A DNA stretch of 64,000 nucleotides. Source: Citreicoccus inhibens (lineage in GTDB: Bacteria; Myxococcota; Myxococcia; Myxococcales; Myxococcaceae). Shown piece after piece: positions 1-64,000 of the stretch (its first letter is position 1; each line of letters begins with the position of its first letter). Made by a program: the position numbers and the translations under genes. The stretch lies in assembly GCF_019039035.1 (NCBI RefSeq), contig NZ_JAHNZT010000041.1, forward strand, positions 1 through 64,000, in the 5' to 3' direction. The notes under the pieces are model-generated. The model saw only the letters and a program-made list of their open reading frames with translations. It was not told the origin of the DNA and ran no database searches.

Positions 1-36
1 GATGACCGTCGCTACCTCGACATGGCCTTGCTGACT

Positions 37-534
37 TCAAACCCAGGCACCGCTGAATGATGCCGCCAAGGAGCTTTCCTCCCCCGTACCCCCTCCGAAC
101 CGACTACACACGATTCGGGACTTGACCTCAGAAGGCATGTATCGGACGAACGGGGCAATTCCCCCTGGATACCCGAAGTCGGCATAGATCTCCTCGACCT
201 TCTGAAGGGGATCGGAGAATCGCGCCTTGGCGAAGAGCACCCAGGCCAAGGCCAAGTAGAGCCACTTGCCCTGGAGCTCATCGAGCGACTGGCTCGACTC
301 ACCGTTGGCGAGTGCCTCCACATGACAACAAGGCGACTCCCTCTTCTCCAAGCCCGCCAAATCGACGAGAGCCCGTGCAGGATTCTCCTCGCTCCCCAGT
401 TGCTCCACCGCCATGTCGACAGGCAGCTCGAAAGCAATGAGCTCGTTGTCCATGCCGAAGAGGACCTCGCGCCAAGTCAGTCGCGTCCTCTCCCGAATGA
501 AGCCATACGAAATGTTGAGCTTCACCAGATCCAT
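37..534 (-). CDS. DUF2247-like small protein, probable immunity protein
   Basis: A 165-residue soluble protein with no signal peptide. The N-terminus (VKLNISYGFIRERTRLTWRE) and the late segment reading VEEIYADFGYPGGIAPFVRYMP resemble what I recall of the DUF2247 family, whose members often sit beside contact-dependent or polymorphic toxins; the family assignment is from memory. The start is the ATG at 534, preceded by a GAGGAC ribosome site; an upstream TTG-type extension would add 13 residues without a better site. After RYMP the C-terminus (low complexity, rich in Ser and Gly) does not look like the rest, so the end may have diverged or been frameshifted. It is the last gene of a same-strand run of small proteins that includes a barstar homologue, supporting an immunity role by context only. 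Confidence 0.6.
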   Translation of the reverse strand: MDLVKLNISYGFIRERTRLTWREVLFGMDNELIAFELPVDMAVEQLGSEENPARALVDLAGLEKRESPCCHVEALANGESSQSLDELQGKWLYLALAWVLFAKARFSDPLQKVEEIYADFGYPGGIAPFVRYMPSEVKSRIVCSRFGGGTGEESSLAASFSGAWV

Positions 535-609
535 GGAAGTCCTCAGACTACGGCAGAGCGTTGAGCGGATCACCAGTCCAGTCTTCGCACGAGGGTGAGC
601 TCCCGTGCG

Positions 610-1065
610 TCACGTCCGACTGGCCTCGGCCAACGTCTCGGCGCTGAGCACTGCCTGCTCGCGGAACCGCAGGTCACGCAACACAACGCGCGTCAGGACC
701 TCCACCACCCGTGCGGGCAGGTCCGTGACACGCACGGGAACCTCTGGCGCCGCGACCAATCGATAGGGGCCTCCGAAGAAATCGGAGTCGAATGCGAACA
801 GGCCCCGCTCCGCCATGAGCCGCCACGAGTTCGTGTACTCGGACGTCAGCGAGGGGGCGAAGCGGGCTGTTGTGGTTGCCGGCGAAGCCTCCAGCGCCTC
901 AATCGTGGCGCCGAAACTCTCCGCATCCGCCAAGAAGCCATCGGGGGCATAGCCACCCCCAGCGGTGCTGAAGAAGCCAACGTGGCCATCGGCGTCCACG
1001 GCGAGCCAGTCGTACTCCAGCCCACGAATATCGTCAGCAGTCTTCTGGGTCACGATGCGATTCAC
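610..1065 (-). CDS. hypothetical small protein in immunity-type gene array
   Basis: 151 residues starting with GTG, cytoplasmic, no membrane segment. The opening IRGLEYDWLAVDADGHVGFF followed by a Gly-rich stretch is a pattern seen in small SMI1-like or other immunity-type proteins that begin with an acidic, aromatic strand-turn-strand, but I cannot place it in a named family. It lies between the DUF2247-like gene and a second hypothetical on the same strand. The region is AT-richer than the genome average and codon use is less biased, as expected for acquired accessory genes. Function unknown; an immunity role is inference from neighbours. Confidence 0.55.
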   Translation of the reverse strand: MNRIVTQKTADDIRGLEYDWLAVDADGHVGFFSTAGGGYAPDGFLADAESFGATIEALEASPATTTARFAPSLTSEYTNSWRLMAERGLFAFDSDFFGGPYRLVAAPEVPVRVTDLPARVVEVLTRVVLRDLRFREQAVLSAETLAEASRT

Positions 1066-1126
1066 AAGTCGATCTTGATACAGAGAATGGAAACGAGAGC
1101 AAGGCCCTGCTCGCAGCGGCGCGTCA

Positions 1127-1438
1127 TTAGCGCTTCGTCAATCGAGTCAGCATGGACTCACACGCAACGCGAAGCTGCGCCTCGACTCGCCCAAGATAGG
1201 CTTCTTTCAAGCGATCCACTTCTTTGAGCGCCTCCTTGTTCCATTGAGTTCGCACTTCTCCCAGAGGGATATCGTCCGTCTCCGATTCAATCGCGACAAT
1301 CACCAGGAACTCCGCCGGGGCAATCCGCTCAAGTTCTCTAGCGTGTGCCACCAGAGTCCGACAGCCCTGGAGCAAGTCGAGTTGCCCGGCGAGCATGAGT
1401 CCGAGCGTCCTCTCAATCTGGGATGATGCCGTCGCCAT
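1127..1438 (-). CDS. hypothetical small protein in immunity-type gene array
   Basis: 103 residues, all-helical in appearance, no signal or membrane segment. Conserved-looking blocks are LAGQLDLLQGCRTLVAHAREL and IESETDDIPLGEVRTQWN. The ATG at 1438 is chosen because AAGAGGGG lies just upstream; an upstream start near 1486 would give a 16-residue basic extension with no clear ribosome site. I recall similar small proteins downstream of polymorphic toxin genes, but cannot name the family. Sits 49 bases downstream of the barstar-like gene and probably shares its transcript. Confidence 0.6.
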   Translation of the reverse strand: MATASSQIERTLGLMLAGQLDLLQGCRTLVAHARELERIAPAEFLVIVAIESETDDIPLGEVRTQWNKEALKEVDRLKEAYLGRVEAQLRVACESMLTRLTKR

Positions 1439-1486
1439 GATTCCCCTCTTGGACTTCACCGTCAGCTCAACGACTCGCCCGCGCAC

Positions 1487-1948
1487 TCACGAATGGAGGA
1501 GTTCGAGCACGCGATGTCGACTCCACTCTGGGAGCACGATAGCCAGTTCATAGGACCCAAGCGGCTTCCAATCTCCTGCCGCGAACGCGAGCAGGTCTAC
1601 GTAAGATGAGAGTTCCTCCGACGTGAGCACGGGTAGGGCCTCATGGACCAAGACGATTCGACCTGGAGGGAGCCACGATAGATCTCGCAGACAGTCCGAG
1701 AGCGCATCCCAGTTCATGCCAAACCAGTCCGGCATCCGGAGCGCTTCCGCGAGGGCACGCATCAACTGCTCCTTGCCAACAATACCCAGCGGCACTCGAC
1801 CGATGTGGCTCCCCTCCGGACGGAATTGACCTGGGTCGGCGACAAAGCAGAATTTCATGGGTTGCACAGTCATGGTGTCGCGAAGCTTCGCGGCGAGGCC
1901 GCTGACCGCCGAAGAGTCGGGCTCCGCGACCGTTGAGGCCGCAGACAT
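1487..1948 (-). CDS. barstar-family RNase inhibitor (immunity protein)
   Basis: 153 residues with a barstar-type core: VGKEQLMRALAEALRMPDWF, then GMNWDALSDCLRDLSWLPPGRI. The two Asp of NWDALSDCL align with Asp35 and Asp39 of Bacillus barstar, which occupy the barnase active site, so the inhibitory surface looks intact. The roughly 35 residues before the core are Ala/Ser-rich and may not belong to the protein; an internal ATG at 1873 is a possible alternative start. Barstar homologues protect against RNase toxins of the barnase class, often delivered by secretion systems. No intact toxin gene lies in the window, so the partner is either upstream and decayed or lies on competitors (orphan immunity). 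Confidence 0.8.
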   Translation of the reverse strand: MSAASTVAEPDSSAVSGLAAKLRDTMTVQPMKFCFVADPGQFRPEGSHIGRVPLGIVGKEQLMRALAEALRMPDWFGMNWDALSDCLRDLSWLPPGRIVLVHEALPVLTSEELSSYVDLLAFAAGDWKPLGSYELAIVLPEWSRHRVLELLHS

Positions 1949-1960
1949 TCCTCAAAAGGT

Positions 1961-2203
1961 TCAGCCTCTGTCGACCGGGTGCAGTACGAGATCGATGCTG
2001 TAATTCCCGGACCTGACCTCTTCAATGGATTTAACCCAGTCAGACCATAGAGCCGGATCCGCCGGCGATCCGTTAGACAGGAGCGCCATCGAGCCAAGCA
2101 GTCCGCCAAGCGCGTCGGGCCCCGTGAATTCGTAGAGACGCTCCAGGGAACGGCGCATCGAGGCATGCGCTTCGCGGACTGTGAGCATTTCCTCTGGGTT
2201 CAT
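1961..2203 (-). CDS. small acidic hypothetical protein, immunity-like
   Basis: 80 residues. The pattern EFTGPDALGGLLGSMALLSNG, then PADPALWSDWVKSIEEV, resembles a widespread family of short proteins (MLT.EAY..M..FLE..Y.....D.GGLLG.....DG.PADP..W.DW) frequently encoded next to CDI or Rhs toxin ends; this is recollection, not a search. Either ATG 2203 or ATG 2188 could be the start; the second has AGAGGA very close to it. First gene of the five-gene same-strand array, 12 bases upstream of the barstar-like gene. Confidence 0.6.
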   Translation of the reverse strand: MNPEEMLTVREAHASMRRSLERLYEFTGPDALGGLLGSMALLSNGSPADPALWSDWVKSIEEVRSGNYSIDLVLHPVDRG

Positions 2204-2225
2204 TTCGCGTCCAGGTGCTTGAGCG

Positions 2226-3076
2226 TCAGCAAGTGGTGTTCAAGTCCGAAACTTCGAACCGCTTCGTGTAGATGCGGATCTCGTCGCCGGTCGAATGGGT
2301 GAGAAGCTCAGTCCCAATGCGCAGCAGTGTGTCGCCCAAGTCAAAACCCACTAATTACGGAGAGTCGCAAGTCTTGAGCCCAACAGCGAAACCTTCGAAC
2401 TCAATCACATCTCCGCTCTGCACTTCGATCTCAAGTCGCTTCCGCCCATTCTCTAGAGAAGAGAGACGAACTTCATTGATTGACACGCTTGGCCCCCAGG
2501 GCTGCTCACGGGGGCAGAGCAGGAGCGTCGTCCTCTGATCTGAATTTCGACACTACGCGAAGGGCGCTCGCTCAGCAACACTCGAACCAGCGTCTCACCC
2601 GATGCCCACTCAACTGTCACATTCAGAATCGTTGCAATCTGAAGACGCGGCAAATCGCTACTCGCAACATGCATGACATTACCCACGATGCGCGGAACTG
2701 ATACCTGCGACGACGTTCCCTTCCATATCGCAAGCCAAGTAGCCACTTTTCCACAGACACTGCATGACACCGTGGAGGTCGGTGAGTATGAGCAACCACT
2801 CCACTCGCCGCTGATGCAGTTCTTCGTTCCCGTGCATTGGCCGGTTCCGCATGAGGCAGTCTGCCCATCCATGCAGGACGCCATCACATCCGCCGATAAC
2901 CCCAGGGTGAAAGACAATACTGCCCGGACATTGAAAATGACCTGAAACCCAATCGTCGCATCACCGTATGACCTCCGGGACTCCCCCTCACCGGTTCTGA
3001 CTCGAAAACGGCAGACGCTAGTGGCGGCATTCTCGGCTGTCCAGCAACCGCGAGCGAACTGCGATTTCCTCGCTGG
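2226..3076 (-). pseudogene. decayed Cys-rich gene fragment
   Basis: Minus-strand reading frames here contain protein-like text that is broken across frames. One frame (3076 to 2453) has no good start but carries a hydrophobic stretch and then a Cys-rich part (SCGTGQCTGTKNCISG, STVSCSVCGK). Just after SVCGK a neighbouring frame continues sensibly (SGYLACDMEGNVVAG). Around 2535 the coding look switches to a frame ending KRLEIEVQSGDVIEFEGFAV and a stop at 2355, and then to another ending RIYTKRFEVSDLNTTC at 2226. At least two frame breaks and a missing start suggest a degraded gene, perhaps the former neighbour or toxin of the immunity array. No family recognised. 3077-3263 holds no convincing gene. 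Confidence 0.3.
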
Positions 3077-3263
3077 CTATCCGCTGCGCAAAGGATTCCT
3101 TGAGTTTCCTTTGAAGGGCTTCTCTAGCGATGAGGCGTCCTGGTTGCGGTAGAGAGCCCCTACGGCACGGCAACTGCAAATCCTGAAGGACAGAGCAGGC
3201 ACCGAGGCCAGGCGAGCACTAAGCGACCTCGAACCTCTCAGGTCTCTTTCTCAGGCGACCAGC

Positions 3264-3956
3264 TCAGCGTCTCCAGCCGCCGATGCTTCGCCTCGGCAGG
3301 AAGAGGAGCAACAGGAGGAAGGACAGTGCCCTTCCGATGGACCTCACGGACATGGGGCCGTGGCCCGCCATCCACAGCGCCCCGAGCCCTACCACCACGA
3401 CCGTGCCCCACCTCACGCGTGGGTCCGGTATCAATGACAACAGCGCGGTCCCCACCGTGGTGTGCTCACCCATCCGACTCCACCGGGAACTCGCTCGCTC
3501 CTCCGCGCGCAGCTCGTCCAACATCCGACCGTAGCGCTCAGCCTCCTCGCGCCGCTCGGCGTCCGCTCGCGCCAGTCCTCCCGCTTGCGCCGACGCTCGC
3601 TCCGCCTCCCTCGCCTCTCGCTGCGCCTTCCACCGCTCCGTGTTCGCCGCCTGCTGCTCCGGTGAACCCAGGTCCGCGCCGCACACGCCGCACGTGGCGG
3701 CGAAGCGCCCGTTCTCGGACTCGCAACGCACGCACCTTGGAAAGTCCAGCGCCGGCTCCTCGTCCGTCAGCGCCAGCGGCTCCTGCCCCTTGAAGCGCTC
3801 CAGGTGAGCCTCCGGCACCCCCGTCTCTCCTGCTACCGCCTCTCGCTCCGACAGCGCCTCGAACCGGCCACTGCTCTCCAACGACGACGCCTGTGGCGCC
3901 CCTCGCTCGGGACGCTCGCGCTCCAGGTTCAGGAAGCGTGAGAGCCTCGACTTCAT
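3264..3956 (-). CDS. zinc-ribbon protein with C-terminal membrane segments
   Basis: 230 residues. A zinc-ribbon is visible at about residues 75-92 (CVRC, ten residues, CGVC). It is followed by a charged Ala/Glu/Arg-rich helix likely to form a coiled coil (about 95-155) and two short hydrophobic segments near the C-terminus (WGTVVVVGLGALWMAG and SFLLLLLFLP). This suggests a cytoplasmic metal-binding head anchored in the inner membrane by its tail. The ATG at 3956 overlaps the stop of the upstream AAA ATPase gene (ATGA), so the two are translationally coupled and probably work together. Exact function unknown. Confidence 0.75.
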   Translation of the reverse strand: MKSRLSRFLNLERERPERGAPQASSLESSGRFEALSEREAVAGETGVPEAHLERFKGQEPLALTDEEPALDFPRCVRCESENGRFAATCGVCGADLGSPEQQAANTERWKAQREAREAERASAQAGGLARADAERREEAERYGRMLDELRAEERASSRWSRMGEHTTVGTALLSLIPDPRVRWGTVVVVGLGALWMAGHGPMSVRSIGRALSFLLLLLFLPRRSIGGWRR

Positions 3957-5512
3957 GAGCCGCCCTCACCCATGACTCCGTCCGACGCGGGCCGGGTCCT
4001 CCCTCGCGCCCAGTCCCTCAAGCGGTCGATCTCCGACTTCATCGTCACCGACAGCGGGAACGTCTCCTGGATGGCTCGCGCCAGGTGCCGCTGCTCCAGC
4101 TCCGTTCCCTCCGCGAAGGCTTCGTACAATCCGGCAATCACCGCCTGCTCTATCTCCGCGCCGCTGAAGCCCTCGGTCAGCTCCGCCAGCGCGTCCAATC
4201 CAAAGTTCGCGGGGTGCCGCTTCCGGCGCTCCAGGTGGATGCGGAAGATGTCTCGCCGCTCCGCCTGCTCAGGCAGGTCGATGAAGAAGATCTCGTCGAA
4301 GCGACCCTTGCGCAGCACCTCGGGCGGCAAGCCATCGATGCGGTTCGCCGTAGCCACCACGAACACCGGCGCGGTCTTCTCCTGGAGCCACGTGAGCAGC
4401 GTCCCAAACACTCGCGCGGACACCCCGCTGTCCGCCGTGCTCGACGACGCCACGCCCGACAATCCCTTCTCAATCTCATCCACCCACAGCACCACCGGCG
4501 CCACGCTCTCCGCCACGCGGATGGCCTTGCGCAGATTCTCCTCCGACGAGCCAATCAGCCCACTGAAGATTCTCCCCATGTCCAACCGCAAGAGCGGCAG
4601 GTTCCAGTGCGCCGACACCGCCTTCGCCGTGAGGCTCTTTCCACACCCCTGCACGCCCAACAGCAACAACCCCCGAGGCTCGGGCAACCCGAACTGCCTC
4701 GCGCGCTCTCCAAAGGCAGCCGTGCGCTGGCTCAACCACGCCTTCAGGTTCCGCAAGCCCCCCACGCTCCCCAGGCTCTCCTCCGGCGGGTAATACTCAA
4801 GCAACCCGCTCTTGCGAATCACCTGCCGTTTCTCGTCCTGGATGCGCTTGATGTCCTCGGGCCCCAGCTTCCCATCCGCGACGATGGCCTTCGCGAAGGC
4901 GTTCTCCGCCTCCGACAACGTCAATCCCAATGCCGCCTTGATGAGCTGATCCGCCGTCTCGCGCGACAGCTCCACCGTCGCCTTGTTGCCCTTGCGCACC
5001 AACGCGACAATCTCTTTCAAGAGCCGCAAGAGGTCGTGGTAGTCCGGCAGCGGCACGTCGACGACCGAGACTTCCTTCTCCAGCTCGACCGGGATGTTCA
5101 GCGTCGGCGACAGCAGGATGACCGTCGTGAAGGTGCTCTTGAGGAAGTGCGCCAGTTCGCGCAGCGCGCGCACCACGCTTCGGTCCTCGAGGTAGGCATG
5201 GAAGTCCTTGAGCACCACCAGCGCGGGCTCGTTCAGCTTCTCGATGGCCGCCAGCGCCTCATGCGGGTCTCGGGTCGCCTCGGGCTGCGCGGGGCTTCGC
5301 GCGCCGCCCATGTTGCGCAGCCCTCGCGTGACGGACCAATGGAAGACGGCCTTGCCATGCGAGCGCGCCAGGTCCGCCAGCACCGCCTCCACCCGGTGCT
5401 CCTCCCACGACACCAGGTAGAGCAACGGATAGCGGGCCCGGATGAGGATATCGAGCTCCTCCAGCCACGGCGCGGTGGCGGGAGGACGCGGAGCGGGAGC
5501 CATGGACACCAT
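3953..5512 (-). CDS. AAA family ATPase, Ycf46-like
   Basis: 519 residues. The N-terminal half (about 15-235) begins with a RecA-like non-catalytic fold typical of Ycf46-type ATPases (LEELDILIRARYPLLYLVSW, then a degenerate nucleotide fold with LVVLKDFHAYLED). The C-terminal AAA module has Walker A GVQGCGKS (286-293), Walker B VVLWVDEIE (340-348), sensor 1 TAN (389-391) and an arginine finger in RKGRFDE (401-407). All catalytic residues appear intact. Ycf46 proteins occur in cyanobacteria, chloroplasts and many bacteria with poorly defined roles. Start ATG 5512 has AGGGG upstream; a second ATG at 5503 is possible. Coupled by a 4-base overlap to the zinc-ribbon membrane protein gene. Confidence 0.9.
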   Translation of the reverse strand: MVSMAPAPRPPATAPWLEELDILIRARYPLLYLVSWEEHRVEAVLADLARSHGKAVFHWSVTRGLRNMGGARSPAQPEATRDPHEALAAIEKLNEPALVVLKDFHAYLEDRSVVRALRELAHFLKSTFTTVILLSPTLNIPVELEKEVSVVDVPLPDYHDLLRLLKEIVALVRKGNKATVELSRETADQLIKAALGLTLSEAENAFAKAIVADGKLGPEDIKRIQDEKRQVIRKSGLLEYYPPEESLGSVGGLRNLKAWLSQRTAAFGERARQFGLPEPRGLLLLGVQGCGKSLTAKAVSAHWNLPLLRLDMGRIFSGLIGSSEENLRKAIRVAESVAPVVLWVDEIEKGLSGVASSSTADSGVSARVFGTLLTWLQEKTAPVFVVATANRIDGLPPEVLRKGRFDEIFFIDLPEQAERRDIFRIHLERRKRHPANFGLDALAELTEGFSGAEIEQAVIAGLYEAFAEGTELEQRHLARAIQETFPLSVTMKSEIDRLRDWARGRTRPASDGVMGEGGS

Positions 5513-5728
5513 GCCCCTGGTATAGCCCGCCCCAGGGCTCCCCGCGTTCCGGGGAGGGTGTTCAAGAAGGCTTCAGCTCTGCAACCAGGGAAGCCGAGAA
5601 CACGGTTTGACGCACCGCGCATGGCAACCGGTGCACATGCGGGGCGTCCAGTCGTCAACGGGCCGACGTTCGGACGAGCCACGGACTTCCCCACCCCTTC
5701 GCGCAGGGTGAGTCTTCGCGCTGCCCAT

Positions 5729-6115
5729 ATGCCCACGCGCAACCTCATCCTTCTCGTCGAAGACCATGCCGACAGCAGAGAGATGCTGGAGGAGTTCCTC
5801 ACGCTCGAGGGCTTCAACGTGGAGGTCGCCTTCAATGGACTCCACGCATGGGAGCGATTGAGGCGCCCGCCTTACCCGGACGTCATGCTGCTCGACTTGA
5901 TGATGCCGGTGATGAGCGGTTGGGAGCTGATGGAGCGCATCCTCCAGGAGCCGTCCCTGCGCCGCCTGCCCGTCATCGTCGTCTCCGGCGCGGGCGCCAC
6001 CCGCCCCGCCCCCGACGGCATCCTCGCCTCCATCCCCAAGCCGCTGGACCTGGAGGAGCTGGTGCGCGCGCTGTCTCCCTTCCGGCCGCTGCGCGCGATG
6101 GAGGCGTCGTTCTGA
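5729..6115 (+). CDS. single-domain response regulator (CheY-like)
   Basis: 128 residues consisting of one receiver domain. The acidic pocket is E11-D12, the phospho-acceptor is D56 in VMLLDLMMP, and the conserved Lys lies in SIPKPLD near residue 103. There is no output domain, so it should act by protein contact or phosphotransfer. The ATG at 5729 is used; a GTG seven codons upstream (5708) is possible. No kinase gene is adjacent, so its partner is unknown. It is divergent from the AAA ATPase gene. Confidence 0.88.
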   Translation: MPTRNLILLVEDHADSREMLEEFLTLEGFNVEVAFNGLHAWERLRRPPYPDVMLLDLMMPVMSGWELMERILQEPSLRRLPVIVVSGAGATRPAPDGILASIPKPLDLEELVRALSPFRPLRAMEASF

Positions 6116-6118
6116 TAC

Positions 6119-6391
6119 TCAGGACAACGACGAGGGAGGGAATGAGCCCGAGGACTCGGGCATGAGCAGCTCGGTCAATCGCAGCAATCCCTCGCGCTGC
6201 TCCAGCCGGTAGCGCACCCGGAAGCCCGAGGCCAGGACGGCCATGCCCGTCCAGCCCGGCTCCAGCGTCTCGCCCACGGGCAGCGTCACGGGGAGCGCCC
6301 CCAGCTCCGCTTGGAGTTGCTCCCGCATGGACGCGCTGAAGCCAGACAGCACCCGGAGCACCCGAGCATCGAGTTGGAGACGGAGGGCCAT
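6119..6391 (-). CDS. small hypothetical protein
   Basis: 90 residues, mixed alpha/beta, ending in a strand-rich part (ASGFRVRYRLEQREGLLRLTEL) that loosely recalls RelE/ParE-type folds, but no antitoxin partner is adjacent and the usual catalytic residues cannot be identified. It lies convergent to the upstream response-regulator gene with 3 bases between stops. Function unknown. Third-position GC is high in this frame, which supports coding, but the call is modest. Confidence 0.5.
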   Translation of the reverse strand: MALRLQLDARVLRVLSGFSASMREQLQAELGALPVTLPVGETLEPGWTGMAVLASGFRVRYRLEQREGLLRLTELLMPESSGSFPPSSLS

Positions 6392-6580
6392 GGTCCGTCA
6401 CAAGCTGCGCACCTCGGGGTGACTGAACAAGACGGTCCCGTCGTGCAGGGAACGCGTCGGCTTCCCATCCCCGCCGAGTCCAAGAAAGCCAGCAGTGTCC
6501 AGCAGCCAACGCTGGGGGTGGGGTTGTCCGTGACAAACCCTTGGCCGCCCCGGGGGGAAGCTGCTCTGCTCCACACAGAC

Positions 6581-7264
6581 ATGTCTGGCCAGCAGCATCT
6601 GCTCCTCGTCGAGGATGACCGCGAGTGGCGAGAGGGTGTGGGACACGTGGCCCGTGCCGCGGGCTTCTCGGTGTCCCTGGCGACCGACGGTGCCGAGGCG
6701 CTCGACTGGTTGGGACGCAATCCGCGCCACCATCATCCGGACCTCATCCTGATGGACATGGTGCCTCCACGCGTGGAGGGCTGGGCCTTGTATGGCCGGC
6801 TGCGCACGGACGCGGCGCTGCGCCACCTGCCGCTCATGTTGATGTCCTCCACCGAGGGCCCGCCCGACATGGCGCTGGGCGGCGTGGTGGGCATCCTGCG
6901 CCGTCCCGAGCGACCCGAGGCGCTGGCGGGCACGCTCTACCCGCACCTGAGAGACCTGCGCCTTCGCGAGCGCCCCGAGACGCCCGCCCCCTACGCGCTG
7001 CGCCTGCCAGATGAGAGTCTCTACGCGCTGCACGCCCTGCCCGCGCCCGTGCGGCACGCGGTGCGCCTGCACCTCTTGCGCGCCGCCGAGCTGGCCGCCA
7101 CCGAGGCGCCCCGGACGTCCCACTGGCTCATGGCCCTCCCCAGCGCTCAGCCCTCCCTGTTGGTGACCGTGGAGGGGGTCCGCGTGGTGCTGGAAGTGGA
7201 TGACGCCGCGCGCGCGCTCACCGCCAGCCTGGTCATCATCCCCTCACATCTGCGCGGCGCCTGA
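6581..7264 (+). CDS. response regulator with unknown C-terminal domain
   Basis: 227 residues. The receiver domain occupies about 1-125, with acidic pair E11/D12/D13 and phospho-acceptor D59 in LILMDMVPP. The conserved active-site Lys after strand 5 is replaced by Arg (GILRRPERPEAL), which may alter signalling. The remaining roughly 100 residues have an Ala/Leu-rich helix and strands (LLVTVEGVRVVLEVDDAAR) and match no output domain I recognise. The ATG at 6581 is selected because VEDD then follows at the usual distance; a GGGGGGAAG lies about 20 bases upstream. Not evidently in an operon. Confidence 0.8.
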   Translation: MSGQQHLLLVEDDREWREGVGHVARAAGFSVSLATDGAEALDWLGRNPRHHHPDLILMDMVPPRVEGWALYGRLRTDAALRHLPLMLMSSTEGPPDMALGGVVGILRRPERPEALAGTLYPHLRDLRLRERPETPAPYALRLPDESLYALHALPAPVRHAVRLHLLRAAELAATEAPRTSHWLMALPSAQPSLLVTVEGVRVVLEVDDAARALTASLVIIPSHLRGA

Positions 7265-7350
7265 GGCGCTCGCCCCCGTCTCCAGCGAAGAAAAAGAGGG
7301 AAGAAAACGCCTGCTCACCGTTCCCCCCGGAACCAAGGAGTGGACCGAGC

Positions 7351-10300
7351 ATGCGTTTGAACTGGAATCCCCGGCCCGGGCTGGGGAGGCTGTGTGCACT
7401 GGTGTGCGCACTGGCTGCCGTGGCCTGTGGCGACATGGGCGCGCCCGCCCCCGAAGAGACTCCCGACGACACGGTGATGGCCACGGCGCAGCCCTTGGCC
7501 TTCTCGTCACCCATGAGCTTCGACGAGCTGCGCGGCCTGCCCCTGGCGCCCTCGACGCTGGACATGACGGTGCAGGACCTGCTGCGCGTGCTGCCCTCGC
7601 CGCGCTTCGATGACCTGCGCGGCGTCCTCAGCACCAAGCACCAGCCCGCGGACAAGGTGCGCCTGGTGTCTGCCTATGCCCGGGACTACCCGGTCTTCCT
7701 CAAGGGCAATCAGGCCCTGCTGCCCAACGCGGACGGCGTGTTCGCCACGCAGTCCCCCGTCATCACCTGGGACACGCTGGGCGGCGGCGCGTGCAGCACC
7801 TCACACGCCTGCGCCAAGCTCTACGAGCCCACCACCGAGCTGCAGGACTACGCCGCCATCGTCATCGTCGCGCCCCGCGTGGAGCTGGCGGGTGCGGTGG
7901 AGACGGGCGGGACGAGCCTCATCATCGCGACGGGCGAGTTCGACTCGCATGACTTTCCGCTGCGCACCTCCCCGGGTGTCCGCGACGCGCTCCCGGACCC
8001 ACCGGACGGCACCGTCGCCCCCTCGGGCCGCAATGGCCGCAACGCGGGCCAGTTCGTCCTCTACGCCAACGTGCTCCGCGGCGTGCGCGTCAACGCCACG
8101 GGTGAGAAGGGCGAGGACGGCAAGGATGGCAAGGATGGTCAGGCCTCCGGCATCACGACGACCCTCACCGGCAGCCCCGGCCCCACCCCCACGGTCACGT
8201 GCAAGCTGGGCTCGATGGTCAAGCTGCCCCAGAGCGGTGGCAATGGCGGCGCGGCCGGGCGCTCGGGCGACATCATCGTCCGGTACACCGGCATCGTCGG
8301 GCGTGGCCTGGTGCGCGAACCCCAGAAGTCCGCGTACGTCACGCCCGAGCAGTGCTTCACCGACTCCAACCTCCACTGCCAGAGCTTGAAGTGCCGGTGG
8401 AACCCCTCCATCGCGCTCTGCGACATGCTGACCGAGGCGGACAACGCCCAGTGCTCGGACGGCATCGACAACGACCACAACGGCTACACGGACTGCGACG
8501 ACTACGCCTGCAGCAAGAACCCCCACGTCACGGTGTGCCCGGAGTCCTCCTGGTCGCAACTCCAGAAGGAGGTCTCCGCCGAGGCGTGCAGTGACGGCGT
8601 GGACAACGACGGCGACGGGAAGGTGGACTGCGCGGATCCGCAGTGCAGCGTGCGCTCCATCTGCCAGTCGAGCCACGTCGCCAACGGCGAGTTCTCCGAG
8701 CAGGCCTGCTCCAACGGCATCGACGATGACGGCGACGGCTACACGGACTGCCAGGACAACGGCTGCAAGGCTTCCGCGACCAACTGCGGCGGCTCGGGTG
8801 AGGGCGGCGAGGACAAGTGCGCCGACGGGCTCGACAACGACAACGACGGCCTGCCGGACTGCGAGGACCCGGGATGCTCCGGCACCGCCACGTGCAACCT
8901 CGGACCGGCCATCGCGTTCACCAGCGGCATGGAGGAGTCCACCGAGGCCGCCTGCCAGGATGGCCTGGACAACGACCTGGACGGCGACATCGATTGCGCG
9001 GACCGCGAGTGCCAGGTGAATCCGCGCGTCACCTCGTGCGGCAGCGAGCGCACGCTCCAGAACTGCACGGACGGCATCGACAACGACGGCGACGGGAAGG
9101 TGGACTGCGCCGACCCGGGCTGCGCGAACAACCCCTACGTGAAGGTGTGCGATGCCCAGTACTACCCCTTCCTCCAGGAGAGCACGACCGCCACGTGCAC
9201 GGACGGCCTGGACAACGACGGGGACCACTACGTCGATTGCGCGGACTACCAGTGCCTCAACAATCCGCTGGTCGCCGTCAGCGCCTGCGGCATCCAGGAG
9301 AACACCTTCGCGGCGTGCAGCGACGGCGTGGACAACGACGGCGACGGGAAGGTGGACTGCGCGGACGACAACTGCGCCTACAACCCCTTCTACGGGGACC
9401 TGCTCTGCCGCTCGACGGTGCAGACAGGCCATGACGTGTCGCTGAGCTCGCCATACAACGGCCACTTCACGGACCTGGCCGCGGAGTTCATCAACCCCGC
9501 GCCCGCCGTCGGCCGCTACGGCAAGCGCGGCAACCGCGCGAGCATCACGGTGCCCGTCATCGTGCAGGAGGCCCCCACGGGCTCGTGCGAGTTCTATGAC
9601 GACTACCTCTGTCAGCCGCACAACGAGACCCGCACTTGCTACGTCGGCCCCTCGGCCAACAACGGCACGGCGGGCGCCACTGGCACGCCGGGCGCGCAGA
9701 AGACCCTGCGCGTGGCGCGCCGGGACGTGGACATGCTGCGCGCGCTCCTCGCGCCGCAGACGTGGCGGGTGAGCGCCGCGCACGGCAACGCGCTCTTCAA
9801 GCGCGGCGAGCTGCCGTCGGCCTCGTTCCAGTACACCCAGGCGGTCATGGAGATGAGCGGCATCCTGTCCCAGGCCAAGCTGGACTGCGACGTGGCGCCC
9901 ACCGGCAAGCCCTTCCCGGACGTGTACCTGCACGGCGCGCTGTGCCCCATCCTCCGGCACGACGTGACGAAGCTCAGCTACATCCAATCGCAGCGCAACT
10001 TCTTCGGGTTGGCCAAGGACATGCCGCTCAACCCCCACGTGCGCTACGAGCAGCGCCGCACGCAGTTCAACACGCTGTACAGCGTGCTCGACAGCTCCGT
10101 GTCCAAGTGGTTGACCCTGTCCAACAGCTTGCAGCTGACGGCGTGGATGACGCAGCACCAGGGCGAGCTGAACAACGAGGTCATCGCCCTGGCCGCGGAC
10201 CTCGCCACCGCGGACCAGCGCGTCACCGTGGCGTCCGAATCCGCCAACGCGCTCCAGACGGCCATCGCCAACCGCAAGGCGGCCATTGACTTGCTGACGA

Positions 10301-11772
10301 CGGACATCCAGACGACGGATGCGCGCATCAAGGAGAAGTACGCGGCGCAGACGAAGGGCTTCGGCGACTTCCTGCTGGACCTGGTGGGCTCGGTGGCCTC
10401 CGCCTACGGCGGCCAGTTCCTCGCGGCCGTGGCGGGCAAGGCCGCGGATGCCCTGTGGAACGAGGTGAAGAACAGCTTCAAGTCCGAGTCGAGCAGCACG
10501 CCCGTGCCCGGTTCGGGCCCCGCGAGCCATGACGACAACTCGCTCCTGTCCGGCCTCTGGGACGCGCTCTCCGGCGCCGCCGCCGACGCGGCCAAGAGCA
10601 AGCCCTTCAAGGACAAGCTGAAGACGGGCGGCACGCAGCTGTGGGACATCATCAGCGGCAACCAGAAGACGGCGCCTCGGAGCGTCATCTCGGACGAGGT
10701 GAAGAAGGAGATCCTCAGCCAGTCGCAGGTGGAGATGACCCTGGACCTGCTGGACCTCCAGGCCCAGGTCACCAAGGCCCAGGCCGAGTACAAGCTGGCG
10801 ATGATGGAGCGGGACACGGTGCTGCTGCGTCAGCGCAACGCGGTGGCGGCGCGCGACGCGCTCCAGAGCATCGTGGACTTCGGCACCGGCACCGAGCTGC
10901 GCGGGTTTGACCAACTCCTGGTGGGTCAGCAGGTGTACTCCACCGCGACGCGCACGCTGGACGAGCTCATCTACCGTTACTGGGAGCTCATCCGCGTGGC
11001 CGAGTACCAGTACCTGCCCTTCGACCCTGCCACGGGCGACAGCGCCATCCCGACGGGCTTCCTCACGACGTATGACTTCAACCTGCTGACCTATCCGGAC
11101 ATGCAGACGAAGCTGGTGGCCCTGGACGACCTGCCCACGCACACCGTGCAGAGCCAGACGCTGTACTACCGCCGCGTGCCCGCGACGTCCTTCCACGCGC
11201 TCACGGTGGATGAGACGACGCGCATGAAGGACCTGGGCTCGCTCACCACCGCGCATCCCACCCTGGTGGGCGCGCGCTTCCAGGTGACGACCTCGGACCT
11301 GGCCGCCACGCCCGCGCTCGCGGCGCGCAACGGGCACCGCGTGCGCAACGTGCGCGTCAACCTGGTGACGGACACGGGCGCGCCGGTCTCCGTGGATGCC
11401 TTCCTGGTGCGCGACACCGTGGATGCGTTCCAGATGGGCACGTACGTGGCGGAGTTCGAGCTGGTGGACGTGGACCGCTTCCCCAATGGCAACCCACGCT
11501 CGGTCCTGCACTACATTCCGTTCACCGCGTGCGTCTCCACGCCGCCGGTGTGCAACGTGGCGGATCCAAGCTGCGCGACGCCCTTCCAGAACGCGGCCTT
11601 CTCCGACACGTGCAGCGTGGCGCCCAGCGGCTCCACGCCGGACAACAACTCGTTCTATGACCGAAGCCTGCTCGGGGAGTGGATGCTGGTGATGGACGCC
11701 TCCAGCTACACCGCGCTGGGCACGGTGCGCGCGGCGGAGGTCGTGTTCCAGGCCACGGGCACTCCCATCTAA
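7351..11772 (+). CDS. large lipoprotein with eight MopE-like Asp/Cys repeats
   Basis: 1473 residues. Lipoprotein signal with lipobox AVAC (Cys26); AAGGAG lies upstream. A Gly-rich collagen-like patch (GEKGEDGKDGKDG) lies at about 250-265. Residues about 365-690 hold eight copies of a Cys-framed acidic repeat, C-D-G-[IVL]-D-N-D-x-D-G-x-x-D-C-x-D-x-x-C, resembling the MopE/thrombospondin-type putative metal-binding motif and likely binding calcium. The following 600 residues contain long helices and a probable coiled coil (QAQVTKAQAEYKLAMMERD). The C-terminus is beta-rich. Such giant repeat lipoproteins are typical of myxobacterial surfaces. Role (adhesion, matrix or toxin-like) is not determinable from sequence. 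Confidence 0.88.
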   Translation: MRLNWNPRPGLGRLCALVCALAAVACGDMGAPAPEETPDDTVMATAQPLAFSSPMSFDELRGLPLAPSTLDMTVQDLLRVLPSPRFDDLRGVLSTKHQPADKVRLVSAYARDYPVFLKGNQALLPNADGVFATQSPVITWDTLGGGACSTSHACAKLYEPTTELQDYAAIVIVAPRVELAGAVETGGTSLIIATGEFDSHDFPLRTSPGVRDALPDPPDGTVAPSGRNGRNAGQFVLYANVLRGVRVNATGEKGEDGKDGKDGQASGITTTLTGSPGPTPTVTCKLGSMVKLPQSGGNGGAAGRSGDIIVRYTGIVGRGLVREPQKSAYVTPEQCFTDSNLHCQSLKCRWNPSIALCDMLTEADNAQCSDGIDNDHNGYTDCDDYACSKNPHVTVCPESSWSQLQKEVSAEACSDGVDNDGDGKVDCADPQCSVRSICQSSHVANGEFSEQACSNGIDDDGDGYTDCQDNGCKASATNCGGSGEGGEDKCADGLDNDNDGLPDCEDPGCSGTATCNLGPAIAFTSGMEESTEAACQDGLDNDLDGDIDCADRECQVNPRVTSCGSERTLQNCTDGIDNDGDGKVDCADPGCANNPYVKVCDAQYYPFLQESTTATCTDGLDNDGDHYVDCADYQCLNNPLVAVSACGIQENTFAACSDGVDNDGDGKVDCADDNCAYNPFYGDLLCRSTVQTGHDVSLSSPYNGHFTDLAAEFINPAPAVGRYGKRGNRASITVPVIVQEAPTGSCEFYDDYLCQPHNETRTCYVGPSANNGTAGATGTPGAQKTLRVARRDVDMLRALLAPQTWRVSAAHGNALFKRGELPSASFQYTQAVMEMSGILSQAKLDCDVAPTGKPFPDVYLHGALCPILRHDVTKLSYIQSQRNFFGLAKDMPLNPHVRYEQRRTQFNTLYSVLDSSVSKWLTLSNSLQLTAWMTQHQGELNNEVIALAADLATADQRVTVASESANALQTAIANRKAAIDLLTTDIQTTDARIKEKYAAQTKGFGDFLLDLVGSVASAYGGQFLAAVAGKAADALWNEVKNSFKSESSSTPVPGSGPASHDDNSLLSGLWDALSGAAADAAKSKPFKDKLKTGGTQLWDIISGNQKTAPRSVISDEVKKEILSQSQVEMTLDLLDLQAQVTKAQAEYKLAMMERDTVLLRQRNAVAARDALQSIVDFGTGTELRGFDQLLVGQQVYSTATRTLDELIYRYWELIRVAEYQYLPFDPATGDSAIPTGFLTTYDFNLLTYPDMQTKLVALDDLPTHTVQSQTLYYRRVPATSFHALTVDETTRMKDLGSLTTAHPTLVGARFQVTTSDLAATPALAARNGHRVRNVRVNLVTDTGAPVSVDAFLVRDTVDAFQMGTYVAEFELVDVDRFPNGNPRSVLHYIPFTACVSTPPVCNVADPSCATPFQNAAFSDTCSVAPSGSTPDNNSFYDRSLLGEWMLVMDASSYTALGTVRAAEVVFQATGTPI
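8446..9408 (+). repeat. eight tandem 90-130 bp repeats encoding Asp/Cys motif
   Basis: Eight in-frame units inside the large lipoprotein gene each encode a Cys, then DGxDNDxDG, a second DC and one or two more Cys. Three units share an almost identical stretch of about 40 bases centred on gacggcgacgggaaggtgga (near 8605, 9085 and 9340), implying recent duplication or gene conversion, while others have diverged. Spacing is irregular because the linkers between motifs vary. Confidence 0.85.
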
Positions 11773-11791
11773 CCCCTCGCTTCACGAGACA

Positions 11792-11829
11792 CTCCGGACG
11801 GGCACGCGCGGAGGCGTGCCCGTCTGGAG
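11792..11829. terminator. bidirectional 16-bp stem terminator
   Basis: Arms 11792-11807 and 11814-11829 pair over 16 bp with a single G-T mismatch and a 6-base loop (gcggag). It lies exactly between the convergent ends of the repeat lipoprotein gene and the bpX6 gene, so it can end transcription in both directions. There is no long T run, as is usual in this GC-rich genome. Confidence 0.75.
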
Positions 11830-11840
11830 AGCCCCCCGCT

Positions 11841-14684
11841 TCAGCGAACGGGAACGCGCGACAACGCGCCGGTCTGGAGATTCAGCCAGACCACCCGCCC
11901 CAGTTCGTCGAAGCAGACGAGCGCGTCCGCGCTCAGGCGCACCCGGACCCGCTCGGCGCCCTCGAAGGACAGCCACGCGCACACGCGTCCGCGCAGGTTG
12001 GTGAGGCGCACCTGGGTCTCCTGCGCGGAGAGGTCGAGCTGCTCCGCCCGCCAGTTCGTTCCCAGCCACAAGGCCGAGAGCTTCGGCGAGAACTGCGAAG
12101 GGCTCCGCAATGAACGCCCCTGCGCCGGGGCCACCCAGGCCGGCGTCGACGAGCCCACGCAGTGGATGCTGCCCTCTCCATCCGGGGTGAGGGAGACGAC
12201 GAGGGGTGGCTCCTGGAGGGCCATCTCCGTGCGCGCGCGCAGCGTGGGCCCCGCCGCGAGGGCGTAGCTCCATCTCGACGGACGCTCCCCCGAGGCGATG
12301 AACGACATGCGCTCGGCATCCGCCTCCAGCCCCAGCACGCGACCGCCCACGTCCGTGACCCGCCAGAGGGCGCGCGGCGCGTCCGCCAGCGCGTCCAGCA
12401 TCAGCACGGTGTCCGCCACGGCGACGAACCACCGGTCGCCGTCATAGAGCGAGGACCAGGCGTGGAGTTGCGTGTCGCACCACGTGCTCGCCTGACGGCG
12501 GGACAGGTCCACGCGAGACACGCGCATCAAGTCCCCGCGCCGAGCCAACGCCAACGCTCGGTGTCCCTGCAACGCGACCACGAGACGGGAGGCCGGCACG
12601 TCGAAGTGCGCGAGCCGCTGGCCCGTGCGGTCCACCAGGCGCACGCCGGCCTCGCCCAGCGCGAGGAGGAGGCGATTGCCAGGCAGCACCGCCACGTCAT
12701 GAACGGGATACAACCCACGCTCCCGCTCCGTCACCCGCAGCGTTCGCGACGCCACCGTCGCGGCGTCGAACCAAGGAGAGGACGAAGTCGAGCCCTCGCG
12801 CAGCCGCGGCAGGTCGGTGCGCATCGCCACCAGCGCGCGCTCCTCGAGCAGGCTGTTCACGACGGCGACCGCGGCCCCGCTCGGGCCGGGGGCGCGCTCA
12901 CGCAGCAGCGCGCGCACGGTGGGCCCGAGCAACGCGTCACGCATCTCCGAGGCCGGCCCCGCATCCTCCAGCGCGGAGGCGAAGGCGAGCCGCTCCCAAG
13001 CCCGGTCGGGGTCCTCGTCCTCCAACAGCGCGCGCACCCGCTCTCGCGTCCGCTCGAAGTCCTCCAGGGAGAAGACCGCGCGCAGGGCCAGCAGCCGCGC
13101 TCCGGGCGGGCCTCCCAGGTCCGAGCCCAGCTCCAGCCATCGCGCAACCAAGGCGCGTGCATCAGGCAGGAACCGAGCGACGCGAATGGCCTGCTCCCAA
13201 TCTCCAGACTCGGCGAGCGAATCCGCCCAGAGCAGTCGCAGCGACTCGGACTCTGCGGGGTGGGTGCGGCCCAATCGCATCACCGCGTCCCCAAACGCCC
13301 CGGAGCGTCGCGCCACGGCCACCGCGCGCGTCAGGTCCTTCGCCAGGAACCACTGACGCACCACGAGCCCTGGAGCCAGTTGGTGCCCCTCGGCCACCTC
13401 CGCCGCGAGCTTGAATCGGCCGTGCCGCTCCAGGAAGGACACGGCTTCTTCATGCGCGCTCAGCAGTTCGGTCAGGACGAACGCTGCTTCCTCGATGCGG
13501 CCCTCGCGTTCCAGTCGCGTGAAGGCTTCTCGATAGCGCTGCTTGAGCAGCGCGTGGAGCTCGGGACCACCGCCGAAGTCCTGCCCGCTGCCCGTATCGG
13601 GCTTCGGCTGGATGCGCAGGTCGGCCCGCGGCGCGGGCGTCCCCAGCGAGAGCGGCACGGGCTGCTTCGACTCCCCACCCAAGGGGATGGCGTAGCGCAA
13701 GGCTTCATCGAGCTGCCCGGACTCGAACAGCCCAAGGAGGTTGCGCACATACGCGGCCTTGCGCTCGCCCAGCAGCGGCCCGAGCGGGGTATGGCGCATC
13801 AACCAGTCCGAAATCCGCTCGAACCAGCGGATGCGCGGCACGGCGGTGACGTCGCCCGGCGGCGTCGGCTCCACCTCGGTGACAGAGCGCTTCGGCCCCG
13901 TGGCGGCGCCGCGCTGAGGCGCGCCTTTCCGGTCGCCCGCCCGCAGCGCCTGACGGCCCGCCTGGGCGCCACGTGGACCTTGCGCCAGGGCCCGCTTCGC
14001 GCGGACCCACCGCGTCCCGCGCGTCAGCCCGCGGAGCAGCCCGGCCATCGCGCCCCAGAAGGCGCGACGCGCGACCGAGCCCGCTCCGGCCCCGTTCGTC
14101 CGAGCCAACGTCCCCGCGTGAGCGGTCGGTGTCCCTCGCGTCCCCGCCAGCAGTTGCTCCGCTTCCTTCGCGAGCCCAGGCAGCCCCGGGCCGAAGGACT
14201 CACGGGTGGGCGCGGGACGCAGCTCCAGATGAGGCACTTGGGGAGGTGGCGCGCCCAAGCCCTCCACCGCCATCTGCTGCCACCCGGCGACGTCGAGCCA
14301 CTCGGCGGGCTGCACGAGCCGCGCCTCTGACAGGGCATGCACGTTCGCGACGCCGGCGCTCGCGAGCACCACGGCCTCCGAGGAAACGCGCAGGCTCGCG
14401 CGCTCCTGGGGAAGCAGCGGCAGGGACAGGAGCACGCCCTCCTCCCACGTCAGCGGCAGCCCCAGCGCCTGCGCACAGTCCATGGTGCGCGAGGTCTCCC
14501 ACTGAAGCAGATATCCCTCCGCGACCTGGAGCACGACCGCGCCGGGCTCCCAGACAGCCAGCACCCGGCGGCGGGCTTCGGCCTCGCCCAGGAGCCGCGG
14601 ATCGAACCAGAGCGCCCGCGCGCTCACGGTGCCGCGATGCAGGTGCGCCCGAGGGCGAAGCCCCGTCTGCGCCGAGCCCCTCAC
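11841..14684 (-). CDS. bpX6-type protein of MoxR-vWA-beta-propeller ternary system
   Basis: 947 residues starting with GTG at 14684, which overlaps the stop of the upstream vWA gene (GTGA) and has CCAGGAG six bases before it. The N-terminal domain (about 20-180: ALWFDPRLLGEAEARRRVLAV, LGLPLTWEEGVLLSLPL, ending LVQPAEWLDVAGW) fits the bpX6 domain defined for these ternary systems. A Pro/Arg-rich linker follows, then a helical solenoid (about 330-610, with repeats such as ALRYAIPLGG, EEAAFVLTELLSAHEEA and WEQAIRVARFLPDA), then a C-terminal beta-propeller (about 640-947). Cytoplasmic, no signal. By family knowledge it should cooperate with the MoxR ATPase and vWA protein encoded upstream; the propeller is probably a recognition or scaffold surface. 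It is the last gene of the operon. Confidence 0.82.
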   Translation of the reverse strand: MRGSAQTGLRPRAHLHRGTVSARALWFDPRLLGEAEARRRVLAVWEPGAVVLQVAEGYLLQWETSRTMDCAQALGLPLTWEEGVLLSLPLLPQERASLRVSSEAVVLASAGVANVHALSEARLVQPAEWLDVAGWQQMAVEGLGAPPPQVPHLELRPAPTRESFGPGLPGLAKEAEQLLAGTRGTPTAHAGTLARTNGAGAGSVARRAFWGAMAGLLRGLTRGTRWVRAKRALAQGPRGAQAGRQALRAGDRKGAPQRGAATGPKRSVTEVEPTPPGDVTAVPRIRWFERISDWLMRHTPLGPLLGERKAAYVRNLLGLFESGQLDEALRYAIPLGGESKQPVPLSLGTPAPRADLRIQPKPDTGSGQDFGGGPELHALLKQRYREAFTRLEREGRIEEAAFVLTELLSAHEEAVSFLERHGRFKLAAEVAEGHQLAPGLVVRQWFLAKDLTRAVAVARRSGAFGDAVMRLGRTHPAESESLRLLWADSLAESGDWEQAIRVARFLPDARALVARWLELGSDLGGPPGARLLALRAVFSLEDFERTRERVRALLEDEDPDRAWERLAFASALEDAGPASEMRDALLGPTVRALLRERAPGPSGAAVAVVNSLLEERALVAMRTDLPRLREGSTSSSPWFDAATVASRTLRVTERERGLYPVHDVAVLPGNRLLLALGEAGVRLVDRTGQRLAHFDVPASRLVVALQGHRALALARRGDLMRVSRVDLSRRQASTWCDTQLHAWSSLYDGDRWFVAVADTVLMLDALADAPRALWRVTDVGGRVLGLEADAERMSFIASGERPSRWSYALAAGPTLRARTEMALQEPPLVVSLTPDGEGSIHCVGSSTPAWVAPAQGRSLRSPSQFSPKLSALWLGTNWRAEQLDLSAQETQVRLTNLRGRVCAWLSFEGAERVRVRLSADALVCFDELGRVVWLNLQTGALSRVPVR

Positions 14685-16501
14685 GCAAGCTCCTGGGTCA
14701 GCCGCAGCAGGACCTGTCGCGTGTTCAAGTCCCACATCACCAGCTCGCCGTCCTCCGTCCGCCAGCTCAACACCGGCATGCCGTGGCTCACCTCCGCCTG
14801 CACCACGCGACCCGCCGCGTCCGCGCAGCGCTCCAAGCGCCCCTCGGCGCCCACGAGCGAGAAGCTTCGCCGGGCGGCATCCAGGGTGATCAGCCGGGGC
14901 GCGTCATCGGTCGCGTCGACATAGACGCCCACCACACGCGACTCTTTCGGCACCGAGATGGGCTGAAGCTTCTGACCGAAGCCCACGCGCCAGGTGTCTC
15001 GCAGCGCCTGGACCGCGATGAGCGGTCCCGCCGCCTTGTGAAGCGCGGGACTCCATCCGAAGAAGGCCGGCCCTCCCTCGACGTTCAAGGGCGGCGCGCG
15101 AAGCCCGTCACGGCCCCACTTCAGCAGGGCCAGGGTCCAGGTCGTGTTCGGACGCCAGCCCTCCTCCTGGCAGGTCAGGAGCATCGCCTGTTCCCGCGCG
15201 GCACACGCGCTCGCGACCACCGCCCCCATCCCCACGGGCTCCAAGGTCAAGGCAGCCTCTCCAGGGAAGCTCTTCGTCCTGAACGCTCTGCCTTTCGCGT
15301 CCACCACGACCACGTGCTCCTGGCCCTCCGTGTCCCTGAAGGGCAACACCCGCCCCGGGAGCTGATTGGACCCTGGCGCGCATGGCAACAGGTCATCCGC
15401 CTGACTCGGCTTGAGGATGACCCGCTCCAACTCGCGACACGGACTGTGAAGCTGACCACGCAGGTTCAGCTCACCCTTCGCGGTTCGCGTCAGCAAGAGG
15501 AGCCCCCCACGGCCACGCCAACCCGCCGCCAGCAGGGTCTCTCCCGGCAAGGGCGCCAGGCGACGAGGCTTGGGCGTGGTCGCGTTCGGAGAGTTGGGGA
15601 TGATCTGGGCCAGGACCGAGCCGTCGTCCCGGAACAACACCATCCGGTGACCATCCCCTGAGTAGGCAAACCCGCGCAGCCGCGTGCCCGTCGTCACGGG
15701 CTTGGGCGCACGCCCTTGCACCGGCGAGCGCAGCAACCGCACGCACAGCTCCGGGGCGGGCAGCTCCAACACGAGCCGCTGTGCCGAGCGCGTCGGAGGC
15801 CTCACGTCGACATGCAGCACTCGCGCGCCCAGCGACATCGGCTCGCCGATCTCCACCCGGAACGCGCCTCGCGCCTCGGGCAACTGCCCCAGCCGCGACG
15901 AGCCCACGAGCCACAGCTCATCGGACCCGAGCGCCAGGGCCTCGCGCCATTCCGCGAGCCGCGAGGACCTCGGCGCGTCGAGGGTGCGGGCGTCGCACCA
16001 GGCTCGCAACGACTCCTCGGTCACCGCCTCGAACGGCGCGGCTCGCGGGGTGTGCTGTAGCACGGCCCACGCAAAGGTCACCCCCGCCGCCTCGGCGCGA
16101 CGGGCCAACGTGAGGAGCACCGCGAGTTGGGCGAGACGCGGGAGGCCCAGTTGCTCGGGGCCCGCGTCCAACAAGACCACCGAGCGGCGCGTGCGCCTGG
16201 GTTGTCGGAAGGACCGCTGGAGGAACGCCAGCTCGCCCATGGCCGCGCGGCGCACCAGCTCATCGGGCGCCTCCAGGGCCCAGAGCCACTCGGTGGTCAA
16301 CACACGCTCGAGCGGCCCACGGCGCGTCAGGCCGTCATAGCCCTCGGGCTCGCCGCCCGGCACGACCTCACCCGTCGCTCCCACCGGGCCTATCGCGGCG
16401 GACAACCGCATCAGCCACCGCCCCAGCGGCGCGCTGGCGTCATCGGGCAGCAGCGCGAGCTGGCGCGCCCACGGGCGCAGCGCGGGAGGCAACGCGCTCA
16501 C
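14681..16501 (-). CDS. vWA domain / beta-propeller protein of ternary system
   Basis: 606 residues. The GTG start at 16501 overlaps the bpX5 stop (GTGA) and is preceded by GGGGGGA. A helical N-terminus carries GYDGLTRRGPLERVLTTEWLW and PDELVRRAAMGELAFLQR, a block characteristic of the vWA proteins of MoxR-vWA-propeller systems. The vWA core follows at about 105-240 (SVVLLDAGPEQLGLPRLAQLA). Its MIDAS motif is degenerate: DAGPE replaces DxSxS. The C-terminal half (about 310-606) is a beta-propeller with repeated short strands and Gly-Asp turns. It links AAA ATPase action to targets in family models. It overlaps both neighbours by 4 bases, so production is strictly coupled. Confidence 0.87.
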   Translation of the reverse strand: MSALPPALRPWARQLALLPDDASAPLGRWLMRLSAAIGPVGATGEVVPGGEPEGYDGLTRRGPLERVLTTEWLWALEAPDELVRRAAMGELAFLQRSFRQPRRTRRSVVLLDAGPEQLGLPRLAQLAVLLTLARRAEAAGVTFAWAVLQHTPRAAPFEAVTEESLRAWCDARTLDAPRSSRLAEWREALALGSDELWLVGSSRLGQLPEARGAFRVEIGEPMSLGARVLHVDVRPPTRSAQRLVLELPAPELCVRLLRSPVQGRAPKPVTTGTRLRGFAYSGDGHRMVLFRDDGSVLAQIIPNSPNATTPKPRRLAPLPGETLLAAGWRGRGGLLLLTRTAKGELNLRGQLHSPCRELERVILKPSQADDLLPCAPGSNQLPGRVLPFRDTEGQEHVVVVDAKGRAFRTKSFPGEAALTLEPVGMGAVVASACAAREQAMLLTCQEEGWRPNTTWTLALLKWGRDGLRAPPLNVEGGPAFFGWSPALHKAAGPLIAVQALRDTWRVGFGQKLQPISVPKESRVVGVYVDATDDAPRLITLDAARRSFSLVGAEGRLERCADAAGRVVQAEVSHGMPVLSWRTEDGELVMWDLNTRQVLLRLTQELA

Positions 16502-16965
16502 CGGTCCCCCCAGGCCTGGAGCGTGGCGCGGTGCACGGGCCGCGCGGGGCCCAGGGGCACCAGCCACCGCGCATCCGGAATCACCGCGAGCGGCGTGCTC
16601 CCCCGTGGCACCTGCGCCACCAGCGCGCGCTCCCACAAGGGGAGCGGCACCTCGGGGCGCAAGGCACATGGCAGCACCAGTGAAGGCGCCAGGGGGTCGC
16701 GCCCCAGATAGAGCGCGCCATCCACCCACGGCAGCGTCTCGGCGTCTCCGAGCAACACGAGCACGCCTGCGCCCGCCACACCGCGCCATCGCGCGAGCTG
16801 GGCATCCGCGGCCTCCAGCCCGCGACGCTTCAGCGCGAGCGCGACGGGGCCCACGCCCACCACCGCGAGGGGCGTGAGTGGAATCGGACGGGGAAACCAG
16901 CGGGGCGCGACCGAGCCCACTGGCCCCACGGCTCGCGACGTCATGTGGGGCCCGCCAGAGGGCAC
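16498..16965 (-). CDS. bpX5-type protein of MoxR-vWA-beta-propeller ternary system
   Basis: 155 residues from the GTG at 16965 (GAGG upstream); an ATG at 16944 would remove seven residues. The sequence opens with RWFPRPIPLTPLAVVGVGPVAL and continues LVLLGDAETLPWVDGALYLGRDPLAPSLVLPC, ending with an Arg/Ala tail. Position between the MoxR and vWA genes, length and this pattern fit the bpX5 domain described for ternary systems. It lies 25 bases downstream of the MoxR stop and overlaps the vWA start. It has no catalytic motif; it probably bridges the ATPase and the propeller protein or senses a substrate. Assignment rests on pattern memory plus context. Confidence 0.75.
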   Translation of the reverse strand: MPSGGPHMTSRAVGPVGSVAPRWFPRPIPLTPLAVVGVGPVALALKRRGLEAADAQLARWRGVAGAGVLVLLGDAETLPWVDGALYLGRDPLAPSLVLPCALRPEVPLPLWERALVAQVPRGSTPLAVIPDARWLVPLGPARPVHRATLQAWGDR

Positions 16966-16990
16966 GCGGTGTCGAGCCTCGGTGGCGCGC

Positions 16991-18172
16991 TCACGCGACG
17001 CGGACCTCGGAGTCGACGTTGCCTTGGGCTGGTGCGGCCTGGAGCGCGGCCATCAACGACTCGCGCAGGACTCGCAGCGAGTCAGGACGGGCCTCCGGCG
17101 CGAAGCCCGCGTCCATCTCGCGCGCCACGCCCTCGAGCTTGAGTCGCCAGGACGCGAGCGCCTCGACCTCGGAGTCGAGCGGGCGCGCGGCCAGCAAGGC
17201 ACGCCCCGCCTCGGCGATGCGCTGGGCTCGGGCCAGGGGGCCCGCGCTGGCCTCCAAGGCCGCCGCGGCCAGCGTCGCGCTCTCCGAGGCCGCGAGCTGC
17301 TCGCGCAGCACCTCACGCGCGAGCGCCTGCGCGTCTTGCGTCGGCACCGCGTAGACGAGCGGCCACAGGTCCGCCGCGGTGGGCTCGCGACGTCCGGCCA
17401 GCACGGCGGCGGCGGCGATCAACCGCTGCGTCTTCACCACGCGCCGGTCCGTCAGCGCGATGCCCGCGCCACGCAGCGTGCGCAGCGCGTGTGCCAGGTG
17501 GGGCCTCACGCGCCCCAGCTCCACCGCGCGCGCGGCCTGGGTGAGCACATCCAGCGACGCCAGCGAGGCCACGCGCGGCTCCGAGGCGGACCACAGCCGC
17601 GCTCCCCCCGACAGCAAATCCTCCAGCCGCGCGTCGGGCACGGGCTCGATGAAGATGCGCGCGAGGAAGCGGTCCGCGAAGGCCGCCAGCGCTGGCTCCT
17701 CGGGCAACGCGTTGGCCGCGCCCACGCACACCCTCAAGGGACAGCGCATCCGCGTGTGGCCCCGCCGGAACGTGCGCTCGTTGAGCAGCCCGAGCAGCGT
17801 GTTGAGGATGGCGGTGGAGCCGAGGAAGACCTCGTCGAGGAAGGCCACCTCCGCCTCGGGCAACATGCCCGTGGTCTCCGTCTCCACGGTGCCCTCACGC
17901 AGCTTGCGCAGGTCCACCGGGCCGAACAGCTCGGAGGGCTCGGTGAAGCGCCCCAGGAGGTATTCGAAGTAGGAGCCCCCCAGTCCCCGCGCCGTGCGGC
18001 GCACGGCCTCGCTCTTGGCGGTGCCTGGAGGACCGATGACGAGCAGGTGCTCCTCCGCCACGGCGGACAGCGCGACGAGCTCCACCATGGCCTCGCGCTC
18101 GACGAGCCCCTGCCCCGCATCGACGAGGGCCTCGCGAAGGGAAGCGACCGCGGCTTCGAAAGTGACCGACAT
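16991..18172 (-). CDS. MoxR-family AAA+ ATPase of ternary system
   Basis: 393 residues. Walker A is GPPGTAKS, followed by the MoxR signature YFEYLLGRFTEPSELFGPVD. Walker B is VAFLDEVF, sensor 1 is GAANALPEE, and the arginine-finger region is FADRFLARIFIEPVPD. The C-terminal lid helices cover about 190-280, with a further Ala-rich helical tail. All ATPase residues are present. MoxR ATPases remodel protein complexes together with vWA partners, here encoded two genes downstream. The closeness to bpX5, vWA and bpX6 genes marks this as the motor of a ternary system. Starts at ATG 18172, 10 bases after the cupin stop, so the cupin gene probably shares its transcript. Confidence 0.92.
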   Translation of the reverse strand: MSVTFEAAVASLREALVDAGQGLVEREAMVELVALSAVAEEHLLVIGPPGTAKSEAVRRTARGLGGSYFEYLLGRFTEPSELFGPVDLRKLREGTVETETTGMLPEAEVAFLDEVFLGSTAILNTLLGLLNERTFRRGHTRMRCPLRVCVGAANALPEEPALAAFADRFLARIFIEPVPDARLEDLLSGGARLWSASEPRVASLASLDVLTQAARAVELGRVRPHLAHALRTLRGAGIALTDRRVVKTQRLIAAAAVLAGRREPTAADLWPLVYAVPTQDAQALAREVLREQLAASESATLAAAALEASAGPLARAQRIAEAGRALLAARPLDSEVEALASWRLKLEGVAREMDAGFAPEARPDSLRVLRESLMAALQAAPAQGNVDSEVRVA

Positions 18173-18182
18173 GCGCGCCAGC

Positions 18183-18527
18183 CTAGCCGCCGCTCTTCGG
18201 CGGGGCGAAGAGGACCAGGAGCACCAGCCGCTCCGTGATGTCGTGGAAGCGATGCGGCACGTGCCTGGCCACGAAGACGAAGTGGCCGGGCGCGATGTCC
18301 TGGACCGCGTCGCCCACGGTGAGCCGCGCGCGCCCCGAGACGGCGTAATACACCTCGTCCTCCGCGTGCGGACGCTGACGGTCCTCCGCGCCCGCTTCGA
18401 GCACGTACAGACCTCCGCTCATCGAGGCCCTGCGCAAGAACTCCAGAAAGGGCTTCTCGCCCTGTTGCTGTTGCGCCAGCAGCGCGTCCAGGGTGAAGGC
18501 GGCGAACGACTCGGAGGAAGTGCTCAC
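18183..18527 (-). CDS. small cupin protein, first gene of the ternary-system transcript
   Basis: 114 residues from the GTG at 18527, chosen for the AAGGAG immediately before it; a longer GTG start at 18545 lacks such a site. Single-domain cupin: motif 1 around RPHAEDEVYYAVSGRARLTV (the usual HxH is reduced to one His with Glu four residues later), motif 2 PGHFVFVARHVPHRF. Metal ligands are thus mostly present. Such proteins act as small dioxygenases, isomerases or ligand sensors. It lies 10 bases upstream of the MoxR gene on the same strand, suggesting co-transcription and possibly a sensing or chemical role in that system, although it may simply be a neighbour. Confidence 0.82.
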   Translation of the reverse strand: MSTSSESFAAFTLDALLAQQQQGEKPFLEFLRRASMSGGLYVLEAGAEDRQRPHAEDEVYYAVSGRARLTVGDAVQDIAPGHFVFVARHVPHRFHDITERLVLLVLFAPPKSGG

Positions 18528-18545
18528 CGCTCCTTCATGCCACAC

Positions 18546-18744
18546 CCGCGCCCGAAGCGGAGCCCCGGCCCTCGCACCATGAGCCCGGCCGAGGATGGAC
18601 GGGTGACAGTCCGACTGTGCGCCCCTGGGCGTCTTGCGCGCGAGCGGCCTCGCAGTGTCGCGTGGCCGCTACTGAGCCCTGTCGGCGGGACAGATGGGAA
18701 CCCGCGCCGGCTCGGGTATGTGAGCCGGGCCCAAAGGAGGCCCA
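18546..18744. promoter_or_regulatory. divergent intergenic region upstream of the ternary-system operon
   Basis: These 199 bases separate the cupin/MoxR operon from an oppositely oriented lipoprotein gene and must hold both promoters. A short perfect inverted repeat, ACAGT-CCG-ACTGT (18606-18618), lies in the middle and could be an operator. No clear sigma-70 hexamers were recognised. The site assignment is tentative. Confidence 0.3.
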
Positions 18745-19233
18745 GTGAAACGGATTGGAATGGCGCTGCTGTTCGCCACCGTCGTCGTGACGTATGTCGG
18801 GGCATGCGGTCAGGCCCCCGAGAGCAAAGAGGCCGAGAAGGGAGCCCCAATCCCTGTCACCGCGAGCCAGTGCATCCGAGGCCACTGGAGCTGCCAGGCG
18901 GATGGCGCCGCGTTCGACTACACGTCGCTGGCCTGTGAGGCGGAGCTGCGCGCGCGGTCCGATGCGAAGCTGGCCTGCGAGGGACACTGCACCACGAACT
19001 GCACGGACTCCGGCTGGCAGGACTCTCGCTCCGCGCCACCCGCCGAGACCGACGGCGCGCTCGCACCCGGGCCCTGTCAGCAGGACTGTCTGGAGGCCTA
19101 TCGTGCCTGCTCGGAATCGTGCCTCGACGACTCCGGCCCCGACGATGGGGGCGTGGGCGATCAGGAGGAATGCATTCGCCACTGCCTGCTCACGCGGCTG
19201 GTCTGTCTGAGCCGCTGCCGCACCCGTTACTGA
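18745..19233 (+). CDS. Cys-rich lipoprotein
   Basis: 162 residues starting with GTG, four bases after a strong AAAGGAGG. Signal peptide with lipobox VGAC (Cys21). The mature part has about 16 cysteines, in CxxxC and CxxxCxxxC arrangements (CEGHCTTNC, CQQDCLEAYRACSESC, CIRHCLLTRLVCLSRC), implying multiple disulphides in the periplasm or at the surface. A Pro/Asp-rich linker separates two Cys clusters. No enzymatic motif; function unknown. Divergent from the ternary-system operon. Confidence 0.75.
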   Translation: MKRIGMALLFATVVVTYVGACGQAPESKEAEKGAPIPVTASQCIRGHWSCQADGAAFDYTSLACEAELRARSDAKLACEGHCTTNCTDSGWQDSRSAPPAETDGALAPGPCQQDCLEAYRACSESCLDDSGPDDGGVGDQEECIRHCLLTRLVCLSRCRTRY

Positions 19234-19273
19234 GGGTCCCACCCGCGTCGCACCAGTCGTCTAGACTGGCGCC

Positions 19274-19867
19274 ATGAACGAGTGGTCGAGGCGAGTCGTG
19301 GTGCTGGTCGCGCTGGGGCTGGGAACGGAGGCGGTCGCGGAGGGCTGGCATGGCTATGCATCCCTCGGCGCGGGCGTCACGCTGGACGCCCTGAGTGAGT
19401 GGCGGGCCAAGGGTCCCGCGCTGCAAGGGTATCTGGGCGTGGAGGCGCCCCCCGGACTGTCCCTCGGGGTCATCCTCGAGGGCGCGGAGACGTGGGGAAA
19501 GGAATTCAGCCTGGCGGAGGACCCCTCCCAGCGCGGGCGCGTGCAGCTCGATTACAAGGCATTGGGTCTGGAGGCGCGCCTGCGCTTCTTCCGCGACAAG
19601 CCCATCAACCCGTGGCTGGGCGTGCGCCTGGCCCGCAGCTGGGCGAAGCCGCTCACCCCGGACGACCTGGGGCGCTTGCGCCGCGAGAAGTTCGAGGTCA
19701 CCAGCATGGCCTTCCGCCTGGGCGTGGATGGCTGGGTGGGAGACCACTGGGGCCTCTCCCTGGCGGCGGCCATGCAATGGTGTGACGTGAAGTTCACCAA
19801 GAGCGTCTTCTCCGAGTGCACCAAGCCCTTGCAGACCGTGGTCGTGGGGCCGGTGGCGCGCTTCTGA
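19274..19867 (+). CDS. exported hypothetical protein, probable small outer-membrane barrel
   Basis: 197 residues with an N-terminal signal peptide (VVVLVALGLGTEAVAEG). The mature part alternates short strands with Gly-rich turns (GYASLGAGVTLDAL, YLGVEAPPGLSLGVILEGAETWG, LEARLRFFRDKPINPWLGVRLARSW) and ends GPVARF, with a terminal aromatic residue typical of outer-membrane beta-barrels. Family not recognised. Monocistronic; 40 bases downstream of the Cys-rich lipoprotein. Confidence 0.65.
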   Translation: MNEWSRRVVVLVALGLGTEAVAEGWHGYASLGAGVTLDALSEWRAKGPALQGYLGVEAPPGLSLGVILEGAETWGKEFSLAEDPSQRGRVQLDYKALGLEARLRFFRDKPINPWLGVRLARSWAKPLTPDDLGRLRREKFEVTSMAFRLGVDGWVGDHWGLSLAAAMQWCDVKFTKSVFSECTKPLQTVVVGPVARF

Positions 19868-19950
19868 GGCACCGCGCGGCTGTTCACTCGACCCAACGCA
19901 GGCTCCGCTGACTTGTCCAGACATCCCAGGGGGCGGTTAAGGTCGCGGGA

Positions 19951-20664
19951 ATGAACCGCGAATACCACCGCTGGTACAGCGAGCGCCTGCAGCGCGACAT
20001 GGAAGTGCTGCTGTTTGGCCACTCGGGCGAGCCCGTGCTCTTGCTGCCCACGAGCAAGGGGCGCTTCTATCAGGCGGAGGACTTCGGCTTGATTGGCGCC
20101 ATCGCGGACCGCATCCAGTCAGGCCGGTACCTGGTCGTCTGCGCGGACTCGGTGGATGAGGAGTCCTGGTTCAATGCCTCACTCCACCCGCATGACCGCG
20201 TCATGCGCCACGCCCGGTGGGAGGACTACCTGCTGAATGAGGTCGTCCCGCTCGTCACCGGGCGGAGCAGCGGCGGACGCCTGACGCTCGCCGGGTGCAG
20301 CTTCGGCGGCTTCCACGCGTACAACATCGGGCTGCGGCACCCGCACGTCTTCTCGCGCCTGCTCTCCATGGGCGGCAAGTTCGAGACCGACGAGTTCCTC
20401 GACGGGCACAGCGACTCGGACGTGTACTTCCACTCGTGCACGCAATGGCTGCCCAACCTGACGGACCCCGCGCGCCTCGCCGCCCTCCAGCGCGTGGAGA
20501 TGGTGCTCGCGGTGGGCGAGCATGACTTCTGCCGTCCCTCCAACGAGCACCTCTCCAGCATCCTGTGGAAGAAGGACATCGGCCACCAGCTCGCCATCTG
20601 GCATGGCGAGAACCACGACTGGCCCGTGTGGCGGCAGATGATTCAGCAGTACCTGCCCTGGTAG
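19951..20664 (+). CDS. esterase D-like alpha/beta hydrolase
   Basis: 237 residues, cytoplasmic. Alpha/beta-hydrolase fold with nucleophile elbow GCSFGG (Ser117), probable acid Asp in VGEHDFC (about residue 193) and catalytic His in GENHDWP near the C-terminus. The opening (YHRWYSERLQRDMEVLLFG) and SLHPHDRVMRHARWEDYLLNE match the esterase family protein group related to esterase D. The oxyanion region LLLPTSKGRFYQAEDFGL follows the usual HG-like turn. Substrate unknown. Convergent with the downstream LPMO gene, 4 bases between stops. Confidence 0.85.
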   Translation: MNREYHRWYSERLQRDMEVLLFGHSGEPVLLLPTSKGRFYQAEDFGLIGAIADRIQSGRYLVVCADSVDEESWFNASLHPHDRVMRHARWEDYLLNEVVPLVTGRSSGGRLTLAGCSFGGFHAYNIGLRHPHVFSRLLSMGGKFETDEFLDGHSDSDVYFHSCTQWLPNLTDPARLAALQRVEMVLAVGEHDFCRPSNEHLSSILWKKDIGHQLAIWHGENHDWPVWRQMIQQYLPW

Positions 20665-20668
20665 CGCC

Positions 20669-21631
20669 TCACGGCGAGGGCTTGAGGATGTCCACCTGGA
20701 AGGACACGCCCTCGTCGCGCGCGTACACGCTCGCGCCCGGAGCGGCCCGCGAGGGCGCCACCTCTCCCGAGGACTGGAGCGTCCCCACGCGCACGCGACG
20801 CGAGTCCGCGTTGACGCGCTGGGCGAGCCGCTCCAACCACGCCTCGGACGAGAGCGGCGCCTCCAGCAGCAGCGGGTGGCTCTCCACGTCGTGACCCTCG
20901 CGGTCGAAGACGCGCAACGTCACCGTGCTGCGCGCGGGCAGCGCCTCACGGGCCTGCACCTGTCCCAGCTCCTTCCAAGGCGCGACGAGCCCGAGCCCCG
21001 TGCCGAACGTCACGTCGCTGCACGAGTAGAACGCCTCCGGGCTGTCCGAGCGCTGCCAGATGGCATAGACGACATGCGAGCCCGTCTTGTTGCGCGGCAG
21101 CGGGCAGTTGATGCGGAAGCGATTGTTCTGCGCCGTGATGCTCGTCACCGCGCAGAACGGCGCCGCCTCCAGGTCCGACCACTTCAGCGGCTGCGCGGGG
21201 TTGTAGCCATCGCGCGTCACGTAGAGCTGGAAGTAGGCGGTGGCGTGCACCGCGGTGGCATAGAAGACGAACTCGAAGTTGCCCGAGGCGTCTGGCGTCA
21301 GCACGCGGGACACCCAGTCCGTCCGCGCGAGGTCCAACCCCTTGTGGCTTTCATTGCCACCGCTGCACAGCTTCCCGTCCGGGATGAGCGCACGGTGGTT
21401 GCCGTTGGCGTTGCCCTGGCGCACGCCGTTCCAGTCATACAGCGCCTGCGTGCCACCCACTTGAATCGCGGCCTTGCACGCGGCGGACTTCGGGCTCTCG
21501 GGTCCCTCCTTGTAGCATTGGTAGACACGGCTGATGGGCACCTCCATGGAGCCGTGGGCCAGGGCCTGGCCCGCCAGCAGGGAGGACAACAACACCAGCG
21601 GCGCGACTGCACTCAGGTTCTTGGTCTGCAT
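20669..21631 (-). CDS. AA10-family lytic polysaccharide monooxygenase (chitin-binding)
   Basis: 320 residues. The signal peptide ends LAGQALA and the mature protein begins with His26, the copper-binding N-terminal histidine of the LPMO histidine brace; the second His is H129 in FYATAVHATAYF. The AA10 domain (26 to about 215) carries the usual Cys pairs and ends CSDVTFG with the axial Phe. The C-terminal roughly 100 residues (ARSTVTLRVFDREGHDVESH) resemble GbpA domain 2. The enzyme would oxidatively cleave chitin or cellulose outside the cell, fitting a predatory, saprophytic myxobacterium. Divergent from the Ser/Thr kinase gene (148-base spacer). Confidence 0.92.
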   Translation of the reverse strand: MQTKNLSAVAPLVLLSSLLAGQALAHGSMEVPISRVYQCYKEGPESPKSAACKAAIQVGGTQALYDWNGVRQGNANGNHRALIPDGKLCSGGNESHKGLDLARTDWVSRVLTPDASGNFEFVFYATAVHATAYFQLYVTRDGYNPAQPLKWSDLEAAPFCAVTSITAQNNRFRINCPLPRNKTGSHVVYAIWQRSDSPEAFYSCSDVTFGTGLGLVAPWKELGQVQAREALPARSTVTLRVFDREGHDVESHPLLLEAPLSSEAWLERLAQRVNADSRRVRVGTLQSSGEVAPSRAAPGASVYARDEGVSFQVDILKPSP

Positions 21632-21779
21632 GTCTCACTCGGGCAGGTTGGAGTCGGGGTGGGACTCGAACAACCCACCCCATGCGCAGAGAGAGTGCGC
21701 GCGCCCAATCCGGGTCAACGCCATGCGCCATCTGGCGGAAACTCACGACACGCCGACAGGTGCGCTAGCCTTGTGAATC

Positions 21780-23612
21780 GTGACGGACACGCCCGCGACC
21801 GCTTTCGGCAAATATGAGCTGCTGGAGCGCCTGGGGGCGGGCGGAATGGCCGTTGTCTATCGCGCACGCTTCACCCCCGGGCCGGGCGTGGTGAAGTCCG
21901 TGGTCATCAAGCGGGTCCTGAGTGACTACGCGGAGAACCCAGCGTTCTGCGAGATGTTCCTCAATGAGGCCCGCATCTCGGTGAGCCTCAATCACGGCAA
22001 CATCGTGCAGGTGTTTGATTTCGGACAAGTGGGGTCCGAGTACTTCCTGGCGATGGAGTGGGTGGATGGCCAGGCGCTCTCCAAGCTGCTCAAGCGCGCC
22101 CGCGTCCAGGGGTTGAAGGTGCTGCCGGCGCCGCTGGCGGCGGGCATCGCCATCGAGATGTGCAAGGGCTTGCACCACGCGCACACGCGCACGGATGCGC
22201 AAGGTCGCCCGTTGAAGCTCGTCCACCGGGACATCTCGCCGGACAACGTGCTGGTGAGCTACGAAGGCGAGGTCAAGATCTCCGACTTCGGCATCGCCAA
22301 GGCACGCCACACGAGCGGGCCGGAGACAGCGGTGGGCGTGGTGAAGGGCAAACACCCGTACGTGTCTCCCGAGCAGGCGCGGGCTCGTGAACTCGACGCG
22401 CGCTCGGATGTGTACTCCGTGGGCGTGGTGCTGTTCCAAATGCTCAGCGGACGTCTGCCAGCGGAAGGCACGCAGATGGAGGTGTTGGAGAAGACCATCC
22501 ACGGACGCCTCACGCCCCTGAACTCGCTGGTGCCCGAGCTGGACGCGGGGATGCAAGCGATTGTCCAGCGCGCGCTGGCCACCTCGCGCGAGCACCGCTA
22601 TCCCCACGCGGAGGCCCTTCAGCTCGCGCTGTCCGAGTGGCTCAGCTCGCGCGCGCCCCTGTTCGCGCCGGACGCGCGCAAGCAGCTCATGACATGGCTC
22701 TTCCACGCGGAGCTGGCGTTGCGGCATCGCCCGGGTCGCCTGTCCGACTCGTTCATCCGGCAGCTCGAACTCTGGGGCGCCGCGCCTGCGTCGGAGCGCT
22801 CCACCGACCCCGCTGGGTTCCTCGTGCCCACGGAGGAGGAAGTCGCCTCACGCGCTTCGCAGCCGAGCGCGCCGGCCCTGCCCACCCTCACACCCGCGGA
22901 GTCCGCGCCGGCCCCGCCCGAGGGGGGACGCTCCACCTGGGCATGGGCGCTGGGGGTGCTGGGCCTCCTCATGGTGGCGGGCGGCGGGGTGCATTGGGGA
23001 ATGACGCGTGGGACCGCGCCCACCTTTCGTGTGGAGTCCCAGCCCGCCGGAGCCCAGGTGCGGTTGAACGGCGTGTTGATGGGGGACACGCCCGTCACCG
23101 TGACCGAGGTGCCCAATCAGCAGGAGAACCGGCTGGAGGTGACTGCGTTCGGCCACCTGCCGTGGGTGCGCACGTTCGCGGACGGAGCCACCCCGTCCAA
23201 GGTCTTCGCGAAGCTGGAGCCCCGTCCGGACCCATCCGCCCTGGTGGCCAACGCGACGCCATCGTCGACTCCAGGCGCCGCGGCCCGCGACGAGTCCCCG
23301 CCCGCGCGCGCCTCCCTCAACGGACGCGGCGGAGTGGAGGAAGACATCCCCTCTGAGGCCTTGATTGCCTATCAGGTGGGGCGAAACATGCTCGCGGCCA
23401 AGTCCTTCGGCGCGGCCCGGGAGCAGTTCTGGCATTGCCTGGAGGTGGCCCCCCGCGCCGCGCGCTGCCACCTGGAGCTGGGCCGCCTGAGTCTGCGACA
23501 GCAGAACCGCCAGGAAGCCACCGAGCACTACCGTCGCTATCTGGAGCTCGCGCCGCGAGGCCCTGGCGCGAGCGAGGCTCGCAAGTTCCTCTCGCCCAGC
23601 CGCAAGCGCTGA
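21780..23612 (+). CDS. membrane Ser/Thr protein kinase with PEGA domain and TPR
   Basis: 610 residues starting with GTG. Hanks-type kinase domain at about 10-290: glycine loop LGAGGMAVVY, VIKRV lysine, catalytic loop HRDISPDNVLV, DFG, and APE replaced by SPEQA. A Pro-rich linker (about 340-380) leads to one transmembrane helix (WAWALGVLGLLMVAGG, about 385-402), then a PEGA domain (FRVESQPAGAQVRLNGVLMG) on the outer side. The C-terminus has a TPR-like helical pair (about 530-600: QVGRNMLAAKSFGAAREQF, LELGRLSLRQQNRQEATEHY). Typical of the many eukaryotic-like kinases in myxobacterial signalling. Substrate unknown. Confidence 0.93.
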   Translation: MTDTPATAFGKYELLERLGAGGMAVVYRARFTPGPGVVKSVVIKRVLSDYAENPAFCEMFLNEARISVSLNHGNIVQVFDFGQVGSEYFLAMEWVDGQALSKLLKRARVQGLKVLPAPLAAGIAIEMCKGLHHAHTRTDAQGRPLKLVHRDISPDNVLVSYEGEVKISDFGIAKARHTSGPETAVGVVKGKHPYVSPEQARARELDARSDVYSVGVVLFQMLSGRLPAEGTQMEVLEKTIHGRLTPLNSLVPELDAGMQAIVQRALATSREHRYPHAEALQLALSEWLSSRAPLFAPDARKQLMTWLFHAELALRHRPGRLSDSFIRQLELWGAAPASERSTDPAGFLVPTEEEVASRASQPSAPALPTLTPAESAPAPPEGGRSTWAWALGVLGLLMVAGGGVHWGMTRGTAPTFRVESQPAGAQVRLNGVLMGDTPVTVTEVPNQQENRLEVTAFGHLPWVRTFADGATPSKVFAKLEPRPDPSALVANATPSSTPGAAARDESPPARASLNGRGGVEEDIPSEALIAYQVGRNMLAAKSFGAAREQFWHCLEVAPRAARCHLELGRLSLRQQNRQEATEHYRRYLELAPRGPGASEARKFLSPSRKR

Positions 23613-23630
23613 CTCACCCGCGCGGGTGAG
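23613..23630. terminator. perfect palindromic hairpin between convergent genes
   Basis: An 18-base perfect palindrome (ctcacccgcgcgggtgag) begins at the kinase stop codon, and the convergent lipoprotein gene ends 12 bases beyond it. It can fold into a short GC hairpin and likely terminates transcription from both sides. Confidence 0.6.
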
Positions 23631-23642
23631 CCACCGGGTCCA

Positions 23643-24239
23643 TCAGCGAGGCAGCGAGAAGTCGACGCCCCCGCGCACACGGTCAATGACACCTCCGCAC
23701 AGGCGCACGCCCGCGGGGGCTCCTGTCATGTCCAGCACCAGCGAGCCCGCGAGCCGCCCATCCTGAACGGCGTGCAGCCGCAACGTCCCCTGGAGCTGCT
23801 GCACCACCGGCGTACTCCAGACGTCGGCGAAGCAACGCTGCGAAACCCAGGCAGCCACCACGGCGGACGAGTGCGTGTCACCAGCCTCCCAGGACACCTC
23901 GGGCGCGCTGGGAAGCGCGGGCCGCACCGTCGCTCGGCCATCCAGGTTCAGCACGGCGGGTGACTTCACCGCGGTGAGCCAATCCCGGTCCAGGCGGACA
24001 TGAAGACAGACACTGCTGTCGCCATCCACCGCGCGGAGGTCGGGATGGAGCGAGCCACACGCGGAGAACTCTCCCGGGGCATTGCTCTCCCAGAACGCGC
24101 TGACGTCTCGGTAGTCAGTCCAATCCGAACCCTCCCAGGCTCGGATTTCCGAGGACCCACACGCCGATAACGCAGCCACCGCGACGACACACCCGCGGGC
24201 CTTCTGACCTCGCGCCACGGACCTCGCGAACCCCAGCAT
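23643..24239 (-). CDS. hypothetical lipoprotein
   Basis: 198 residues. Basic N-terminus and hydrophobic stretch ending in lipobox ALSAC (Cys27). The mature region has four more cysteines and alternating strands, ending GGVIDRVRGGVDFSLP. No family recognised. It is separated from the MATE gene by 73 bases and reads in the same direction, so the two may share a transcript. Confidence 0.7.
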   Translation of the reverse strand: MLGFARSVARGQKARGCVVAVAALSACGSSEIRAWEGSDWTDYRDVSAFWESNAPGEFSACGSLHPDLRAVDGDSSVCLHVRLDRDWLTAVKSPAVLNLDGRATVRPALPSAPEVSWEAGDTHSSAVVAAWVSQRCFADVWSTPVVQQLQGTLRLHAVQDGRLAGSLVLDMTGAPAGVRLCGGVIDRVRGGVDFSLPR

Positions 24240-24279
24240 TCAAACACCTCCGGGATGCACGCCGTCTGCAAGCACGAGA

Positions 24280-24318
24280 CCGGTCGGCTACGCTTCGATC
24301 GGAGCCGGTCGGCTACGC
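24280..24318. repeat. direct repeat of the MATE gene 3' end
   Basis: The 14-base string ccggtcggctacgc occurs at 24280-24293 and again at 24305-24318; the second copy spans the MATE stop codon. This looks like a small tandem duplication of the gene's 3' end. Confidence 0.7.
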
Positions 24319-25713
24319 CTCCACCGGTACCAGCGTGCCCGCGCTCACGCGGTTGAAGCGCCACAGCAGCGCCAGCGCCACGAACACGAGGCCCGCGCAC
24401 AGCCCCCACCAGATGCCCCACAACCCCAGGCCCAGGTGGAACCCCAGGAGCAAGGTCAGCGGCAGCCCGATGAAGTAGTGCCCCACCATGTTGGCGATGA
24501 AGGTGAAGCGCGTCTCGCCCGCGCCACGCAGCACGCCCGCGCCCACGCCCTGGATGCCATCGAAGACCTGGAACACGGCGCTCACCACGAGCAGCGGCAT
24601 GAGCAAGGTCAGGACCTCGGGCGGCGCGCCCGACAACGCGCCCAACTGCTCCGGGAACACCGCGAACCCCAACCCCATCAACGACATGAAGGCGGCGCCG
24701 CTCGCGAAGGCCACGAAACCACTGAGGCGCGCCTGGGGCGTGTCGCGCGCGCCAACCGCCCATCCCACCCGGACGCTCCCCGCGTTGCCCACCCCCACGG
24801 CCACGGTGAAGGTGAGGCTGGCGTAGGAGATGGCAATCTGATGCGCGCCCACCTCCGCCTTGCCCAAGGTGGCGGCCAGGAGGCTCGCCAGGGAGAAGAC
24901 CCCCACCTCCGCCGCGATGTGCAGGCCGATGGGCGTCCCGAGCTTCCCGCCCTGGAAGATGTCTGCCCAGACGGGCTTCCACGATGCGCGCGTCCCCGGC
25001 GGAACCTGCATGCGCCGCACCGCCGCCATGATGATGAGGAGCTGCACCCCCGTGCAGAGCAACGTGGCGAGCGCCGCGCCCTCCACGCCCATGGCCGGAA
25101 TGCGCCGCAGCGGACCACACCACTCCGGCAGCCGCGCGCCGCCAAAGACGAGCAGCAGGTCGAACAAGAAGTTGCAGATGTTGGCCACCACGGTGGCCAC
25201 CACCAGCGGCCGGGGGTTCGCGTTCGCCTGGAGATAGGAACGCGCCGCCATGAAGGCCAGCATCAAGGGGACGCCCGGGGCGCGCCAGAGCATGTACGCC
25301 CGAACCTGCTCGATGACCTGGGGCTCCATGCGGGGAATCCAGTGGAGTGCGTCCGGCACCCACCACAGCAAGGCGCACAGCGCCATCCCCGCGAACAGCG
25401 CCATCCACGCCGCTTGCCGCAGCAGCTCCCGCGCGCGGCCGGGGTTCCCCGCCCCCAGCGCCTGGGACAGCAATGGGTCAAAGCCCATCATCAGCCCCAT
25501 CCCGAAGCTGCTGACGGCGAAGTAGAGGTTGTTGCCCAACCCCGCCGCCGCCAGCGCTTCCGTGCCGGCACGCCCCACCACCAGCGTGTCGACCAGCCCC
25601 ATCATCGCCTGCCCGGCTTGGGCGATGGCGATGGGGAACGCCAGCCGCCAGAGCTGGCGCACTTCATTCGAGAACCGGGAGGGGGCGGGCGTGACCGAGG
25701 CGTCAAACGGCAT
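24313..25713 (-). CDS. MATE-family multidrug efflux transporter
   Basis: 466 residues with about 12 hydrophobic helices and internal two-fold similarity. Early signatures are LWRLAFPIAIAQAGQAMMGLVDTLVVG and GLGNNLYFAVSSFGMGLMMG, followed by MFDPLLSQALGAG-type text (GFDPLLSQALGAGN). The second half mirrors this (LGKAEVGAHQIAISYASLTF, GVGNAGSVRVGWAVGA), the normal MATE repeat. Length fits the family (about 450). Inner-membrane antiporter exporting cationic compounds in exchange for sodium or protons; substrate unknown. Confidence 0.92.
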   Translation of the reverse strand: MPFDASVTPAPSRFSNEVRQLWRLAFPIAIAQAGQAMMGLVDTLVVGRAGTEALAAAGLGNNLYFAVSSFGMGLMMGFDPLLSQALGAGNPGRARELLRQAAWMALFAGMALCALLWWVPDALHWIPRMEPQVIEQVRAYMLWRAPGVPLMLAFMAARSYLQANANPRPLVVATVVANICNFLFDLLLVFGGARLPEWCGPLRRIPAMGVEGAALATLLCTGVQLLIIMAAVRRMQVPPGTRASWKPVWADIFQGGKLGTPIGLHIAAEVGVFSLASLLAATLGKAEVGAHQIAISYASLTFTVAVGVGNAGSVRVGWAVGARDTPQARLSGFVAFASGAAFMSLMGLGFAVFPEQLGALSGAPPEVLTLLMPLLVVSAVFQVFDGIQGVGAGVLRGAGETRFTFIANMVGHYFIGLPLTLLLGFHLGLGLWGIWWGLCAGLVFVALALLWRFNRVSAGTLVPVEA

Positions 25714-25819
25714 GACAGGGGCCTATAACGTTTTCACGGTGGAAATGCGCGAACCCGCCGTCGACGTTCAGCCCCTCCCTCGCCTGACCTGTCCGGTCCC
25801 CGCTCCGCCCCTCGCCGCG

Positions 25820-27934
25820 CTACGGCAAGGTGAGCCGCGGGAACGACGTGGTGATGAGCGGCGACTGGAGGCTGTCCACCTTCGCCACGCGCATGCCCGC
25901 GTCCGTAATGGCATACACGTAGTCGTCCGCCATCACGCTGCGTCGCACGTTGGGCGTCCAGTACCACGTCCAGTCATGGTCCTGCTGCATCACGTACACG
26001 TCCGACATGGACAGCGCGCCCTTGGACGTGAAGCCCGTCGCGGGGTCCACGGAGAAGACGCGCAGCTCCGAGCGGAAGCCGCTCCAGTAGTCCCACGCGT
26101 TCGAGTAGTCCGTGAAGGGAATGGCCAGCAACTTCTTGGCCGGGAAGTAGTTGAAGGCCTTGTGCTCGTAGACGGCCTCGCTCCAGCCATAGGCCGTGCC
26201 CACCAGCTGCGTGAAGGCCTCCACCGGGTGCGCCATGTCGCTCACGTCGAACAGCGAGAGCTTGAGCGCCCGACTGCGCCAGTCCCCGTTCTCCGGGACG
26301 TACTCGCCCAGGGCGAGCAGGTGCGTCTCGTCCATCGGGTGCAGGTACGTGGAGAAGCCCGGCACCTTCAGCTCGCCCACCTTGCGCGGATGCGCCGGGT
26401 CGCTGAGGTCAAAGGTGAAGAGCGGATCCACCTGCCGGAAGGTGACGACGTAGCCCCGCGTGCCCACGAAGCGAGCGCTGAAGATGCTCTCGCCCGGCGC
26501 CAGGTCCTCGCTGCGGCCCACTTCCACCAGGTTCCCGTCGCCCTCGCGCCACGTGGACACGCGGTTGGACGTCTCCACCCGGCCCCACCACCAGTCGGAA
26601 TGCTCGGGGTCCACGACGCGGCTGCGCAGCGTGGTGGCCACGCGCAGCACGCCCTCGTGCTCATCCATGGCGAACTGGTTGATGAGGTGCCCTTCCACCG
26701 TGCCCGTGCCCACGTAGCTGACCGCGCTCGGGTTCTGGAGGTCGAACTTGTGGATGTAGACGTAGTCCTTCTGGCCCGGCTCCGACCACCACCACCAGTG
26801 ATTGGTCGCCAGGTAGAGCGAGTCCTTCGAGGCGTACACCTCGCCCGGCTCGGCGATGAGCTGGGTGCGGCCGGGCGGAGCCAGCGGCGTGTCGAGGTTC
26901 AGCGACGCCACCGTCACGAAGCCCAGCCCCGAGGGCGCGTTGGTCCGCGAGAAGTCCGAGCACGAATACGTCAGCGGCATCGTCTGCCCCAGGCCGTCCA
27001 CGTGGCGGCCCTTCGGCATCCACTGCTCCAGCGTCTGGTCGCGGATGAGCTTCTCGTTCTTCACGATGAGCTCGTCGATGGCCTTCTCCAGCCGACTCTT
27101 GTTGTCGTAGAGGTCCTTCGAGTAGTCCACCCCCCAGCGCACGTCCCGAGGCCAGCGGAAGCTGTCGGAGAGCACCAGCCGCACCGACGCGCCCACGCGC
27201 CGCGAGTTGGCGTAGCTGCCAGGCAGGTAGAGCTGATCCACCACCTTGGGATGCGCCACGTCCGTCACATCCAGCGTCGTCACCTTCACGGTGTCGCCGA
27301 AGCCAGGGCCACAGCCGATGCCGCGTCCCAGGCAGTAGGCCATCCCCACGGGGGCCACGTCGGCGACGCCAATCGACCTGCCGGCATAGAACACGGTGCC
27401 CGGCCGCTCCTCGTAGACGCTGGAGACGACGACCAGTCGGCCGTGCTCCTCCAACAGCATCTCCTGCGGCCAACCCTCCAGTTGCGTGGAGGACGCGAGC
27501 GTCAGCTGCTCCGCCGGCCATGAGCGGTGGGCGTTCAGCCGATTGCCGGACAAGACGAAGATGTGCGTGCCGTCGTTCTGCACGAAGTCCGCTTCGTTCA
27601 CCCCGGCCACCTGGTTGTTGGTGCCCGTGTAGTCATTGGGGCCCTGGCTGCCACCCGCCGTCGACGGCGCGCTCGGCATGGGCCCCGCGTCCTCGAGCAC
27701 GCCCCGCCCGTCGGTCTGCGGCCAGTAACTCGGCTTCTGCATCTCCAGGTACGAGCGCATCTGCCTGACCGCGTTGTCCTCGATGTACTGCTCGAGGCCG
27801 TTGCAGTCCGAGAAGCCCTCCAGCCGCGCCTTCATCTGCACCGGCTCGTTGTTGAAGGGCGGGTGCTTGGACTCGCTCCCGCACCCCGCCAGCAACACCG
27901 CGAACGCGAAACCGCCATGGCGCATCCACCGCAT
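25820..27934 (-). CDS. beta-propeller lipoprotein (COG4880-type)
   Basis: 704 residues from the ATG at 27934, preceded by GGGAGGAG at 8 bases; a longer frame upstream lacks a ribosome site. Lipobox LLAGC (Cys18). The mature protein has an N-terminal helix (LEGFSDCNGLEQYIEDNAVRQ) and then a secreted beta-propeller of the type with repeated units (NNQVAGVNEADFVQNDGTHIFVLSGN, VTTLDVTDVAHPKVVD, LFTFDLSDPAHPRKVGELKV, LSLFDVSDMAHPVEAF). The GVNEADFVQNDG block is the signature of these distant WD40-like secreted proteins. Probably surface-attached; ligand unknown. Confidence 0.88.
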   Translation of the reverse strand: MRWMRHGGFAFAVLLAGCGSESKHPPFNNEPVQMKARLEGFSDCNGLEQYIEDNAVRQMRSYLEMQKPSYWPQTDGRGVLEDAGPMPSAPSTAGGSQGPNDYTGTNNQVAGVNEADFVQNDGTHIFVLSGNRLNAHRSWPAEQLTLASSTQLEGWPQEMLLEEHGRLVVVSSVYEERPGTVFYAGRSIGVADVAPVGMAYCLGRGIGCGPGFGDTVKVTTLDVTDVAHPKVVDQLYLPGSYANSRRVGASVRLVLSDSFRWPRDVRWGVDYSKDLYDNKSRLEKAIDELIVKNEKLIRDQTLEQWMPKGRHVDGLGQTMPLTYSCSDFSRTNAPSGLGFVTVASLNLDTPLAPPGRTQLIAEPGEVYASKDSLYLATNHWWWWSEPGQKDYVYIHKFDLQNPSAVSYVGTGTVEGHLINQFAMDEHEGVLRVATTLRSRVVDPEHSDWWWGRVETSNRVSTWREGDGNLVEVGRSEDLAPGESIFSARFVGTRGYVVTFRQVDPLFTFDLSDPAHPRKVGELKVPGFSTYLHPMDETHLLALGEYVPENGDWRSRALKLSLFDVSDMAHPVEAFTQLVGTAYGWSEAVYEHKAFNYFPAKKLLAIPFTDYSNAWDYWSGFRSELRVFSVDPATGFTSKGALSMSDVYVMQQDHDWTWYWTPNVRRSVMADDYVYAITDAGMRVAKVDSLQSPLITTSFPRLTLP

Positions 27935-28106
27935 GAAACACTCCTCCCTGATTCGTCGTCGGCCCCATCGGGATGCACGCGAGCTCTTCGCCATGCGCCC
28001 TGACGGCTTCGGCACGGCCTCTTGCCACCCTCATGCCACGGAGGGCGCGGCGCGGAGGCATCGGGAATGCGCGGGGTTGCGAGAATGCGGGTCCGTCCGA
28101 GTGCTC

Positions 28107-29279
28107 TCAGAAAGTTGAGAGGCGGCTCGCGGCGGCGGGCAGAAAACCGAGGCTGCGCGGAACGAAGCGCACGAACTGCTGCGCGAGCTGCGAGTCCATG
28201 CGCTCCAATCGCAGCCCCATGCCCACCGGTGCATGGAACGGGCTGCCCAGGCGCGGCGGATTGGCCCAGGCCACCGTCGCCTCCGCGACACTGGGCGTCC
28301 GCTGACCCGCCATCAGGAGCTTGAGCGCCAGACGCGAGCCTTCGCGCGCGGGCGTGAGGGTGCGCACGAAGAGCGCCTCGGGGCTGGCGTCGTGGCTGAA
28401 GCCGCTGTGAGTCATGCCGCCCGCGGACAGGTACTCCACCACCGTGAAGAAGGGCACGCGCTCGGCGGCCCGCAACGGTGAGCCTCCGGGAACGAGCCGC
28501 CCCAGCACGCGCGACAGCAGCTCGTCCGCGCCCAGGTTGCGCTTCACGAGCAACGGAGCGCCGCACAGCGCCTGCGAGCGCACCAGCACATCCAGCGGCT
28601 CCTCCGCGCGAGACAGCAACACCAGCGGCTTGCGCGGATGGACCTCGCGCAGCCGCGCGGCCAGCGAGAGGACCTCGCGCGGCAGACGCGACACGTCCAG
28701 CACGAACCCATCCAGGCGACTGCCGTGCGCGTCCGCCAACGCCATGGCCTCGTCCAGGTCGCGCGCGTAGAGCACGTGCATGCCCTCGTGCTCCAGCGCT
28801 CCGCCCAGGAAGGTGTGCAGGAAGCGTCCGCCTTCCACGAGCAGCACGCCGCGCCCGCGCGGAGGCCGGTCATACGCGCGCTCGCGAGACAGGCGCATGG
28901 CGGCGACCTTCGCGGTGAGGGCCTCGGCGGACACGGGCTTGGGGAGGAAGTCGTCCGCGCCCGCACGGCCACAGTGCATCACCTCGTGCGGCTCGCCCGC
29001 GGTGGTGAGCATGATGACGGGCACGTTGCGTCCCGCCGCGTGGTTCTTCACCGCGCGGCACGCCTCGTCGCCCTGCGTGCGCTCCAGCCGCAGGTCCATG
29101 AGGATGAAGGCGGGGACGCGCCGCTCCAGCTCCGCCATGCACGCATCCGCGCCCTCCAACGGGACGACGTCACAGCCGAGCCGCGTCAGGTGCAGGCGCA
29201 GGACGTCCCGGGCGGTCCGAGAGTCGTCCACCACGAACACGGTGTCGCGCCCGGTCGGCGCTCCGTCGGCGGAATTCAT
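28107..29279 (-). CDS. REC - pseudo-REC - PilZ signalling protein
   Basis: 390 residues from the ATG at 29279. Receiver 1 (about 12-130) has D18/D19, phospho-acceptor D62 in FILMDLRLE and Lys in FLPKPVSAE. A second receiver-like domain (about 140-255) keeps VLDVSR and LLVKRN, but its acidic pair is replaced (LLVEGGRFLH), so it may be inactive. The C-terminal roughly 110 residues (VPFFTVVEYLSAGGMTHSGF, ending GMGLRLERMDSQLAQQFVRFV) resemble a PilZ domain, but the RxxxR motif for c-di-GMP is not evident. Stand-alone regulator, partner kinase unknown. Confidence 0.82.
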   Translation of the reverse strand: MNSADGAPTGRDTVFVVDDSRTARDVLRLHLTRLGCDVVPLEGADACMAELERRVPAFILMDLRLERTQGDEACRAVKNHAAGRNVPVIMLTTAGEPHEVMHCGRAGADDFLPKPVSAEALTAKVAAMRLSRERAYDRPPRGRGVLLVEGGRFLHTFLGGALEHEGMHVLYARDLDEAMALADAHGSRLDGFVLDVSRLPREVLSLAARLREVHPRKPLVLLSRAEEPLDVLVRSQALCGAPLLVKRNLGADELLSRVLGRLVPGGSPLRAAERVPFFTVVEYLSAGGMTHSGFSHDASPEALFVRTLTPAREGSRLALKLLMAGQRTPSVAEATVAWANPPRLGSPFHAPVGMGLRLERMDSQLAQQFVRFVPRSLGFLPAAASRLSTF

Positions 29280-29370
29280 TCGCGCGAGATAGGGAGCCCC
29301 TCCTCGCGCGACCACGCGCCCCCGAGGGCAACGTGCGCTGGTGGACGGGTCCGATGTGCGGCGTTGGACG

Positions 29371-31194
29371 TCAGCCGCGCGACTCGGACCGTCCAGACAG
29401 CAACTGCGTGAGCTGGCGAGCAATCCGCGCGCACTGCGCCGTGTCTCCGGCATCCAGCGCGGTGCGCCCACCCTCCAACAGCCGCTGCACATTGCCCACC
29501 GCGGCCTCGGCCTCGGGGCTGGGATTCTCCTGGGCGCTGCGCTGCAACAGCCGCGACAGCTTCTCGCCGCGCTCCAACAGCTTGCGGAACATCTCCGCCG
29601 CGCGCTGCGCGTCCACCACGCCCTGCTCCTGCGCGTAGCTGGCCTGCTCGGCGCCCAGCTTCTCCACCTCGCCGTGCGGCAGGCTGGGGCGCGCCTCCAG
29701 GCGCACCGCCTCCATGTTGCCCGTCGTCAGCTCGGTGGCCTTCACCGCGAGGATGCCCTCGCTGGACAGCTCGAAGACGACCTCCAGCGGCGTCTCGCCG
29801 CGCGCGGCCACGTGCAGGTTCTTGAGCACCACCTCGCCCAGCTTGTGGTTCTCGTCCTGGAACTCGCTCTCGCCCTGGTACACCGGGATGCGCGCCTCGG
29901 ACTGGCCCGCGGTGCCCGGGAAGAAGATGTCGCGCGCCACCACGGGCACGCCCGTGTTCTTCGCGATGAGCCGCTTCACGCGCCCGCCCAGGACGCCCAC
30001 GCCGAGGCTCTGGCTGGCCACGTCCAACAGCAGCGCCTGCCCCGACTGGCGCACCAGCTCATCCGCCTGCACCGCGGCGCCCAGCGCCACGGCCTCATCC
30101 GGGTGCACGTCCGTGGACGGCTGCCGGCCGAAGAAGTCCGCCACCAACCGGCGCACCAGCGGCACGCGCGTCATGCCGCCCACCAGCAGCACCACGTCCA
30201 CCGTGCGCGGATCCATGCGCGCCTCGGCCATCACCGACTGGCAGACCTCCAGGCAGCGGCGGGAGAGCGGCTCGGACAGCGCCTCGAAGAAGTCGCGCGT
30301 GAGCGCGGTCTCCACATCGGTGAAGCGGCGCGAGCCCGCGTGGTCCCCCAACCCCGTCACGGAGATGGTGGCCTCGGCGAACTCGGTCAGCTCGCGCTTG
30401 GCGGCCTCGGCCGCGACCTTCAGGCGCCGCAACGAGGTGGGGTCTCGGGACACCGCGTCGCGGTAGCTGTCGTCCACCTGCGCCAGCAGCCACTGCACGA
30501 TGCGCTGGTCGAAGTCCTCTCCCCCCAGCGAGTGGTCGCCGCCCGTGGCGCGCACCTCGAAGACGCCGTTCTTCACGTCCAGGATGGAGACATCGAACGT
30601 GCCGCCGCCCAGGTCGAACACCAGCGCGCTGCCCTCGAAGCCGCGCGACAGGCCGTACGCGAGCGCCGCGGCGGTGGGCTCGTTCACCAGCCGCACCACC
30701 TCCAGCCCGGCGATGCCCGCGGCCTCGCGCGTGGCGTTGCGCTGGTTGTCATCGAAGTTGGCCGGAACGGTGATGACGCACTTGTGGACCTCGCGACCGA
30801 AGTGCGCCTGGGCGTCCAGCTTCAACTCGCCCAGGATCATCGCGGACACCTGGGTGATGGGCAGCACGCGCCCCGCCAGCTTCACCCGCACGTCTCCGGT
30901 GGGACCGGCCACCACGGGATAGGGCACGAGCGAGCGGGCCTGCTGCATCAGCTCGGGCGTGTAGCGGCGCCCCAGGAAGCGCTTGGTGGCCCACACCACC
31001 GCGTCGGGCTGCTCCTCCGCGAGCACCTGCGCGGCCTGCCCCACCACGCGGTCGCCATTCCGGTTGAGGCCCACGACCGAGGGCGTGAGACGGCCCCCCG
31101 CGCGTGACGGGATGAGCCGCGGGCGACCATCCTCCACGGTGGCCACGGCGCTGTTGGTGGTACCCAGGTCAATGCCGATGACGGGTTCTTGCAT
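29371..31194 (-). CDS. Hsp70-family chaperone (DnaK-like)
   Basis: 607 residues from the ATG at 31194. Signature motifs are intact: phosphate 1 IGIDLGTTNSAVA, CVITVPANFDDNQRNATREAA, phosphate 2 VFDLGGGTFDVSIL, adenosine LVGGMTRVPLVRR. The substrate-binding beta-sandwich follows (about 390-500), with a shortened helical lid ending in an Arg/Ser-rich tail without the EEVD-like or DnaK-type acidic end. No grpE or dnaJ gene is adjacent, so this is likely a specialised Hsp70 paralogue rather than the housekeeping DnaK. Divergent from atpH across a 192-base region. Confidence 0.93.
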   Translation of the reverse strand: MQEPVIGIDLGTTNSAVATVEDGRPRLIPSRAGGRLTPSVVGLNRNGDRVVGQAAQVLAEEQPDAVVWATKRFLGRRYTPELMQQARSLVPYPVVAGPTGDVRVKLAGRVLPITQVSAMILGELKLDAQAHFGREVHKCVITVPANFDDNQRNATREAAGIAGLEVVRLVNEPTAAALAYGLSRGFEGSALVFDLGGGTFDVSILDVKNGVFEVRATGGDHSLGGEDFDQRIVQWLLAQVDDSYRDAVSRDPTSLRRLKVAAEAAKRELTEFAEATISVTGLGDHAGSRRFTDVETALTRDFFEALSEPLSRRCLEVCQSVMAEARMDPRTVDVVLLVGGMTRVPLVRRLVADFFGRQPSTDVHPDEAVALGAAVQADELVRQSGQALLLDVASQSLGVGVLGGRVKRLIAKNTGVPVVARDIFFPGTAGQSEARIPVYQGESEFQDENHKLGEVVLKNLHVAARGETPLEVVFELSSEGILAVKATELTTGNMEAVRLEARPSLPHGEVEKLGAEQASYAQEQGVVDAQRAAEMFRKLLERGEKLSRLLQRSAQENPSPEAEAAVGNVQRLLEGGRTALDAGDTAQCARIARQLTQLLSGRSESRG

Positions 31195-31386
31195 GGGAAA
31201 CGGGACGTTGGCCCCCACGCTACGGGTGTCCGGGCCGATCCGCCAAGTCCCGACCCAAGGACCTGTCACCGAGCGAGCCTCGGAGCTTGTCCGCCCGCCG
31301 GCCGGGCCCGGCGTCGGGGAGCGGACGGGGTGACAGACGCCTCGGCCGTTGCCGCAGCCAGAACACCATGCTAAGGGCGCGCCGCC
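31195..31386. promoter_or_regulatory. divergent promoter region, Hsp70 versus atpH
   Basis: 192 bases between the two divergent starts must contain both promoters. No CIRCE-type inverted repeat (TTAGCACTC-N9-GAGTGCTAA) and no clear sigma-70 or sigma-54 hexamers were seen by eye. Confidence 0.35.
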
Positions 31387-31926
31387 ATGGTGAACGTCTC
31401 GATCGCCCGCCGCTACGCTCGCGCCCTCCTCGACGTTGCCTCGGAGGCCGGCCGCACCGATGCCGTCGCCGAGCAACTCACCTCCCTCGCTCGCCTCTTC
31501 TCGGCGAACGCGGAGCTGACGGACGTGCTCCTCAACCCGGCCTACACCGCGGAGCAGCGCGGCCGTGTGGTCGAGGCCGTCCTCAAGACGCAGTCCGGTC
31601 TGGAGCCCTCCCTGGTCAACGGCCTGCGCCTCCTGGTGGACCGCAGCCGCCTGGCGTACCTGCCCGACATCGCCCGCCTCTACCGCGACATGGCGGATGC
31701 CAAGGCCGGCCGCGTCCGGGGCCAGGTCACCAGCGCCGTCCCGCTCGCGCCCGAGGCCCTCGCCCAGCTCAAGACGACGCTGGCCAAGCTCACCGAGCGC
31801 GACGTCGTCCTGGAGACCCGCGTGGACCCCTCGCTGCTCGGCGGCGTGGCGGCCCAGGTCGGCGGCACCCTCTACGACGGCAGCCTCCGCACCCAGCTCG
31901 CGCAGATGCGCCGCGAGCTGAAGTAG
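31387..31926 (+). CDS. atpH: ATP synthase F1 subunit delta
   Basis: 179 residues, the normal length. N-terminal helical domain starts SIARRYARALLDVASEAG; the C-terminal signature runs LTERDVVLETRVDPSLLGGVAAQVGGTLYDGSLRTQL. Delta is part of the peripheral stalk that holds the F1 head to the b subunits. Usually it directly precedes atpA; here a 0.15-kb spacer with a hairpin and a histidine-kinase-like gene intervene. Confidence 0.97.
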   Translation: MVNVSIARRYARALLDVASEAGRTDAVAEQLTSLARLFSANAELTDVLLNPAYTAEQRGRVVEAVLKTQSGLEPSLVNGLRLLVDRSRLAYLPDIARLYRDMADAKAGRVRGQVTSAVPLAPEALAQLKTTLAKLTERDVVLETRVDPSLLGGVAAQVGGTLYDGSLRTQLAQMRRELK

Positions 31927-31942
31927 CCACTCCAGGTTACCC

Positions 31943-31961
31943 GGGGCGTCCCGGACGCCCC
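31943..31961 (+). terminator. hairpin downstream of atpH
   Basis: GGGGCGT (31943-31949) pairs with ACGCCCC (31955-31961) around a 5-base loop, 17 bases after the atpH stop. It could terminate or attenuate the transcript before the histidine-kinase-like gene. No T run follows. Confidence 0.5.
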
Positions 31962-32074
31962 AGGTCGTTCCAGTCCAGGCAGTTCAGGGCAAACCCGCAT
32001 TTCCCGTTCCACCCGGGAGCAGGTATAGTCCCTCCTAGCGCGGACAAACCCGCGCTTTCTGGACGACCTTGCCC

Positions 32075-33565
32075 ATGCCGCAGTCTGTGTTTCACCGGCT
32101 CTCGGGAGGCATTCCGCCAGCGGCGGTGCCCGAGGAGGCCCGGCCATTTCTTGGCGCGCTGATGAATGCCCCGGGCTGGGGCGTGGCGCTGCTGGACCCC
32201 GAGCCCCGGCTGGTGTGGGTGAACGACGCGCTGGCCTCGCTGTGCGAGCTGCCGCCGTCCGTCCTGGTGGGGCGCAGGCCCTCCGAGGTGTGGCCCTCCC
32301 TGGCGCCCGCCCTGTCCTCGCTGCTGAGCCGCGCGCTCGCCGGGGAGCAGGTGAACGACGTGCCGTTGACGGAGGTCCTGGGGCCGGGGGACGCGCCCCG
32401 GCATCTGTCCGTGAGCATGGTGCCGGCGGCGCACGGGGGCGTACCGGCGGGCGTGGTCCTGGTGGTGCGCGACGACACGGAGCGCACGCTGGCGGAGGCG
32501 GCGCTGCGCGAGCGCGAGGAGCACATGCGCAGCATCGCGGACATCTCCTGTGACGGGTACTTCATCCACGACCGGGGCGTGTGCGTGGACGCCAACCGCG
32601 CGCTGGCGCACCTCATCGGGATGACGGAGCCGGCGGAGCTGCTCGGGCGCAACGTGCTGGAGTGGGTGGCGCCGGAGTTCCGCGCCTCGGCCCGCGAGGT
32701 GATGGAGCGCGAGGTGGAGGCGCCCTATGAGGTCGCGGCGCTCCACCGCGATGGCCGGCGCATCCCCGTGGAGGTGCTGGCGCGCACCGTCACGCTGCAA
32801 GGGCGGCCCGTGCGGCTGGCGGCGGTGTGGGACGTGAGCAGCCGCAAGGCCTCCGAGGAGCGCACGGCGCGCACGGAGCACTTCCGGGACCAGTTCCTGG
32901 GCGTGGTGGGCAATGACCTGCGGGCGCCGCTCCAGGCCATCCAATTGGGCACGGGCGCGCTGCAGCGGGTGGGCGGGCTGGACGACTCCCAGGGTCGGCT
33001 GGTGCGGCATGTGGCGCACGCGGCGCGGCGGCTGGAGCGGATGATCCACGAGCTCCTGGACTTCACCCGCGCGCGTCTGGCGGGCGGCCTGGCCGTCCAC
33101 CCGGTGCCCACCGAAATGGAGCACGTGGTGGAGCGGGTGGCGGACGAGCGCCGGCGCTCCCACCCCGGCCGCATCCTGGAGGTGGTGACCCGCGGGGACA
33201 CCCGGGGCCACTGGGACGAGGACCGGGTGGCGCAGCTGGTGGACAACCTGCTGGGCAACGCGCTCCGGCTGGGGCCCGAGGGCACCCCCGTGGGCCTGAA
33301 GCTGGCGGGCACCGTGGATGGCGTCACGCTCCAGGTCCACCACGAGGGCCCGCCCTTGCCGGTGGACGACCCGGCCACCCTGTTCGAGCCGTTCCGCCGG
33401 GATGGCGGCGGCGGGGGCGCGGACGGGCTGGGGCTGTCGCTGTACCTGTCCCGGCAGATTGTCCTGGCCCACGCCGGGCGCATCTCGGTGGAGTCCGGCT
33501 CCCCGGCGGGCACCCGCTTCACCGTCTGGCTGCCCCGCGAGAGCCCCACCCCACTCGGGCGCTGA
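32075..33565 (+). CDS. PAS histidine-kinase-like protein lacking the phospho-acceptor His
   Basis: 496 residues from the ATG at 32075. Two PAS-like modules lie at about 30-145 (GWGVALLDPEPRLVWVNDAL) and 155-265 (SCDGYFIHDRGVCVDANRAL). The HisKA-like segment reads FLGVVGNDLRAPLQAIQLG, in which Asn280 occupies the position of the phosphorylated His (usual H-D/E-L-R). The HATPase_c domain keeps the N box (LVDNLLGNALRLG) and G2 (GLGLSLYLSRQIV), but the G1 box is altered (HHEGPPLP instead of DxGxG). Likely a pseudokinase, sensor or scaffold. Located between atpH and atpA on the same strand. Confidence 0.85.
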   Translation: MPQSVFHRLSGGIPPAAVPEEARPFLGALMNAPGWGVALLDPEPRLVWVNDALASLCELPPSVLVGRRPSEVWPSLAPALSSLLSRALAGEQVNDVPLTEVLGPGDAPRHLSVSMVPAAHGGVPAGVVLVVRDDTERTLAEAALREREEHMRSIADISCDGYFIHDRGVCVDANRALAHLIGMTEPAELLGRNVLEWVAPEFRASAREVMEREVEAPYEVAALHRDGRRIPVEVLARTVTLQGRPVRLAAVWDVSSRKASEERTARTEHFRDQFLGVVGNDLRAPLQAIQLGTGALQRVGGLDDSQGRLVRHVAHAARRLERMIHELLDFTRARLAGGLAVHPVPTEMEHVVERVADERRRSHPGRILEVVTRGDTRGHWDEDRVAQLVDNLLGNALRLGPEGTPVGLKLAGTVDGVTLQVHHEGPPLPVDDPATLFEPFRRDGGGGGADGLGLSLYLSRQIVLAHAGRISVESGSPAGTRFTVWLPRESPTPLGR

Positions 33566-33650
33566 GCGCGGGCCGGACCTTACCGCGGCGATAATCCACC
33601 CGCAGTGCGACTCCGCGTCCGCGTTGCGGTGGAGTGGGAGGGCGTGATAG

Positions 33651-33683
33651 GGGGCACCCGGCTTTCAAGGTTCCGGGTGGCCC
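33651..33683 (+). terminator. hairpin upstream of atpA
   Basis: CACCCGG (33655-33661) pairs with CCGGGTG (33673-33679), extended by GGG/CCC with one bulged G, around an 11-base loop. It lies 85 bases after the kinase-like gene stop and 45 bases before atpA, so it may end the upstream transcript or form an atpA leader structure. Confidence 0.4.
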
Positions 33684-33727
33684 TCCCCGTTCTGGCCGCC
33701 CCCTCAGTTCAAGGACGCTAGACGCTC

Positions 33728-35275
33728 ATGGAAATCCGCGCCGACGAGATCAGCAGAATCATCCGGGAGCAGATCAAGGACTACGGCAAGAAGGTCACCG
33801 TCGCCGAGACCGGCACCGTGCTGTCCGTGGGCGATGGTATCGCCCGCGTGTACGGTCTGGAGGGCGCGCTGTCGGGTGAGCTGGTGGAGTTCTCCACCGG
33901 GGTTCAGGGCCTCGTGCTCAACCTCGAGGAGGACAACGTCGGTATCGCCATCATGGGCGAGTTCAAGGACATCCGCGAGGGTGACTCCGTGAAGCGCACG
34001 GGGCAGATCGCCTCGGTGCCCGTGGGCAAGGGCCTGCTGGGCCGCGTGGTGAACGCGCTCGGTCAGCCGCTGGACGGCAAGGGCCCCATCCAGGCCACGG
34101 AGACCCGCCGCCTGGAGGTGAAGGCGCCCGGCATCGTGAAGCGCAAGAGCGTGCACGAGCCGCTGCAGACGGGCATCAAGGCCCTGGACGCGCTGGTGCC
34201 GGTGGGTCGCGGTCAGCGCGAGCTCATCATCGGTGACCGCCAGACGGGCAAGACGGCCGTCGCGGTGGACGCCATCATCAACCAGAAGGGCCTGGGCGTT
34301 TACTGCATCTACGTGGCCATCGGGCAGAAGCAGTCCACGGTGGCGCAGGTGGTGGAGAAGCTGACCCGCTACGGCGCCATGGAGTACACCACGGTCGTGA
34401 CGGCGAGCGCCTCCGACCCGGCGCCCATGCAGTTCTTCGCCCCGTACGCGGGCGTGGCCATCGGCGAGTACTTCCGCGACAACAAGATGCACGGCCTCAT
34501 CGTGTACGACGACCTGTCCAAGCAGGCCGTGGCGTACCGCCAGCTGTCGCTGCTGCTCCGTCGTCCGCCGGGCCGTGAGGCGTACCCGGGCGACGTGTTC
34601 TTCATCCACAGCCGCCTGCTGGAGCGCGCCGCCAAGCTGTCTGACGAGGAGGGCGCGGGCTCGCTCACCGCGCTGCCCATCATCGAGACGCAGGCCGGCG
34701 ACGTGTCCGCCTACATCCCGACGAACGTCATCTCCATCACCGACGGGCAGATCTTCCTGGAGACGGACCTCTTCTTCTCCGGCGTCCGTCCGGCCATCAA
34801 CGTCGGCCTCTCCGTGTCCCGCGTCGGTTCCTCGGCGCAGATCAAGGCCATGAAGCAGGTCGCCGGTTCCATGAAGCTGGAGCTGGCCCAGTACCGCGAG
34901 CTGGCGGCGTTCGCCCAGTTCGGCTCGGACCTGGACAAGGCCACCCAGGAGACTCTGGCGCGCGGCGCCCGCATGGTGGAGCTGCTCAAGCAGGGCCAGT
35001 ACGAGCCGCTCTCCGTCGAGCGTCAGGTCATGCAGATCTACGCGGCCACCAACAAGGACGACGCGAACAAGCGCGGCTGGATTCGCAATGTCCCGGTGAG
35101 CGACGTGGTGCGCTGGATGAAGGAGTTCCTGGAGTTCGCGGACGGCAAGTACCCGAACATCGCCCAGGACATCAGCGCCAAGCGCGAGCTGACCAACGAC
35201 ATCAAGGCGACGCTGAACAAGTGCCTGGCCGAGTTCAACGAGGTCTTCCAGCCCACGCCGGGCGCGAAGGTCTAG
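33728..35275 (+). CDS. atpA: ATP synthase F1 subunit alpha
   Basis: 515 residues, standard length. N-terminal [21 protein letters not shown]-loop GDRQTGKT and the alpha signature [21 protein letters not shown] are all present, with a normal C-terminus. Alpha forms the non-catalytic nucleotide sites of the F1 hexamer. The following genes are not atpG or atpD, so the F1 genes are divided in this genome. A strong hairpin ends the transcript just after the stop. Confidence 0.98.
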
Positions 35276-35302
35276 TCCTCCCTCGGGAGACTCGCTGCAC
35301 GT

Positions 35303-35339
35303 GAAGCCCCGCGCTCCCCTCACCGGGAGGCGGGGCTTC
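35303..35339 (+). terminator. strong terminator after atpA
   Basis: GAAGCCCCGC (35303-35312) pairs perfectly with GCGGGGCTTC (35330-35339), and the interior adds a CTCCC/GGGAG pairing. It sits 28 bases after the atpA stop and 19 bases before the end of the convergent lipoprotein gene, so it can serve both. Confidence 0.8.
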
Positions 35340-35357
35340 GCACGTTGCGGGGCAGGC

Positions 35358-35879
35358 TCACGGCACGGGCGTGGGCGCGCGCACCTCGCGCGTCTGCGTG
35401 CCCTCCGGCTCCTCCTTCGCCCCGGTGGTCATCACGGGCACGTGGAAGGAGCCCTTGGGCAGCGGCCCCTCGGGCGACTCGGGCGCGGGGGCTTCGGGGG
35501 GCGGAGGTGGCGGCACGTCCGTGTAGGCGATGAACCACGCCTGGTACTCGCGCGCGGCGCCTCGGCCCAGGCGGCGCTCGGCGGGGCGGCCCAGCAACAC
35601 GGCGTCCGCGCCGGACTCGCAGACCGTCTCGCGCAGCGCGTCCTTGCGCCCCTTGAGGCCCAGCCACTCGTTGGCGGTGAAGGGCAGGCCACCCACCACC
35701 GTGAACGGCCGCGGCGGCTCCCGCTCCTCCCACACCTCGAACTCACAGCCTGACGCGCGCGGAGGCCGAGACGTGAAGACGAACTCCCGCGCGGGAGTGG
35801 GCGCCGCGGTGGCGCAGGCGAGCGCCCCGGCCCCCAGCAGCAGCACTCCCATCCACGGGGAGAACACGGACACCGCCAT
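35358..35879 (-). CDS. hypothetical lipoprotein
   Basis: 173 residues from the ATG at 35879, with GGAGG 9 bases upstream; an upstream start would spoil the signal peptide. Lipobox ALAC (Cys22). The mature domain contains a short alpha/beta unit (FTVVGGLPFTANEWLGLKG, LRETVCESGADAVLLGRP) and a Pro-rich tail. The layout recalls small DUF4156-like envelope lipoproteins, but this is not firm. Convergent to atpA. Confidence 0.7.
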   Translation of the reverse strand: MAVSVFSPWMGVLLLGAGALACATAAPTPAREFVFTSRPPRASGCEFEVWEEREPPRPFTVVGGLPFTANEWLGLKGRKDALRETVCESGADAVLLGRPAERRLGRGAAREYQAWFIAYTDVPPPPPPEAPAPESPEGPLPKGSFHVPVMTTGAKEEPEGTQTREVRAPTPVP

Positions 35880-35969
35880 GGCTGCGCCTCCGGTGCTTGG
35901 CGCCTCGTCGCGCCGGGTGTCCCGGAATTCAGCCATGGCGTGCGGCACGCGCGCCAGCCCCTGAGCGCT

Positions 35970-36818
35970 TCAGCGAAGGCGGGGCAACAGGGCGCGCAGG
36001 CTGCGATCCACGCCGCCGCGCGCCCCCAGGCGCTCCACCGCGGCGCGCTCGTAGGGCAGCACGTTGTCGCGCGCCACCAGTTGCACGCTGGCGCCCAGCG
36101 CGGCGGGCAGGGCCAGGTCCAGTTCGTAGATGTCGCCCGCCACCAGCGTGGACTCGGGGCTGGTGCCCGTGGTCTCCCAGATGCGCCGCAGCGCCGCGTA
36201 GTACCGGCCGCGCCGCAGGTACACCGGCCGCCCCAGCACCCCCTCCAGCACCTGCGACTCGGGCAGCGCCGCGAAGCGCGCGTCCATGGGGTCCGCGTCC
36301 TCCAGTTGGAACTTGCGCGCGTCGCCGAAGACCTTCAGCCGCTCACGGCCGCGCGGCGCCAGCCGGTCCAGCTTCGCCTCCACCATGTCCGTGTGCGCGT
36401 TCGTCACCACCGACACCGGCATCCCCGTGGCGAGCAGCGCCTCCAGCACCTCCTTCGCCTCGGGCTTGAAGGCCGTGGCCGAGTGCACGTAGGCCTCGCG
36501 GTAGAGCGTCTGCACCGCGTCCGTGCGCGGCCCTTCCTCCGGGAGCACCCCGAAGCGCTGGAACAGCCGGTGCGCCACGCACGTCGCCGTCAGGTACGGG
36601 TCCGCGACGGCCGGCGCCACGATGCGCCCCGCCATCTCCCAGCCGTACGAGTCCACCCCGTTGCGCAGCACGGCCACTTCCTCGTCCCAGGCCGCCCCCA
36701 GCTCCCGCCCCACCAGCCGCTCCAACCCCGCCCGGAAGTGCGCCTGGAAGGGCGCGCCCTCCGCCACCACGTCCGTGAACGTCCCGTCGAAGTCCAGCAC
36801 TACACACGCAATCGCCAT
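35970..36818 (-). CDS. HAD-superfamily hydrolase
   Basis: 282 residues. Motif I is DFDGTFTD (nucleophile Asp9, acid/base Asp11), motif II is SVVTN, and motif IV is AGDIYELDLALP near residue 236. A helical cap lies between motif I and II. The architecture fits a phosphatase-type HAD with a C1 cap. Substrate unknown. It is divergent from the large PAS/GAF kinase gene, 133 bases away. Confidence 0.87.
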   Translation of the reverse strand: MAIACVVLDFDGTFTDVVAEGAPFQAHFRAGLERLVGRELGAAWDEEVAVLRNGVDSYGWEMAGRIVAPAVADPYLTATCVAHRLFQRFGVLPEEGPRTDAVQTLYREAYVHSATAFKPEAKEVLEALLATGMPVSVVTNAHTDMVEAKLDRLAPRGRERLKVFGDARKFQLEDADPMDARFAALPESQVLEGVLGRPVYLRRGRYYAALRRIWETTGTSPESTLVAGDIYELDLALPAALGASVQLVARDNVLPYERAAVERLGARGGVDRSLRALLPRLR

Positions 36819-36951
36819 CCGTACGTCCTCGGCTTCCGCTCGGAAAAAGCCCCGATGACGCCCTGCCCGCCCGCGCGAATCAAGCCCCTCGCGGACGTGT
36901 CGGAAATTTTCTGAGTATCATCCGATTCACCGGAAAACCAATTTCCCAAGA

Positions 36952-39591
36952 ATGAAGTCGCCCGCCGCGGGCCATCGCCGCACGGGGGGCGCCAGCGCGT
37001 TCATGTCCGTCATGTCCCTGCCCCATCCCATCGCGGCCGTCCTCGCCGAGCGCGAGCGACTGCATGCCGTCCTGCCCATGCTGCCCGTCGGCGTGCACCT
37101 GGTGGATGCCCAGGGCGGCCTGCTGGAACAGAACGACGCGGCCTCCCGAATCTGGGGCGCGCCGGCCCCTCGCATCGAGCGCGTGGAGGACTACGAGCGC
37201 TTCGAGGGGTACTGGCCGGACACCGGCAAGCGCCTGAGCGGCGACGAGTGGGCCCTGGCCAGGACGCTGCGCACGGGCGAGGCCATCCTCAACGAGGAGG
37301 TGGACATCATCGCCTTCGACGGCGTGCGGCGCACGGTGCTGCACTCCACCTCGCCGCTGCGCGCGCAGGATGGGGCGCTCTCGGGCGCGGTGTGCATCCT
37401 CGTGGACATCACCGCGCGCAAGGTGGCCGAGCGCGCCGAGGCCTTCCTCAGCGCCTCCAGCCGCCTCCTGGCCGAGTCGCTGGAATGGGAGACGACGCTG
37501 AAGGCCGTGGCGCGGCTGGCCACGCGCGAGTGGGCCGACTACTGCATGGTGGACATGCTGGGCGATGACGGCGCGCTGCACCGGCTGGCCCTCACCGCCC
37601 GAGACCCCTCGCGGCAGGCGCTCCTGGACGAGGCCCTGCCCTTCCCGCCCCTGGTGGGCGCGGGCACCCCGCTGGCGCGCGCCTTCACCGAGGGCAGGCC
37701 CGCGTTGGTGGCGGAGATTGATGGCGCGTGGATGAACTCGCAGGCGCGCTCGGAGGAGCACCGCCGCGTGCTGGAGGACCTCGCCCCGCGCTCCGCCATG
37801 CTCCTGCCCCTGGCGGTGGGTGAGCGGCGCTTCGGCCTCATCAACCTGGCGTCCGCTTCACCCGCGCGGCGCTACACCGAGCAGGATCTCGCCTACGCGG
37901 CGGAGTTCGCCCGGCGCGCGGCGCTGGCGGTGGAGAGCGCGCGCCTGTACCGCGAGGCCCGGCTCGCGCTGCGCGACCGGGACGCGTCGCTGGCCATGCT
38001 CGAGTCCTTCCTGGCCGCCTCGCCCATGGGCATGGGCTTCGTGGACCGCGAGCTGCGCTACCTGCGCATCAACCCCATGCTGGCCGAGTTCAACGGCGTG
38101 TCGATGGAGGCCCACCTGGGCCGCACCGTCCCGCAGGTGCTGGGCTCCGCGCGCACGCCCCCGGTGGAGCCGCTGCTCCAGCACGTGCTCCAGACGCAGG
38201 AGCCGCTCGTGGACCAACCGCTCATGCGTCAGGACGGGCGCGAGCCGCGCCACTTCCTGGGCACCTTCTTCCCCGTCACCACCGGCGCGGAGCTCTTGGG
38301 CGTGGGCGCCACGGTGATGGAGGTGACGGACAAGAAGCGCGTGGAGGAGCGCCTGCGCTTCCTCGCCGAGGCCACCACGCGCCTGTCCACCTCGCTGGAC
38401 TGGCGCACCACGCTGCACACCGTGGCGCGGCTGGTGGTGGAGCAGCTCGCGGACTACTGCCTGGTGGACGTCATCAACGATGATGGCCAGCGGTTGGAGC
38501 GCGTGGAGCGGCTGGCCAAGGACCCCGCCTACCAGTCCCTGCTGGAGCAGACGCTCGCCTTCGCCGCGCCGCCGGGCTCGCGCTCGCCGGTGCGCCGCGC
38601 GCTGGAGACCGGACAATCGCAGCTCATCGCGCGGATGGACGACTCGTGGATGGAGCAGCTCGCGGTGAGCCCCGAGCACCGCCGCCTGTTGGATCAGCTC
38701 ACGCCGTGCTCCATCATGGTCGTCCCGCTGGTGGCGCGCGGCCGAACCCTGGGCGTGCTCAGCGCGGTGTCCAACGAAGCGGGGCGCGCCTTCGCGCCGG
38801 GGGACCTGGCCTTCCTGGAGGACCTGGCCCAACGCGCCGCGCTCGCGGTGGACAACGCGCGGCTGTATCGCAAGGTCGAGCAGGCGGTGGCCGCGCGCGA
38901 TGAGTTCGTCGCCATCGCCACGCACGAGCTGCGCACGCCCTTGTCCGCGCTGCACCTGCAGCTCACCTCGCTTCAGCGCTCGCTGGACCGCCCCACGCCG
39001 GACCTCCCCGAGCGGCTGGAGCAAGGGCTGGCGGGCGCGCTGCGGCAGGCGGACCGGCTCACCCGGCTCGTCGCCCACCTGTTCGACGTGGCGCGCATCA
39101 GCGCCGGCCGCATGGAGCTGGAGACCGACGCGGTGGAGCTGACCACCCTGGTGCACCAGTTGGTGGCGCGCATGGAGGAAGCGCTCGCGGTGGCGGGGTG
39201 CGCCGCGGTGGTGCACGCCAACACGCCCGTGGTGGCGCGCGCGGACCGGCCCCGCGTGGAGCAGGTGCTGATGAACCTGCTGTCCAACGCGATGAAGTAC
39301 GCCAGTGGCCTGCCCGTGGAGCTGTCCGTGGAGTGCGACCACGACGTGGCCATCGTCGCCGTGCGCGACTGGGGCTCGGGGATTCCGCCCGCGGCGCGCC
39401 AGCGCATCTTCGAGCGCTTTGCTCGCGCCAGCACCGAGCACGCCCGCGCCAGCCTGGGCCTGGGCCTCTACATCTCCCGGCAGATTGCCCGCGCGCACGG
39501 CGGCGAGCTGGATGTAGAGGACGCCCCGGACGGCCCCGGCGCCCGCTTCGTGCTGCGCCTGCCCCTCTGGAAGAAGCCCGCGCTGGAGTGA
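36952..39591 (+). CDS. PAS-GAF-PAS-GAF sensor histidine kinase
   Basis: 879 residues, no transmembrane segment, so cytosolic. PAS 1 at about 20-150, GAF 1 at about 170-335 (SLEWETTLKAVARLATREWADYC), PAS 2 at about 345-460, GAF 2 at about 475-635 (SLDWRTTLHTVARLVVEQLADYC, an internal duplicate of GAF 1), HisKA with His658 in IATHELRTPLSAL, then HATPase_c with N box LMNLLSNAMKY, G1 DWGSGIP and G2 LGLGLYISRQ. All catalytic residues are present. No response regulator adjacent; an orphan kinase. The repeated PAS-GAF unit arose by internal duplication. Confidence 0.93.
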   Translation: MKSPAAGHRRTGGASAFMSVMSLPHPIAAVLAERERLHAVLPMLPVGVHLVDAQGGLLEQNDAASRIWGAPAPRIERVEDYERFEGYWPDTGKRLSGDEWALARTLRTGEAILNEEVDIIAFDGVRRTVLHSTSPLRAQDGALSGAVCILVDITARKVAERAEAFLSASSRLLAESLEWETTLKAVARLATREWADYCMVDMLGDDGALHRLALTARDPSRQALLDEALPFPPLVGAGTPLARAFTEGRPALVAEIDGAWMNSQARSEEHRRVLEDLAPRSAMLLPLAVGERRFGLINLASASPARRYTEQDLAYAAEFARRAALAVESARLYREARLALRDRDASLAMLESFLAASPMGMGFVDRELRYLRINPMLAEFNGVSMEAHLGRTVPQVLGSARTPPVEPLLQHVLQTQEPLVDQPLMRQDGREPRHFLGTFFPVTTGAELLGVGATVMEVTDKKRVEERLRFLAEATTRLSTSLDWRTTLHTVARLVVEQLADYCLVDVINDDGQRLERVERLAKDPAYQSLLEQTLAFAAPPGSRSPVRRALETGQSQLIARMDDSWMEQLAVSPEHRRLLDQLTPCSIMVVPLVARGRTLGVLSAVSNEAGRAFAPGDLAFLEDLAQRAALAVDNARLYRKVEQAVAARDEFVAIATHELRTPLSALHLQLTSLQRSLDRPTPDLPERLEQGLAGALRQADRLTRLVAHLFDVARISAGRMELETDAVELTTLVHQLVARMEEALAVAGCAAVVHANTPVVARADRPRVEQVLMNLLSNAMKYASGLPVELSVECDHDVAIVAVRDWGSGIPPAARQRIFERFARASTEHARASLGLGLYISRQIARAHGGELDVEDAPDGPGARFVLRLPLWKKPALE

Positions 39592-39691
39592 GCGCCCGGG
39601 TGCGCCGAGACCTGGGGTCCGAAATCCGAGCGCTGTCGCACGGTGCGCGCCTTGCCGCCCACATCCGAGGGCCCGCTACGCTTCGGCGCGC

Positions 39692-40555
39692 ATGGACGAA
39701 GCCCGGAGCAACGTGGCGCGCGCGCGACGGGGGTGGCTGCCCTGGGGCCTGCTGGCGATCGCCGCGCTGGCGGCCATCGCGGGCGCTCAAGTGGCGGGGC
39801 GCTCCATCACCGCGCTGATGGCGCGCGCGGCGCAACTGGAGCATGACGCCGCCGAGTCCGAGGCGCGCGTGTCCGAGCTGCGCACGCTGCGCGAGGCCAT
39901 GGAGCGCAGGCTCCGAGTCCTGGAGCGCCAGCAGCAGGCCGCGGACCTGGGCAGCGCCGCCGCCGCGCTCCAAGCACAAGGCGCGGAGGCCCAGCGCGTG
40001 CGGCGCGAGGAGGTCCTGGCCTCGCTCGGTCCCGTGCTGGAGGCGGAGCGGACCGCGGGCACCGCCTTCCTCGAGCTCGGCGGCGAGTCGCTGAAGGTGG
40101 AGCTGTCCGAGCGGCTCCTCTTCGAGCCCGGCGCCACTCCCCTGACGCCCTCGGGCGCGCGGCTGCTCGCGCGCCTCGCCGCGGTGCTGGCGCCGTTGAG
40201 CGACCACCGCGTCGAGGTGGCGGACCACACGGACGAGTCGTCTCACGCGTCACCGTCCACGACGAGCTGGGAGCTGTCCGCCGCGCGCGCCGTCGCCGTG
40301 GTGCGCGCCCTGGGGGCCTCCGGCGCGATTTCGCCCGAACGGCTCAGCGCCACGGGCCAGGCCGCGTTCCGCCCCGTGGTGCCCGCGGACAGCCCGCAGA
40401 ACCGCGAGCGCAACCGGCGCGTGGAGCTGCGCGTGACGCCCGCCCCCGTGGCCCCCGAAGCCGTCGCGGCCGCGCGCACCGAGCCGCCGCCCCGTCCCCC
40501 CGCGCGAGCGCCCACCCGCCCCAAGGCGAAGACCAAGAAGGTCGCGAGGCGATGA
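39692..40555 (+). CDS. membrane-anchored OmpA-domain protein
   Basis: 287 residues. A single N-terminal transmembrane helix (WLPWGLLAIAALAAIAGAQVA), a coiled coil at about 45-110 (HDAAESEARVSELRTLREAMERR), then an OmpA/MotB domain at about 125-250 (LLFEPGATPLTPSGARLLARLA, ending NRERNRRVELRVTP) and a Pro/Lys-rich tail. The OmpA domain binds peptidoglycan, so the protein spans inner membrane to cell wall. It matches the gene at 46884 in length and domain order. Confidence 0.85.
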   Translation: MDEARSNVARARRGWLPWGLLAIAALAAIAGAQVAGRSITALMARAAQLEHDAAESEARVSELRTLREAMERRLRVLERQQQAADLGSAAAALQAQGAEAQRVRREEVLASLGPVLEAERTAGTAFLELGGESLKVELSERLLFEPGATPLTPSGARLLARLAAVLAPLSDHRVEVADHTDESSHASPSTTSWELSAARAVAVVRALGASGAISPERLSATGQAAFRPVVPADSPQNRERNRRVELRVTPAPVAPEAVAAARTEPPPRPPARAPTRPKAKTKKVARR

Positions 40556-40713
40556 GGACCGGGCGTCCACAACGCCCCCGCCTGTAGCCGCCCAGACAAC
40601 ACCGCGCGGTCGTTCATCCAGGCCCAAGTGCGCGGAAGCACGGGCGCCCGGGGCTCGGCCCGGCGCGTGCTAGGGGCGAACCCATTCCGTCCTGACTCCG
40701 AGGTCCGCCGCCC

Positions 40714-42210
40714 ATGTCGCCCTTTCCTCCGCCCGTCCACTCGCGCGCCCCACTCCTGTCCGGCGTGCTCGCGTGTCTGTGCGCCCTGCTTGTTCTCCCG
40801 GGCACCGCCCGCGCGGCCGCCGACGACGAGGCCGGCGTCCGCATCCTCAACTCGCTGGACACGCGGCACCTGCTCTTCAACGCGCTCACCACCAACCGCG
40901 CCGCGGTGACGGCGCTCATCCAGACGCCGCTCACGACGAGGACGTTCGCGGTCCAGGCCTCGCTGAAGAACCAGTTGGAGGACCCCGCCGCGCGCGAGGT
41001 GATGAAGTACCTGGTGAGCTGCGCGCTCCCGCCCGGCCAGGAAGTGAAGTGGGTGGACCACGCGGGCACGAGCTACACCTTCCCGGGCGAGGCCAACCTC
41101 TGTCCCGAATGGGTGAAGGACAAGCCCAGCGCCACGTGTCTGGGCCTGGTGACCTCGTGCCTGCTGGCGCGCAACAACGCCTATGACATGGTCGTGTCGC
41201 TGTCCCTGCGCGGCGAGGACCCGCGCGACCCATGGCGCTTCAATCCCCTGCGCGTCACCGAGGCCTGGAGCTCCGAGTTCCTGCCCTGCGAGGACGGCAA
41301 GGCCACGGGCCTGGATGCCACCTGCGGCTGGGTGGGCGAGGGCGTGGGCAAGTGCACGCCCGGCATGGAGGTGACGGTCGGCGCCGGCGCGCCCTACCCC
41401 AAGTACTGCACCGGCAAGCTGGGCGACACCGGCGGTGACCGCGTGCTGCGCATCTGCGAGGACCCTCGCGGCTGCACCCGCGACATGGAGCTGGCGGAGA
41501 CGGACCGCAACGACTGCGGCGGCATCGAGCCCAGCGTCTCCTTCATGTGCCCCAAGACCGGCGCCTACAGCATCATGTCCGCGCCGTGGGACCGCACCGC
41601 GGCCCCTGGCACATGGGTGCGCCCCGCCGCCTCCAACCGCAGGTACCCCACCGACCGCTTCGGCGCGTACACGTTCCGCGAGGGCGCCTTCTACGGGAAC
41701 CTGTTCGCTCCCGAGGCCCTCAAGGTGGAGGTCGTGCTCGATGAGAAGTTCCAGCCCCACCTCACCAAGCCCGGCTTCAAGGGCGTCGTCTACGGCAAGG
41801 CCTACGCGTGCCACGGACGTGATTGGGTGGAGGGGGATCCACACCTCAACCTGCGCGTCTGCGCCAACGCCACCATCGACGCTCGCGTCGCCTCCGCCTG
41901 CGCGGCCCGCACCGTGGGGCCGTGCGAGCCGGGCGGCACCAGCCCCCAGCCCGCGCGCTGCGCGGTGCGCGACGGCTCGCTCCTGAAGAGCGACGGCGAC
42001 TACGAGTCCTGCCAGGCCGACGACGGCACCGTCTACGAGCAGCCCCTCACCGTGTTCCTGCGCAGCCCGTGCGATCTGCTGGAGCCCGTGAAGCAGACCT
42101 ACAAGGCCACCGACTGCACGCCGCTCCAGGAGTGCGCCATCATCACCGGTCCCACCCCGGCCAGCATCTGCCTGCTGCCCAACGCCCAGCCTCCCGTTCC
42201 CGGCCCCTGA
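40714..42210 (+). CDS. secreted Cys-rich hypothetical protein
   Basis: 498 residues. Signal peptide ending PGTARA. About 26 cysteines in the mature chain. The opening (EAGVRILNSLDTRHLLFNALTTN) and a stretch reading LVSCALPPGQEVKW, then TYTFPGEANLCPEW-like text, recur in myxobacterial secreted proteins I cannot name. There is no recognisable enzymatic motif. Followed 59 bases later by a 10-bp hairpin. Confidence 0.75.
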   Translation: MSPFPPPVHSRAPLLSGVLACLCALLVLPGTARAAADDEAGVRILNSLDTRHLLFNALTTNRAAVTALIQTPLTTRTFAVQASLKNQLEDPAAREVMKYLVSCALPPGQEVKWVDHAGTSYTFPGEANLCPEWVKDKPSATCLGLVTSCLLARNNAYDMVVSLSLRGEDPRDPWRFNPLRVTEAWSSEFLPCEDGKATGLDATCGWVGEGVGKCTPGMEVTVGAGAPYPKYCTGKLGDTGGDRVLRICEDPRGCTRDMELAETDRNDCGGIEPSVSFMCPKTGAYSIMSAPWDRTAAPGTWVRPAASNRRYPTDRFGAYTFREGAFYGNLFAPEALKVEVVLDEKFQPHLTKPGFKGVVYGKAYACHGRDWVEGDPHLNLRVCANATIDARVASACAARTVGPCEPGGTSPQPARCAVRDGSLLKSDGDYESCQADDGTVYEQPLTVFLRSPCDLLEPVKQTYKATDCTPLQECAIITGPTPASICLLPNAQPPVPGP

Positions 42211-42268
42211 GGCAAGGCCCCCCGGTTCCGAACCCACGGGAGGCTTGAATAGACTCGCGCGACGAGAC

Positions 42269-42296
42269 GTCAGGGAGCAAGGGCCGGCTCCCTGAC
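42269..42296 (+). terminator. hairpin between the Cys-rich protein gene and the paralogue pair
   Basis: GTCAGGGAGC (42269-42278) pairs perfectly with GCTCCCTGAC (42287-42296) around an 8-base loop, with TCCTTT following. It ends 22 bases before the next start. Confidence 0.65.
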
Positions 42297-42318
42297 TCCT
42301 TTGCACGAGGTGCCTCTC

Positions 42319-43200
42319 GTGTTTCCCATTCGCTCCGCACTGTGCGCGGCCCTCTGCGTGGGCCTGCTGTCCGCGACTCCCGCCGAGGCGCGCTTCGGCA
42401 AGCACTCCAACACGGACTCCAGCCAGTCCGACTCGCGCGACGACGACCACGACGCCGCTCCCGACGACCGGGACACCCACGCCGCCACCGCCATCGGCAC
42501 CGATGAGCCCGAGCCGCGACGGGAAGAGCGCCACCACCGCGACGGCCCCCACGGGGTCCGCGTGGTGGACCCCGGTATCTCCTTCTGGCACCTGCTCTTC
42601 GGCTGGGGCAGCCACGACGCTCCGCGCTACCTGGTGGACGATGACGTGCCCGAGGAGTCCCTGAGCCTGCGCCGTCACGCGGCGCCGCTCTCCCTGCGCA
42701 TGGGCTTGCAGGGAGGCCCGATGGGCGGCGGCGGCGTGGGAGACGCGTTCCTCGGCTTCGACGCGCAGCGCTTCGGCTTCGTCGTGCAGGCCACCGGCCT
42801 CGTGCTGCCCACGGATGACGGCAGCCCCGGCACCGACTCCATCACCTTGCTGGAGGGCCACCTCACCTACGCGCTCGTGGCGCTGGAGCCGGTGCGGCTG
42901 CGCCTGGAGGCCGGCCTCAGCACGGCCACGGCGCCGGACATCCGCTTCGTGGGGCTGAGCTTCGGGCTGTCCATGGAGGCGTGCATCGTGGGGCCCGTGG
43001 ACTTCGAGGCGCGGGTGCAGGCCACGCCGTTCCCGTATCGCCAGGTGGACGCCAGCGCGGCGCTCGCGCTGCACCTGGGCGCGGTGGTGGTGCGCGGCGG
43101 CGTGCGCGGCCTCGTGCTCGATGACGCCGGCGAGGTGGACGGCGTGCAACACATCGACTCGTTCGGGGGTCCGTTCCTCGGCGTCGGGCTCGCGTTCTAG
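42319..43200 (+). CDS. exported hypothetical protein, paralogue 1
   Basis: 293 residues from the GTG at 42319, with GAGG 8 bases upstream (an upstream in-frame TTG is less likely). Signal peptide VFPIRSALCAALCVGLLSAT, cleaved near AEA. A charged His/Asp-rich linker (about 25-120) is followed by a beta-rich domain of roughly 170 residues with RMGLQGGPMGGGGVG and RVQATPFPYRQVDASAALAL, ending GVGLAF with a terminal aromatic. It resembles an outer-membrane barrel or surface beta-domain. The C-terminal domain is homologous to the next gene's. Confidence 0.75.
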   Translation: MFPIRSALCAALCVGLLSATPAEARFGKHSNTDSSQSDSRDDDHDAAPDDRDTHAATAIGTDEPEPRREERHHRDGPHGVRVVDPGISFWHLLFGWGSHDAPRYLVDDDVPEESLSLRRHAAPLSLRMGLQGGPMGGGGVGDAFLGFDAQRFGFVVQATGLVLPTDDGSPGTDSITLLEGHLTYALVALEPVRLRLEAGLSTATAPDIRFVGLSFGLSMEACIVGPVDFEARVQATPFPYRQVDASAALALHLGAVVVRGGVRGLVLDDAGEVDGVQHIDSFGGPFLGVGLAF

Positions 43201-43368
43201 CGAGGCGAGCCCACGCGCTCGCGCAGGGTCCAAGGCAGATGTCTCGGGCCGCACAGCGCGGGCTGGACGACGACACTCCCCATCCCAGGGACCATGGGCG
43301 CGGAAGGCTCCCGGGCGTTTCATGCGCGCCCCGGCCATCCCCGTGGCCGCCCCTGGAAGGAGTGGATC

Positions 43369-44178
43369 GTGGCCACCATGTGGAAGGTGCTGTGCACCGC
43401 GCTCGCGGCGGGCGCGTGCCTGGCCTCGTCGCGCGCGGAAGCGCATGTCGGCGGGCATGCACCCCGTCTGGAGCCGACCGCGACCGCCACCCCCAGGCCC
43501 CCTGACGACGCGGGCGAGCCCCCCGAGGACGCCCCGGTGCGCGTGCGCATCCGAGGACCCATGGGCGCCATCAGCGCGACGCTCCGCATGCGGGCACCGC
43601 GCCGCGAGCGCCGGGGCCCGCCCTCCCGCGCCGAGAACGCCCCCGACGACACGCGCGCGCCGCTCCTGGTGCGCATGGGCGTGCAGGGCGCGCGCATGGG
43701 CGACGGCGGCGCGCTGGGCCTCTTCTTGACGCTGGATGGGATGAAGGCCGGCATCGACCTGCGCGTCACCGGGCTGACGTTTCCGGTGGATGACGGGACG
43801 AACTCGCTCGACCATCTCACCGTGCTGGGCACGCACCTGACGGTGGCGCTCGTCTCCACCGAGCGGGGCCGCCTGCGCGTGGAGGCCGGCGTGGCCAGCG
43901 CGCATGCGCCGGGCGTGCTGTTCGTGGGCCCCAGCTTCGCCGCCTCGGGCGAGGCCTGCATCGGAGAGTCGCGCTGGGACGTGGAGGGACGCGTGCAAGC
44001 CACGCCGTTCCCCTACCGCCAGGTGGAGGCACAGGCGGGCGTCGCCCTGCACCTGGGCGCCTTCAACCTGCGCGGCGGCTGGCACGGCCTCTACCTGGAC
44101 GACACGGGCCTGCTGCCGGGCATCGAGCACCAGGACGCGCTCGCAGGCCCGTACTTCGGGATGGGCTTCGCGTTCTAG
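43369..44178 (+). CDS. exported hypothetical protein, paralogue 2
   Basis: 269 residues. The GTG at 43369 has GGAAGGAG six bases upstream; ATG 43378 is nearly as likely. Signal peptide TMWKVLCTALAAGACLASSRAEA. The C-terminal domain matches the preceding protein: RMGVQGARMGDGGALG, RLRVEAGVASAHAPGVLFVG, GRVQATPFPYRQVEAQAGVAL, ending GMGFAF. The linkers differ entirely, so only the beta domain is conserved. Tandem duplication; function unknown. Confidence 0.75.
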   Translation: MATMWKVLCTALAAGACLASSRAEAHVGGHAPRLEPTATATPRPPDDAGEPPEDAPVRVRIRGPMGAISATLRMRAPRRERRGPPSRAENAPDDTRAPLLVRMGVQGARMGDGGALGLFLTLDGMKAGIDLRVTGLTFPVDDGTNSLDHLTVLGTHLTVALVSTERGRLRVEAGVASAHAPGVLFVGPSFAASGEACIGESRWDVEGRVQATPFPYRQVEAQAGVALHLGAFNLRGGWHGLYLDDTGLLPGIEHQDALAGPYFGMGFAF

Positions 44179-44190
44179 CCCGGGACGCGC

Positions 44191-44216
44191 GGGCCCCCTT
44201 CAACGAAGGGCGGCCC
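44191..44216. terminator. hairpin between convergent genes
   Basis: CCCTTC (44196-44201) pairs with GAAGGG (44205-44210) around a 3-base loop, extended by GGGCC/GGCCC (44191-44195 and 44212-44216) with a bulge. Located between two convergent genes (stops at 44178 and 44231), so it is probably bidirectional. Confidence 0.6.
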
Positions 44217-44230
44217 GGCTCCCGGGAGGG

Positions 44231-44917
44231 CTACTCGTCGGAAGCCGCCGCCAGGGGCGCCGAGGCGCTGGCGATGTCCGCCACCGTCGTCGTGGTGGGC
44301 CCCATGCGCTTGGTGCCGCGCCGCTTGGGCGGAGGCGCCAGCCGGGGCGGCCCACCGAAGAGCCGCTCGTACGTCTCCGGCGTGTTGATGTTCACCACCA
44401 CGCCTGGATCCTTCACCGCCACGCGCCGAGGCTTCAACGTGGCGAGCACCGGCTCCAGCTGCGAGCCCTCGGCCGCGAGCACCCGCTGGGCCGCGGAGCG
44501 CGAGAGCACCAGGGGCCAGCCCGGAGCGCCCTCGAACTCGGGGCGCAGCGGCTCCTCCGACTCCGCCATCATCTTCAGGAGCGACTTGAGCGTGGAGGCG
44601 CGGACCGCGGGCATGTCCACCGGGTGCAGCATCACCACGTCCGCCCCCGCCTCCAGCGCCGCGTCGAGCCCCGTGCGGATGGACGCGAGCGGCCCCTCCT
44701 GCCAGCGCTCGCTGTCCACCAACTCCAGGCCCGGGTGCTGCTCGCGCACGGCCTCCGCGTCCTTGCCCAGCACGGCCATCACCATGCAGCCCGCCTTGCC
44801 GAACGTGGACGCCAGCGATTGAAGGAAGCTCTTGCCTCCCTCGTGCTCGATGAGCGCCTTGGGGTAGGACATCCGCCGGGCTTCGCCCGCCGCCAGGATT
44901 ATCGCCACGGCCTTCAT
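44231..44917 (-). CDS. MobA-like nucleotidyltransferase
   Basis: 228 residues from the ATG at 44917, preceded by GGAGGAGGCGAGG. N-terminal nucleotide-binding signature LAAGEARRMSYPKAL, metal-binding LHPVDMPAV near residue 112, and GWPLVLSRSAA. The fold is that of MobA/MocA-type NTP transferases, which transfer a nucleotide onto molybdopterin or sugar phosphate. The last roughly 35 residues form a disordered Lys/Arg/Thr/Ala-rich tail absent from typical members. No molybdopterin genes are nearby, so the substrate is open. Confidence 0.85.
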   Translation of the reverse strand: MKAVAIILAAGEARRMSYPKALIEHEGGKSFLQSLASTFGKAGCMVMAVLGKDAEAVREQHPGLELVDSERWQEGPLASIRTGLDAALEAGADVVMLHPVDMPAVRASTLKSLLKMMAESEEPLRPEFEGAPGWPLVLSRSAAQRVLAAEGSQLEPVLATLKPRRVAVKDPGVVVNINTPETYERLFGGPPRLAPPPKRRGTKRMGPTTTTVADIASASAPLAAASDE

Positions 44918-45127
44918 ACCCTCGCCTCCTCCGCCCCCCACGGAATGCCGGGGGCCACCCCCACAGGCTGTGGCCGGGCGGTGGGATTGCAGCCCGCCCG
45001 CGGGTGCGAGCCGTCAGCCACCCGCGCGTCACTGTTGAAACAGTCGCGACGACAGCGCCCCCTCGCTTGCGCCAGCTTGGTCGCGATACACCCGTGACAC
45101 GCGCATCCGCGCGGGGGGGTGTACGCC

Positions 45128-46321
45128 ATGCGACTCGATATCTTCTCGGAGATGCAGCACCCGAAGGAGCGGTGGAGCGGTCCCGACCACGAGCACGACC
45201 TCATCCAGGAGACACTCGCGCAAGCGAAGCTGGCGGATGAGATGGGGTACGGCGTGTGGTGGCAGGTCGAGCACCACACCGCGGTGGAGTTCAGCTACAG
45301 CTCGGCGCCCGAGTGCATGCTCACCGCCATCGCGATGAGCACGCGCAACCTGCACGTCGGCCACGCGTCCGTGCTCGCGCCCGGACGCTTCAACCACCCC
45401 ATCCGCATCGCCGAGCGCGCCGCCTTCCTCGACCACCTGAGCGGCGGGCGCTTCCAGCTCGGCCTGGCGCGCAGCACGCTGCCCGAGTGGCGCGTCTTCA
45501 ACATCGACCCGGACCGCACGCGCGACCAGCTCCAGCAAGCCTTCCAGATGGTCCCCAAGATGTGGACACAGGAGCGCTTCTCCTGGGAGAGCCAGGACTA
45601 CCAACTGCGCGACGTGCGCGTCATCCCCAAGCCCTACCGCAAGCCGCACCCGCCGCTGTGGCAGGCGTGCTCCAGCCCCGCCTCGTTCGAGCAGGCGGGC
45701 CGCAACGGCGTGGGCGCGCTCGGAGTGACGCTGTGGGCGTCGCCCGAGGAAGTGGCCGAGATGATCCACTTGTATCGCGAGGCGCTGCGCACGCGCTGCG
45801 AGCCGGTGGGCGAGTTCGTCAACGACCAGGTCGCTTTCTTCACCTTCGTGCACTGCGCGGACAGCGAGCGCGAGGCCATGGAGAACGGCGCCGCCCGCGC
45901 CGCGGCCTGGTACACCACGGGCTCCTTCACCTTCTTCGAAGCCAAGGACCTCTTCATCCGCACCGCCGCGGAGCTGGAGACGCTGGCCAAGGACCCCGCG
46001 GGGGGCGGCCTCACGGGCCAGTACCTGCGCAAGAAGGATCCGCACGCGCCCCAGTCCCAGGCCCAGCGGCTGCTCGGCCGGGTCATGTCCGGAGAGAAGG
46101 TGCCGGACGAAGAAATCTGGAACGTGTTGAGCGCGCAGGAGTCCCTGCTCGTGGGCACGAAGGACCAGGTGCGCAAGCGGCTGCGGCACTATGAAGGGCT
46201 GGGCATCGACGCGCTCATGACCTTCCATCAGGTGGGAGCGCTGCCCCACGACGCGGTGATGAAGAGCATCCGCCTCACGGGCGAGCTCATCCCGGAGTTC
46301 CACACACCCGCGCGTCCGTAG
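45128..46321 (+). CDS. LLM-class flavin-dependent oxidoreductase
   Basis: 397 residues from the ATG at 45128, with a G-rich ribosome site upstream (a GTG nine bases earlier is possible). Luciferase-like TIM-barrel signatures: MRLDIFSEMQ, LADEMGYGVWWQVEHH, RIAERAAFLDHLSGGRFQLGLARS and PHPPLWQACSSPASFEQAG. The family uses reduced FMN or F420 to oxidise varied substrates. The substrate cannot be told. Convergent with the CBS gene, 11 bases between stops. Confidence 0.9.
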   Translation: MRLDIFSEMQHPKERWSGPDHEHDLIQETLAQAKLADEMGYGVWWQVEHHTAVEFSYSSAPECMLTAIAMSTRNLHVGHASVLAPGRFNHPIRIAERAAFLDHLSGGRFQLGLARSTLPEWRVFNIDPDRTRDQLQQAFQMVPKMWTQERFSWESQDYQLRDVRVIPKPYRKPHPPLWQACSSPASFEQAGRNGVGALGVTLWASPEEVAEMIHLYREALRTRCEPVGEFVNDQVAFFTFVHCADSEREAMENGAARAAAWYTTGSFTFFEAKDLFIRTAAELETLAKDPAGGGLTGQYLRKKDPHAPQSQAQRLLGRVMSGEKVPDEEIWNVLSAQESLLVGTKDQVRKRLRHYEGLGIDALMTFHQVGALPHDAVMKSIRLTGELIPEFHTPARP

Positions 46322-46332
46322 CCGCGCGCGCC

Positions 46333-46647
46333 TCAGTGCCACCCCACCGAGGAGGAGTCCCCCGCGCGGTCCTCCTCCTCGGCGTCGGTCGTTTCTTCCC
46401 GCACGGCGCGCGCCTTCGCGGTCAGAATTTCAGCCATCCGCGTGAGCGGCATTCGTCGCGACAGCCGGTGCAGCTCGTCCAGCGTCACCTCGCCCAACAG
46501 CTCGCCTCGCGTCCCATCCACCACGGGCAGCACCCGCGCCCCGTGGCGATACATCAGCTGGAGCGCTCCCAGGACGGTGTCCTCGGGAAAGAGCGTCACG
46601 GCACGAGACACATAGGCATCCAGCTCGGGACTGCTGCACATCGACAC
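46333..46647 (-). CDS. single CBS-domain protein
   Basis: 104 residues from the GTG at 46647, placed six bases after GGAGG; the ATG three codons down is an alternative. One CBS motif is clear (AVTLFPEDTVLGALQLMYRHGARVLPVVDG, then GEVTLDELHRLSRRMPL), and the C-terminal third is acidic and likely disordered. CBS domains usually act in pairs, so a homodimer is expected; adenosyl ligands are typical. Regulatory role with unknown partner. Confidence 0.75.
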   Translation of the reverse strand: MSMCSSPELDAYVSRAVTLFPEDTVLGALQLMYRHGARVLPVVDGTRGELLGEVTLDELHRLSRRMPLTRMAEILTAKARAVREETTDAEEEDRAGDSSSVGWH

Positions 46648-46883
46648 GGATTTCCTCCAGGGTGAGCGCAGGGAGCGCTGGCGCCCACCGAAGCAAGGTG
46701 CTTGCCGCGCGCTCGGGCGCGAGCGACGCGGACACGGAGGACTGTGCGCCGTGAAACAGCGGCCGTGCGCTCCAGGTGCAACGTTGAACTTCGAGATACC
46801 TCCGCGCACCCGCACAGCCTTGAGGCGCACCCCCGCGCTCCCGCTAGGGTGTTGGGCACCCATCCCCCCTGAGAGGTCGAGAC

Positions 46884-47768
46884 ATGGAGGAGCATGCCCA
46901 GCAGTACCCCCTGCCGTCCGAGCGTGGACGCGCGTGGGTGCCCTGGCTCGTGACGGCGCTCGTGGTCCTGCTGGGAGGCGTGACGCTGTGGCTGTCGCAC
47001 CGGTCCTCCAAGGACGCGCAGGCGCACGCGGAGACCGCGGAGGCCGAGGCCCGCGTGGCGCATGATCGCGCGCAGGCCGCCGACAAGGCCCGCGAGGAGC
47101 TGACGCAGAAGCTGGCCTCGCTGGAGTCCGAGCACACCAAGCTGTCCGCCGAGAAGGACCAGCTCACCAAGACGGTGGAGGAGCAGGAGGCGGAGCTGGC
47201 CAAGCTCAAGGCCACCTATGAAGACCTGGAGGACAAGATGAAGAAGGAGATCGCCAACGGGGAGATTCGCGTCTCCCAGGCCGGCGGTCGCATCCAGGTG
47301 GACCTGGTGGACAAGATTCTCTTCGACTCGGGTGACGCGAGCATCAGCAAGCGCGGCGGCGAGGTGCTCACGCGCCTGGGCGCGGTGCTGGCGAAGGTGG
47401 AGGACAAGGTCATCCAGGTGTCGGGACACACGGATGACTCGCCGCCCTCGGAGAAGCTGAAGGCCACGTTCCCCACCAACTGGGAGCTGTCCGTGGCGCG
47501 CGCGGTGACGGTGGTGCGCGCGCTCCAGGAGTCCGGCGGCGTGCCCGCGCGCCGGCTGGTGGCCGCGGGCTACGGCGAGATGAGCCCGGTGGCCACCAAC
47601 GCCACGCCCCAGGGGCGCGCGCGCAACCGCCGCATCGAGATCCTCCTGATGCCGGACCTGTCCAAGAAGCCCGCGCCCGCCGCGCTGAAGAAGGCAGCGG
47701 CCCAGGCGCCCGCGACGCATGCGGTGCTCAAGCCCGTGAAGGGCACCACGCCCGCGAAGAAGCGCTGA
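46884..47768 (+). CDS. membrane-anchored coiled-coil OmpA-domain protein
   Basis: 294 residues. Transmembrane helix near the N-terminus (AWVPWLVTALVVLLGGVTLWLS), a long coiled coil at about 40-120 (EHTKLSAEKDQLTKTVEEQE), an OmpA/MotB domain at about 135-255 (ILFDSGDASISKRGGEVLTRLG, HTDDSPPSEKL, NRRIEILLMPD) and an Ala/Lys-rich tail. Peptidoglycan-binding residues of the OmpA domain (D and R in the HTDD and NRRIE segments) are present. It has the same domain order as the 39692 protein, and the two probably arose by duplication. Confidence 0.88.
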   Translation: MEEHAQQYPLPSERGRAWVPWLVTALVVLLGGVTLWLSHRSSKDAQAHAETAEAEARVAHDRAQAADKAREELTQKLASLESEHTKLSAEKDQLTKTVEEQEAELAKLKATYEDLEDKMKKEIANGEIRVSQAGGRIQVDLVDKILFDSGDASISKRGGEVLTRLGAVLAKVEDKVIQVSGHTDDSPPSEKLKATFPTNWELSVARAVTVVRALQESGGVPARRLVAAGYGEMSPVATNATPQGRARNRRIEILLMPDLSKKPAPAALKKAAAQAPATHAVLKPVKGTTPAKKR

Positions 47769-47810
47769 GCAAAACAGCGCCGAGCCCACCAGCGCCGAGC
47801 CCGTCCGCGA

Positions 47811-48347
47811 CTACTTCTTCGCGGACTTCACCGACTCGACCAGCTTGCGGAAGCCCTTCTCCGCGGCGGCCACCGACTTCTCCGGGCCGGTGAGCTTGAA
47901 GAACAGCGGCCCCTCCGCGCCCTCGACGATGGCCCCCAAGAGCCGGTAGCCCGGCTTCGGCGCGGAGGGCCCCATCATGGGGCCGCCCCCCGCGTACGTG
48001 CCCTTCACATCCACCGTGGTGACGTTCAGACCGTTCACCTTCTCCGTCTTCGTCTTCGCGTCCTTCTCCACCGACGTGCCGTCCGGCCGCTGGAACTGCC
48101 CCAGCCACCGCTTCACGTTGTCCCCCACCGCGCCCCCCTGACCGGCGCCGAAGTAGAACACCGCCAGCTCCGCCCCCTCCGCGTCACCCTTCGCCGCGGG
48201 CAATTTGTACGTCGCCGCCCGCATGGGCCGAGCCGGCTGGACCGCCCACTCCGAGGGCGCACTCCAGGTAAGCCCGCCCGCCTCTTCCGCGTGGACGAGC
48301 GACGCCGTCATCAGCACCACGACACTCAGCAGATGTTTCATGCGCAT
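47811..48347 (-). CDS. exported hypothetical protein
   Basis: 178 residues with signal peptide MRMKHLLSVVVLMTASLVHA. The mature part has a fold-like text (GLTWSAPSEWAVQPARPMR, AVFYFGAGQGGAVGDNVKRW, YRLLGAIVEGAEGPLFFKL) reminiscent of small periplasmic proteins that assess protein or sugar binding; I do not recognise the family. Ends with Lys-rich SAKK. Convergent to the OmpA-domain gene. Confidence 0.65.
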   Translation of the reverse strand: MRMKHLLSVVVLMTASLVHAEEAGGLTWSAPSEWAVQPARPMRAATYKLPAAKGDAEGAELAVFYFGAGQGGAVGDNVKRWLGQFQRPDGTSVEKDAKTKTEKVNGLNVTTVDVKGTYAGGGPMMGPSAPKPGYRLLGAIVEGAEGPLFFKLTGPEKSVAAAEKGFRKLVESVKSAKK

Positions 48348-48465
48348 GCGCGCGAGCGTAACCGGCCCCGCCGTCACTCGCGCGATCCGCACCCGCACGT
48401 GCCGCGCGAGCGACCGGCGCGGTAGCAACACGCCTGACTCGGCGCGTCAAGTCCCTTCGCTTTCG

Positions 48466-48488
48466 GCGTACGTCGGGACGTGGTACGC
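48466..48488. promoter_or_regulatory. candidate operator inverted repeat upstream of the lipase gene
   Basis: GCGTAC (48466-48471) and GTACGC (48483-48488) form an inverted repeat with an 11-base centre, 45 bases before the lipase-like start. It could be an operator for a fatty-acid-responsive regulator, but this rests on symmetry only. Confidence 0.3.
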
Positions 48489-48532
48489 AACAACTTGTTT
48501 CCAGCAGTTCACCTTGGAGGGGAACTCCTACC

Positions 48533-51415
48533 ATGAAAAAGCTGTTGTTCGTCGGGGCCCTGGCCCTGGGCGCCGCGGCCTGTGACCCTGAGGTTGCTCA
48601 GGATCCAGCGCCTGAAGCCGTTGGCCTGGCAGAGTTCAATCCGGCTGCATCGCCGGCCATCGTTCCATCCCCCAATGACCTGGCGATCGACCAGAAGACC
48701 GGACTGGTCAACGCGCCCATCGACCCCAAGGCTCCGGCGGCGCAGCAGGAGTTCACGCGGGACTACCTGAACACGCTGAACGGCTTCCCGCCGACGGCGA
48801 TCGCCAACACCAAGGTGGCGAACCTCGATCCCTTCTCGGTGAACGCCAACACCGTGAAGATCATCGACCTCTACAAGGGGACGGAGCTCGAGACGGCGGC
48901 CATCGACCCGCTCATCGGGTACAACCCGGACACGGGCTACATCAACATCATCCCGCAGGACGCCAAGACCAAGGCCAACGCCTGGCCCAAGGGCGGCCGC
49001 TACGCGGTGGCGCTCATCGGCGGCGACCACGGCCTGAAGACGCTGGACGGCAAGAACGTCATCGCCTCCAGCACCTGGGCATTTGTCAGCTCGCCCAAGC
49101 CGCTGGTCACGTGTGAGGACCTGACCTCGCCGGACTGCGGTCCCGCCACGGAGATCATCCCGTCCACCAAGACCGACCCGGCCGAGAAGCTGGCCGACCA
49201 GACCGCGAGCGCGCTGAAGCTGGAGCAGATCCGCCGCGCCTACGCGAAGCCCATCGGCGCGCTGGTGGCCCAGGGCGTCAAGCGCGAGGACATCGTCCTG
49301 CTCTGGACGTTCACCATCACCAACCAGCCCGAGGCGACGTTCGACCCGACGGCCAGCATCATCCCCTTCCCGAACGACCTGGTTCGCACGCCGGCCGACC
49401 CCAAGACGGGCGCGCCCGCGCACCTGAACCTGCCGGTCCCCCCGGGCACGGGCCTGCAGTCGCAGCTGGTGCAGGGCCTCAACACCCTGGACGGCTTCTC
49501 CACGACCAGCCCCCTCATCTCCGAGAACAGCGACACCAAGGGCGCCATCGACCTGGGCGCGCTGGACGAGGGCACGCTGAAGGATAACGTGATGGTCCTG
49601 AAGCTGACCAACACGGACAAGGGCTCCAACCCCAAGGTCACCCCGTGCATCAACTGCGCGAGCAGCAAGCCCGCCTCCGGCACGTCCACCGCGCCGCAGC
49701 AGCTGCAGCTCGTTCCCCAGGTGCCGCTGGATGAGGCCACCCAGTACGGGGCGGTGCTCACCACTGGCCTGAAGAACACGCTCGGCCGCCGCGTGGCCCC
49801 CGCCGGCGCCTTCGCGCTGATGCGTCTGGCCAACCCGGTCTACGTCAACGGCAAGAGCCAGGTGAACGGCATCCCGGACGAGAGCGCCAAGGCCGTGGAG
49901 CCCCTGCGCCAGGCCTTCAAGCCCCTGTTCGACAACCTGGAGAAGGCGGGCATCAAGCGCTCGCAGATCGCCCTGGCCTGGACGTTCACCACGCAGAGCA
50001 TCAACAGCGTGGCCCAGCAGCTCCACACGCTGCCCGCGTCCATCCCGCCCGCGCAGCTGCCCAACGTTCCGCTCGCGCTCCAGCTGGCGCCCAACCCGCC
50101 GGCCGGCCTCACCGCGCGCCTCTACGCGGGCGAGCTCATCCTCCCGAACCTGCTGACGGATCCGCGCGGCACGTTCAACCCGGACCCCAGCAAGCTGCGC
50201 GGTGAGTTCGCGCCGTTCTACCTGTCGCTGCCCCCCGCGGGCGCCGCGATGCCGGCCAACGGCTGGCCCGTGGTCATCTTCGCCCACGGCCTGACGGGCA
50301 ACCGCGAGTCCATGAAGGCCCTCGCGGGCAGCCTGGGCGCCGCGGGCTACGCGAGCATCGCCATCGACGCTCCGTTCCACGGCGACCGCGCCTCGTGCAT
50401 CGGCTTCACCGTGCCCGGCACCACCACCCCCGCGCCGGACTACGCCTGCGCCGACCCGGCCACCCAGAAGTGCGACACCTCCGGCAGCTACGCCACCAAC
50501 CCGAGCTACGGCCGCTGCATCGCGCGGACCCAGTCGGATGTCTGCGACCCGACCCCGGGCGTGGGCGACATGATGTGCTCGGGCGCCAACAAGGGCCGCT
50601 GCATCGCGCAGCGCGACAACACGGGCGCCGTCACCGGCGGCCTGTGCGAGGGCGGTACGTTCAACCCGGCCATCTCGGGCTGGAACTTCCTGGACACGGT
50701 GAACCTGTTCGCCACGCGTGACCACTTCCGCCAGCACATCATCGACATGGGCCAGGTGATTCGCATCCTCCAGGCCACCAGCCCGGGCAACATCAACCAG
50801 CGCGTGACCGCCCTCACCGGCGCGGAAAAGCTGGACGGCTCGCAGATCCACTTCGTGGGTCAGAGCCTCGGCGGCATCATGGGCACGATGTCCACGGCCT
50901 CCTCCCCGAACATCCAGCACGCGGTGCTGAACGTGGCGGGCGGCGACCTGGTCAACATCCTGATGACCTCGCCGAGCTTCGATAGCGTGAAGACCAGCTT
51001 CATCGGCCTGCTGCACGGCCAGGGCATCGATCCGGGCACGCCCGCGTTCGATCAGTTCATCGTCCTGGCCAACACCATCCTGGACCCGGCCGACGCGCGC
51101 AACTACGCCTACGCCCTGCGGAACGCGCCGAACGCGCACGCCAACCGCGCGGTGCTGGTGCAGACCATCAAGGGCGACATGACCATTCCGAACGAGGCGT
51201 CCCTCGCGCTGGTGAACGCGGCGAACCGCACGGACAACACCCGCACGGTGGCGTCCTACATGTTCGACCCGGCCAACTACTCGGACATCCCGGCCAACAG
51301 CCAGACGAAGTACCACGGGTTCCTGCTGCGGCCGGACCTCGGGTCCATCACCGTCAAGGCGCAGACCCAGGTCATCGGCTTCCTGAACACGGGCACTGTG
51401 GCGGCTCCGCAGTAG
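48533..51415 (+). CDS. surface lipase-like lipoprotein (VolA/Pla-1 type)
   Basis: 960 residues. Lipobox AAAC (Cys17). After two Ig-like or extracellular repeats (about 40-480, each opening IVPSPNDLAID or SIIPFPNDLVRT, and LLWTFTITNQPEA / LAWTFTTQSINS), an alpha/beta-hydrolase domain follows from about 570, with GWPVVIFAHGLTGNRES, nucleophile GQSLGG (Ser778) and IAIDAPFHGDR. The layout matches Pla-1/cef extracellular lipases and the surface lysophospholipase VolA. It would release fatty acids outside the cell. Followed 31 bases later by a FadL-type gene, the same pairing as VolA/VolB in Vibrio. Confidence 0.85.
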   Translation: MKKLLFVGALALGAAACDPEVAQDPAPEAVGLAEFNPAASPAIVPSPNDLAIDQKTGLVNAPIDPKAPAAQQEFTRDYLNTLNGFPPTAIANTKVANLDPFSVNANTVKIIDLYKGTELETAAIDPLIGYNPDTGYINIIPQDAKTKANAWPKGGRYAVALIGGDHGLKTLDGKNVIASSTWAFVSSPKPLVTCEDLTSPDCGPATEIIPSTKTDPAEKLADQTASALKLEQIRRAYAKPIGALVAQGVKREDIVLLWTFTITNQPEATFDPTASIIPFPNDLVRTPADPKTGAPAHLNLPVPPGTGLQSQLVQGLNTLDGFSTTSPLISENSDTKGAIDLGALDEGTLKDNVMVLKLTNTDKGSNPKVTPCINCASSKPASGTSTAPQQLQLVPQVPLDEATQYGAVLTTGLKNTLGRRVAPAGAFALMRLANPVYVNGKSQVNGIPDESAKAVEPLRQAFKPLFDNLEKAGIKRSQIALAWTFTTQSINSVAQQLHTLPASIPPAQLPNVPLALQLAPNPPAGLTARLYAGELILPNLLTDPRGTFNPDPSKLRGEFAPFYLSLPPAGAAMPANGWPVVIFAHGLTGNRESMKALAGSLGAAGYASIAIDAPFHGDRASCIGFTVPGTTTPAPDYACADPATQKCDTSGSYATNPSYGRCIARTQSDVCDPTPGVGDMMCSGANKGRCIAQRDNTGAVTGGLCEGGTFNPAISGWNFLDTVNLFATRDHFRQHIIDMGQVIRILQATSPGNINQRVTALTGAEKLDGSQIHFVGQSLGGIMGTMSTASSPNIQHAVLNVAGGDLVNILMTSPSFDSVKTSFIGLLHGQGIDPGTPAFDQFIVLANTILDPADARNYAYALRNAPNAHANRAVLVQTIKGDMTIPNEASLALVNAANRTDNTRTVASYMFDPANYSDIPANSQTKYHGFLLRPDLGSITVKAQTQVIGFLNTGTVAAPQ

Positions 51416-51445
51416 CGGCGCACGCGAGAGAGGAATCACACCACC

Positions 51446-52636
51446 ATGAAGAAAGCACTCTCCCTCGTCACCCTGCTCGCGGCTGGCGCCAGCCAGGCGG
51501 CGGGTTTTCAGATCGACACCCACAGCGCCCGCGCCACGGGCATGGGCTCGGCGGCGACCGCGTGGCTGGATGACTCGTCCGCCATCTACAGCAACGCGGC
51601 GAACATCGTCGGCGTGAACAAGCTGGACATCACGCTGGGCGACACGGGCATCCTGCCCAGCATCAACTTCACCCCGGTGGGCGCGTCCGCCAGCCAGGGC
51701 CAGAAGACGACGCTGTCGCCGCCGCCGCACCTGTTCATCGTGGCCAAGCCGTTTGACCGGGCCGCGTTCGGCGTGGGCGTCTTCACGCCCTACGGCGCGC
51801 GCAGCCGCTGGGTGGATGACTTCGTGGGCCGCTTCCGCGGCCACGAGTCCGCCCTGGCCACGTACTACATCAACCCCACGTTCGCGTATGAGCTGCACCC
51901 GCGCTTCCGCTTCGGTGTGGGCCTCGACATCGCTCGGGCCACCATCGACCTGCGCCGCCAGCTGAACTTCGTGAACAGCGAGGGCACCATCCACCTGGGT
52001 GGCGCGGACTGGGGCTCCGGCTTCAACGTCGGCGTGCAGGCCAGCATCCTGGACAACTTGAAGATGGGTCTTCAGTACCGCAGCGCGGTGAAGATTGGCT
52101 TCAAGGGCAAGGCGGACTTCCAGAACATCCCCACGGAGTTCCAGTCCCTGCTGCAGGACCAGAAGGCCACGGCGGACGTGACGCTGCCGTCCACGGTGAC
52201 GGCGGGCCTGGCCTATTCGCCCATGGACCGGCTGCTCATCGCGGCGGACGCGAGCTGGGTGGACTGGTCCACCTTCTCCGAGCTGGCCATCCACTTCGAG
52301 AACCCGGCCATCGACAACCCGGTGCCGAAGAAGTGGCGGGCGCGGTGGAAGTACAGCATCGGTGGCGAGTACGGCGTGACGCCGGACCTCCAGGTTCGCC
52401 TGGGCTTCGTCTACGACCCGTCGCCGAGCCCCAACAGCACGCTGACGCCGGACCTGCCGGACGCCAACCGCCTGAAGGTGACGGCGGGCGTGGGCTACCA
52501 GTTCAAGCCCTTCCGCGCGGACCTCGGCTACCAGTTCGTCGCGCTCTCCGACAAGCAGAGCACGTCCCCGGGCATGAGCGGCACGTACTCCGGTACCGCG
52601 CACGTGTTCGGTCTGACGCTCGGCTACTCGATGTAA
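51446..52636 (+). CDS. FadL/OmpP1/TodX-family outer-membrane channel
   Basis: 396 residues. Signal peptide MKKALSLVTLLAAGASQAAG. FadL-type N-terminal block FQIDTHSARATGMGSAATAWLDDSSAIYSNAAN (only 33 residues into the mature chain), then the usual ADIGLGV-like strands, e.g. FGVGVFTPYGARSRW. The C-terminus ends VFGLTLGYSM, with a near-terminal aromatic. Family role: uptake of long-chain fatty acids or hydrophobic compounds. GAGAGGA lies upstream. Co-directional with, and 31 bases after, the lipase gene. Confidence 0.92.
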   Translation: MKKALSLVTLLAAGASQAAGFQIDTHSARATGMGSAATAWLDDSSAIYSNAANIVGVNKLDITLGDTGILPSINFTPVGASASQGQKTTLSPPPHLFIVAKPFDRAAFGVGVFTPYGARSRWVDDFVGRFRGHESALATYYINPTFAYELHPRFRFGVGLDIARATIDLRRQLNFVNSEGTIHLGGADWGSGFNVGVQASILDNLKMGLQYRSAVKIGFKGKADFQNIPTEFQSLLQDQKATADVTLPSTVTAGLAYSPMDRLLIAADASWVDWSTFSELAIHFENPAIDNPVPKKWRARWKYSIGGEYGVTPDLQVRLGFVYDPSPSPNSTLTPDLPDANRLKVTAGVGYQFKPFRADLGYQFVALSDKQSTSPGMSGTYSGTAHVFGLTLGYSM

Positions 52637-52670
52637 TCGCGGGGCGAGTCTCGCCCGCGTGAAGTCCCGG

Positions 52671-52703
52671 CGCCCGGGCTCCTCCTCGCGAGGGGCCCGG
52701 GCG
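52671..52703 (+). terminator. terminator after the FadL gene
   Basis: CGCCCGGGC (52671-52679) pairs perfectly with GCCCGGGCG (52695-52703), and CCTC/GAGG extends the interior. It lies 35 bases after the stop. A smaller hairpin (52638-52659) precedes it. A strong terminator for the lipase-FadL operon. Confidence 0.7.
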
Positions 52704-52772
52704 TCCGCTTTCTGGCGACAGGGCCGCGCTGGCCGAGACGCGGGGGCGCGCGGGGCGCTACGGTGCGCCGCC

Positions 52773-54017
52773 GTGAGCTCCACCAAGCCCGGTCGCAACG
52801 ACCCATGCCCCTGCGGCAGCGGCAAGAAGTACAAGGCCTGCCACGCCGCCGAGGACCGCGCCAAGGCCGCGCCGCCTCCGCCCGCCGCCTCCAGTCCCCT
52901 CTCCGATGACCTCCAGGGCGCGCTCGCGCTGCTGGCGGACCCGGACGTGTCCAAGCTGTCCGCCGCGCTGGAGCGGCTGGGCGCGCTGCTCGCGGACGCG
53001 GGCCCCGTGGCCGGGCTGCGCTTCGAGGCGAAGGACTTCGACGCGCACGTGGGCCAGGAGCTGGCCCGCTTGGCGGAGCGCGCGAACCAGGACGCCGCCG
53101 CGGCCCGGCACGAGCTGTCCGTGGGCACCCTGCGCGCGCTGGGCACCCGCGCGTTCCAGGAGAAGCTGGGCGCCGTGCTGCTCACGCGGGCCGCGCGAGC
53201 CTCCACGCCCGAGGAGCGTCAGGCGCTGAGCGTGGGCGCGCTGCTCGCCACCGCCGCGAAGAAGACGGGCCGCGTGCGCCCGGAGAACAACCCCGTTCTG
53301 GACGTGGTGTTCGACGTGCAGTTCCGCGAGTGGTGCGTGCGGCACGCCGAGCTGGCGCGCAAGTACGAGGCGCTCGCCGGCGCGATGGACGACTCGCACG
53401 TGGAAGCGCTGGTGGAGCAGGTGCAGGCGGATCCCGCCCTGTCCGAGCGCATCGCCCGCGAGGCGAAGGAGCGCTCCGCCCGCGTGGAAGCGCGGCTGCG
53501 CGAGCCGACGTCGCCCTCCGTCTTCGCCCCCGAGGAGGAGCTCTGGCTCACCTGCGTCCTCTGGGAGCCCCTGCGCGCCATGAAGTCCCCGCCCACGAAC
53601 CCCGAGGGCCGGCGCGAGGTGGTGGCCGCGCTGCTGCGCGCGGTGAAGGGGGCCGTGGACGAGGACTTCCTCCAGCACCTGGTGGACCGCCTGCACGCCG
53701 AGGCGAAGAACCCGGCCGCGGACGAGGCCACGCGCGCGGCGTTCAGCGACGCGGCCATCGCCTTCGAGGCCGAGCCCGCGCGCATGGTGCTCGCCGCGCT
53801 GCTCACCGCGCGCCAGGAGGCCCGGGGCCGCACCGCCGAGGAGCTGGTGGCGCTGGCGGACCTCAAGGCGCTGCCCGCGTGGACCGTGGAGAGTCTGGAG
53901 CCCTACCGCGCGCTGCTGGAGACACAAGGGCGCGCCGCCGCCGCGGACCGCGTGCGACGCGCGCAGGAGTGGCTGCGCGCGCATCCCATTCGCCTGGACG
54001 ACAGCGCCACGCCCTGA
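52773..54017 (+). CDS. SEC-C motif protein with helical domain
   Basis: 414 residues from the GTG at 52773. The SEC-C zinc motif is at the very N-terminus (PGRNDPCPCGSGKKYKACH), as in many proteins that borrow it for protein-protein contact. The remaining roughly 390 residues are Ala/Glu/Arg-rich and helical (ALAGAMDDSHVEALVEQVQADP), with no recognised catalytic motif. SEC-C is best known at the end of SecA, where it contacts SecB and ribosomes. Convergent with the cyclic-nucleotide gene. Confidence 0.75.
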   Translation: MSSTKPGRNDPCPCGSGKKYKACHAAEDRAKAAPPPPAASSPLSDDLQGALALLADPDVSKLSAALERLGALLADAGPVAGLRFEAKDFDAHVGQELARLAERANQDAAAARHELSVGTLRALGTRAFQEKLGAVLLTRAARASTPEERQALSVGALLATAAKKTGRVRPENNPVLDVVFDVQFREWCVRHAELARKYEALAGAMDDSHVEALVEQVQADPALSERIAREAKERSARVEARLREPTSPSVFAPEEELWLTCVLWEPLRAMKSPPTNPEGRREVVAALLRAVKGAVDEDFLQHLVDRLHAEAKNPAADEATRAAFSDAAIAFEAEPARMVLAALLTARQEARGRTAEELVALADLKALPAWTVESLEPYRALLETQGRAAAADRVRRAQEWLRAHPIRLDDSATP

Positions 54018-54036
54018 GGCTCGGCGTCGCGCGGCG

Positions 54037-55224
54037 TCACACGCGCAGGTCACCCTCCAGCAGCTCGCGGCCGGACAACAGCCGCGCGGTGCGCTGGAGG
54101 CGCTCGGTGCCCATGCGCATCAGCATGCCCTTCATGCCCGGCTGACTGAGGATGTGCCGCTCGAAGGCACCTCGGTCCAACCGCAGCAGGACGCACTCGG
54201 ACTCGGTGCGCACCGTGGCGGACACGGGCTTGTCGAGCAGCAGCGAGATTTCACCGAAGACGTCCCCCTCGCGCAGGTCCGGCAGCGCCACCTTCTTGCC
54301 GCTGGCCTGCTCCAGGTACGGCCGGCACTGGCCGCGCAGCAGGAGGTAGAAGGCATCGCCCGGCTGGCCTTGTGTGAGGAGCACCTGCCGCGCGGGCACG
54401 GCGCGCAGGTCGAACTCGCGCGCCACCGCCTGCTTCTGCGCGGGCGACAGCGGGCTGAGCAGCGGGCTGCTGCGCAAGAGGTTCTCCACCAAGCGGCGCC
54501 GGAAGAAGGTCTGCACGGCGGTGGCCACCGTGGGGTGCCGCACGGCGGCGGCCTCCATCCGCGCGCGCGTCAACTCCAGCAGCACCGCGCGCGAGGTGGC
54601 CACGACGCTGGCCAGCCGAGGCCCCTCGGATACGAGCGCCAGCTCGCCGAAGAAGTCACCCGCCGACACGGTGCCCACCACCTTGCGCTCACCGCCCTCC
54701 AGGGCGCGCGCCACCTCCGCGGTGCCGTCCACCAGGGCGAACATCGAGTCGCCCGCCGCGCCCTCGGTCACCACCGCGCGGCCGGGCGTGAAGGCGCGCA
54801 CCTCCAGCGCCTCCAGCAGCGCCACGAAGGCCTCGCGGTCCAGCCAGGACAGGATGGGCACGGCTGACGCCGCGCTCGCGTCGGGCACGAGCCCCGGCTC
54901 GCTGGGCGCCGAGCCAGGCGGCAGGGCGAAGCGCTCCGCCACCACGCGCGCCGTCCTCGCCGCGTCGCCGCCCAGCCGCCGCAGCGACACCCACGCGGCC
55001 GCCGCGCGCAGGAGCGCACCTTCCTTCACCCAGGCGCGCAGCGCGGACTCGAACGCCGCGGTCGCCTCCGCGTGACGCCCGAGCGCCTCCAGTGACTCCG
55101 CCTCACGCTGAAGCCGAGACGCCTCCATGGGTCCTCCGGCGAGCGCCGCGTCCATGCGGGCCTCACTGGCCAGGGGCACCGCTTGCAGCGTCCTCGGGTC
55201 CGCGCGGGGAGGGGTATCCGCCAT
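54037..55224 (-). CDS. protein with two cyclic-nucleotide-binding domains
   Basis: 395 residues. A helical N-terminus (about 25-100, TPR-like: LGRHAEATAAFESALRAW) is followed by two cNMP-binding domains, at about 135-250 (VVTEGAAGDSMFALVDGTAEV, GDFFGELALVSEGPRLASV) and about 265-385 (LLTQGQPGDAFYLLLRGQ, GDVFGEISLLLDKPVSATV). The FGEhxL phosphate-binding cassette is present in both, but the Arg needed for cAMP binding is replaced (FGEL...RLASV keeps it in the first). No output domain, so it presumably acts by contact. Possibly co-transcribed with the next upstream gene (15-base gap). Confidence 0.87.
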   Translation of the reverse strand: MADTPPRADPRTLQAVPLASEARMDAALAGGPMEASRLQREAESLEALGRHAEATAAFESALRAWVKEGALLRAAAAWVSLRRLGGDAARTARVVAERFALPPGSAPSEPGLVPDASAASAVPILSWLDREAFVALLEALEVRAFTPGRAVVTEGAAGDSMFALVDGTAEVARALEGGERKVVGTVSAGDFFGELALVSEGPRLASVVATSRAVLLELTRARMEAAAVRHPTVATAVQTFFRRRLVENLLRSSPLLSPLSPAQKQAVAREFDLRAVPARQVLLTQGQPGDAFYLLLRGQCRPYLEQASGKKVALPDLREGDVFGEISLLLDKPVSATVRTESECVLLRLDRGAFERHILSQPGMKGMLMRMGTERLQRTARLLSGRELLEGDLRV

Positions 55225-55239
55225 GCGGGCCTCTGTAGC

Positions 55240-56433
55240 TCAGGCGCTCAGCGCACGCACGCGCTCCGCGAGGTTCTGCGTGAAGAGTCGATAGATGCGC
55301 AGCGCCGCCGCGGGATGGGTGTCCAGGTAGGATTGGAAGTCCAGATGCGTCACCCGCAGGGCGCGCACCGCGGTCCTCGCGCGGACCTGCGCCGAGGTGG
55401 GCCCATCCAGGATGAGGGAAATCTCCCCCAGGTACGCCCCCTGCCCCAGCGTGTTGAGCCGGCGCGCGTCCGGGCCCGGGCCCGCATACACGTCCACGAT
55501 GCCCTCCAGCAGCACCAGGAGCCCCGTGCCGCGCGCGCCCTTCTCCATGACGACGACGCCCTCGGGCACCACCACGGGCCGGGCCACGCGGTAGAGGTCC
55601 TTCATGTCCTCCAGGGGCAGCTCGCCGAAGATGGGGATGGCCTTGAGGTACTCGTAGCCGTCGGGCGGAGCCGGGGTGCGCTCGGCGGCCACCGCGCCCT
55701 CGGCCGGCGAGGCGAGTCCCAATTGCCTCAGCAGCCGCGCCTGCTCCGCGTGAAGCTCCGCGTCGGGGGACTCGCGCACGGCGTCGGCCAGCAGCACCAA
55801 CGCGCGCCAGGTATCGCCCCGCGCATCGAGCAGCGCGCTCATCCGCAGCACCGTGTCCCGGCGGCCCGCGTCCTCCGCGGCCACGGCGCGCAGCGACTCC
55901 AGCTCCGCGTGGGTGTTGCCCAAGGCGCGATACACCAACGCCGCCTCGCCCGGACGACGCAGGCGGGTGAGCACCCGGGCCACCGACTCCAGCGCCTGCT
56001 GTGACTGGTACAACTCCAGCGCCAGCTCCAGCACGCCGCCGCGCTCGAACGCCGCCGCCGCGCGCGCATGCTCACCGGCGCGCAGCCACGCCTCGGCGGC
56101 GGGACGCAGCTCACCGGCCTGCTCGTAGAGGGGCGCCGCCGCCACGTCATCTCCCCGAGACTCCAGCAACCGCGCCGCGCCCGCGAAGTCACGGGCGCTC
56201 CGCATCACCTCCACCAACGTCGCGCGGGACGCGGCCGAGGCCAACAGGGCCTCCTCCCGCACGCGCTCCCGCTGCGCGCTCGCCAGGGACTCATAGGCGC
56301 GCGTGGCCTGCTCGACCACGCCCTGCACCACGGGCTCCCACACGACGCGGGTGCCCGCCGAGCCCACGACATCCACCTCACGAATCCCCAGGCCCGTCCC
56401 GGCCCGGTTGGATTCCACCGCGGTTGCCGCCAT
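55240..56433 (-). CDS. TPR protein with cyclic-nucleotide-binding domain
   Basis: 397 residues. A helical repeat region at about 50-240 (e.g. DFAGAARLLESRGDDVAAAPLYEQAGEL and YQSQQALESVARVLTRL) reads like TPRs. A cNMP-binding domain follows at about 260-380 (VVVMEKGARGTGLLVLLEGIVDV, GAYLGEISLILDGPTSAQV), with a Leu/Arg-rich C-terminal helix. It shares the TPR-cNMP design with its downstream neighbour, so the two are probably diverged duplicates and may form heteromers. Confidence 0.85.
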   Translation of the reverse strand: MAATAVESNRAGTGLGIREVDVVGSAGTRVVWEPVVQGVVEQATRAYESLASAQRERVREEALLASAASRATLVEVMRSARDFAGAARLLESRGDDVAAAPLYEQAGELRPAAEAWLRAGEHARAAAAFERGGVLELALELYQSQQALESVARVLTRLRRPGEAALVYRALGNTHAELESLRAVAAEDAGRRDTVLRMSALLDARGDTWRALVLLADAVRESPDAELHAEQARLLRQLGLASPAEGAVAAERTPAPPDGYEYLKAIPIFGELPLEDMKDLYRVARPVVVPEGVVVMEKGARGTGLLVLLEGIVDVYAGPGPDARRLNTLGQGAYLGEISLILDGPTSAQVRARTAVRALRVTHLDFQSYLDTHPAAALRIYRLFTQNLAERVRALSA

Positions 56434-56463
56434 GTCGCTCCCCCCTGAGGAACTGAATCGTTG

Positions 56464-57147
56464 TCACCGCCGCGAGAAGACCAGGAAGTACTGCTCGGGC
56501 AGGAAGTCGAAGGACCGCACCTGCTGATAGCCCGCGGACTCCAGCTCCGCGCGCACCGCGTCCGGCGCGAGCTTGTGCTCGGCGGGCGGCCCCCGCGACG
56601 AGTCCAAGCGATAGTCGATGATGGCGAGCCGCCCCTGCGCGGACAGGCCATGCTCCGCGAGGTGGCGGAAGTACGCGGGCCGGTCGGAGATGTGGTGGTA
56701 CGTGTCCACCACCAGCACCAGGTCCACGGGCGCGGGCAGCTTCGGGTCATCCGGCGTGGCGACCACGGGCGTGAGGTTCGTCAGGCCCTCGCGCTCGGCT
56801 CGCGCGCCCAGGTAGCGCGCCATGTCCGGCTCGATGTCCACGCCATACACACGGCCCTGGGGCACCGCGCGCGCCAGCCGCACGGAGAAGTAGCCCGTCG
56901 CCGAGCCCACGTCCGCCACCTTCGCGTCCCCAGGCAGCGCGAGCGCCGTCACCACCGCGTCCGGCTGCTGCCACGCATCGCGCGCCGGGTCGTCGAAGCG
57001 CGCGGCCCAGGCGTTCGCGTCCTCGAAGCGGTGCGGCATCTGCGAGCCGTGCGCCTGCTCCGCGTGATGCGGATGCGTGCACGCGCCCAACAGCAAGGTG
57101 CCTCCCAGCAGGGCGTGGTGCGGGAAGGAGGAGTGGCGATGGGACAT
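56464..57147 (-). CDS. SAM-dependent methyltransferase with lipoprotein signal (COG4798-like)
   Basis: 227 residues. An N-terminal signal with lipobox LLLGAC (Cys23) precedes a class I methyltransferase fold: motif I VADVGSATGYFSVRLA, motif II VYGVDIEPDM, motif IV LVLVVDTYHHI and LDSSRGPPAEHKLAPD. The Rossmann residues for SAM (DVGxxTGY, D in VDIEPD) look intact. This matches the group of predicted methyltransferases with signal peptides (COG4798). A SAM enzyme outside the cytoplasm is unexpected, since SAM is cytosolic; the signal could also be uncleaved. Followed by the propeller lipoprotein gene in the same operon direction, with no overlap. Confidence 0.82.
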   Translation of the reverse strand: MSHRHSSFPHHALLGGTLLLGACTHPHHAEQAHGSQMPHRFEDANAWAARFDDPARDAWQQPDAVVTALALPGDAKVADVGSATGYFSVRLARAVPQGRVYGVDIEPDMARYLGARAEREGLTNLTPVVATPDDPKLPAPVDLVLVVDTYHHISDRPAYFRHLAEHGLSAQGRLAIIDYRLDSSRGPPAEHKLAPDAVRAELESAGYQQVRSFDFLPEQYFLVFSRR

Positions 57148-57179
57148 GGCGGGCTCCTAGGACATGGGGAACGGGCGCA

Positions 57180-58826
57180 TCAGGGCTCCCGGAAGATGAG
57201 GAGGCCGCGCGCCGTATCGACCGTATAGAGGTATCCGTCGCCCGGCGCACTCACGGCCACGAGCCCATCCACGAAGCCATGGCCCGCGCCCGGGTGCTCC
57301 GCGGCGAACGAGTTGAACCACGCCCGCTCCCTCGGACGCTCGGGCTCGGACACGTCCAGCACGCGCACCCCGTCCTGATGGTGGGCCACGAAGAGCGTCG
57401 TCCCGCGCAGCTCCAGCGCGCCGATGGAGACAGGCGTCCGCAGCCGGTACTCCCCTACCAATGACACCTGCGCGGGGTTCGTCACATCCAGCACGCGCAG
57501 GTGCGCGGCCCAATCTTGTCCACCCTCGAAGGCGATGACCCGCGAGCCGAACCGCCCCACGCGCACGGCATGGCTGGTGGCCCCGGGATAGGTGTAGTGC
57601 CCCAGCTCATCGAGCGGCGAAGCACCGGCCTCGTCGTGGATGCGCAATCCCTCGCGACCATGACTGACATACAGCCGCCCCTCGAAGGAAAAGACAGACG
57701 CGGGCTGATGCTCGGGCACACGGGGATCCGCGCCGCCGCTCTGCAACCCATTCAACCGGACCGGAGCCCGGGGCTGACTCACGTCATAGAGAGAGGTTTG
57801 CGCCGAGGGACGTGCCTGGGTGACATACAGGCGCGCATCCCGCACCCAGACCGAGAGCGCATCCACCGGCCCCACCCCCGTTGGGAACGAGGACAACCGC
57901 TGGGGCTGAGCGGCCGTGCTGATGTCGAAGGCGATGACCCCTTCCGCGCTGCTGGCCACGTAGAGCACGTCGCCTCGGGCCGCCACGGCGCGCCACGTGT
58001 CTCCCATCGGGGCATCGATGCGCGCGCGAAGCACGGGCGCGGCGCGGTCATGCACGTCGAGCACCGTCAGCCCACCCGGGACACCGCGCATCAGGTCAGG
58101 CCCGGAGACGACAAAGGCATGCGCCTGGGACACGACCAGCCCCATCGCGTCCCCTCGGCCCACCGGCGACTCGGAGAGCAGCGCCATGCCCGAGGACTCC
58201 GCCTCGCCCTCGCGTCGCACCAACCGCTCCGCCGCGAAGGTGCCCAACCGCACGGGTGCGCCGTTCGCGCAGCGCGCGTAGCAGCCCACCAGTCGGCGAC
58301 CGCGCGCATACGATTCACACCCCGACAGCGAGAGCGTGGAGGAGCCGCCATCCTCCAGCCCCTCGCGGGCCGACAGGTAGAAGCGCTCCGGCCCCAGCTC
58401 TTGCGCGGGCAGCGCCATGGTGCCGAGCGTGGACGCGCCGCCATCCGTCACCACCCGCAGGCTGTCGACGAGTCCCACGGGCTCCAGCAGGTCCCAGTTG
58501 ATGCGCACCGAGTACAGCGCGGGCCCCGCCACGTCGCCCAGCGAGCGGACGTTGCACAGCGGCGCGAGGAAGAAGTCCGGCGAGCCGCAGGCGACGCCAG
58601 GGTCCACCGTGGGACGACAGACCGCGAGGCGCTCCAGGTCGTCCCAGTCCCCCATCTCCAGCAGCACGTTGCCTTCCTCGATGCCCGCGTCCGTGTCGCC
58701 GCCGCCGTCGGCGCCGCCGTCCTCATGCGACGACGGGGGCGGCAGGGGCGGAGCGCCCTTGCTGCACGCGGCCATCCCCAAGACGCCCCCGAGCAGCACC
58801 CACCCAGCGGCTCGCCTCCAGCCCAT
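57180..58826 (-). CDS. LVIVD-repeat beta-propeller lipoprotein
   Basis: 548 residues from the ATG at 58826, with GAGGAG 8 bases upstream (ATG 58841 is possible). Lipobox MAAC (Cys21). The mature chain contains a propeller made of LVIVD-like units (GGLTVLDVHDRAAPVLRARI, GVIAFDISTAAQPQRLSSF, LRVLDVTNPAQVSLVGEYRL, VRVLDVSEPERPRERAWF). The N-terminal roughly 100 residues are acidic, with Cys pairs (LAVCRPTVDPGVACGSPD). Surface protein of unknown ligand. It precedes the methyltransferase gene on the same strand (32-base gap). Confidence 0.85.
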   Translation of the reverse strand: MGWRRAAGWVLLGGVLGMAACSKGAPPLPPPSSHEDGGADGGGDTDAGIEEGNVLLEMGDWDDLERLAVCRPTVDPGVACGSPDFFLAPLCNVRSLGDVAGPALYSVRINWDLLEPVGLVDSLRVVTDGGASTLGTMALPAQELGPERFYLSAREGLEDGGSSTLSLSGCESYARGRRLVGCYARCANGAPVRLGTFAAERLVRREGEAESSGMALLSESPVGRGDAMGLVVSQAHAFVVSGPDLMRGVPGGLTVLDVHDRAAPVLRARIDAPMGDTWRAVAARGDVLYVASSAEGVIAFDISTAAQPQRLSSFPTGVGPVDALSVWVRDARLYVTQARPSAQTSLYDVSQPRAPVRLNGLQSGGADPRVPEHQPASVFSFEGRLYVSHGREGLRIHDEAGASPLDELGHYTYPGATSHAVRVGRFGSRVIAFEGGQDWAAHLRVLDVTNPAQVSLVGEYRLRTPVSIGALELRGTTLFVAHHQDGVRVLDVSEPERPRERAWFNSFAAEHPGAGHGFVDGLVAVSAPGDGYLYTVDTARGLLIFREP

Positions 58827-58989
58827 GTCGGGACTCCTCATTGCCGGGACGGCCCCCCTCCCGACGCCTGCTCAACGACCCTGCAATCAACTCATATCGC
58901 GCATTTCGCGAAGAACAAGTCCCACTATGAAGTGCTGGCGCTGGAGGTATCTTGCGGGGCACGGTCGGCCGGGCCCTCGGAGTTCGCGC
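58827..58989. promoter_or_regulatory. divergent promoter region between two propeller genes
   Basis: 163 bases between the LVIVD lipoprotein and the Asp-box protein starts hold both promoters. It is noticeably AT-richer in the middle (around 58880-58930, e.g. tcatatcgcgcatttcgcgaa), which suits promoter melting, but no exact hexamers or binding sites were identified. Confidence 0.4.
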
Positions 58990-60333
58990 ATGAAGACGTA
59001 TCGAATCGCGCCCTTCTGGAGGCTGTTCTCGGTGGCCTGCGTCCTGGCCGCGAGCGGTGTGCGGGCTCACGCCGGTCTGCCTGAGACCTCCAACGTCACG
59101 TTGCGCCGAGGGCACCCGGAGGACTTCTTCGTCGGGACCACCTTCGGCGCGGTGGTGTCCCGAGACAGCGGACAGACGTGGCGCTGGGTCTGCCCCGAGG
59201 CCATGGGCTACGGCGGCTGGAAGCCAGACTCCTTCGTGTGGCGCGAGTCCGGCGAGCTGCTCGCCGCCACGGGCAACGCGCTCCTGCGCTCGGGCGATGG
59301 GGCCTGCACGTGGAGCACGCACCCCTACTTCAAGGACACGTGGGTGACGGCGCTCGCGGTGCACCCCACGGATGACCGGGTGTTCTACGCCGCCACGGGA
59401 CGCTCCACCGCGCCGAGCAACGGCCTGTACCGCAGCGACGACGGCGGCGAGACGTGGCGGGCCCTGCCGCTCCAGCGACAGAACACGCTGTTCTCGGCCG
59501 TGCGGGTGTCCACGGCGGACCCTCGGCGAATCTATGCGTCCGCGCAGGAGCCCACGCGCATGCTGCTGTTCCGCAGCGACGACGCGGGCGAGACGTGGGA
59601 GGAGCTGCCGCAGACCTTCCCCACGCTGGTGCGGCCCTATGACTTCGTGCTCGCCACCACCAGCCCCGTGTCCGCGGAGGGCGTGTGGGCGCGCGTGTCC
59701 GCGCAGGGCTTCACGTACATCCTGCGCAGCGACGACGGAGGGCGCACCTTCGTCTCGCTGAACGAGGGCGGCCTGAACGACGCCTTCGTGAACATGGACC
59801 TGTCCGCGGACGGCGGCACGGCCTGGGTGGGCACGTACAACACGTTCTTCCGCAGTCAGGCCGGCGCGCCCTTCGTCCCGCTCTCCCTGCCCAGCGGCAA
59901 CGCGTGCGTGCTGCGCCGAGGAGAAGTCCTGTACGGCTGCGGCTCGCCCTGGGTGCATGACTGGTCGCTGGCGCGCAGCCTGGACGAGGGCACCACCTGG
60001 GAGCCCATCTACAGCCTGGAGCAGACCCGAGGCGCCTACCGGTGTCCCGCGGGGACGCCCGTGCACGAGCTGTGTCCGTCGCGCTGGCCGCAGCTCGCGC
60101 AGTTGATCCTCGCGCCGCTCGACCCGGATGGAGAGATGGACGCGGGCACGCCGGACGCGGGTACGCCGCCCCCTGCGCCGGATGCGGGCCCCGGGGTCGA
60201 CGAGCCCCCTCCCTCCAAACCCAGCTCCAGCGGCTGCGGCGCCATGTCCGGGAATGCGGTCCCCGCCGCGCTGCTTCTGCTCACGCTTTCACTGTTGCGC
60301 CGTGGCCGGCGGCGTGTGGACCCACAACCCTGA
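58990..60333 (+). CDS. Asp-box (BNR) propeller protein with MYXO-CTERM-type tail
   Basis: 447 residues. Signal peptide (LFSVACVLAASGVRAHA). Five Asp-box motifs: SRDSGQTW, RSDDGGETW, RSDDAGETW, RSDDGGRTF and RSLDEGTTW, which mark a sialidase/vps10-type beta-propeller. The C-terminus has a Pro/Asp linker (PDAGTPDAGTPPPAPDAG), then CGAMSG, a hydrophobic stretch (AVPAALLLLTLSLL) and Arg-rich RRGRRR, fitting the MYXO-CTERM sorting signal that is processed and surface-anchored in myxobacteria. Ends 8 bases before the next gene, so probably first in the operon. Confidence 0.9.
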   Translation: MKTYRIAPFWRLFSVACVLAASGVRAHAGLPETSNVTLRRGHPEDFFVGTTFGAVVSRDSGQTWRWVCPEAMGYGGWKPDSFVWRESGELLAATGNALLRSGDGACTWSTHPYFKDTWVTALAVHPTDDRVFYAATGRSTAPSNGLYRSDDGGETWRALPLQRQNTLFSAVRVSTADPRRIYASAQEPTRMLLFRSDDAGETWEELPQTFPTLVRPYDFVLATTSPVSAEGVWARVSAQGFTYILRSDDGGRTFVSLNEGGLNDAFVNMDLSADGGTAWVGTYNTFFRSQAGAPFVPLSLPSGNACVLRRGEVLYGCGSPWVHDWSLARSLDEGTTWEPIYSLEQTRGAYRCPAGTPVHELCPSRWPQLAQLILAPLDPDGEMDAGTPDAGTPPPAPDAGPGVDEPPPSKPSSSGCGAMSGNAVPAALLLLTLSLLRRGRRRVDPQP

Positions 60334-60341
60334 GGACGACG

Positions 60342-60974
60342 ATGAACCACCATCTTCTGTGGAGCACCTGCGCGGCCGCGGCCCTGGCTCTGACCGCCTG
60401 TGGAAAAGATGATCCGCCCGTCACCGATGAGTGCGGCGAGCCCCTCTACGCGGGCAAGGCCACCGATGAGTCCTGGCGCGCGTTGGTGGACGCTCACGAC
60501 AAGGCCCCGGACAGCTCGCGCGCGGTGACGCTGCTCACCCCCGAGGCGAGCCAGACCTTCGCCGCGAGCGACGCGGCGCCGCGCTTCAGCTGGACCTCTC
60601 CGCTGCGCGCGTCGTTGGAGCGCCCCGGCAAGGTGCGCCCCTCCACGCTGGGCCATCCGCGCGCGAGCAGCCCGTCGTTCCTCGCCCGCGTAGCGAGCTG
60701 GGTGGTGCCCACCGCCGAGGCCCACCTGCCGCCCTACACGGGTGACCTGTATTGGGTGCAGGTGAAGCTGCCGGGACAGACCTGTCCGGTGGCGCTGCTG
60801 ACGTCCGAGCTGGAGTGGCAGCTCGACGACGCCACGTGGAAGACGCTGCGCGACGCGGCGGGCAAGGACCTGACGGTGCAGGTGACGAGCGCCTATCTGG
60901 TGCAGAACCGCATCACCGAGGGCCCCTATCAGCTCGCCACGCCCGTCACCTTCCGCGTGGGGATGGCGAAGTGA
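60342..60974 (+). CDS. lipoprotein, hypothetical
   Basis: 210 residues. Lipobox LTAC (Cys20), GAGGAC upstream. The mature part contains ECGEPLYAGKATDESWRALVDA, a Pro-containing SFSWTSP-like stretch (PRFSWTSPLRASLER) and a beta-rich C-terminal half (GDLYWVQVKLPGQTCPVALLTS). Its stop overlaps the next start (GTGA), so it is translationally coupled to the propeller lipoprotein. Family not recognised. Confidence 0.72.
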   Translation: MNHHLLWSTCAAAALALTACGKDDPPVTDECGEPLYAGKATDESWRALVDAHDKAPDSSRAVTLLTPEASQTFAASDAAPRFSWTSPLRASLERPGKVRPSTLGHPRASSPSFLARVASWVVPTAEAHLPPYTGDLYWVQVKLPGQTCPVALLTSELEWQLDDATWKTLRDAAGKDLTVQVTSAYLVQNRITEGPYQLATPVTFRVGMAK

Positions 60975-62227
60975 GGCGCGCGGCATGGTTGGGATTGCTG
61001 GCGCCCCTGGCGCTGGCGGCCTGCGAGAAATCCGAGACAGAGGCGGACGGGCTGCTGAAGGTGCCCGCGCTCGAATACTCCGAGCCCATTCCGTGGACGC
61101 GCGGTGGCACGACGATTCCACCGCCGGGCCCCGCGGGCCGCATCATCGTCACCAACAGCCTGGATGACTCGCTGAGCCTGTTGGACATGGAGGGGCTTGG
61201 CACGCCGGGCTGGGGCGTGGCGCAGCGCGTGCCCGTGGGCCTCAACCCCGTGGAGCTGGAGGGGCCACATCACACCGCCGTCTCTCCGGCGAATGACTAC
61301 TACTACGTGGGCATCTCCAACTACGTGCCAGGAGGCGGCTCGGGGCCGCATGGCGCGCACGGCACGGGCACGGCGGACGGCTACTGCCTGAAGATGTCGG
61401 CCCAGGACAATCGGATCGTGGGCTCGGCGCGGGTGGACCGCAATCCGGGCGACGTCATCGTCACCGCGGATGGGGAGACGCTGTACCAGACGCACTTCGA
61501 CCTGTTGCGCATCGCCGACGTCGCGCGCCAGGGCGGCAGCGAGCGCGACATGGACGCGCGGCTCGTCGTCCTCGACGCGTCGTCCATGACGGTGAAGACG
61601 CGGCTGAAGGTCTGCCCCGCGCCACACGCGGTGCGCCTCTCCGCCGACGAGCGCACGGCCTACATCGCGTGCTGGTCGGACGAAGTCGCCATCGTCGACC
61701 TGCCCGCCACGGACACCTCGACGGTGACGCGGGTGAAGGTGGCGGACTCGGGCGTGGGCACGGCGATCGCGCCGCGGCACCAGCCCTATGCGCTGACGAT
61801 GTCTCCCACCACGGGCGATGTCTGGGTCAGCTCCCTGGCGAGCCGACAGGTGCAGGTGCTCGAGGCCGGGACGCGGACGATGAACGCGCGGCGCATGGTT
61901 CCGCTGCGGGGCTCGCCCATGTTCGGCGTGTTCACGGCGGACGGGAAGACGCTGTACATGCCCTATCAGGGCGAGGACGCCATCGCGGTCATCGACCCCG
62001 CCACGTCCCAGGTGCTGCGCACCATCCAGCTCTCACAGGATGGCTGCTTCAACGTGCATCAGCTGACCCTGACGCCGGACGAGCGGTACGGACTGGCCGT
62101 CTGCGAGGGCGACCACATTGGCCCGGGCGCGCTGCTCGTGGTGGACCTGAAGGAAAGCAAGGTGGTGTCCACGGTGCGCATGGGCATCTTCCCGGACTCG
62201 GTGAGCATCATTCGGGGGCAGCCATGA
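60971..62227 (+). CDS. YncE-like beta-propeller lipoprotein
   Basis: 418 residues beginning with GTG at 60971, overlapping the upstream stop. Lipobox LAAC (Cys18). The propeller contains YVTN/YncE-type blades (RIIVTNSLDDSLSLLDMEGL, DVIVTADGETLYQTHFDLLR, ALTMSPTTGDVWVSSLASRQ, AIAVIDPATSQVLRTIQLSQ). The sequence GPHHTAVSPANDYYYVG is a typical opening of this class. Overlaps the cytochrome gene (ATGA). The genetic coupling suggests that the propeller and the cytochrome function together at the membrane. Confidence 0.88.
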   Translation: MRRAAWLGLLAPLALAACEKSETEADGLLKVPALEYSEPIPWTRGGTTIPPPGPAGRIIVTNSLDDSLSLLDMEGLGTPGWGVAQRVPVGLNPVELEGPHHTAVSPANDYYYVGISNYVPGGGSGPHGAHGTGTADGYCLKMSAQDNRIVGSARVDRNPGDVIVTADGETLYQTHFDLLRIADVARQGGSERDMDARLVVLDASSMTVKTRLKVCPAPHAVRLSADERTAYIACWSDEVAIVDLPATDTSTVTRVKVADSGVGTAIAPRHQPYALTMSPTTGDVWVSSLASRQVQVLEAGTRTMNARRMVPLRGSPMFGVFTADGKTLYMPYQGEDAIAVIDPATSQVLRTIQLSQDGCFNVHQLTLTPDERYGLAVCEGDHIGPGALLVVDLKESKVVSTVRMGIFPDSVSIIRGQP

Positions 62228-62934
62228 AGCGCCTCATGTGGAGCGCCGCGCTGCTCGGGCTGCTGCTCGGCTGTGGCGGGGAAGAGAAGAAGAGCGCGGC
62301 GGACTTCGGCGAGGAGCTGTTCCACGACGCGCGGTTGTCGGAGAGCACGTTCAATCGCTTCTCCTGCGCGACCTGTCACGTGACGACGCCTCAGGCTCCG
62401 GCCGAGCGCATCGACTCGGGCTACTCGCTCTACAACGTGGCCTCGCGGCCGAGTTGGTGGGGCGGCAACGAGACGCGCCTCTTGGACTCGGTGAACTTCT
62501 GCTACGTCAACTTCATGCGGGGCGTGACGAAGCTGGAGCCGGACGACCCGATGAGCCGCTCTTTGTATGAGTACCTCGTGCGGCTCAGCCCGGATGCCCA
62601 GGCCGCCGCGTTGCCCTTCACCATCGTGAAGGACATCAACGAGGTGGCGCGCGGCGACGCGGGCCGCGGCGCGACGGTGTACCGAGCGGCCTGTCAGACC
62701 TGCCACGGCGAGCTGCACACCGGAAAGGGGCGGCTCACCGAGCTGGCCTCCATCCTCCCCGAGGTGACGAAGGACTACGGCACGGTGTTCCCGGGTGTGC
62801 CCAAGTCCAAGGTCGTCATCGAGAAGGTCCGGCACGGACAGTTCTTCGGCGTGGGAGGCAACATGCCGCCCTACAGCACCGAGGCCCTCTCGGACGCGGA
62901 CCTCGGTGCGGTGCTGTCCTATCTGGAGCTGTAG
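62224..62934 (+). CDS. di-haem cytochrome c lipoprotein
   Basis: 236 residues. Lipobox LLGC (Cys17), then two CxxCH haem-c sites: CATCH (C48-H52) and CQTCH (C157-H161). The N-terminal half includes LFHDARLSESTFNRFSCATCH, typical of the cytochrome c peroxidase/MauG-like haem domain. Distal Met or other ligand candidates include the Met in GGNMPPYS near the C-terminus. A periplasmic or outer-membrane-anchored electron carrier. Coupled by ATGA overlap to the propeller gene. Confidence 0.93.
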   Translation: MKRLMWSAALLGLLLGCGGEEKKSAADFGEELFHDARLSESTFNRFSCATCHVTTPQAPAERIDSGYSLYNVASRPSWWGGNETRLLDSVNFCYVNFMRGVTKLEPDDPMSRSLYEYLVRLSPDAQAAALPFTIVKDINEVARGDAGRGATVYRAACQTCHGELHTGKGRLTELASILPEVTKDYGTVFPGVPKSKVVIEKVRHGQFFGVGGNMPPYSTEALSDADLGAVLSYLEL

Positions 62935-62961
62935 TCCTCCGGGCCGAGCCCGGCGCGCGCC

Positions 62962-63996
<1,035 letters not shown>

Positions 63997-64000
63997 GGCC

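Follow-up and report, generated by a model that had tools for sequence, protein, structure and literature searches.

What does a MoxR-type operon with two beta-propeller proteins do for its host, and does the copy in Citreicoccus inhibens look like a sensor-and-response device or a routine housekeeping enzyme? The operon lies in the window, the whole 64,000-nucleotide stretch of DNA that was analyzed, and its features are as follows:

16991..18172, minus strand: bpMoxR, a MoxR-clade AAA+ ATPase of 393 aa with an ATG start (PF20030 and motifs)
16498..16965, minus strand: bpX5, 155 aa with a GTG start (PF19921)
14681..16501, minus strand: vWA/propeller protein, 606 aa with a GTG start (AlphaFold2, VIA-align, and an alignment of 62 relatives)
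11841..14684, minus strand: bpX6 protein, 947 aa with a GTG start (PF19922, AlphaFold2, and VIA-align)
14001..14066, minus strand: basic amphipathic segment of bpX6 (RAFWGAMAGLLRGLTRGTRWVR, residues 207-228), with a hydrophobic moment of 0.56-0.60; the transmembrane helices of relatives align at window columns 210-230
11792..11829, minus strand: inverted repeat 3' of bpX6, with 16-nt arms, a 6-nt loop, and no U-run

A sequence-only reading had described four adjacent minus-strand genes, and the gene coordinates bore this out. GTGA overlaps join bpX5 to the vWA/propeller gene (16498-16501) and the latter to bpX6 (14681-14684), and 25 nt separate MoxR from bpX5. Pfam profiles confirmed the proposed identities of three genes, namely bpMoxR (PF20030, 1.9e-82), bpX5 (PF19921, 1.1e-23), and bpX6 (PF19922, 2.8e-35, residues 12-179), so that the 155- and 947-residue proteins match bpX5 and bpX6. 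The MoxR protein carries the P-loop GPPGTAKS at residue 47, the GxxxTAKS variant of the bpMoxR type, and the Walker B motif LDEVF at residue 112. Its closest solved structure is RavA (1.1e-35); it scored 140.5 bits on the RavA equivalog model against a cut-off of 681, which makes it a relative of RavA and not RavA itself. The operon is a complete, intact MoxR-vWA-beta-propeller system, a class already published from genome comparisons as subsystem 4 of Kaur et al. 2020 (PMC7159879), and its attribution to the Aravind group was correct. The conflict role of these systems is a prediction from comparative genomics in that work, and the literature searched contained no experiment on the class. We treat a conflict or regulated-death role as a hypothesis. 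The 16-bp hairpin reported downstream of the operon was also present (arms 11792-11807 and 11814-11829, 15 of 16 nt paired), with a folding energy of -41.9 kcal/mol for a 66-nt stretch (z -4.4). It has no U-run; beyond it, on the side away from bpX6, a convergent gene ends at 11772, and a terminator, possibly shared by both, is plausible from this position.

The 606-aa protein had no Pfam match. Its place in the family stands on gene order and predicted structure, including the C-terminal propeller, whereas the vWA label found no profile support. AlphaFold2 (mean pLDDT 89.6) predicted a WD40-like, 7-bladed propeller at residues 265-604, which VIA-align matched with Z up to 15.1 (rmsd 4.0 over 269 residues) and profile searches matched to WD40 structures down to 4.1e-19. 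An alpha/beta domain is predicted at approximately residues 90-260. In the alignment of 62 relatives, an invariant D112-x-G114-x-x-Q117 replaces the DxSxS MIDAS motif (DxSxS becoming DxGPxQ), and the invariant Asp follows a strand of the predicted domain. MIDAS aspartates are missing from some vWA domains of this subsystem (PMC7159879). The matches of the 62 relatives included no vWA family, and hhalign revealed no similarity to CoxE-type vWA domains in a comparison that had six sequences on one side. For this protein and for bpX6, the structure-search matches listed were taken up by propellers, so that the N-terminal domains were barely sampled.

The bpX6 protein was predicted (mean pLDDT 84.0) to comprise a bpX6 domain folded at residues 12-135, with the profile reaching 179; a disordered, basic linker at 186-282 with a single helix at 208-218; an alpha-solenoid at 284-624; and a 7-bladed propeller at 645-945. 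The solenoid and propeller previously ascribed to it were thus recovered by AlphaFold2, and VIA-align matched the propeller with Z up to 20.2. Profile searches against PDB sequences returned nothing useful for this protein.

The linker varies by lineage. For the group, though not as a universal feature, the third component has been described as crossing the membrane within its variable region (PMC7159879). Transmembrane helices were predicted in the bpX6 linker of 17 of 52 relatives, two being visible in Pseudomonas and Actinomycetota, and such a segment therefore does not define the family. The window bpX6 has none (best 19-residue Kyte-Doolittle mean 1.29 for the whole protein and 0.79 for the linker). 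Myxococcaceae linkers contain basic amphipathic-helix motifs, 57 of which were seen compared with 0.4 in shuffled linkers; the window linker has one match only, just before the solenoid, and its amphipathic segment lies at the position of the transmembrane helices in other lineages. Because the linker is predicted to span the membrane elsewhere and is basic and amphipathic in Myxococcaceae, the four proteins probably form a complex tethered to the inner membrane on its cytoplasmic side.

A solenoid, a propeller, and a membrane-type linker in one protein also recall a coat-like scaffold, in which bpX6 would shape or cover a membrane and the MoxR-vWA pair would drive disassembly. Eukaryotic coats and the coat-like proteins of PVC bacteria are reported to pair propellers with helical repeats (PMC2799638). 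However, the Foldseek and VIA matches of bpX6 covered the propeller almost alone and were generic WD40 folds, not coats specifically. The order from solenoid to propeller is also the reverse of that usual in membrane coats, and we consider a coat very improbable.

We surveyed the distribution of the operon in 145 genomes. bpX6 occurred in 60 and bpX5 in 61, the same 60 carrying both, and each gene was always single copy in its carriers. A bpX5 match was present at 77 of 80 related loci. Gene order was constant in 31 Myxococcaceae loci, and relatives from several phyla had it too. Across phyla, each of the three junctions most often showed a stop/start overlap of 4 nt (-4 nt; 31, 50, and 42 loci). 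By its conserved gene content and order, the system behaves as one four-gene unit rather than a ternary one.

In Myxococcaceae, the operon occupies one conserved chromosomal site with conserved flanks and is apparently inherited vertically. Loss occurs in place, leaving clean deletion junctions or decaying remnants, and several genomes within the genus group of the Myxococcus carriers have deleted the operon; this pattern suggests that the system may be useful only conditionally. Enrichment in multicellular bacteria, claimed for such systems in the sequence-only reading, is weak for this particular subsystem in the published figures (44 of 118 organisms, P = 0.0094; Table 1, PMC7159879); in the present survey, Pseudomonas, Massilia, and Janthinobacterium commonly carry the cassette as well. 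One Archangium-group genome has a TsiV-type immunity gene inside its operon gap. Outside Myxococcaceae, in other phyla, the neighboring genes are ordinary metabolic ones.

A mobile defence island was rejected as the general picture: the vWA/propeller protein matched no phage record and only one plasmid record, the Myxococcaceae flanks are conserved, and no defence family recurred in the flanks outside Myxococcaceae (a survey with no matched control set). PADLOC models gave no match. A fixed, one-copy, non-mobile site in one family, with no defence island seen, is unusual for anti-phage defence.

The divergence of the four genes was markedly uneven. In congener pairs, the vWA propeller was mostly 39-83% identical compared with 89-99% for MoxR, and the TolB propeller, used as a control, showed 85-98% identity across 14 of these within-genus pairs. 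This pattern of constant MoxR and variable propeller held in 22 of 23 within-genus pairs, the exception being a very close one (L048/L049). Between the window and one congener (G055), MoxR was 94% and the flanking genes 91-98% identical, whereas residues 351-550 of the vWA protein were only 37-48% identical. Both propellers diverge at the species level. Counts on the Corallococcus tree gave an omega of 0.18 for MoxR (residues 1-300), 0.16-0.29 for the vWA N-terminus, 0.55-0.69 for the vWA propeller, and 0.96 for bpX6 residues 801-947. Convincing site-level positive selection was not found among 13 Corallococcus sequences, a set of low power, and the high omega of the propellers is equally expected from relaxed constraint. 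Synonymous divergence from G055 was raised in the vWA gene too, so recombination may explain part of the divergence. As judged from these comparisons, the MoxR motor and adaptor domains are conserved and both predicted 7-bladed propellers are fast-evolving.

These rates bear on the view that the operon encodes a membrane-complex chaperone of the RavA-ViaA or NorQ-NorD kind, in which one specific client, an inner-membrane enzyme or a lipid state, would be docked by the propellers and then inserted, activated, or repaired by MoxR together with the vWA protein. The characterized MoxR-vWA pairs NorQ/NorD (PMC9976466) and RavA-ViaA (PMC9489729, PMC10585395) are reported to act as chaperones or membrane regulators. 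The kinship to RavA, the fixed, single-copy, apparently vertical locus, and the metabolic flanks in other phyla agree with this view. Propellers on a constant client, however, should be conserved as those of TolB are, yet they are the fastest parts; close relatives have lost the system outright; and no conserved client gene lies beside the operon: among 110 flanking proteins, none of the Pfam families recurred in more than 3. We regard a chaperone as a serious alternative, somewhat less probable than the model favored below.

Polymorphic propellers could alternatively serve as identity tags between neighboring cells, in a device with which social bacteria tell self from non-self or compete. 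The species-level divergence of both propellers, the conserved chromosomal location, and the Archangium-group immunity gene are compatible with such a device; the frequency of the system in Pseudomonas and Oxalobacteraceae speaks against it, as does the lack of an apparent exported part in the window proteins. We judge this role distinctly unlikely.

With its fast propellers, constant motor, and probable membrane tether, the system looks less like a routine housekeeping enzyme than like a device that senses and responds. In the model that we favor, the four proteins would form one complex on the inner membrane, with bpX6 as the membrane-tethered arm, the vWA protein coupling it to a MoxR hexamer, and bpX5 as an obligatory subunit of small size. 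Both propellers would be recognition surfaces for a fast-changing ligand, which could be a protein from an invader or competitor or else a self marker that changes quickly. Once the ligand is bound, MoxR would be able to hydrolyze ATP and remodel bpX6, thereby altering the contact of bpX6 with the membrane, and the response might be arrest, permeabilization, or containment. We assign this whole reading a probability of roughly 0.45. The conflict or regulated-death label given earlier fits the fast propellers but sits poorly with the fixed, single-copy, non-mobile, non-island location. The four window proteins contain no known effector domain. The bpX6 linker itself might be the effector that these seemingly effector-less systems lack: after the propellers sense a ligand, MoxR would pull on bpX6 and drive its linker into the inner membrane, as a transmembrane hairpin in Pseudomonas and Actinomycetota and as a series of basic amphipathic helices in Myxococcaceae, arresting or killing the cell, an extension that we consider unlikely.

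Should the propellers turn out to recognize proteins of invaders or competitors, the system would represent a new type of sensor in bacteria, one with an AAA+ switch. The survey gives a class predicted in 2020 a testable anatomy, namely an obligatory four-gene unit, two fast recognition-type surfaces, and a lineage-specific membrane tether. Myxococcus xanthus AM003, Pseudomonas, and Janthinobacterium are tractable hosts, and natural deletion relatives exist.

Compared with the published MoxR-vWA-beta-propeller systems (PMC7159879), the operon shares the bpMoxR with its GxxxTAKS P-loop, the divergent vWA-like protein with a C-terminal propeller, the third component with a variable N-terminal part, repeats, and a propeller, and bpX5. 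It differs in that seven blades are predicted instead of about four, the fourth gene, bpX5, is obligatory in this branch instead of an optional extra, and basic amphipathic-helix motifs take the place of the membrane-spanning segment in Myxococcaceae. The FtsH ternary systems (subsystem 3, PMC7159879) share the TAKS P-loop variant and the divergent vWA-like component, but their FtsH component is absent from the four genes. The VMAP ternary systems (subsystem 1, PMC7159879) share the MoxR-vWA core and the combination of constant motor and variable recognition part, whereas the four proteins here lack VMAP, peptidase, and known effector domains. Some VMAP versions are diversified by retroelements (DGRs; PMC10907252); no such element was noticed at the operon, and this system varies by ordinary sequence divergence. 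RavA-ViaA of E. coli is a MoxR-vWA pair that contains the nearest solved relative; it has two genes and lacks propellers, bpX5, and bpX6. RavA and its vWA partner ViaA are reported to act at the inner membrane and bind specific phospholipids (PMC9489729), and from the transmembrane or amphipathic bpX6 linkers we infer a similar inner-membrane association for the four-protein system.

The sequence-only reading had described an intact set of four minus-strand genes at 11841-18172, and this description was borne out: all four genes have an open reading frame, the GTGA overlaps at two junctions are both real, and so is the 16-nt hairpin at the operon end. Its assignments of MoxR, bpX5, and bpX6 were confirmed by Pfam (bpMoxR, 1.9e-82; bpX5, 1.1e-23; bpX6, 2.8e-35); the 606-aa third protein had no match in the Pfam search, and PADLOC had no model matching the four-gene system. 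The MoxR protein is distant from NCBIfam RavA (140.5 bits; cut-off, 681) and carries the GxxxTAKS P-loop that Kaur et al. 2020 (PMC7159879) described for their predicted beta-propeller subsystem. The four genes are this subsystem; the earlier identification is correct and complete, and the system was already known by prediction. The literature searched contained no experimental study of it, and several features of the window system make testing easier.

We used alignments of the window and locus proteins as AlphaFold2 input, and the models were good (pLDDT 89.6 for the vWA protein and 84.0 for bpX6).

Domains of the vWA protein and bpX6 predicted by AlphaFold2
vWA protein, residues about 90-260: alpha/beta domain
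vWA protein, residues 265-604: propeller
bpX6, N-terminal to the linker: bpX6 domain
bpX6, residues 186-282: disordered linker with a single helix (208-218)
bpX6, residues 284-624: alpha-solenoid
bpX6, residues 645-945: second propeller of the system, seven blades counted

The 27-28 strands counted in the vWA propeller indicate seven blades. Both propellers matched WD40-type folds (Z up to 15.1 for the vWA protein and 20.2 for bpX6), matches that are uninformative on function. The C-terminal propeller claimed for the third protein thus stands, but its vWA label was not confirmed: hhalign revealed no similarity to CoxE-type vWA domains, and the MIDAS motif DxSxS is replaced by DxGPxQ, with D112, G114, Q117, and G119 invariant among 62 relatives. 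This replacement is consistent with the report that MIDAS aspartates are absent from some vWA domains of the beta-propeller subsystem (PMC7159879).

The earlier reading had proposed surveying whether the genes stay together in other Myxococcota. The order MoxR-bpX5-vWA-bpX6 was constant in the 31 Myxococcaceae loci read (for truncated contigs, in the genes contained) and recurred in relatives from Myxococcota, Pseudomonadota, Acidobacteriota, and Actinomycetota. At each of the three junctions, stop and start codons most often overlapped by 4 nt (31, 50, and 42 loci). Of 145 genomes of the order, 60 carried bpX6; all of these, and one further genome that is incomplete, carried bpX5, and neither gene was present more than once. 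Some Myxococcaceae genera have extra genes between MoxR and bpX5, which lie approximately 12 kb apart in genome G083. In the Archangium-group genome G048, this gap (L034:5800-7647) holds a predicted 309-aa lipoprotein gene, without a Pfam match, adjoining a TsiV-family type VI immunity gene (PF11876, 4.1e-42), possibly a nuclease effector and immunity pair. In Massilia rubra (L113:9995-14170), the vWA/propeller profile matched three adjacent genes 3' of one MoxR, a possible local expansion.

In the comparison of the window with G055, its congener, protein identity was 94% for MoxR and 91-98% for flanking proteins, compared with 67% for the vWA protein, falling to 37-48% within residues 351-550. 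In 22 of 23 within-genus pairs, conservation was lower in the vWA propeller than in the N-terminal half of the vWA protein or in MoxR; only L048/L049, which are very close to each other, departed from this pattern. The linker and propeller of bpX6 largely showed the same trend. Mean column entropy in alignment A1 was 2.14 for the propeller versus 1.37 for the N-domain, and omega from tree-based counts in Corallococcus was 0.18 for MoxR, 0.55-0.69 for the vWA propeller, and 0.96 for bpX6 residues 801-947. Because the TolB propeller was 85-98% identical in 14 of the same pairs, fast divergence is not general to propellers. Synonymous divergence was also raised in the vWA gene, which suggests that recombination underlies part of the signal; relaxed constraint may be an alternative cause.

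The bpX6 linker is disordered and loosely aligned, so that only its topological position between the bpX6 domain and the solenoid is safe. Of the 52 bpX6 proteins aligned, 17, chiefly from Pseudomonas, Oxalobacteraceae, and Actinomycetota, had a transmembrane-grade helix aligning to window residues 210-230; those of Myxococcaceae had none. On visual inspection, several relatives (L139, L127, L129, L128, and L145) contain a pair of such helices with a short loop between them; this arrangement would leave both bpX6 ends on one side, presumably the cytoplasm. In 22 Myxococcaceae linkers, a short basic amphipathic motif (consensus, [LFW][LF]xRLxx[FLW][FLW]) occurred 57 times instead, versus 0.4 expected from shuffles, with copy number varying by species. 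In the window linker, residues 207-228 form one basic, strongly amphipathic stretch, and the motif matches once, immediately before the solenoid.

Neighbouring and related genes
window:19274-19867, plus strand: predicted exported (outer-membrane-type) protein, 197 aa, without a Pfam family
window:7351-11772, plus strand: lipoprotein-like gene, 1473 aa, convergent with the operon, without a Pfam match
window:20669-21631, minus strand: lytic polysaccharide mono-oxygenase (LPMO_10, 6.3e-59; GbpA_2 domain)
G000:C94:9823-10347 (same genome), minus strand: second, more distant MoxR-like gene (PF20030, 3.6e-21; 860-aa frame)

The exported-protein gene adjoins the operon in most Myxococcaceae loci, often together with the same esterase gene; it is the most constant neighbour there and is retained after operon loss. 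The 1473-aa protein, with several CxDGxDNDxDGxxDCADxxC repeats, is also encoded beside the operon in G055 (92%) and is absent from the other loci read. The mono-oxygenase gene neighbours an esterase gene and a serine/threonine kinase gene with PEGA and TPR domains, and the second MoxR-like gene may belong to another MoxR system.

Most system-less genomes checked retain the operon neighbours. In G101, G110, and G112, the exported-protein gene abuts, with alignable junction sequence, a histidine-kinase gene that lies downstream of the operon in carriers; G113 has a similar junction with an eroded kinase gene. The Archangium-group genome G047 has its own clean deletion, and remnants persist in G095 (a broken MoxR gene and fragments of the bpX6 tail) and G118 (MoxR residues 1-65 and 260-274). 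Because these end states differ, we infer that the operon was lost several times separately. The vWA protein matched one plasmid record and no phage record, and the MoxR tree broadly followed host families. A myxobacterial-type operon in a record titled Comamonas sp. KCTC 72670 (L085) was placed inside Myxococcus in this tree; its organism label is therefore probably wrong.

These analyses establish the composition and co-inheritance of the system, its conserved motor, its fast-evolving recognition-type domains, and its lineage-specific membrane-type linker. We tentatively propose, at a probability of approximately 0.45, an AAA+ machine attached to the membrane, in which the propellers would recognise a changing ligand and MoxR would remodel bpX6. 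The fixed genomic site and the lack of a known effector domain favour the chief rival, a chaperone serving one membrane complex, which we consider a less probable but serious explanation; the fast-evolving propellers and the loss in place favour recognition instead. The closest experimentally studied analogue of the window system is RavA-ViaA, whose targets are phospholipids of the inner membrane (PMC9489729).

Follow-up and report, generated by a model that had tools for sequence, protein, structure and literature searches.

A conserved gene pair of Myxococcota encoding a VolA/Pla-1-like lipoprotein hydrolase and a FadL-family channel

In Vibrio cholerae the gene of VolA (VCA0863) is adjoined by that of a FadL homologue, VCA0862 (VolB). 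VolA, the characterised relative of the hydrolase described here, has been termed a lysophospholipase (PMC9496633). In Myxococcus xanthus the order OmpA/MotB (MXAN7037), lipoprotein (MXAN7039), FadL (MXAN7040) and cyclic-nucleotide-binding protein (MXAN7041) has been described (PMC3222651, PMC5131308), MXAN7039 (34 peptides) and MXAN7040 (13 peptides) were both found in the outer-membrane proteome (PMC3222651), and the fadL (MXAN_7040) mutant LS3125 showed no uptake of alkyne-palmitate (PMC4048283). In the papers searched MXAN_7039 appears as a "putative lipoprotein" next to FadL and the two are not named there as a lipase-FadL pair; among the papers listed by our literature searches we saw no description of them as VolA-FadL-like. 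The comparison presented here offers a testable job for this many-peptide outer-membrane protein situated beside a channel needed for fatty acid uptake, and it bears on how myxobacteria take up lipids of prey or environmental origin.

The window, a stretch of 64,000 nucleotides from Citreicoccus inhibens, has the same gene order as the M. xanthus MXAN_7037-7041 region, with two ORFs at 54037-56433 being read, from sequence alone, as probable cyclic-nucleotide-binding proteins. Because of this matching order the gene pair examined is taken, by synteny, to be orthologous to MXAN_7039-7040. All features described below lie on the + strand. The first gene (48533..51415) encodes a VolA/Pla-1-like lipoprotein hydrolase of 960 amino acids (LIP) and the second (51446..52636) a FadL-family outer-membrane channel of 396 amino acids, each with a GA-rich ribosome-binding stretch ahead of its ATG. 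Both ORFs are where the sequence-only reading had placed them, and the length of 960 residues is the one it gave, while the gap between them measures 30 bases (51416-51445) and not 31. The same reading had a terminator following both genes. A scan of 47500-53500 for canonical T-tailed terminators returned three sites against a shuffle mean of 3.0, none of them on the + strand, so that no such terminator follows FadL; what does follow it is a 16-bp GC hairpin (52669..52705), very stable in its 92-base stretch (z -4.8) and with counterparts downstream of FadL in three of the five relatives folded, which indicates that a 3'-end structure lacking a U tract is likely. The lipase and FadL genes are presumably co-transcribed. 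That the second gene encodes a FadL-family channel, as had been proposed, is borne out by its match to PF03349 (E 2.5e-64, 217.7 bits against a gathering cut-off of 29.7) and by matches to solved FadL-family structures (best E 6.2e-23). FadL of E. coli and the toluene channels TodX/TbuX belong to the same PF03349 family and their solved structures were among those matched, but their identity to this FadL is low, and within the 5 kb examined around fadL of E. coli there was no adjacent lipase gene.

The family of the first protein is best described by the VolA/Pla-1 phospholipase profile TIGR03502, the highest-scoring named family (E 2e-45). The score of 155.3 bits is nevertheless below the curated cut-off of 383.9 bits, whereas the VolA-like protein of Vibrio sp. 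THAF190c, used as a control, reached 728.5 bits. An hhalign comparison of 18 myxobacterial proteins (LIP included) with the Vibrio VolA-like protein gave E 1.1e-22 (Prob 99.5, 496 columns), and the homology spans the N-terminal module as well as the hydrolase domain. From these two results together we can conclude that LIP is a true but divergent homologue of VolA/Pla-1, and no member of the family by the curated rule. The proposal of a VolA/Pla-1-like lipase therefore holds as regards homology and fails as regards curated membership, and the Pla-1/cef profile search that had been suggested as a check gave the same divided answer, a highly significant match with a sub-cut-off score. A known predatory lipase of myxobacteria, ArEstA from Archangium lipolyticum, was also compared; with about 32 kDa and membership in family V it is a different protein (PMC10794672).

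LIP begins with a signal peptide and lipobox (48533..48583) with a predicted lipidated Cys17 (Asp at +2, Gln at +7), and this cysteine is aligned in all 18 rows of the alignment of relatives; the lipoprotein signal is thereby supported. It is followed by two tandem modules of about 235 amino acids each, residues 29-262 (48617..49318) and 263-498 (49319..50026), which are 26% identical to each other (BLASTP E 2e-9), and by the alpha/beta-hydrolase domain, residues 571-960 (50243..51412), recognised by TIGR03502 and Abhydrolase_1/6 matches. Module 2 corresponds to positions 43-259 of TIGR03502 and, when searched alone, scores 23.3 bits against Lipase_bact_N (PF12262; cut-off 22.3 bits), while the whole LIP scores 19.6 bits. 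The Ig-like family Big_5 gave only a weak match to LIP (E 0.074). Of the "Ig-like repeats" seen in the sequence-only reading the repetition is thus real and the Ig-like nature is not supported, module 2 by itself matching Lipase_bact_N just above the cut-off. Several relatives carry extra copies, with proteins reaching 1420 amino acids in the alignment, and the presence of two to four tandem N-terminal modules is a new feature. Predicted models built from five-sequence alignments were poor (mean pLDDT 46.7 for the whole LIP and 41.9 for the hydrolase part), and a Foldseek search with the whole-protein model gave no match at E <= 0.001, the top matches being mostly esterases; no structural claim is therefore drawn for LIP.

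The GQSLGG motif noticed earlier is present at residues 776-781 and conserved in relatives. It carries the predicted nucleophile Ser778 (50864..50866), which according to the alignment would form a triad with Asp882 (51176..51178) and His928 (51314..51316); this triad is intact in LIP, and the same residues occupy the same columns in the Vibrio VolA-like protein. Although a pattern scan had suggested that numerous distant copies lack the serine, alignment revealed GxSxG there, and the serine is kept in 50 of 55 aligned rows, of which one (L121) aligns poorly, with the serine present and the aspartate and histidine not, and another (L113) is truncated. The five serine-less rows are three second copies without FadL (L006, L007, L084) and two FadL-linked proteins of one genus (L056, L057), and they speak against a general catalytic role; that the lipoprotein of this genus, having lost its serine and kept its FadL neighbour, has a second, lipid-binding role is a speculative and rather doubtful idea. 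A cysteine-rich insert, residues 618-726 (50384..50710), separates the oxyanion-hole region from the serine. It is 94-125 amino acids long in the 18 rows, and its eight cysteine columns are invariant in 18 of 18, while more distant relatives have from 0 to 8 cysteines in this stretch. Such an eight-cysteine insert within the catalytic domain is also new, and it may act as a disulfide-stapled lid.

A conserved GxSxG triad cannot separate lipases from other esterases. The substrate could be something other than a phospholipid, namely plant or microbial polyesters or glycerides of the suberin type. This is suggested by M. xanthus cultures on suberin in which a lipase, Q1CWS1, and a FadL, Q1CWS0, were both detected (PMC5158114): since Q1CWS0 is MXAN_7040 (PMC6627406), Q1CWS1 is, from the accession order, very probably MXAN_7039. 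However, detection is not activity, growth on suberin stopped after 10 days (PMC5158114), and the characterised relative VolA is called a lysophospholipase (PMC9496633), so that we regard such a substrate in place of phospholipid as unlikely. The description of Q1CWS1 as "patatin-like" in the discussion of that study (PMC5158114) is unsupported by the present analysis, if Q1CWS1 is indeed MXAN_7039.

The arrangement of the two genes was examined across the phylum. The lipase profile has a match (E <= 1e-15) in 132 of 193 Myxococcota genomes and FadL (E <= 1e-10) in 160 of 193. Among the matches listed, FadL lies directly downstream of the lipase in at least 65 of 74 full-length copies (67 genomes), and reading of the loci added genomes G056 and G179, which brings the number to at least 67 of 74; the G179 FadL, as compared, is split in two and lacks an intervening part. 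Each of the remaining seven is a second copy whose genome carries a linked pair as well. The lipase matches listed include 34 loci from outside the family, all of which were considered; 31 of the 33 assessable ones are linked, always in the order lipase then FadL, the exceptions being L104 and L107, and one further locus ends at a contig edge. Genome G056 is counted in both of these sets, and the loci read in detail are in part the best profile matches and in part were picked because tables showed linkage. Absence of co-conservation had been named as an observation that would speak against the pair, and the opposite was found. One genome (G172) retains FadL at the syntenic position but has no lipase there, which indicates that the channel does not need the lipase.

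It could be argued that the neighbourhood was simply inherited by chance and that the two genes do unrelated jobs, since 12 of 41 loci in which six flanking genes were scored (> 150 bits, within stretches of about 4-19 kb) conserve some of these flanks besides the pair. In 23 of the 41, however, the pair is kept alone (the other 6 are unlinked), so the pair outlasts its neighbourhood, and with almost all assessable distant loci linked in a single order such a chance inheritance is very unlikely. The protein-family E-values and the linkage in many genomes put the pair beyond chance.

From these results we consider it likely that the two genes form a unit for the uptake of fatty acids from extracellular esters, and there is good support for a presumed mode of action in which a VolA-like lipase feeds a FadL. 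The first protein would be exported, lipidated on Cys17 and anchored in the outer membrane, bearing its hydrolase domain (Ser778-Asp882-His928) beyond the two tandem modules and under the eight-cysteine insert. This domain would cleave acyl esters (lysophospholipid, phospholipid, glyceride or related), and the released long-chain fatty acids would pass into the neighbouring FadL channel, to be activated inside and directed to beta-oxidation or membrane synthesis. Outer-membrane location of both proteins and the need of FadL for palmitate uptake are carried over, through synteny, from M. xanthus, while catalysis, substrate, outward orientation and the hand-over between lipase and FadL are our suppositions.

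The sequence-only reading suggested that in a predator the pair could scavenge the membrane lipids of prey, and a service to predation above all, with fatty acids stripped from the membranes of lysed prey, is in accordance with the membership of the organism in a predatory family and with the rise of M. xanthus lipases and esterases in co-culture (PMC9548883). Yet in that same study, in co-culture with S. meliloti, MXAN_7040 and MXAN_6116 were down-regulated and its authors invoke another, unknown uptake route for lipids (PMC9548883), which runs contrary to the scavenging proposal; moreover, the pair is present in many lineages outside the family, and a primarily predatory role appears rather unlikely. 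Less MXAN_7040 was also seen in a proteome of the colony boundary (PMC6627406). Alternatively, the enzyme might act on lipids of the cell itself, remodelling those of the outer membrane or of development while FadL recycles what is released, as the outer-membrane location of the syntenic M. xanthus pair (PMC3222651) and the use of lipid signals in M. xanthus development (PMC4048283) might suggest, but development and lipid bodies of the fadL (MXAN_7040) mutant were much like those of the wild type (PMC4048283), which makes this improbable.

The comparison with vibrios was made with an environmental one, Vibrio sp. THAF190c, and its VolA-like locus. Both systems have a lipoprotein with the same triad columns and an adjacent FadL gene, and with an N-terminal module that in LIP resembles Lipase_bact_N at a borderline score. 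In Vibrio, however, FadL comes first and is followed after 12 bases by the VolA-like gene, whereas the myxobacterial order is lipase, 30 bases, FadL; the earlier statement that the genes are similarly linked therefore holds for adjacency, the order being reversed in the Vibrio locus examined. At the site of the insert the Vibrio protein has 27 amino acids and no cysteine, against 94-125 amino acids and at least 8 cysteines in the myxobacterial proteins, and the two to four N-terminal modules of the latter also differ from the Vibrio VolA system. The VolB-type partner that had been implied is not supported: the FadL of Vibrio clusters with that of E. coli (SH-aLRT 99), and the AU test rejects (p 0.0002) a tree in which it joins the 28 myxobacterial FadLs to the exclusion of E. 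coli, one duplicate row having been omitted from the tree and one long-branch row additionally from the AU test. Reversed order and another FadL lineage point to a separate pairing or an exchange of partners. Two loci, L085 (genome G057) and L098 (G059), have a FadL both upstream and downstream of the lipase, and the upstream FadL of L085 groups with the E. coli and Vibrio FadLs; replacement of an ancestral partner is possible. The phylum-wide pairing, which is new here, probably had an origin of its own, distinct from that in Vibrio, as judged from a sampling outside Myxococcota that is thin, comprising a single locus of Vibrio and a single FadL of E. coli. Going further, Myxococcota might have joined a VolA-fold lipase to FadL independently of vibrios and docked a repeat-lengthened, cysteine-lidded lipoprotein on the channel as a standing outer-membrane machine with direct hand-over of fatty acids, but this is a speculative picture which we hold to be doubtful. 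If two bacterial groups combine the same enzyme fold with FadLs of different lineages and in opposite gene orders, a lipase placed next to its channel would seem to be a solution of general use, and the myxobacterial pair most likely resembles the Vibrio pair in its job and not in its build.

The window lipase (48533-51415, + strand) is diverging faster than its neighbour genes: it is 93% identical to its counterpart in the nearest relative (locus L039), against 94-98% for the neighbours, and 51% against 64-77% in locus L040. The gene for a SEC-C motif protein (52659-54017), located after the lipase-FadL pair, maintains this adjoining position in several members of the Myxococcaceae.

The alignment of lipase homologues showed that the catalytic serine, the GxSxG position aligned with window Ser778, is not universal. 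Three copies without FadL (L006:5662-8649, L007:5761-8670 and L084:6764-9793) carry Gly instead, and because of this substitution they are likely inactive paralogues. Serine is also absent from two FadL-adjoining homologues of one genus, L056:3031-7281 and L057:6307-10566, which have Gly and Asp, respectively, while the L055 copy of the same genus keeps it.

The arrangement of the pair varies too. In one of the compared genomes (G172, L081:7774-9703) FadL is retained and the usual lipase gene is missing from between its two neighbours. The second FadL of genome G000 (L077:7022-8386; G000:C38:112036-113187) adjoins an aspartokinase-homoserine dehydrogenase gene, and no lipase match was found adjoining it. 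Two loci, L085:2629-8573 and L098:1594-7570, show the order FadL-lipase-FadL, and the upstream FadL of L085 clusters with the single E. coli FadL and the single Vibrio FadL compared.
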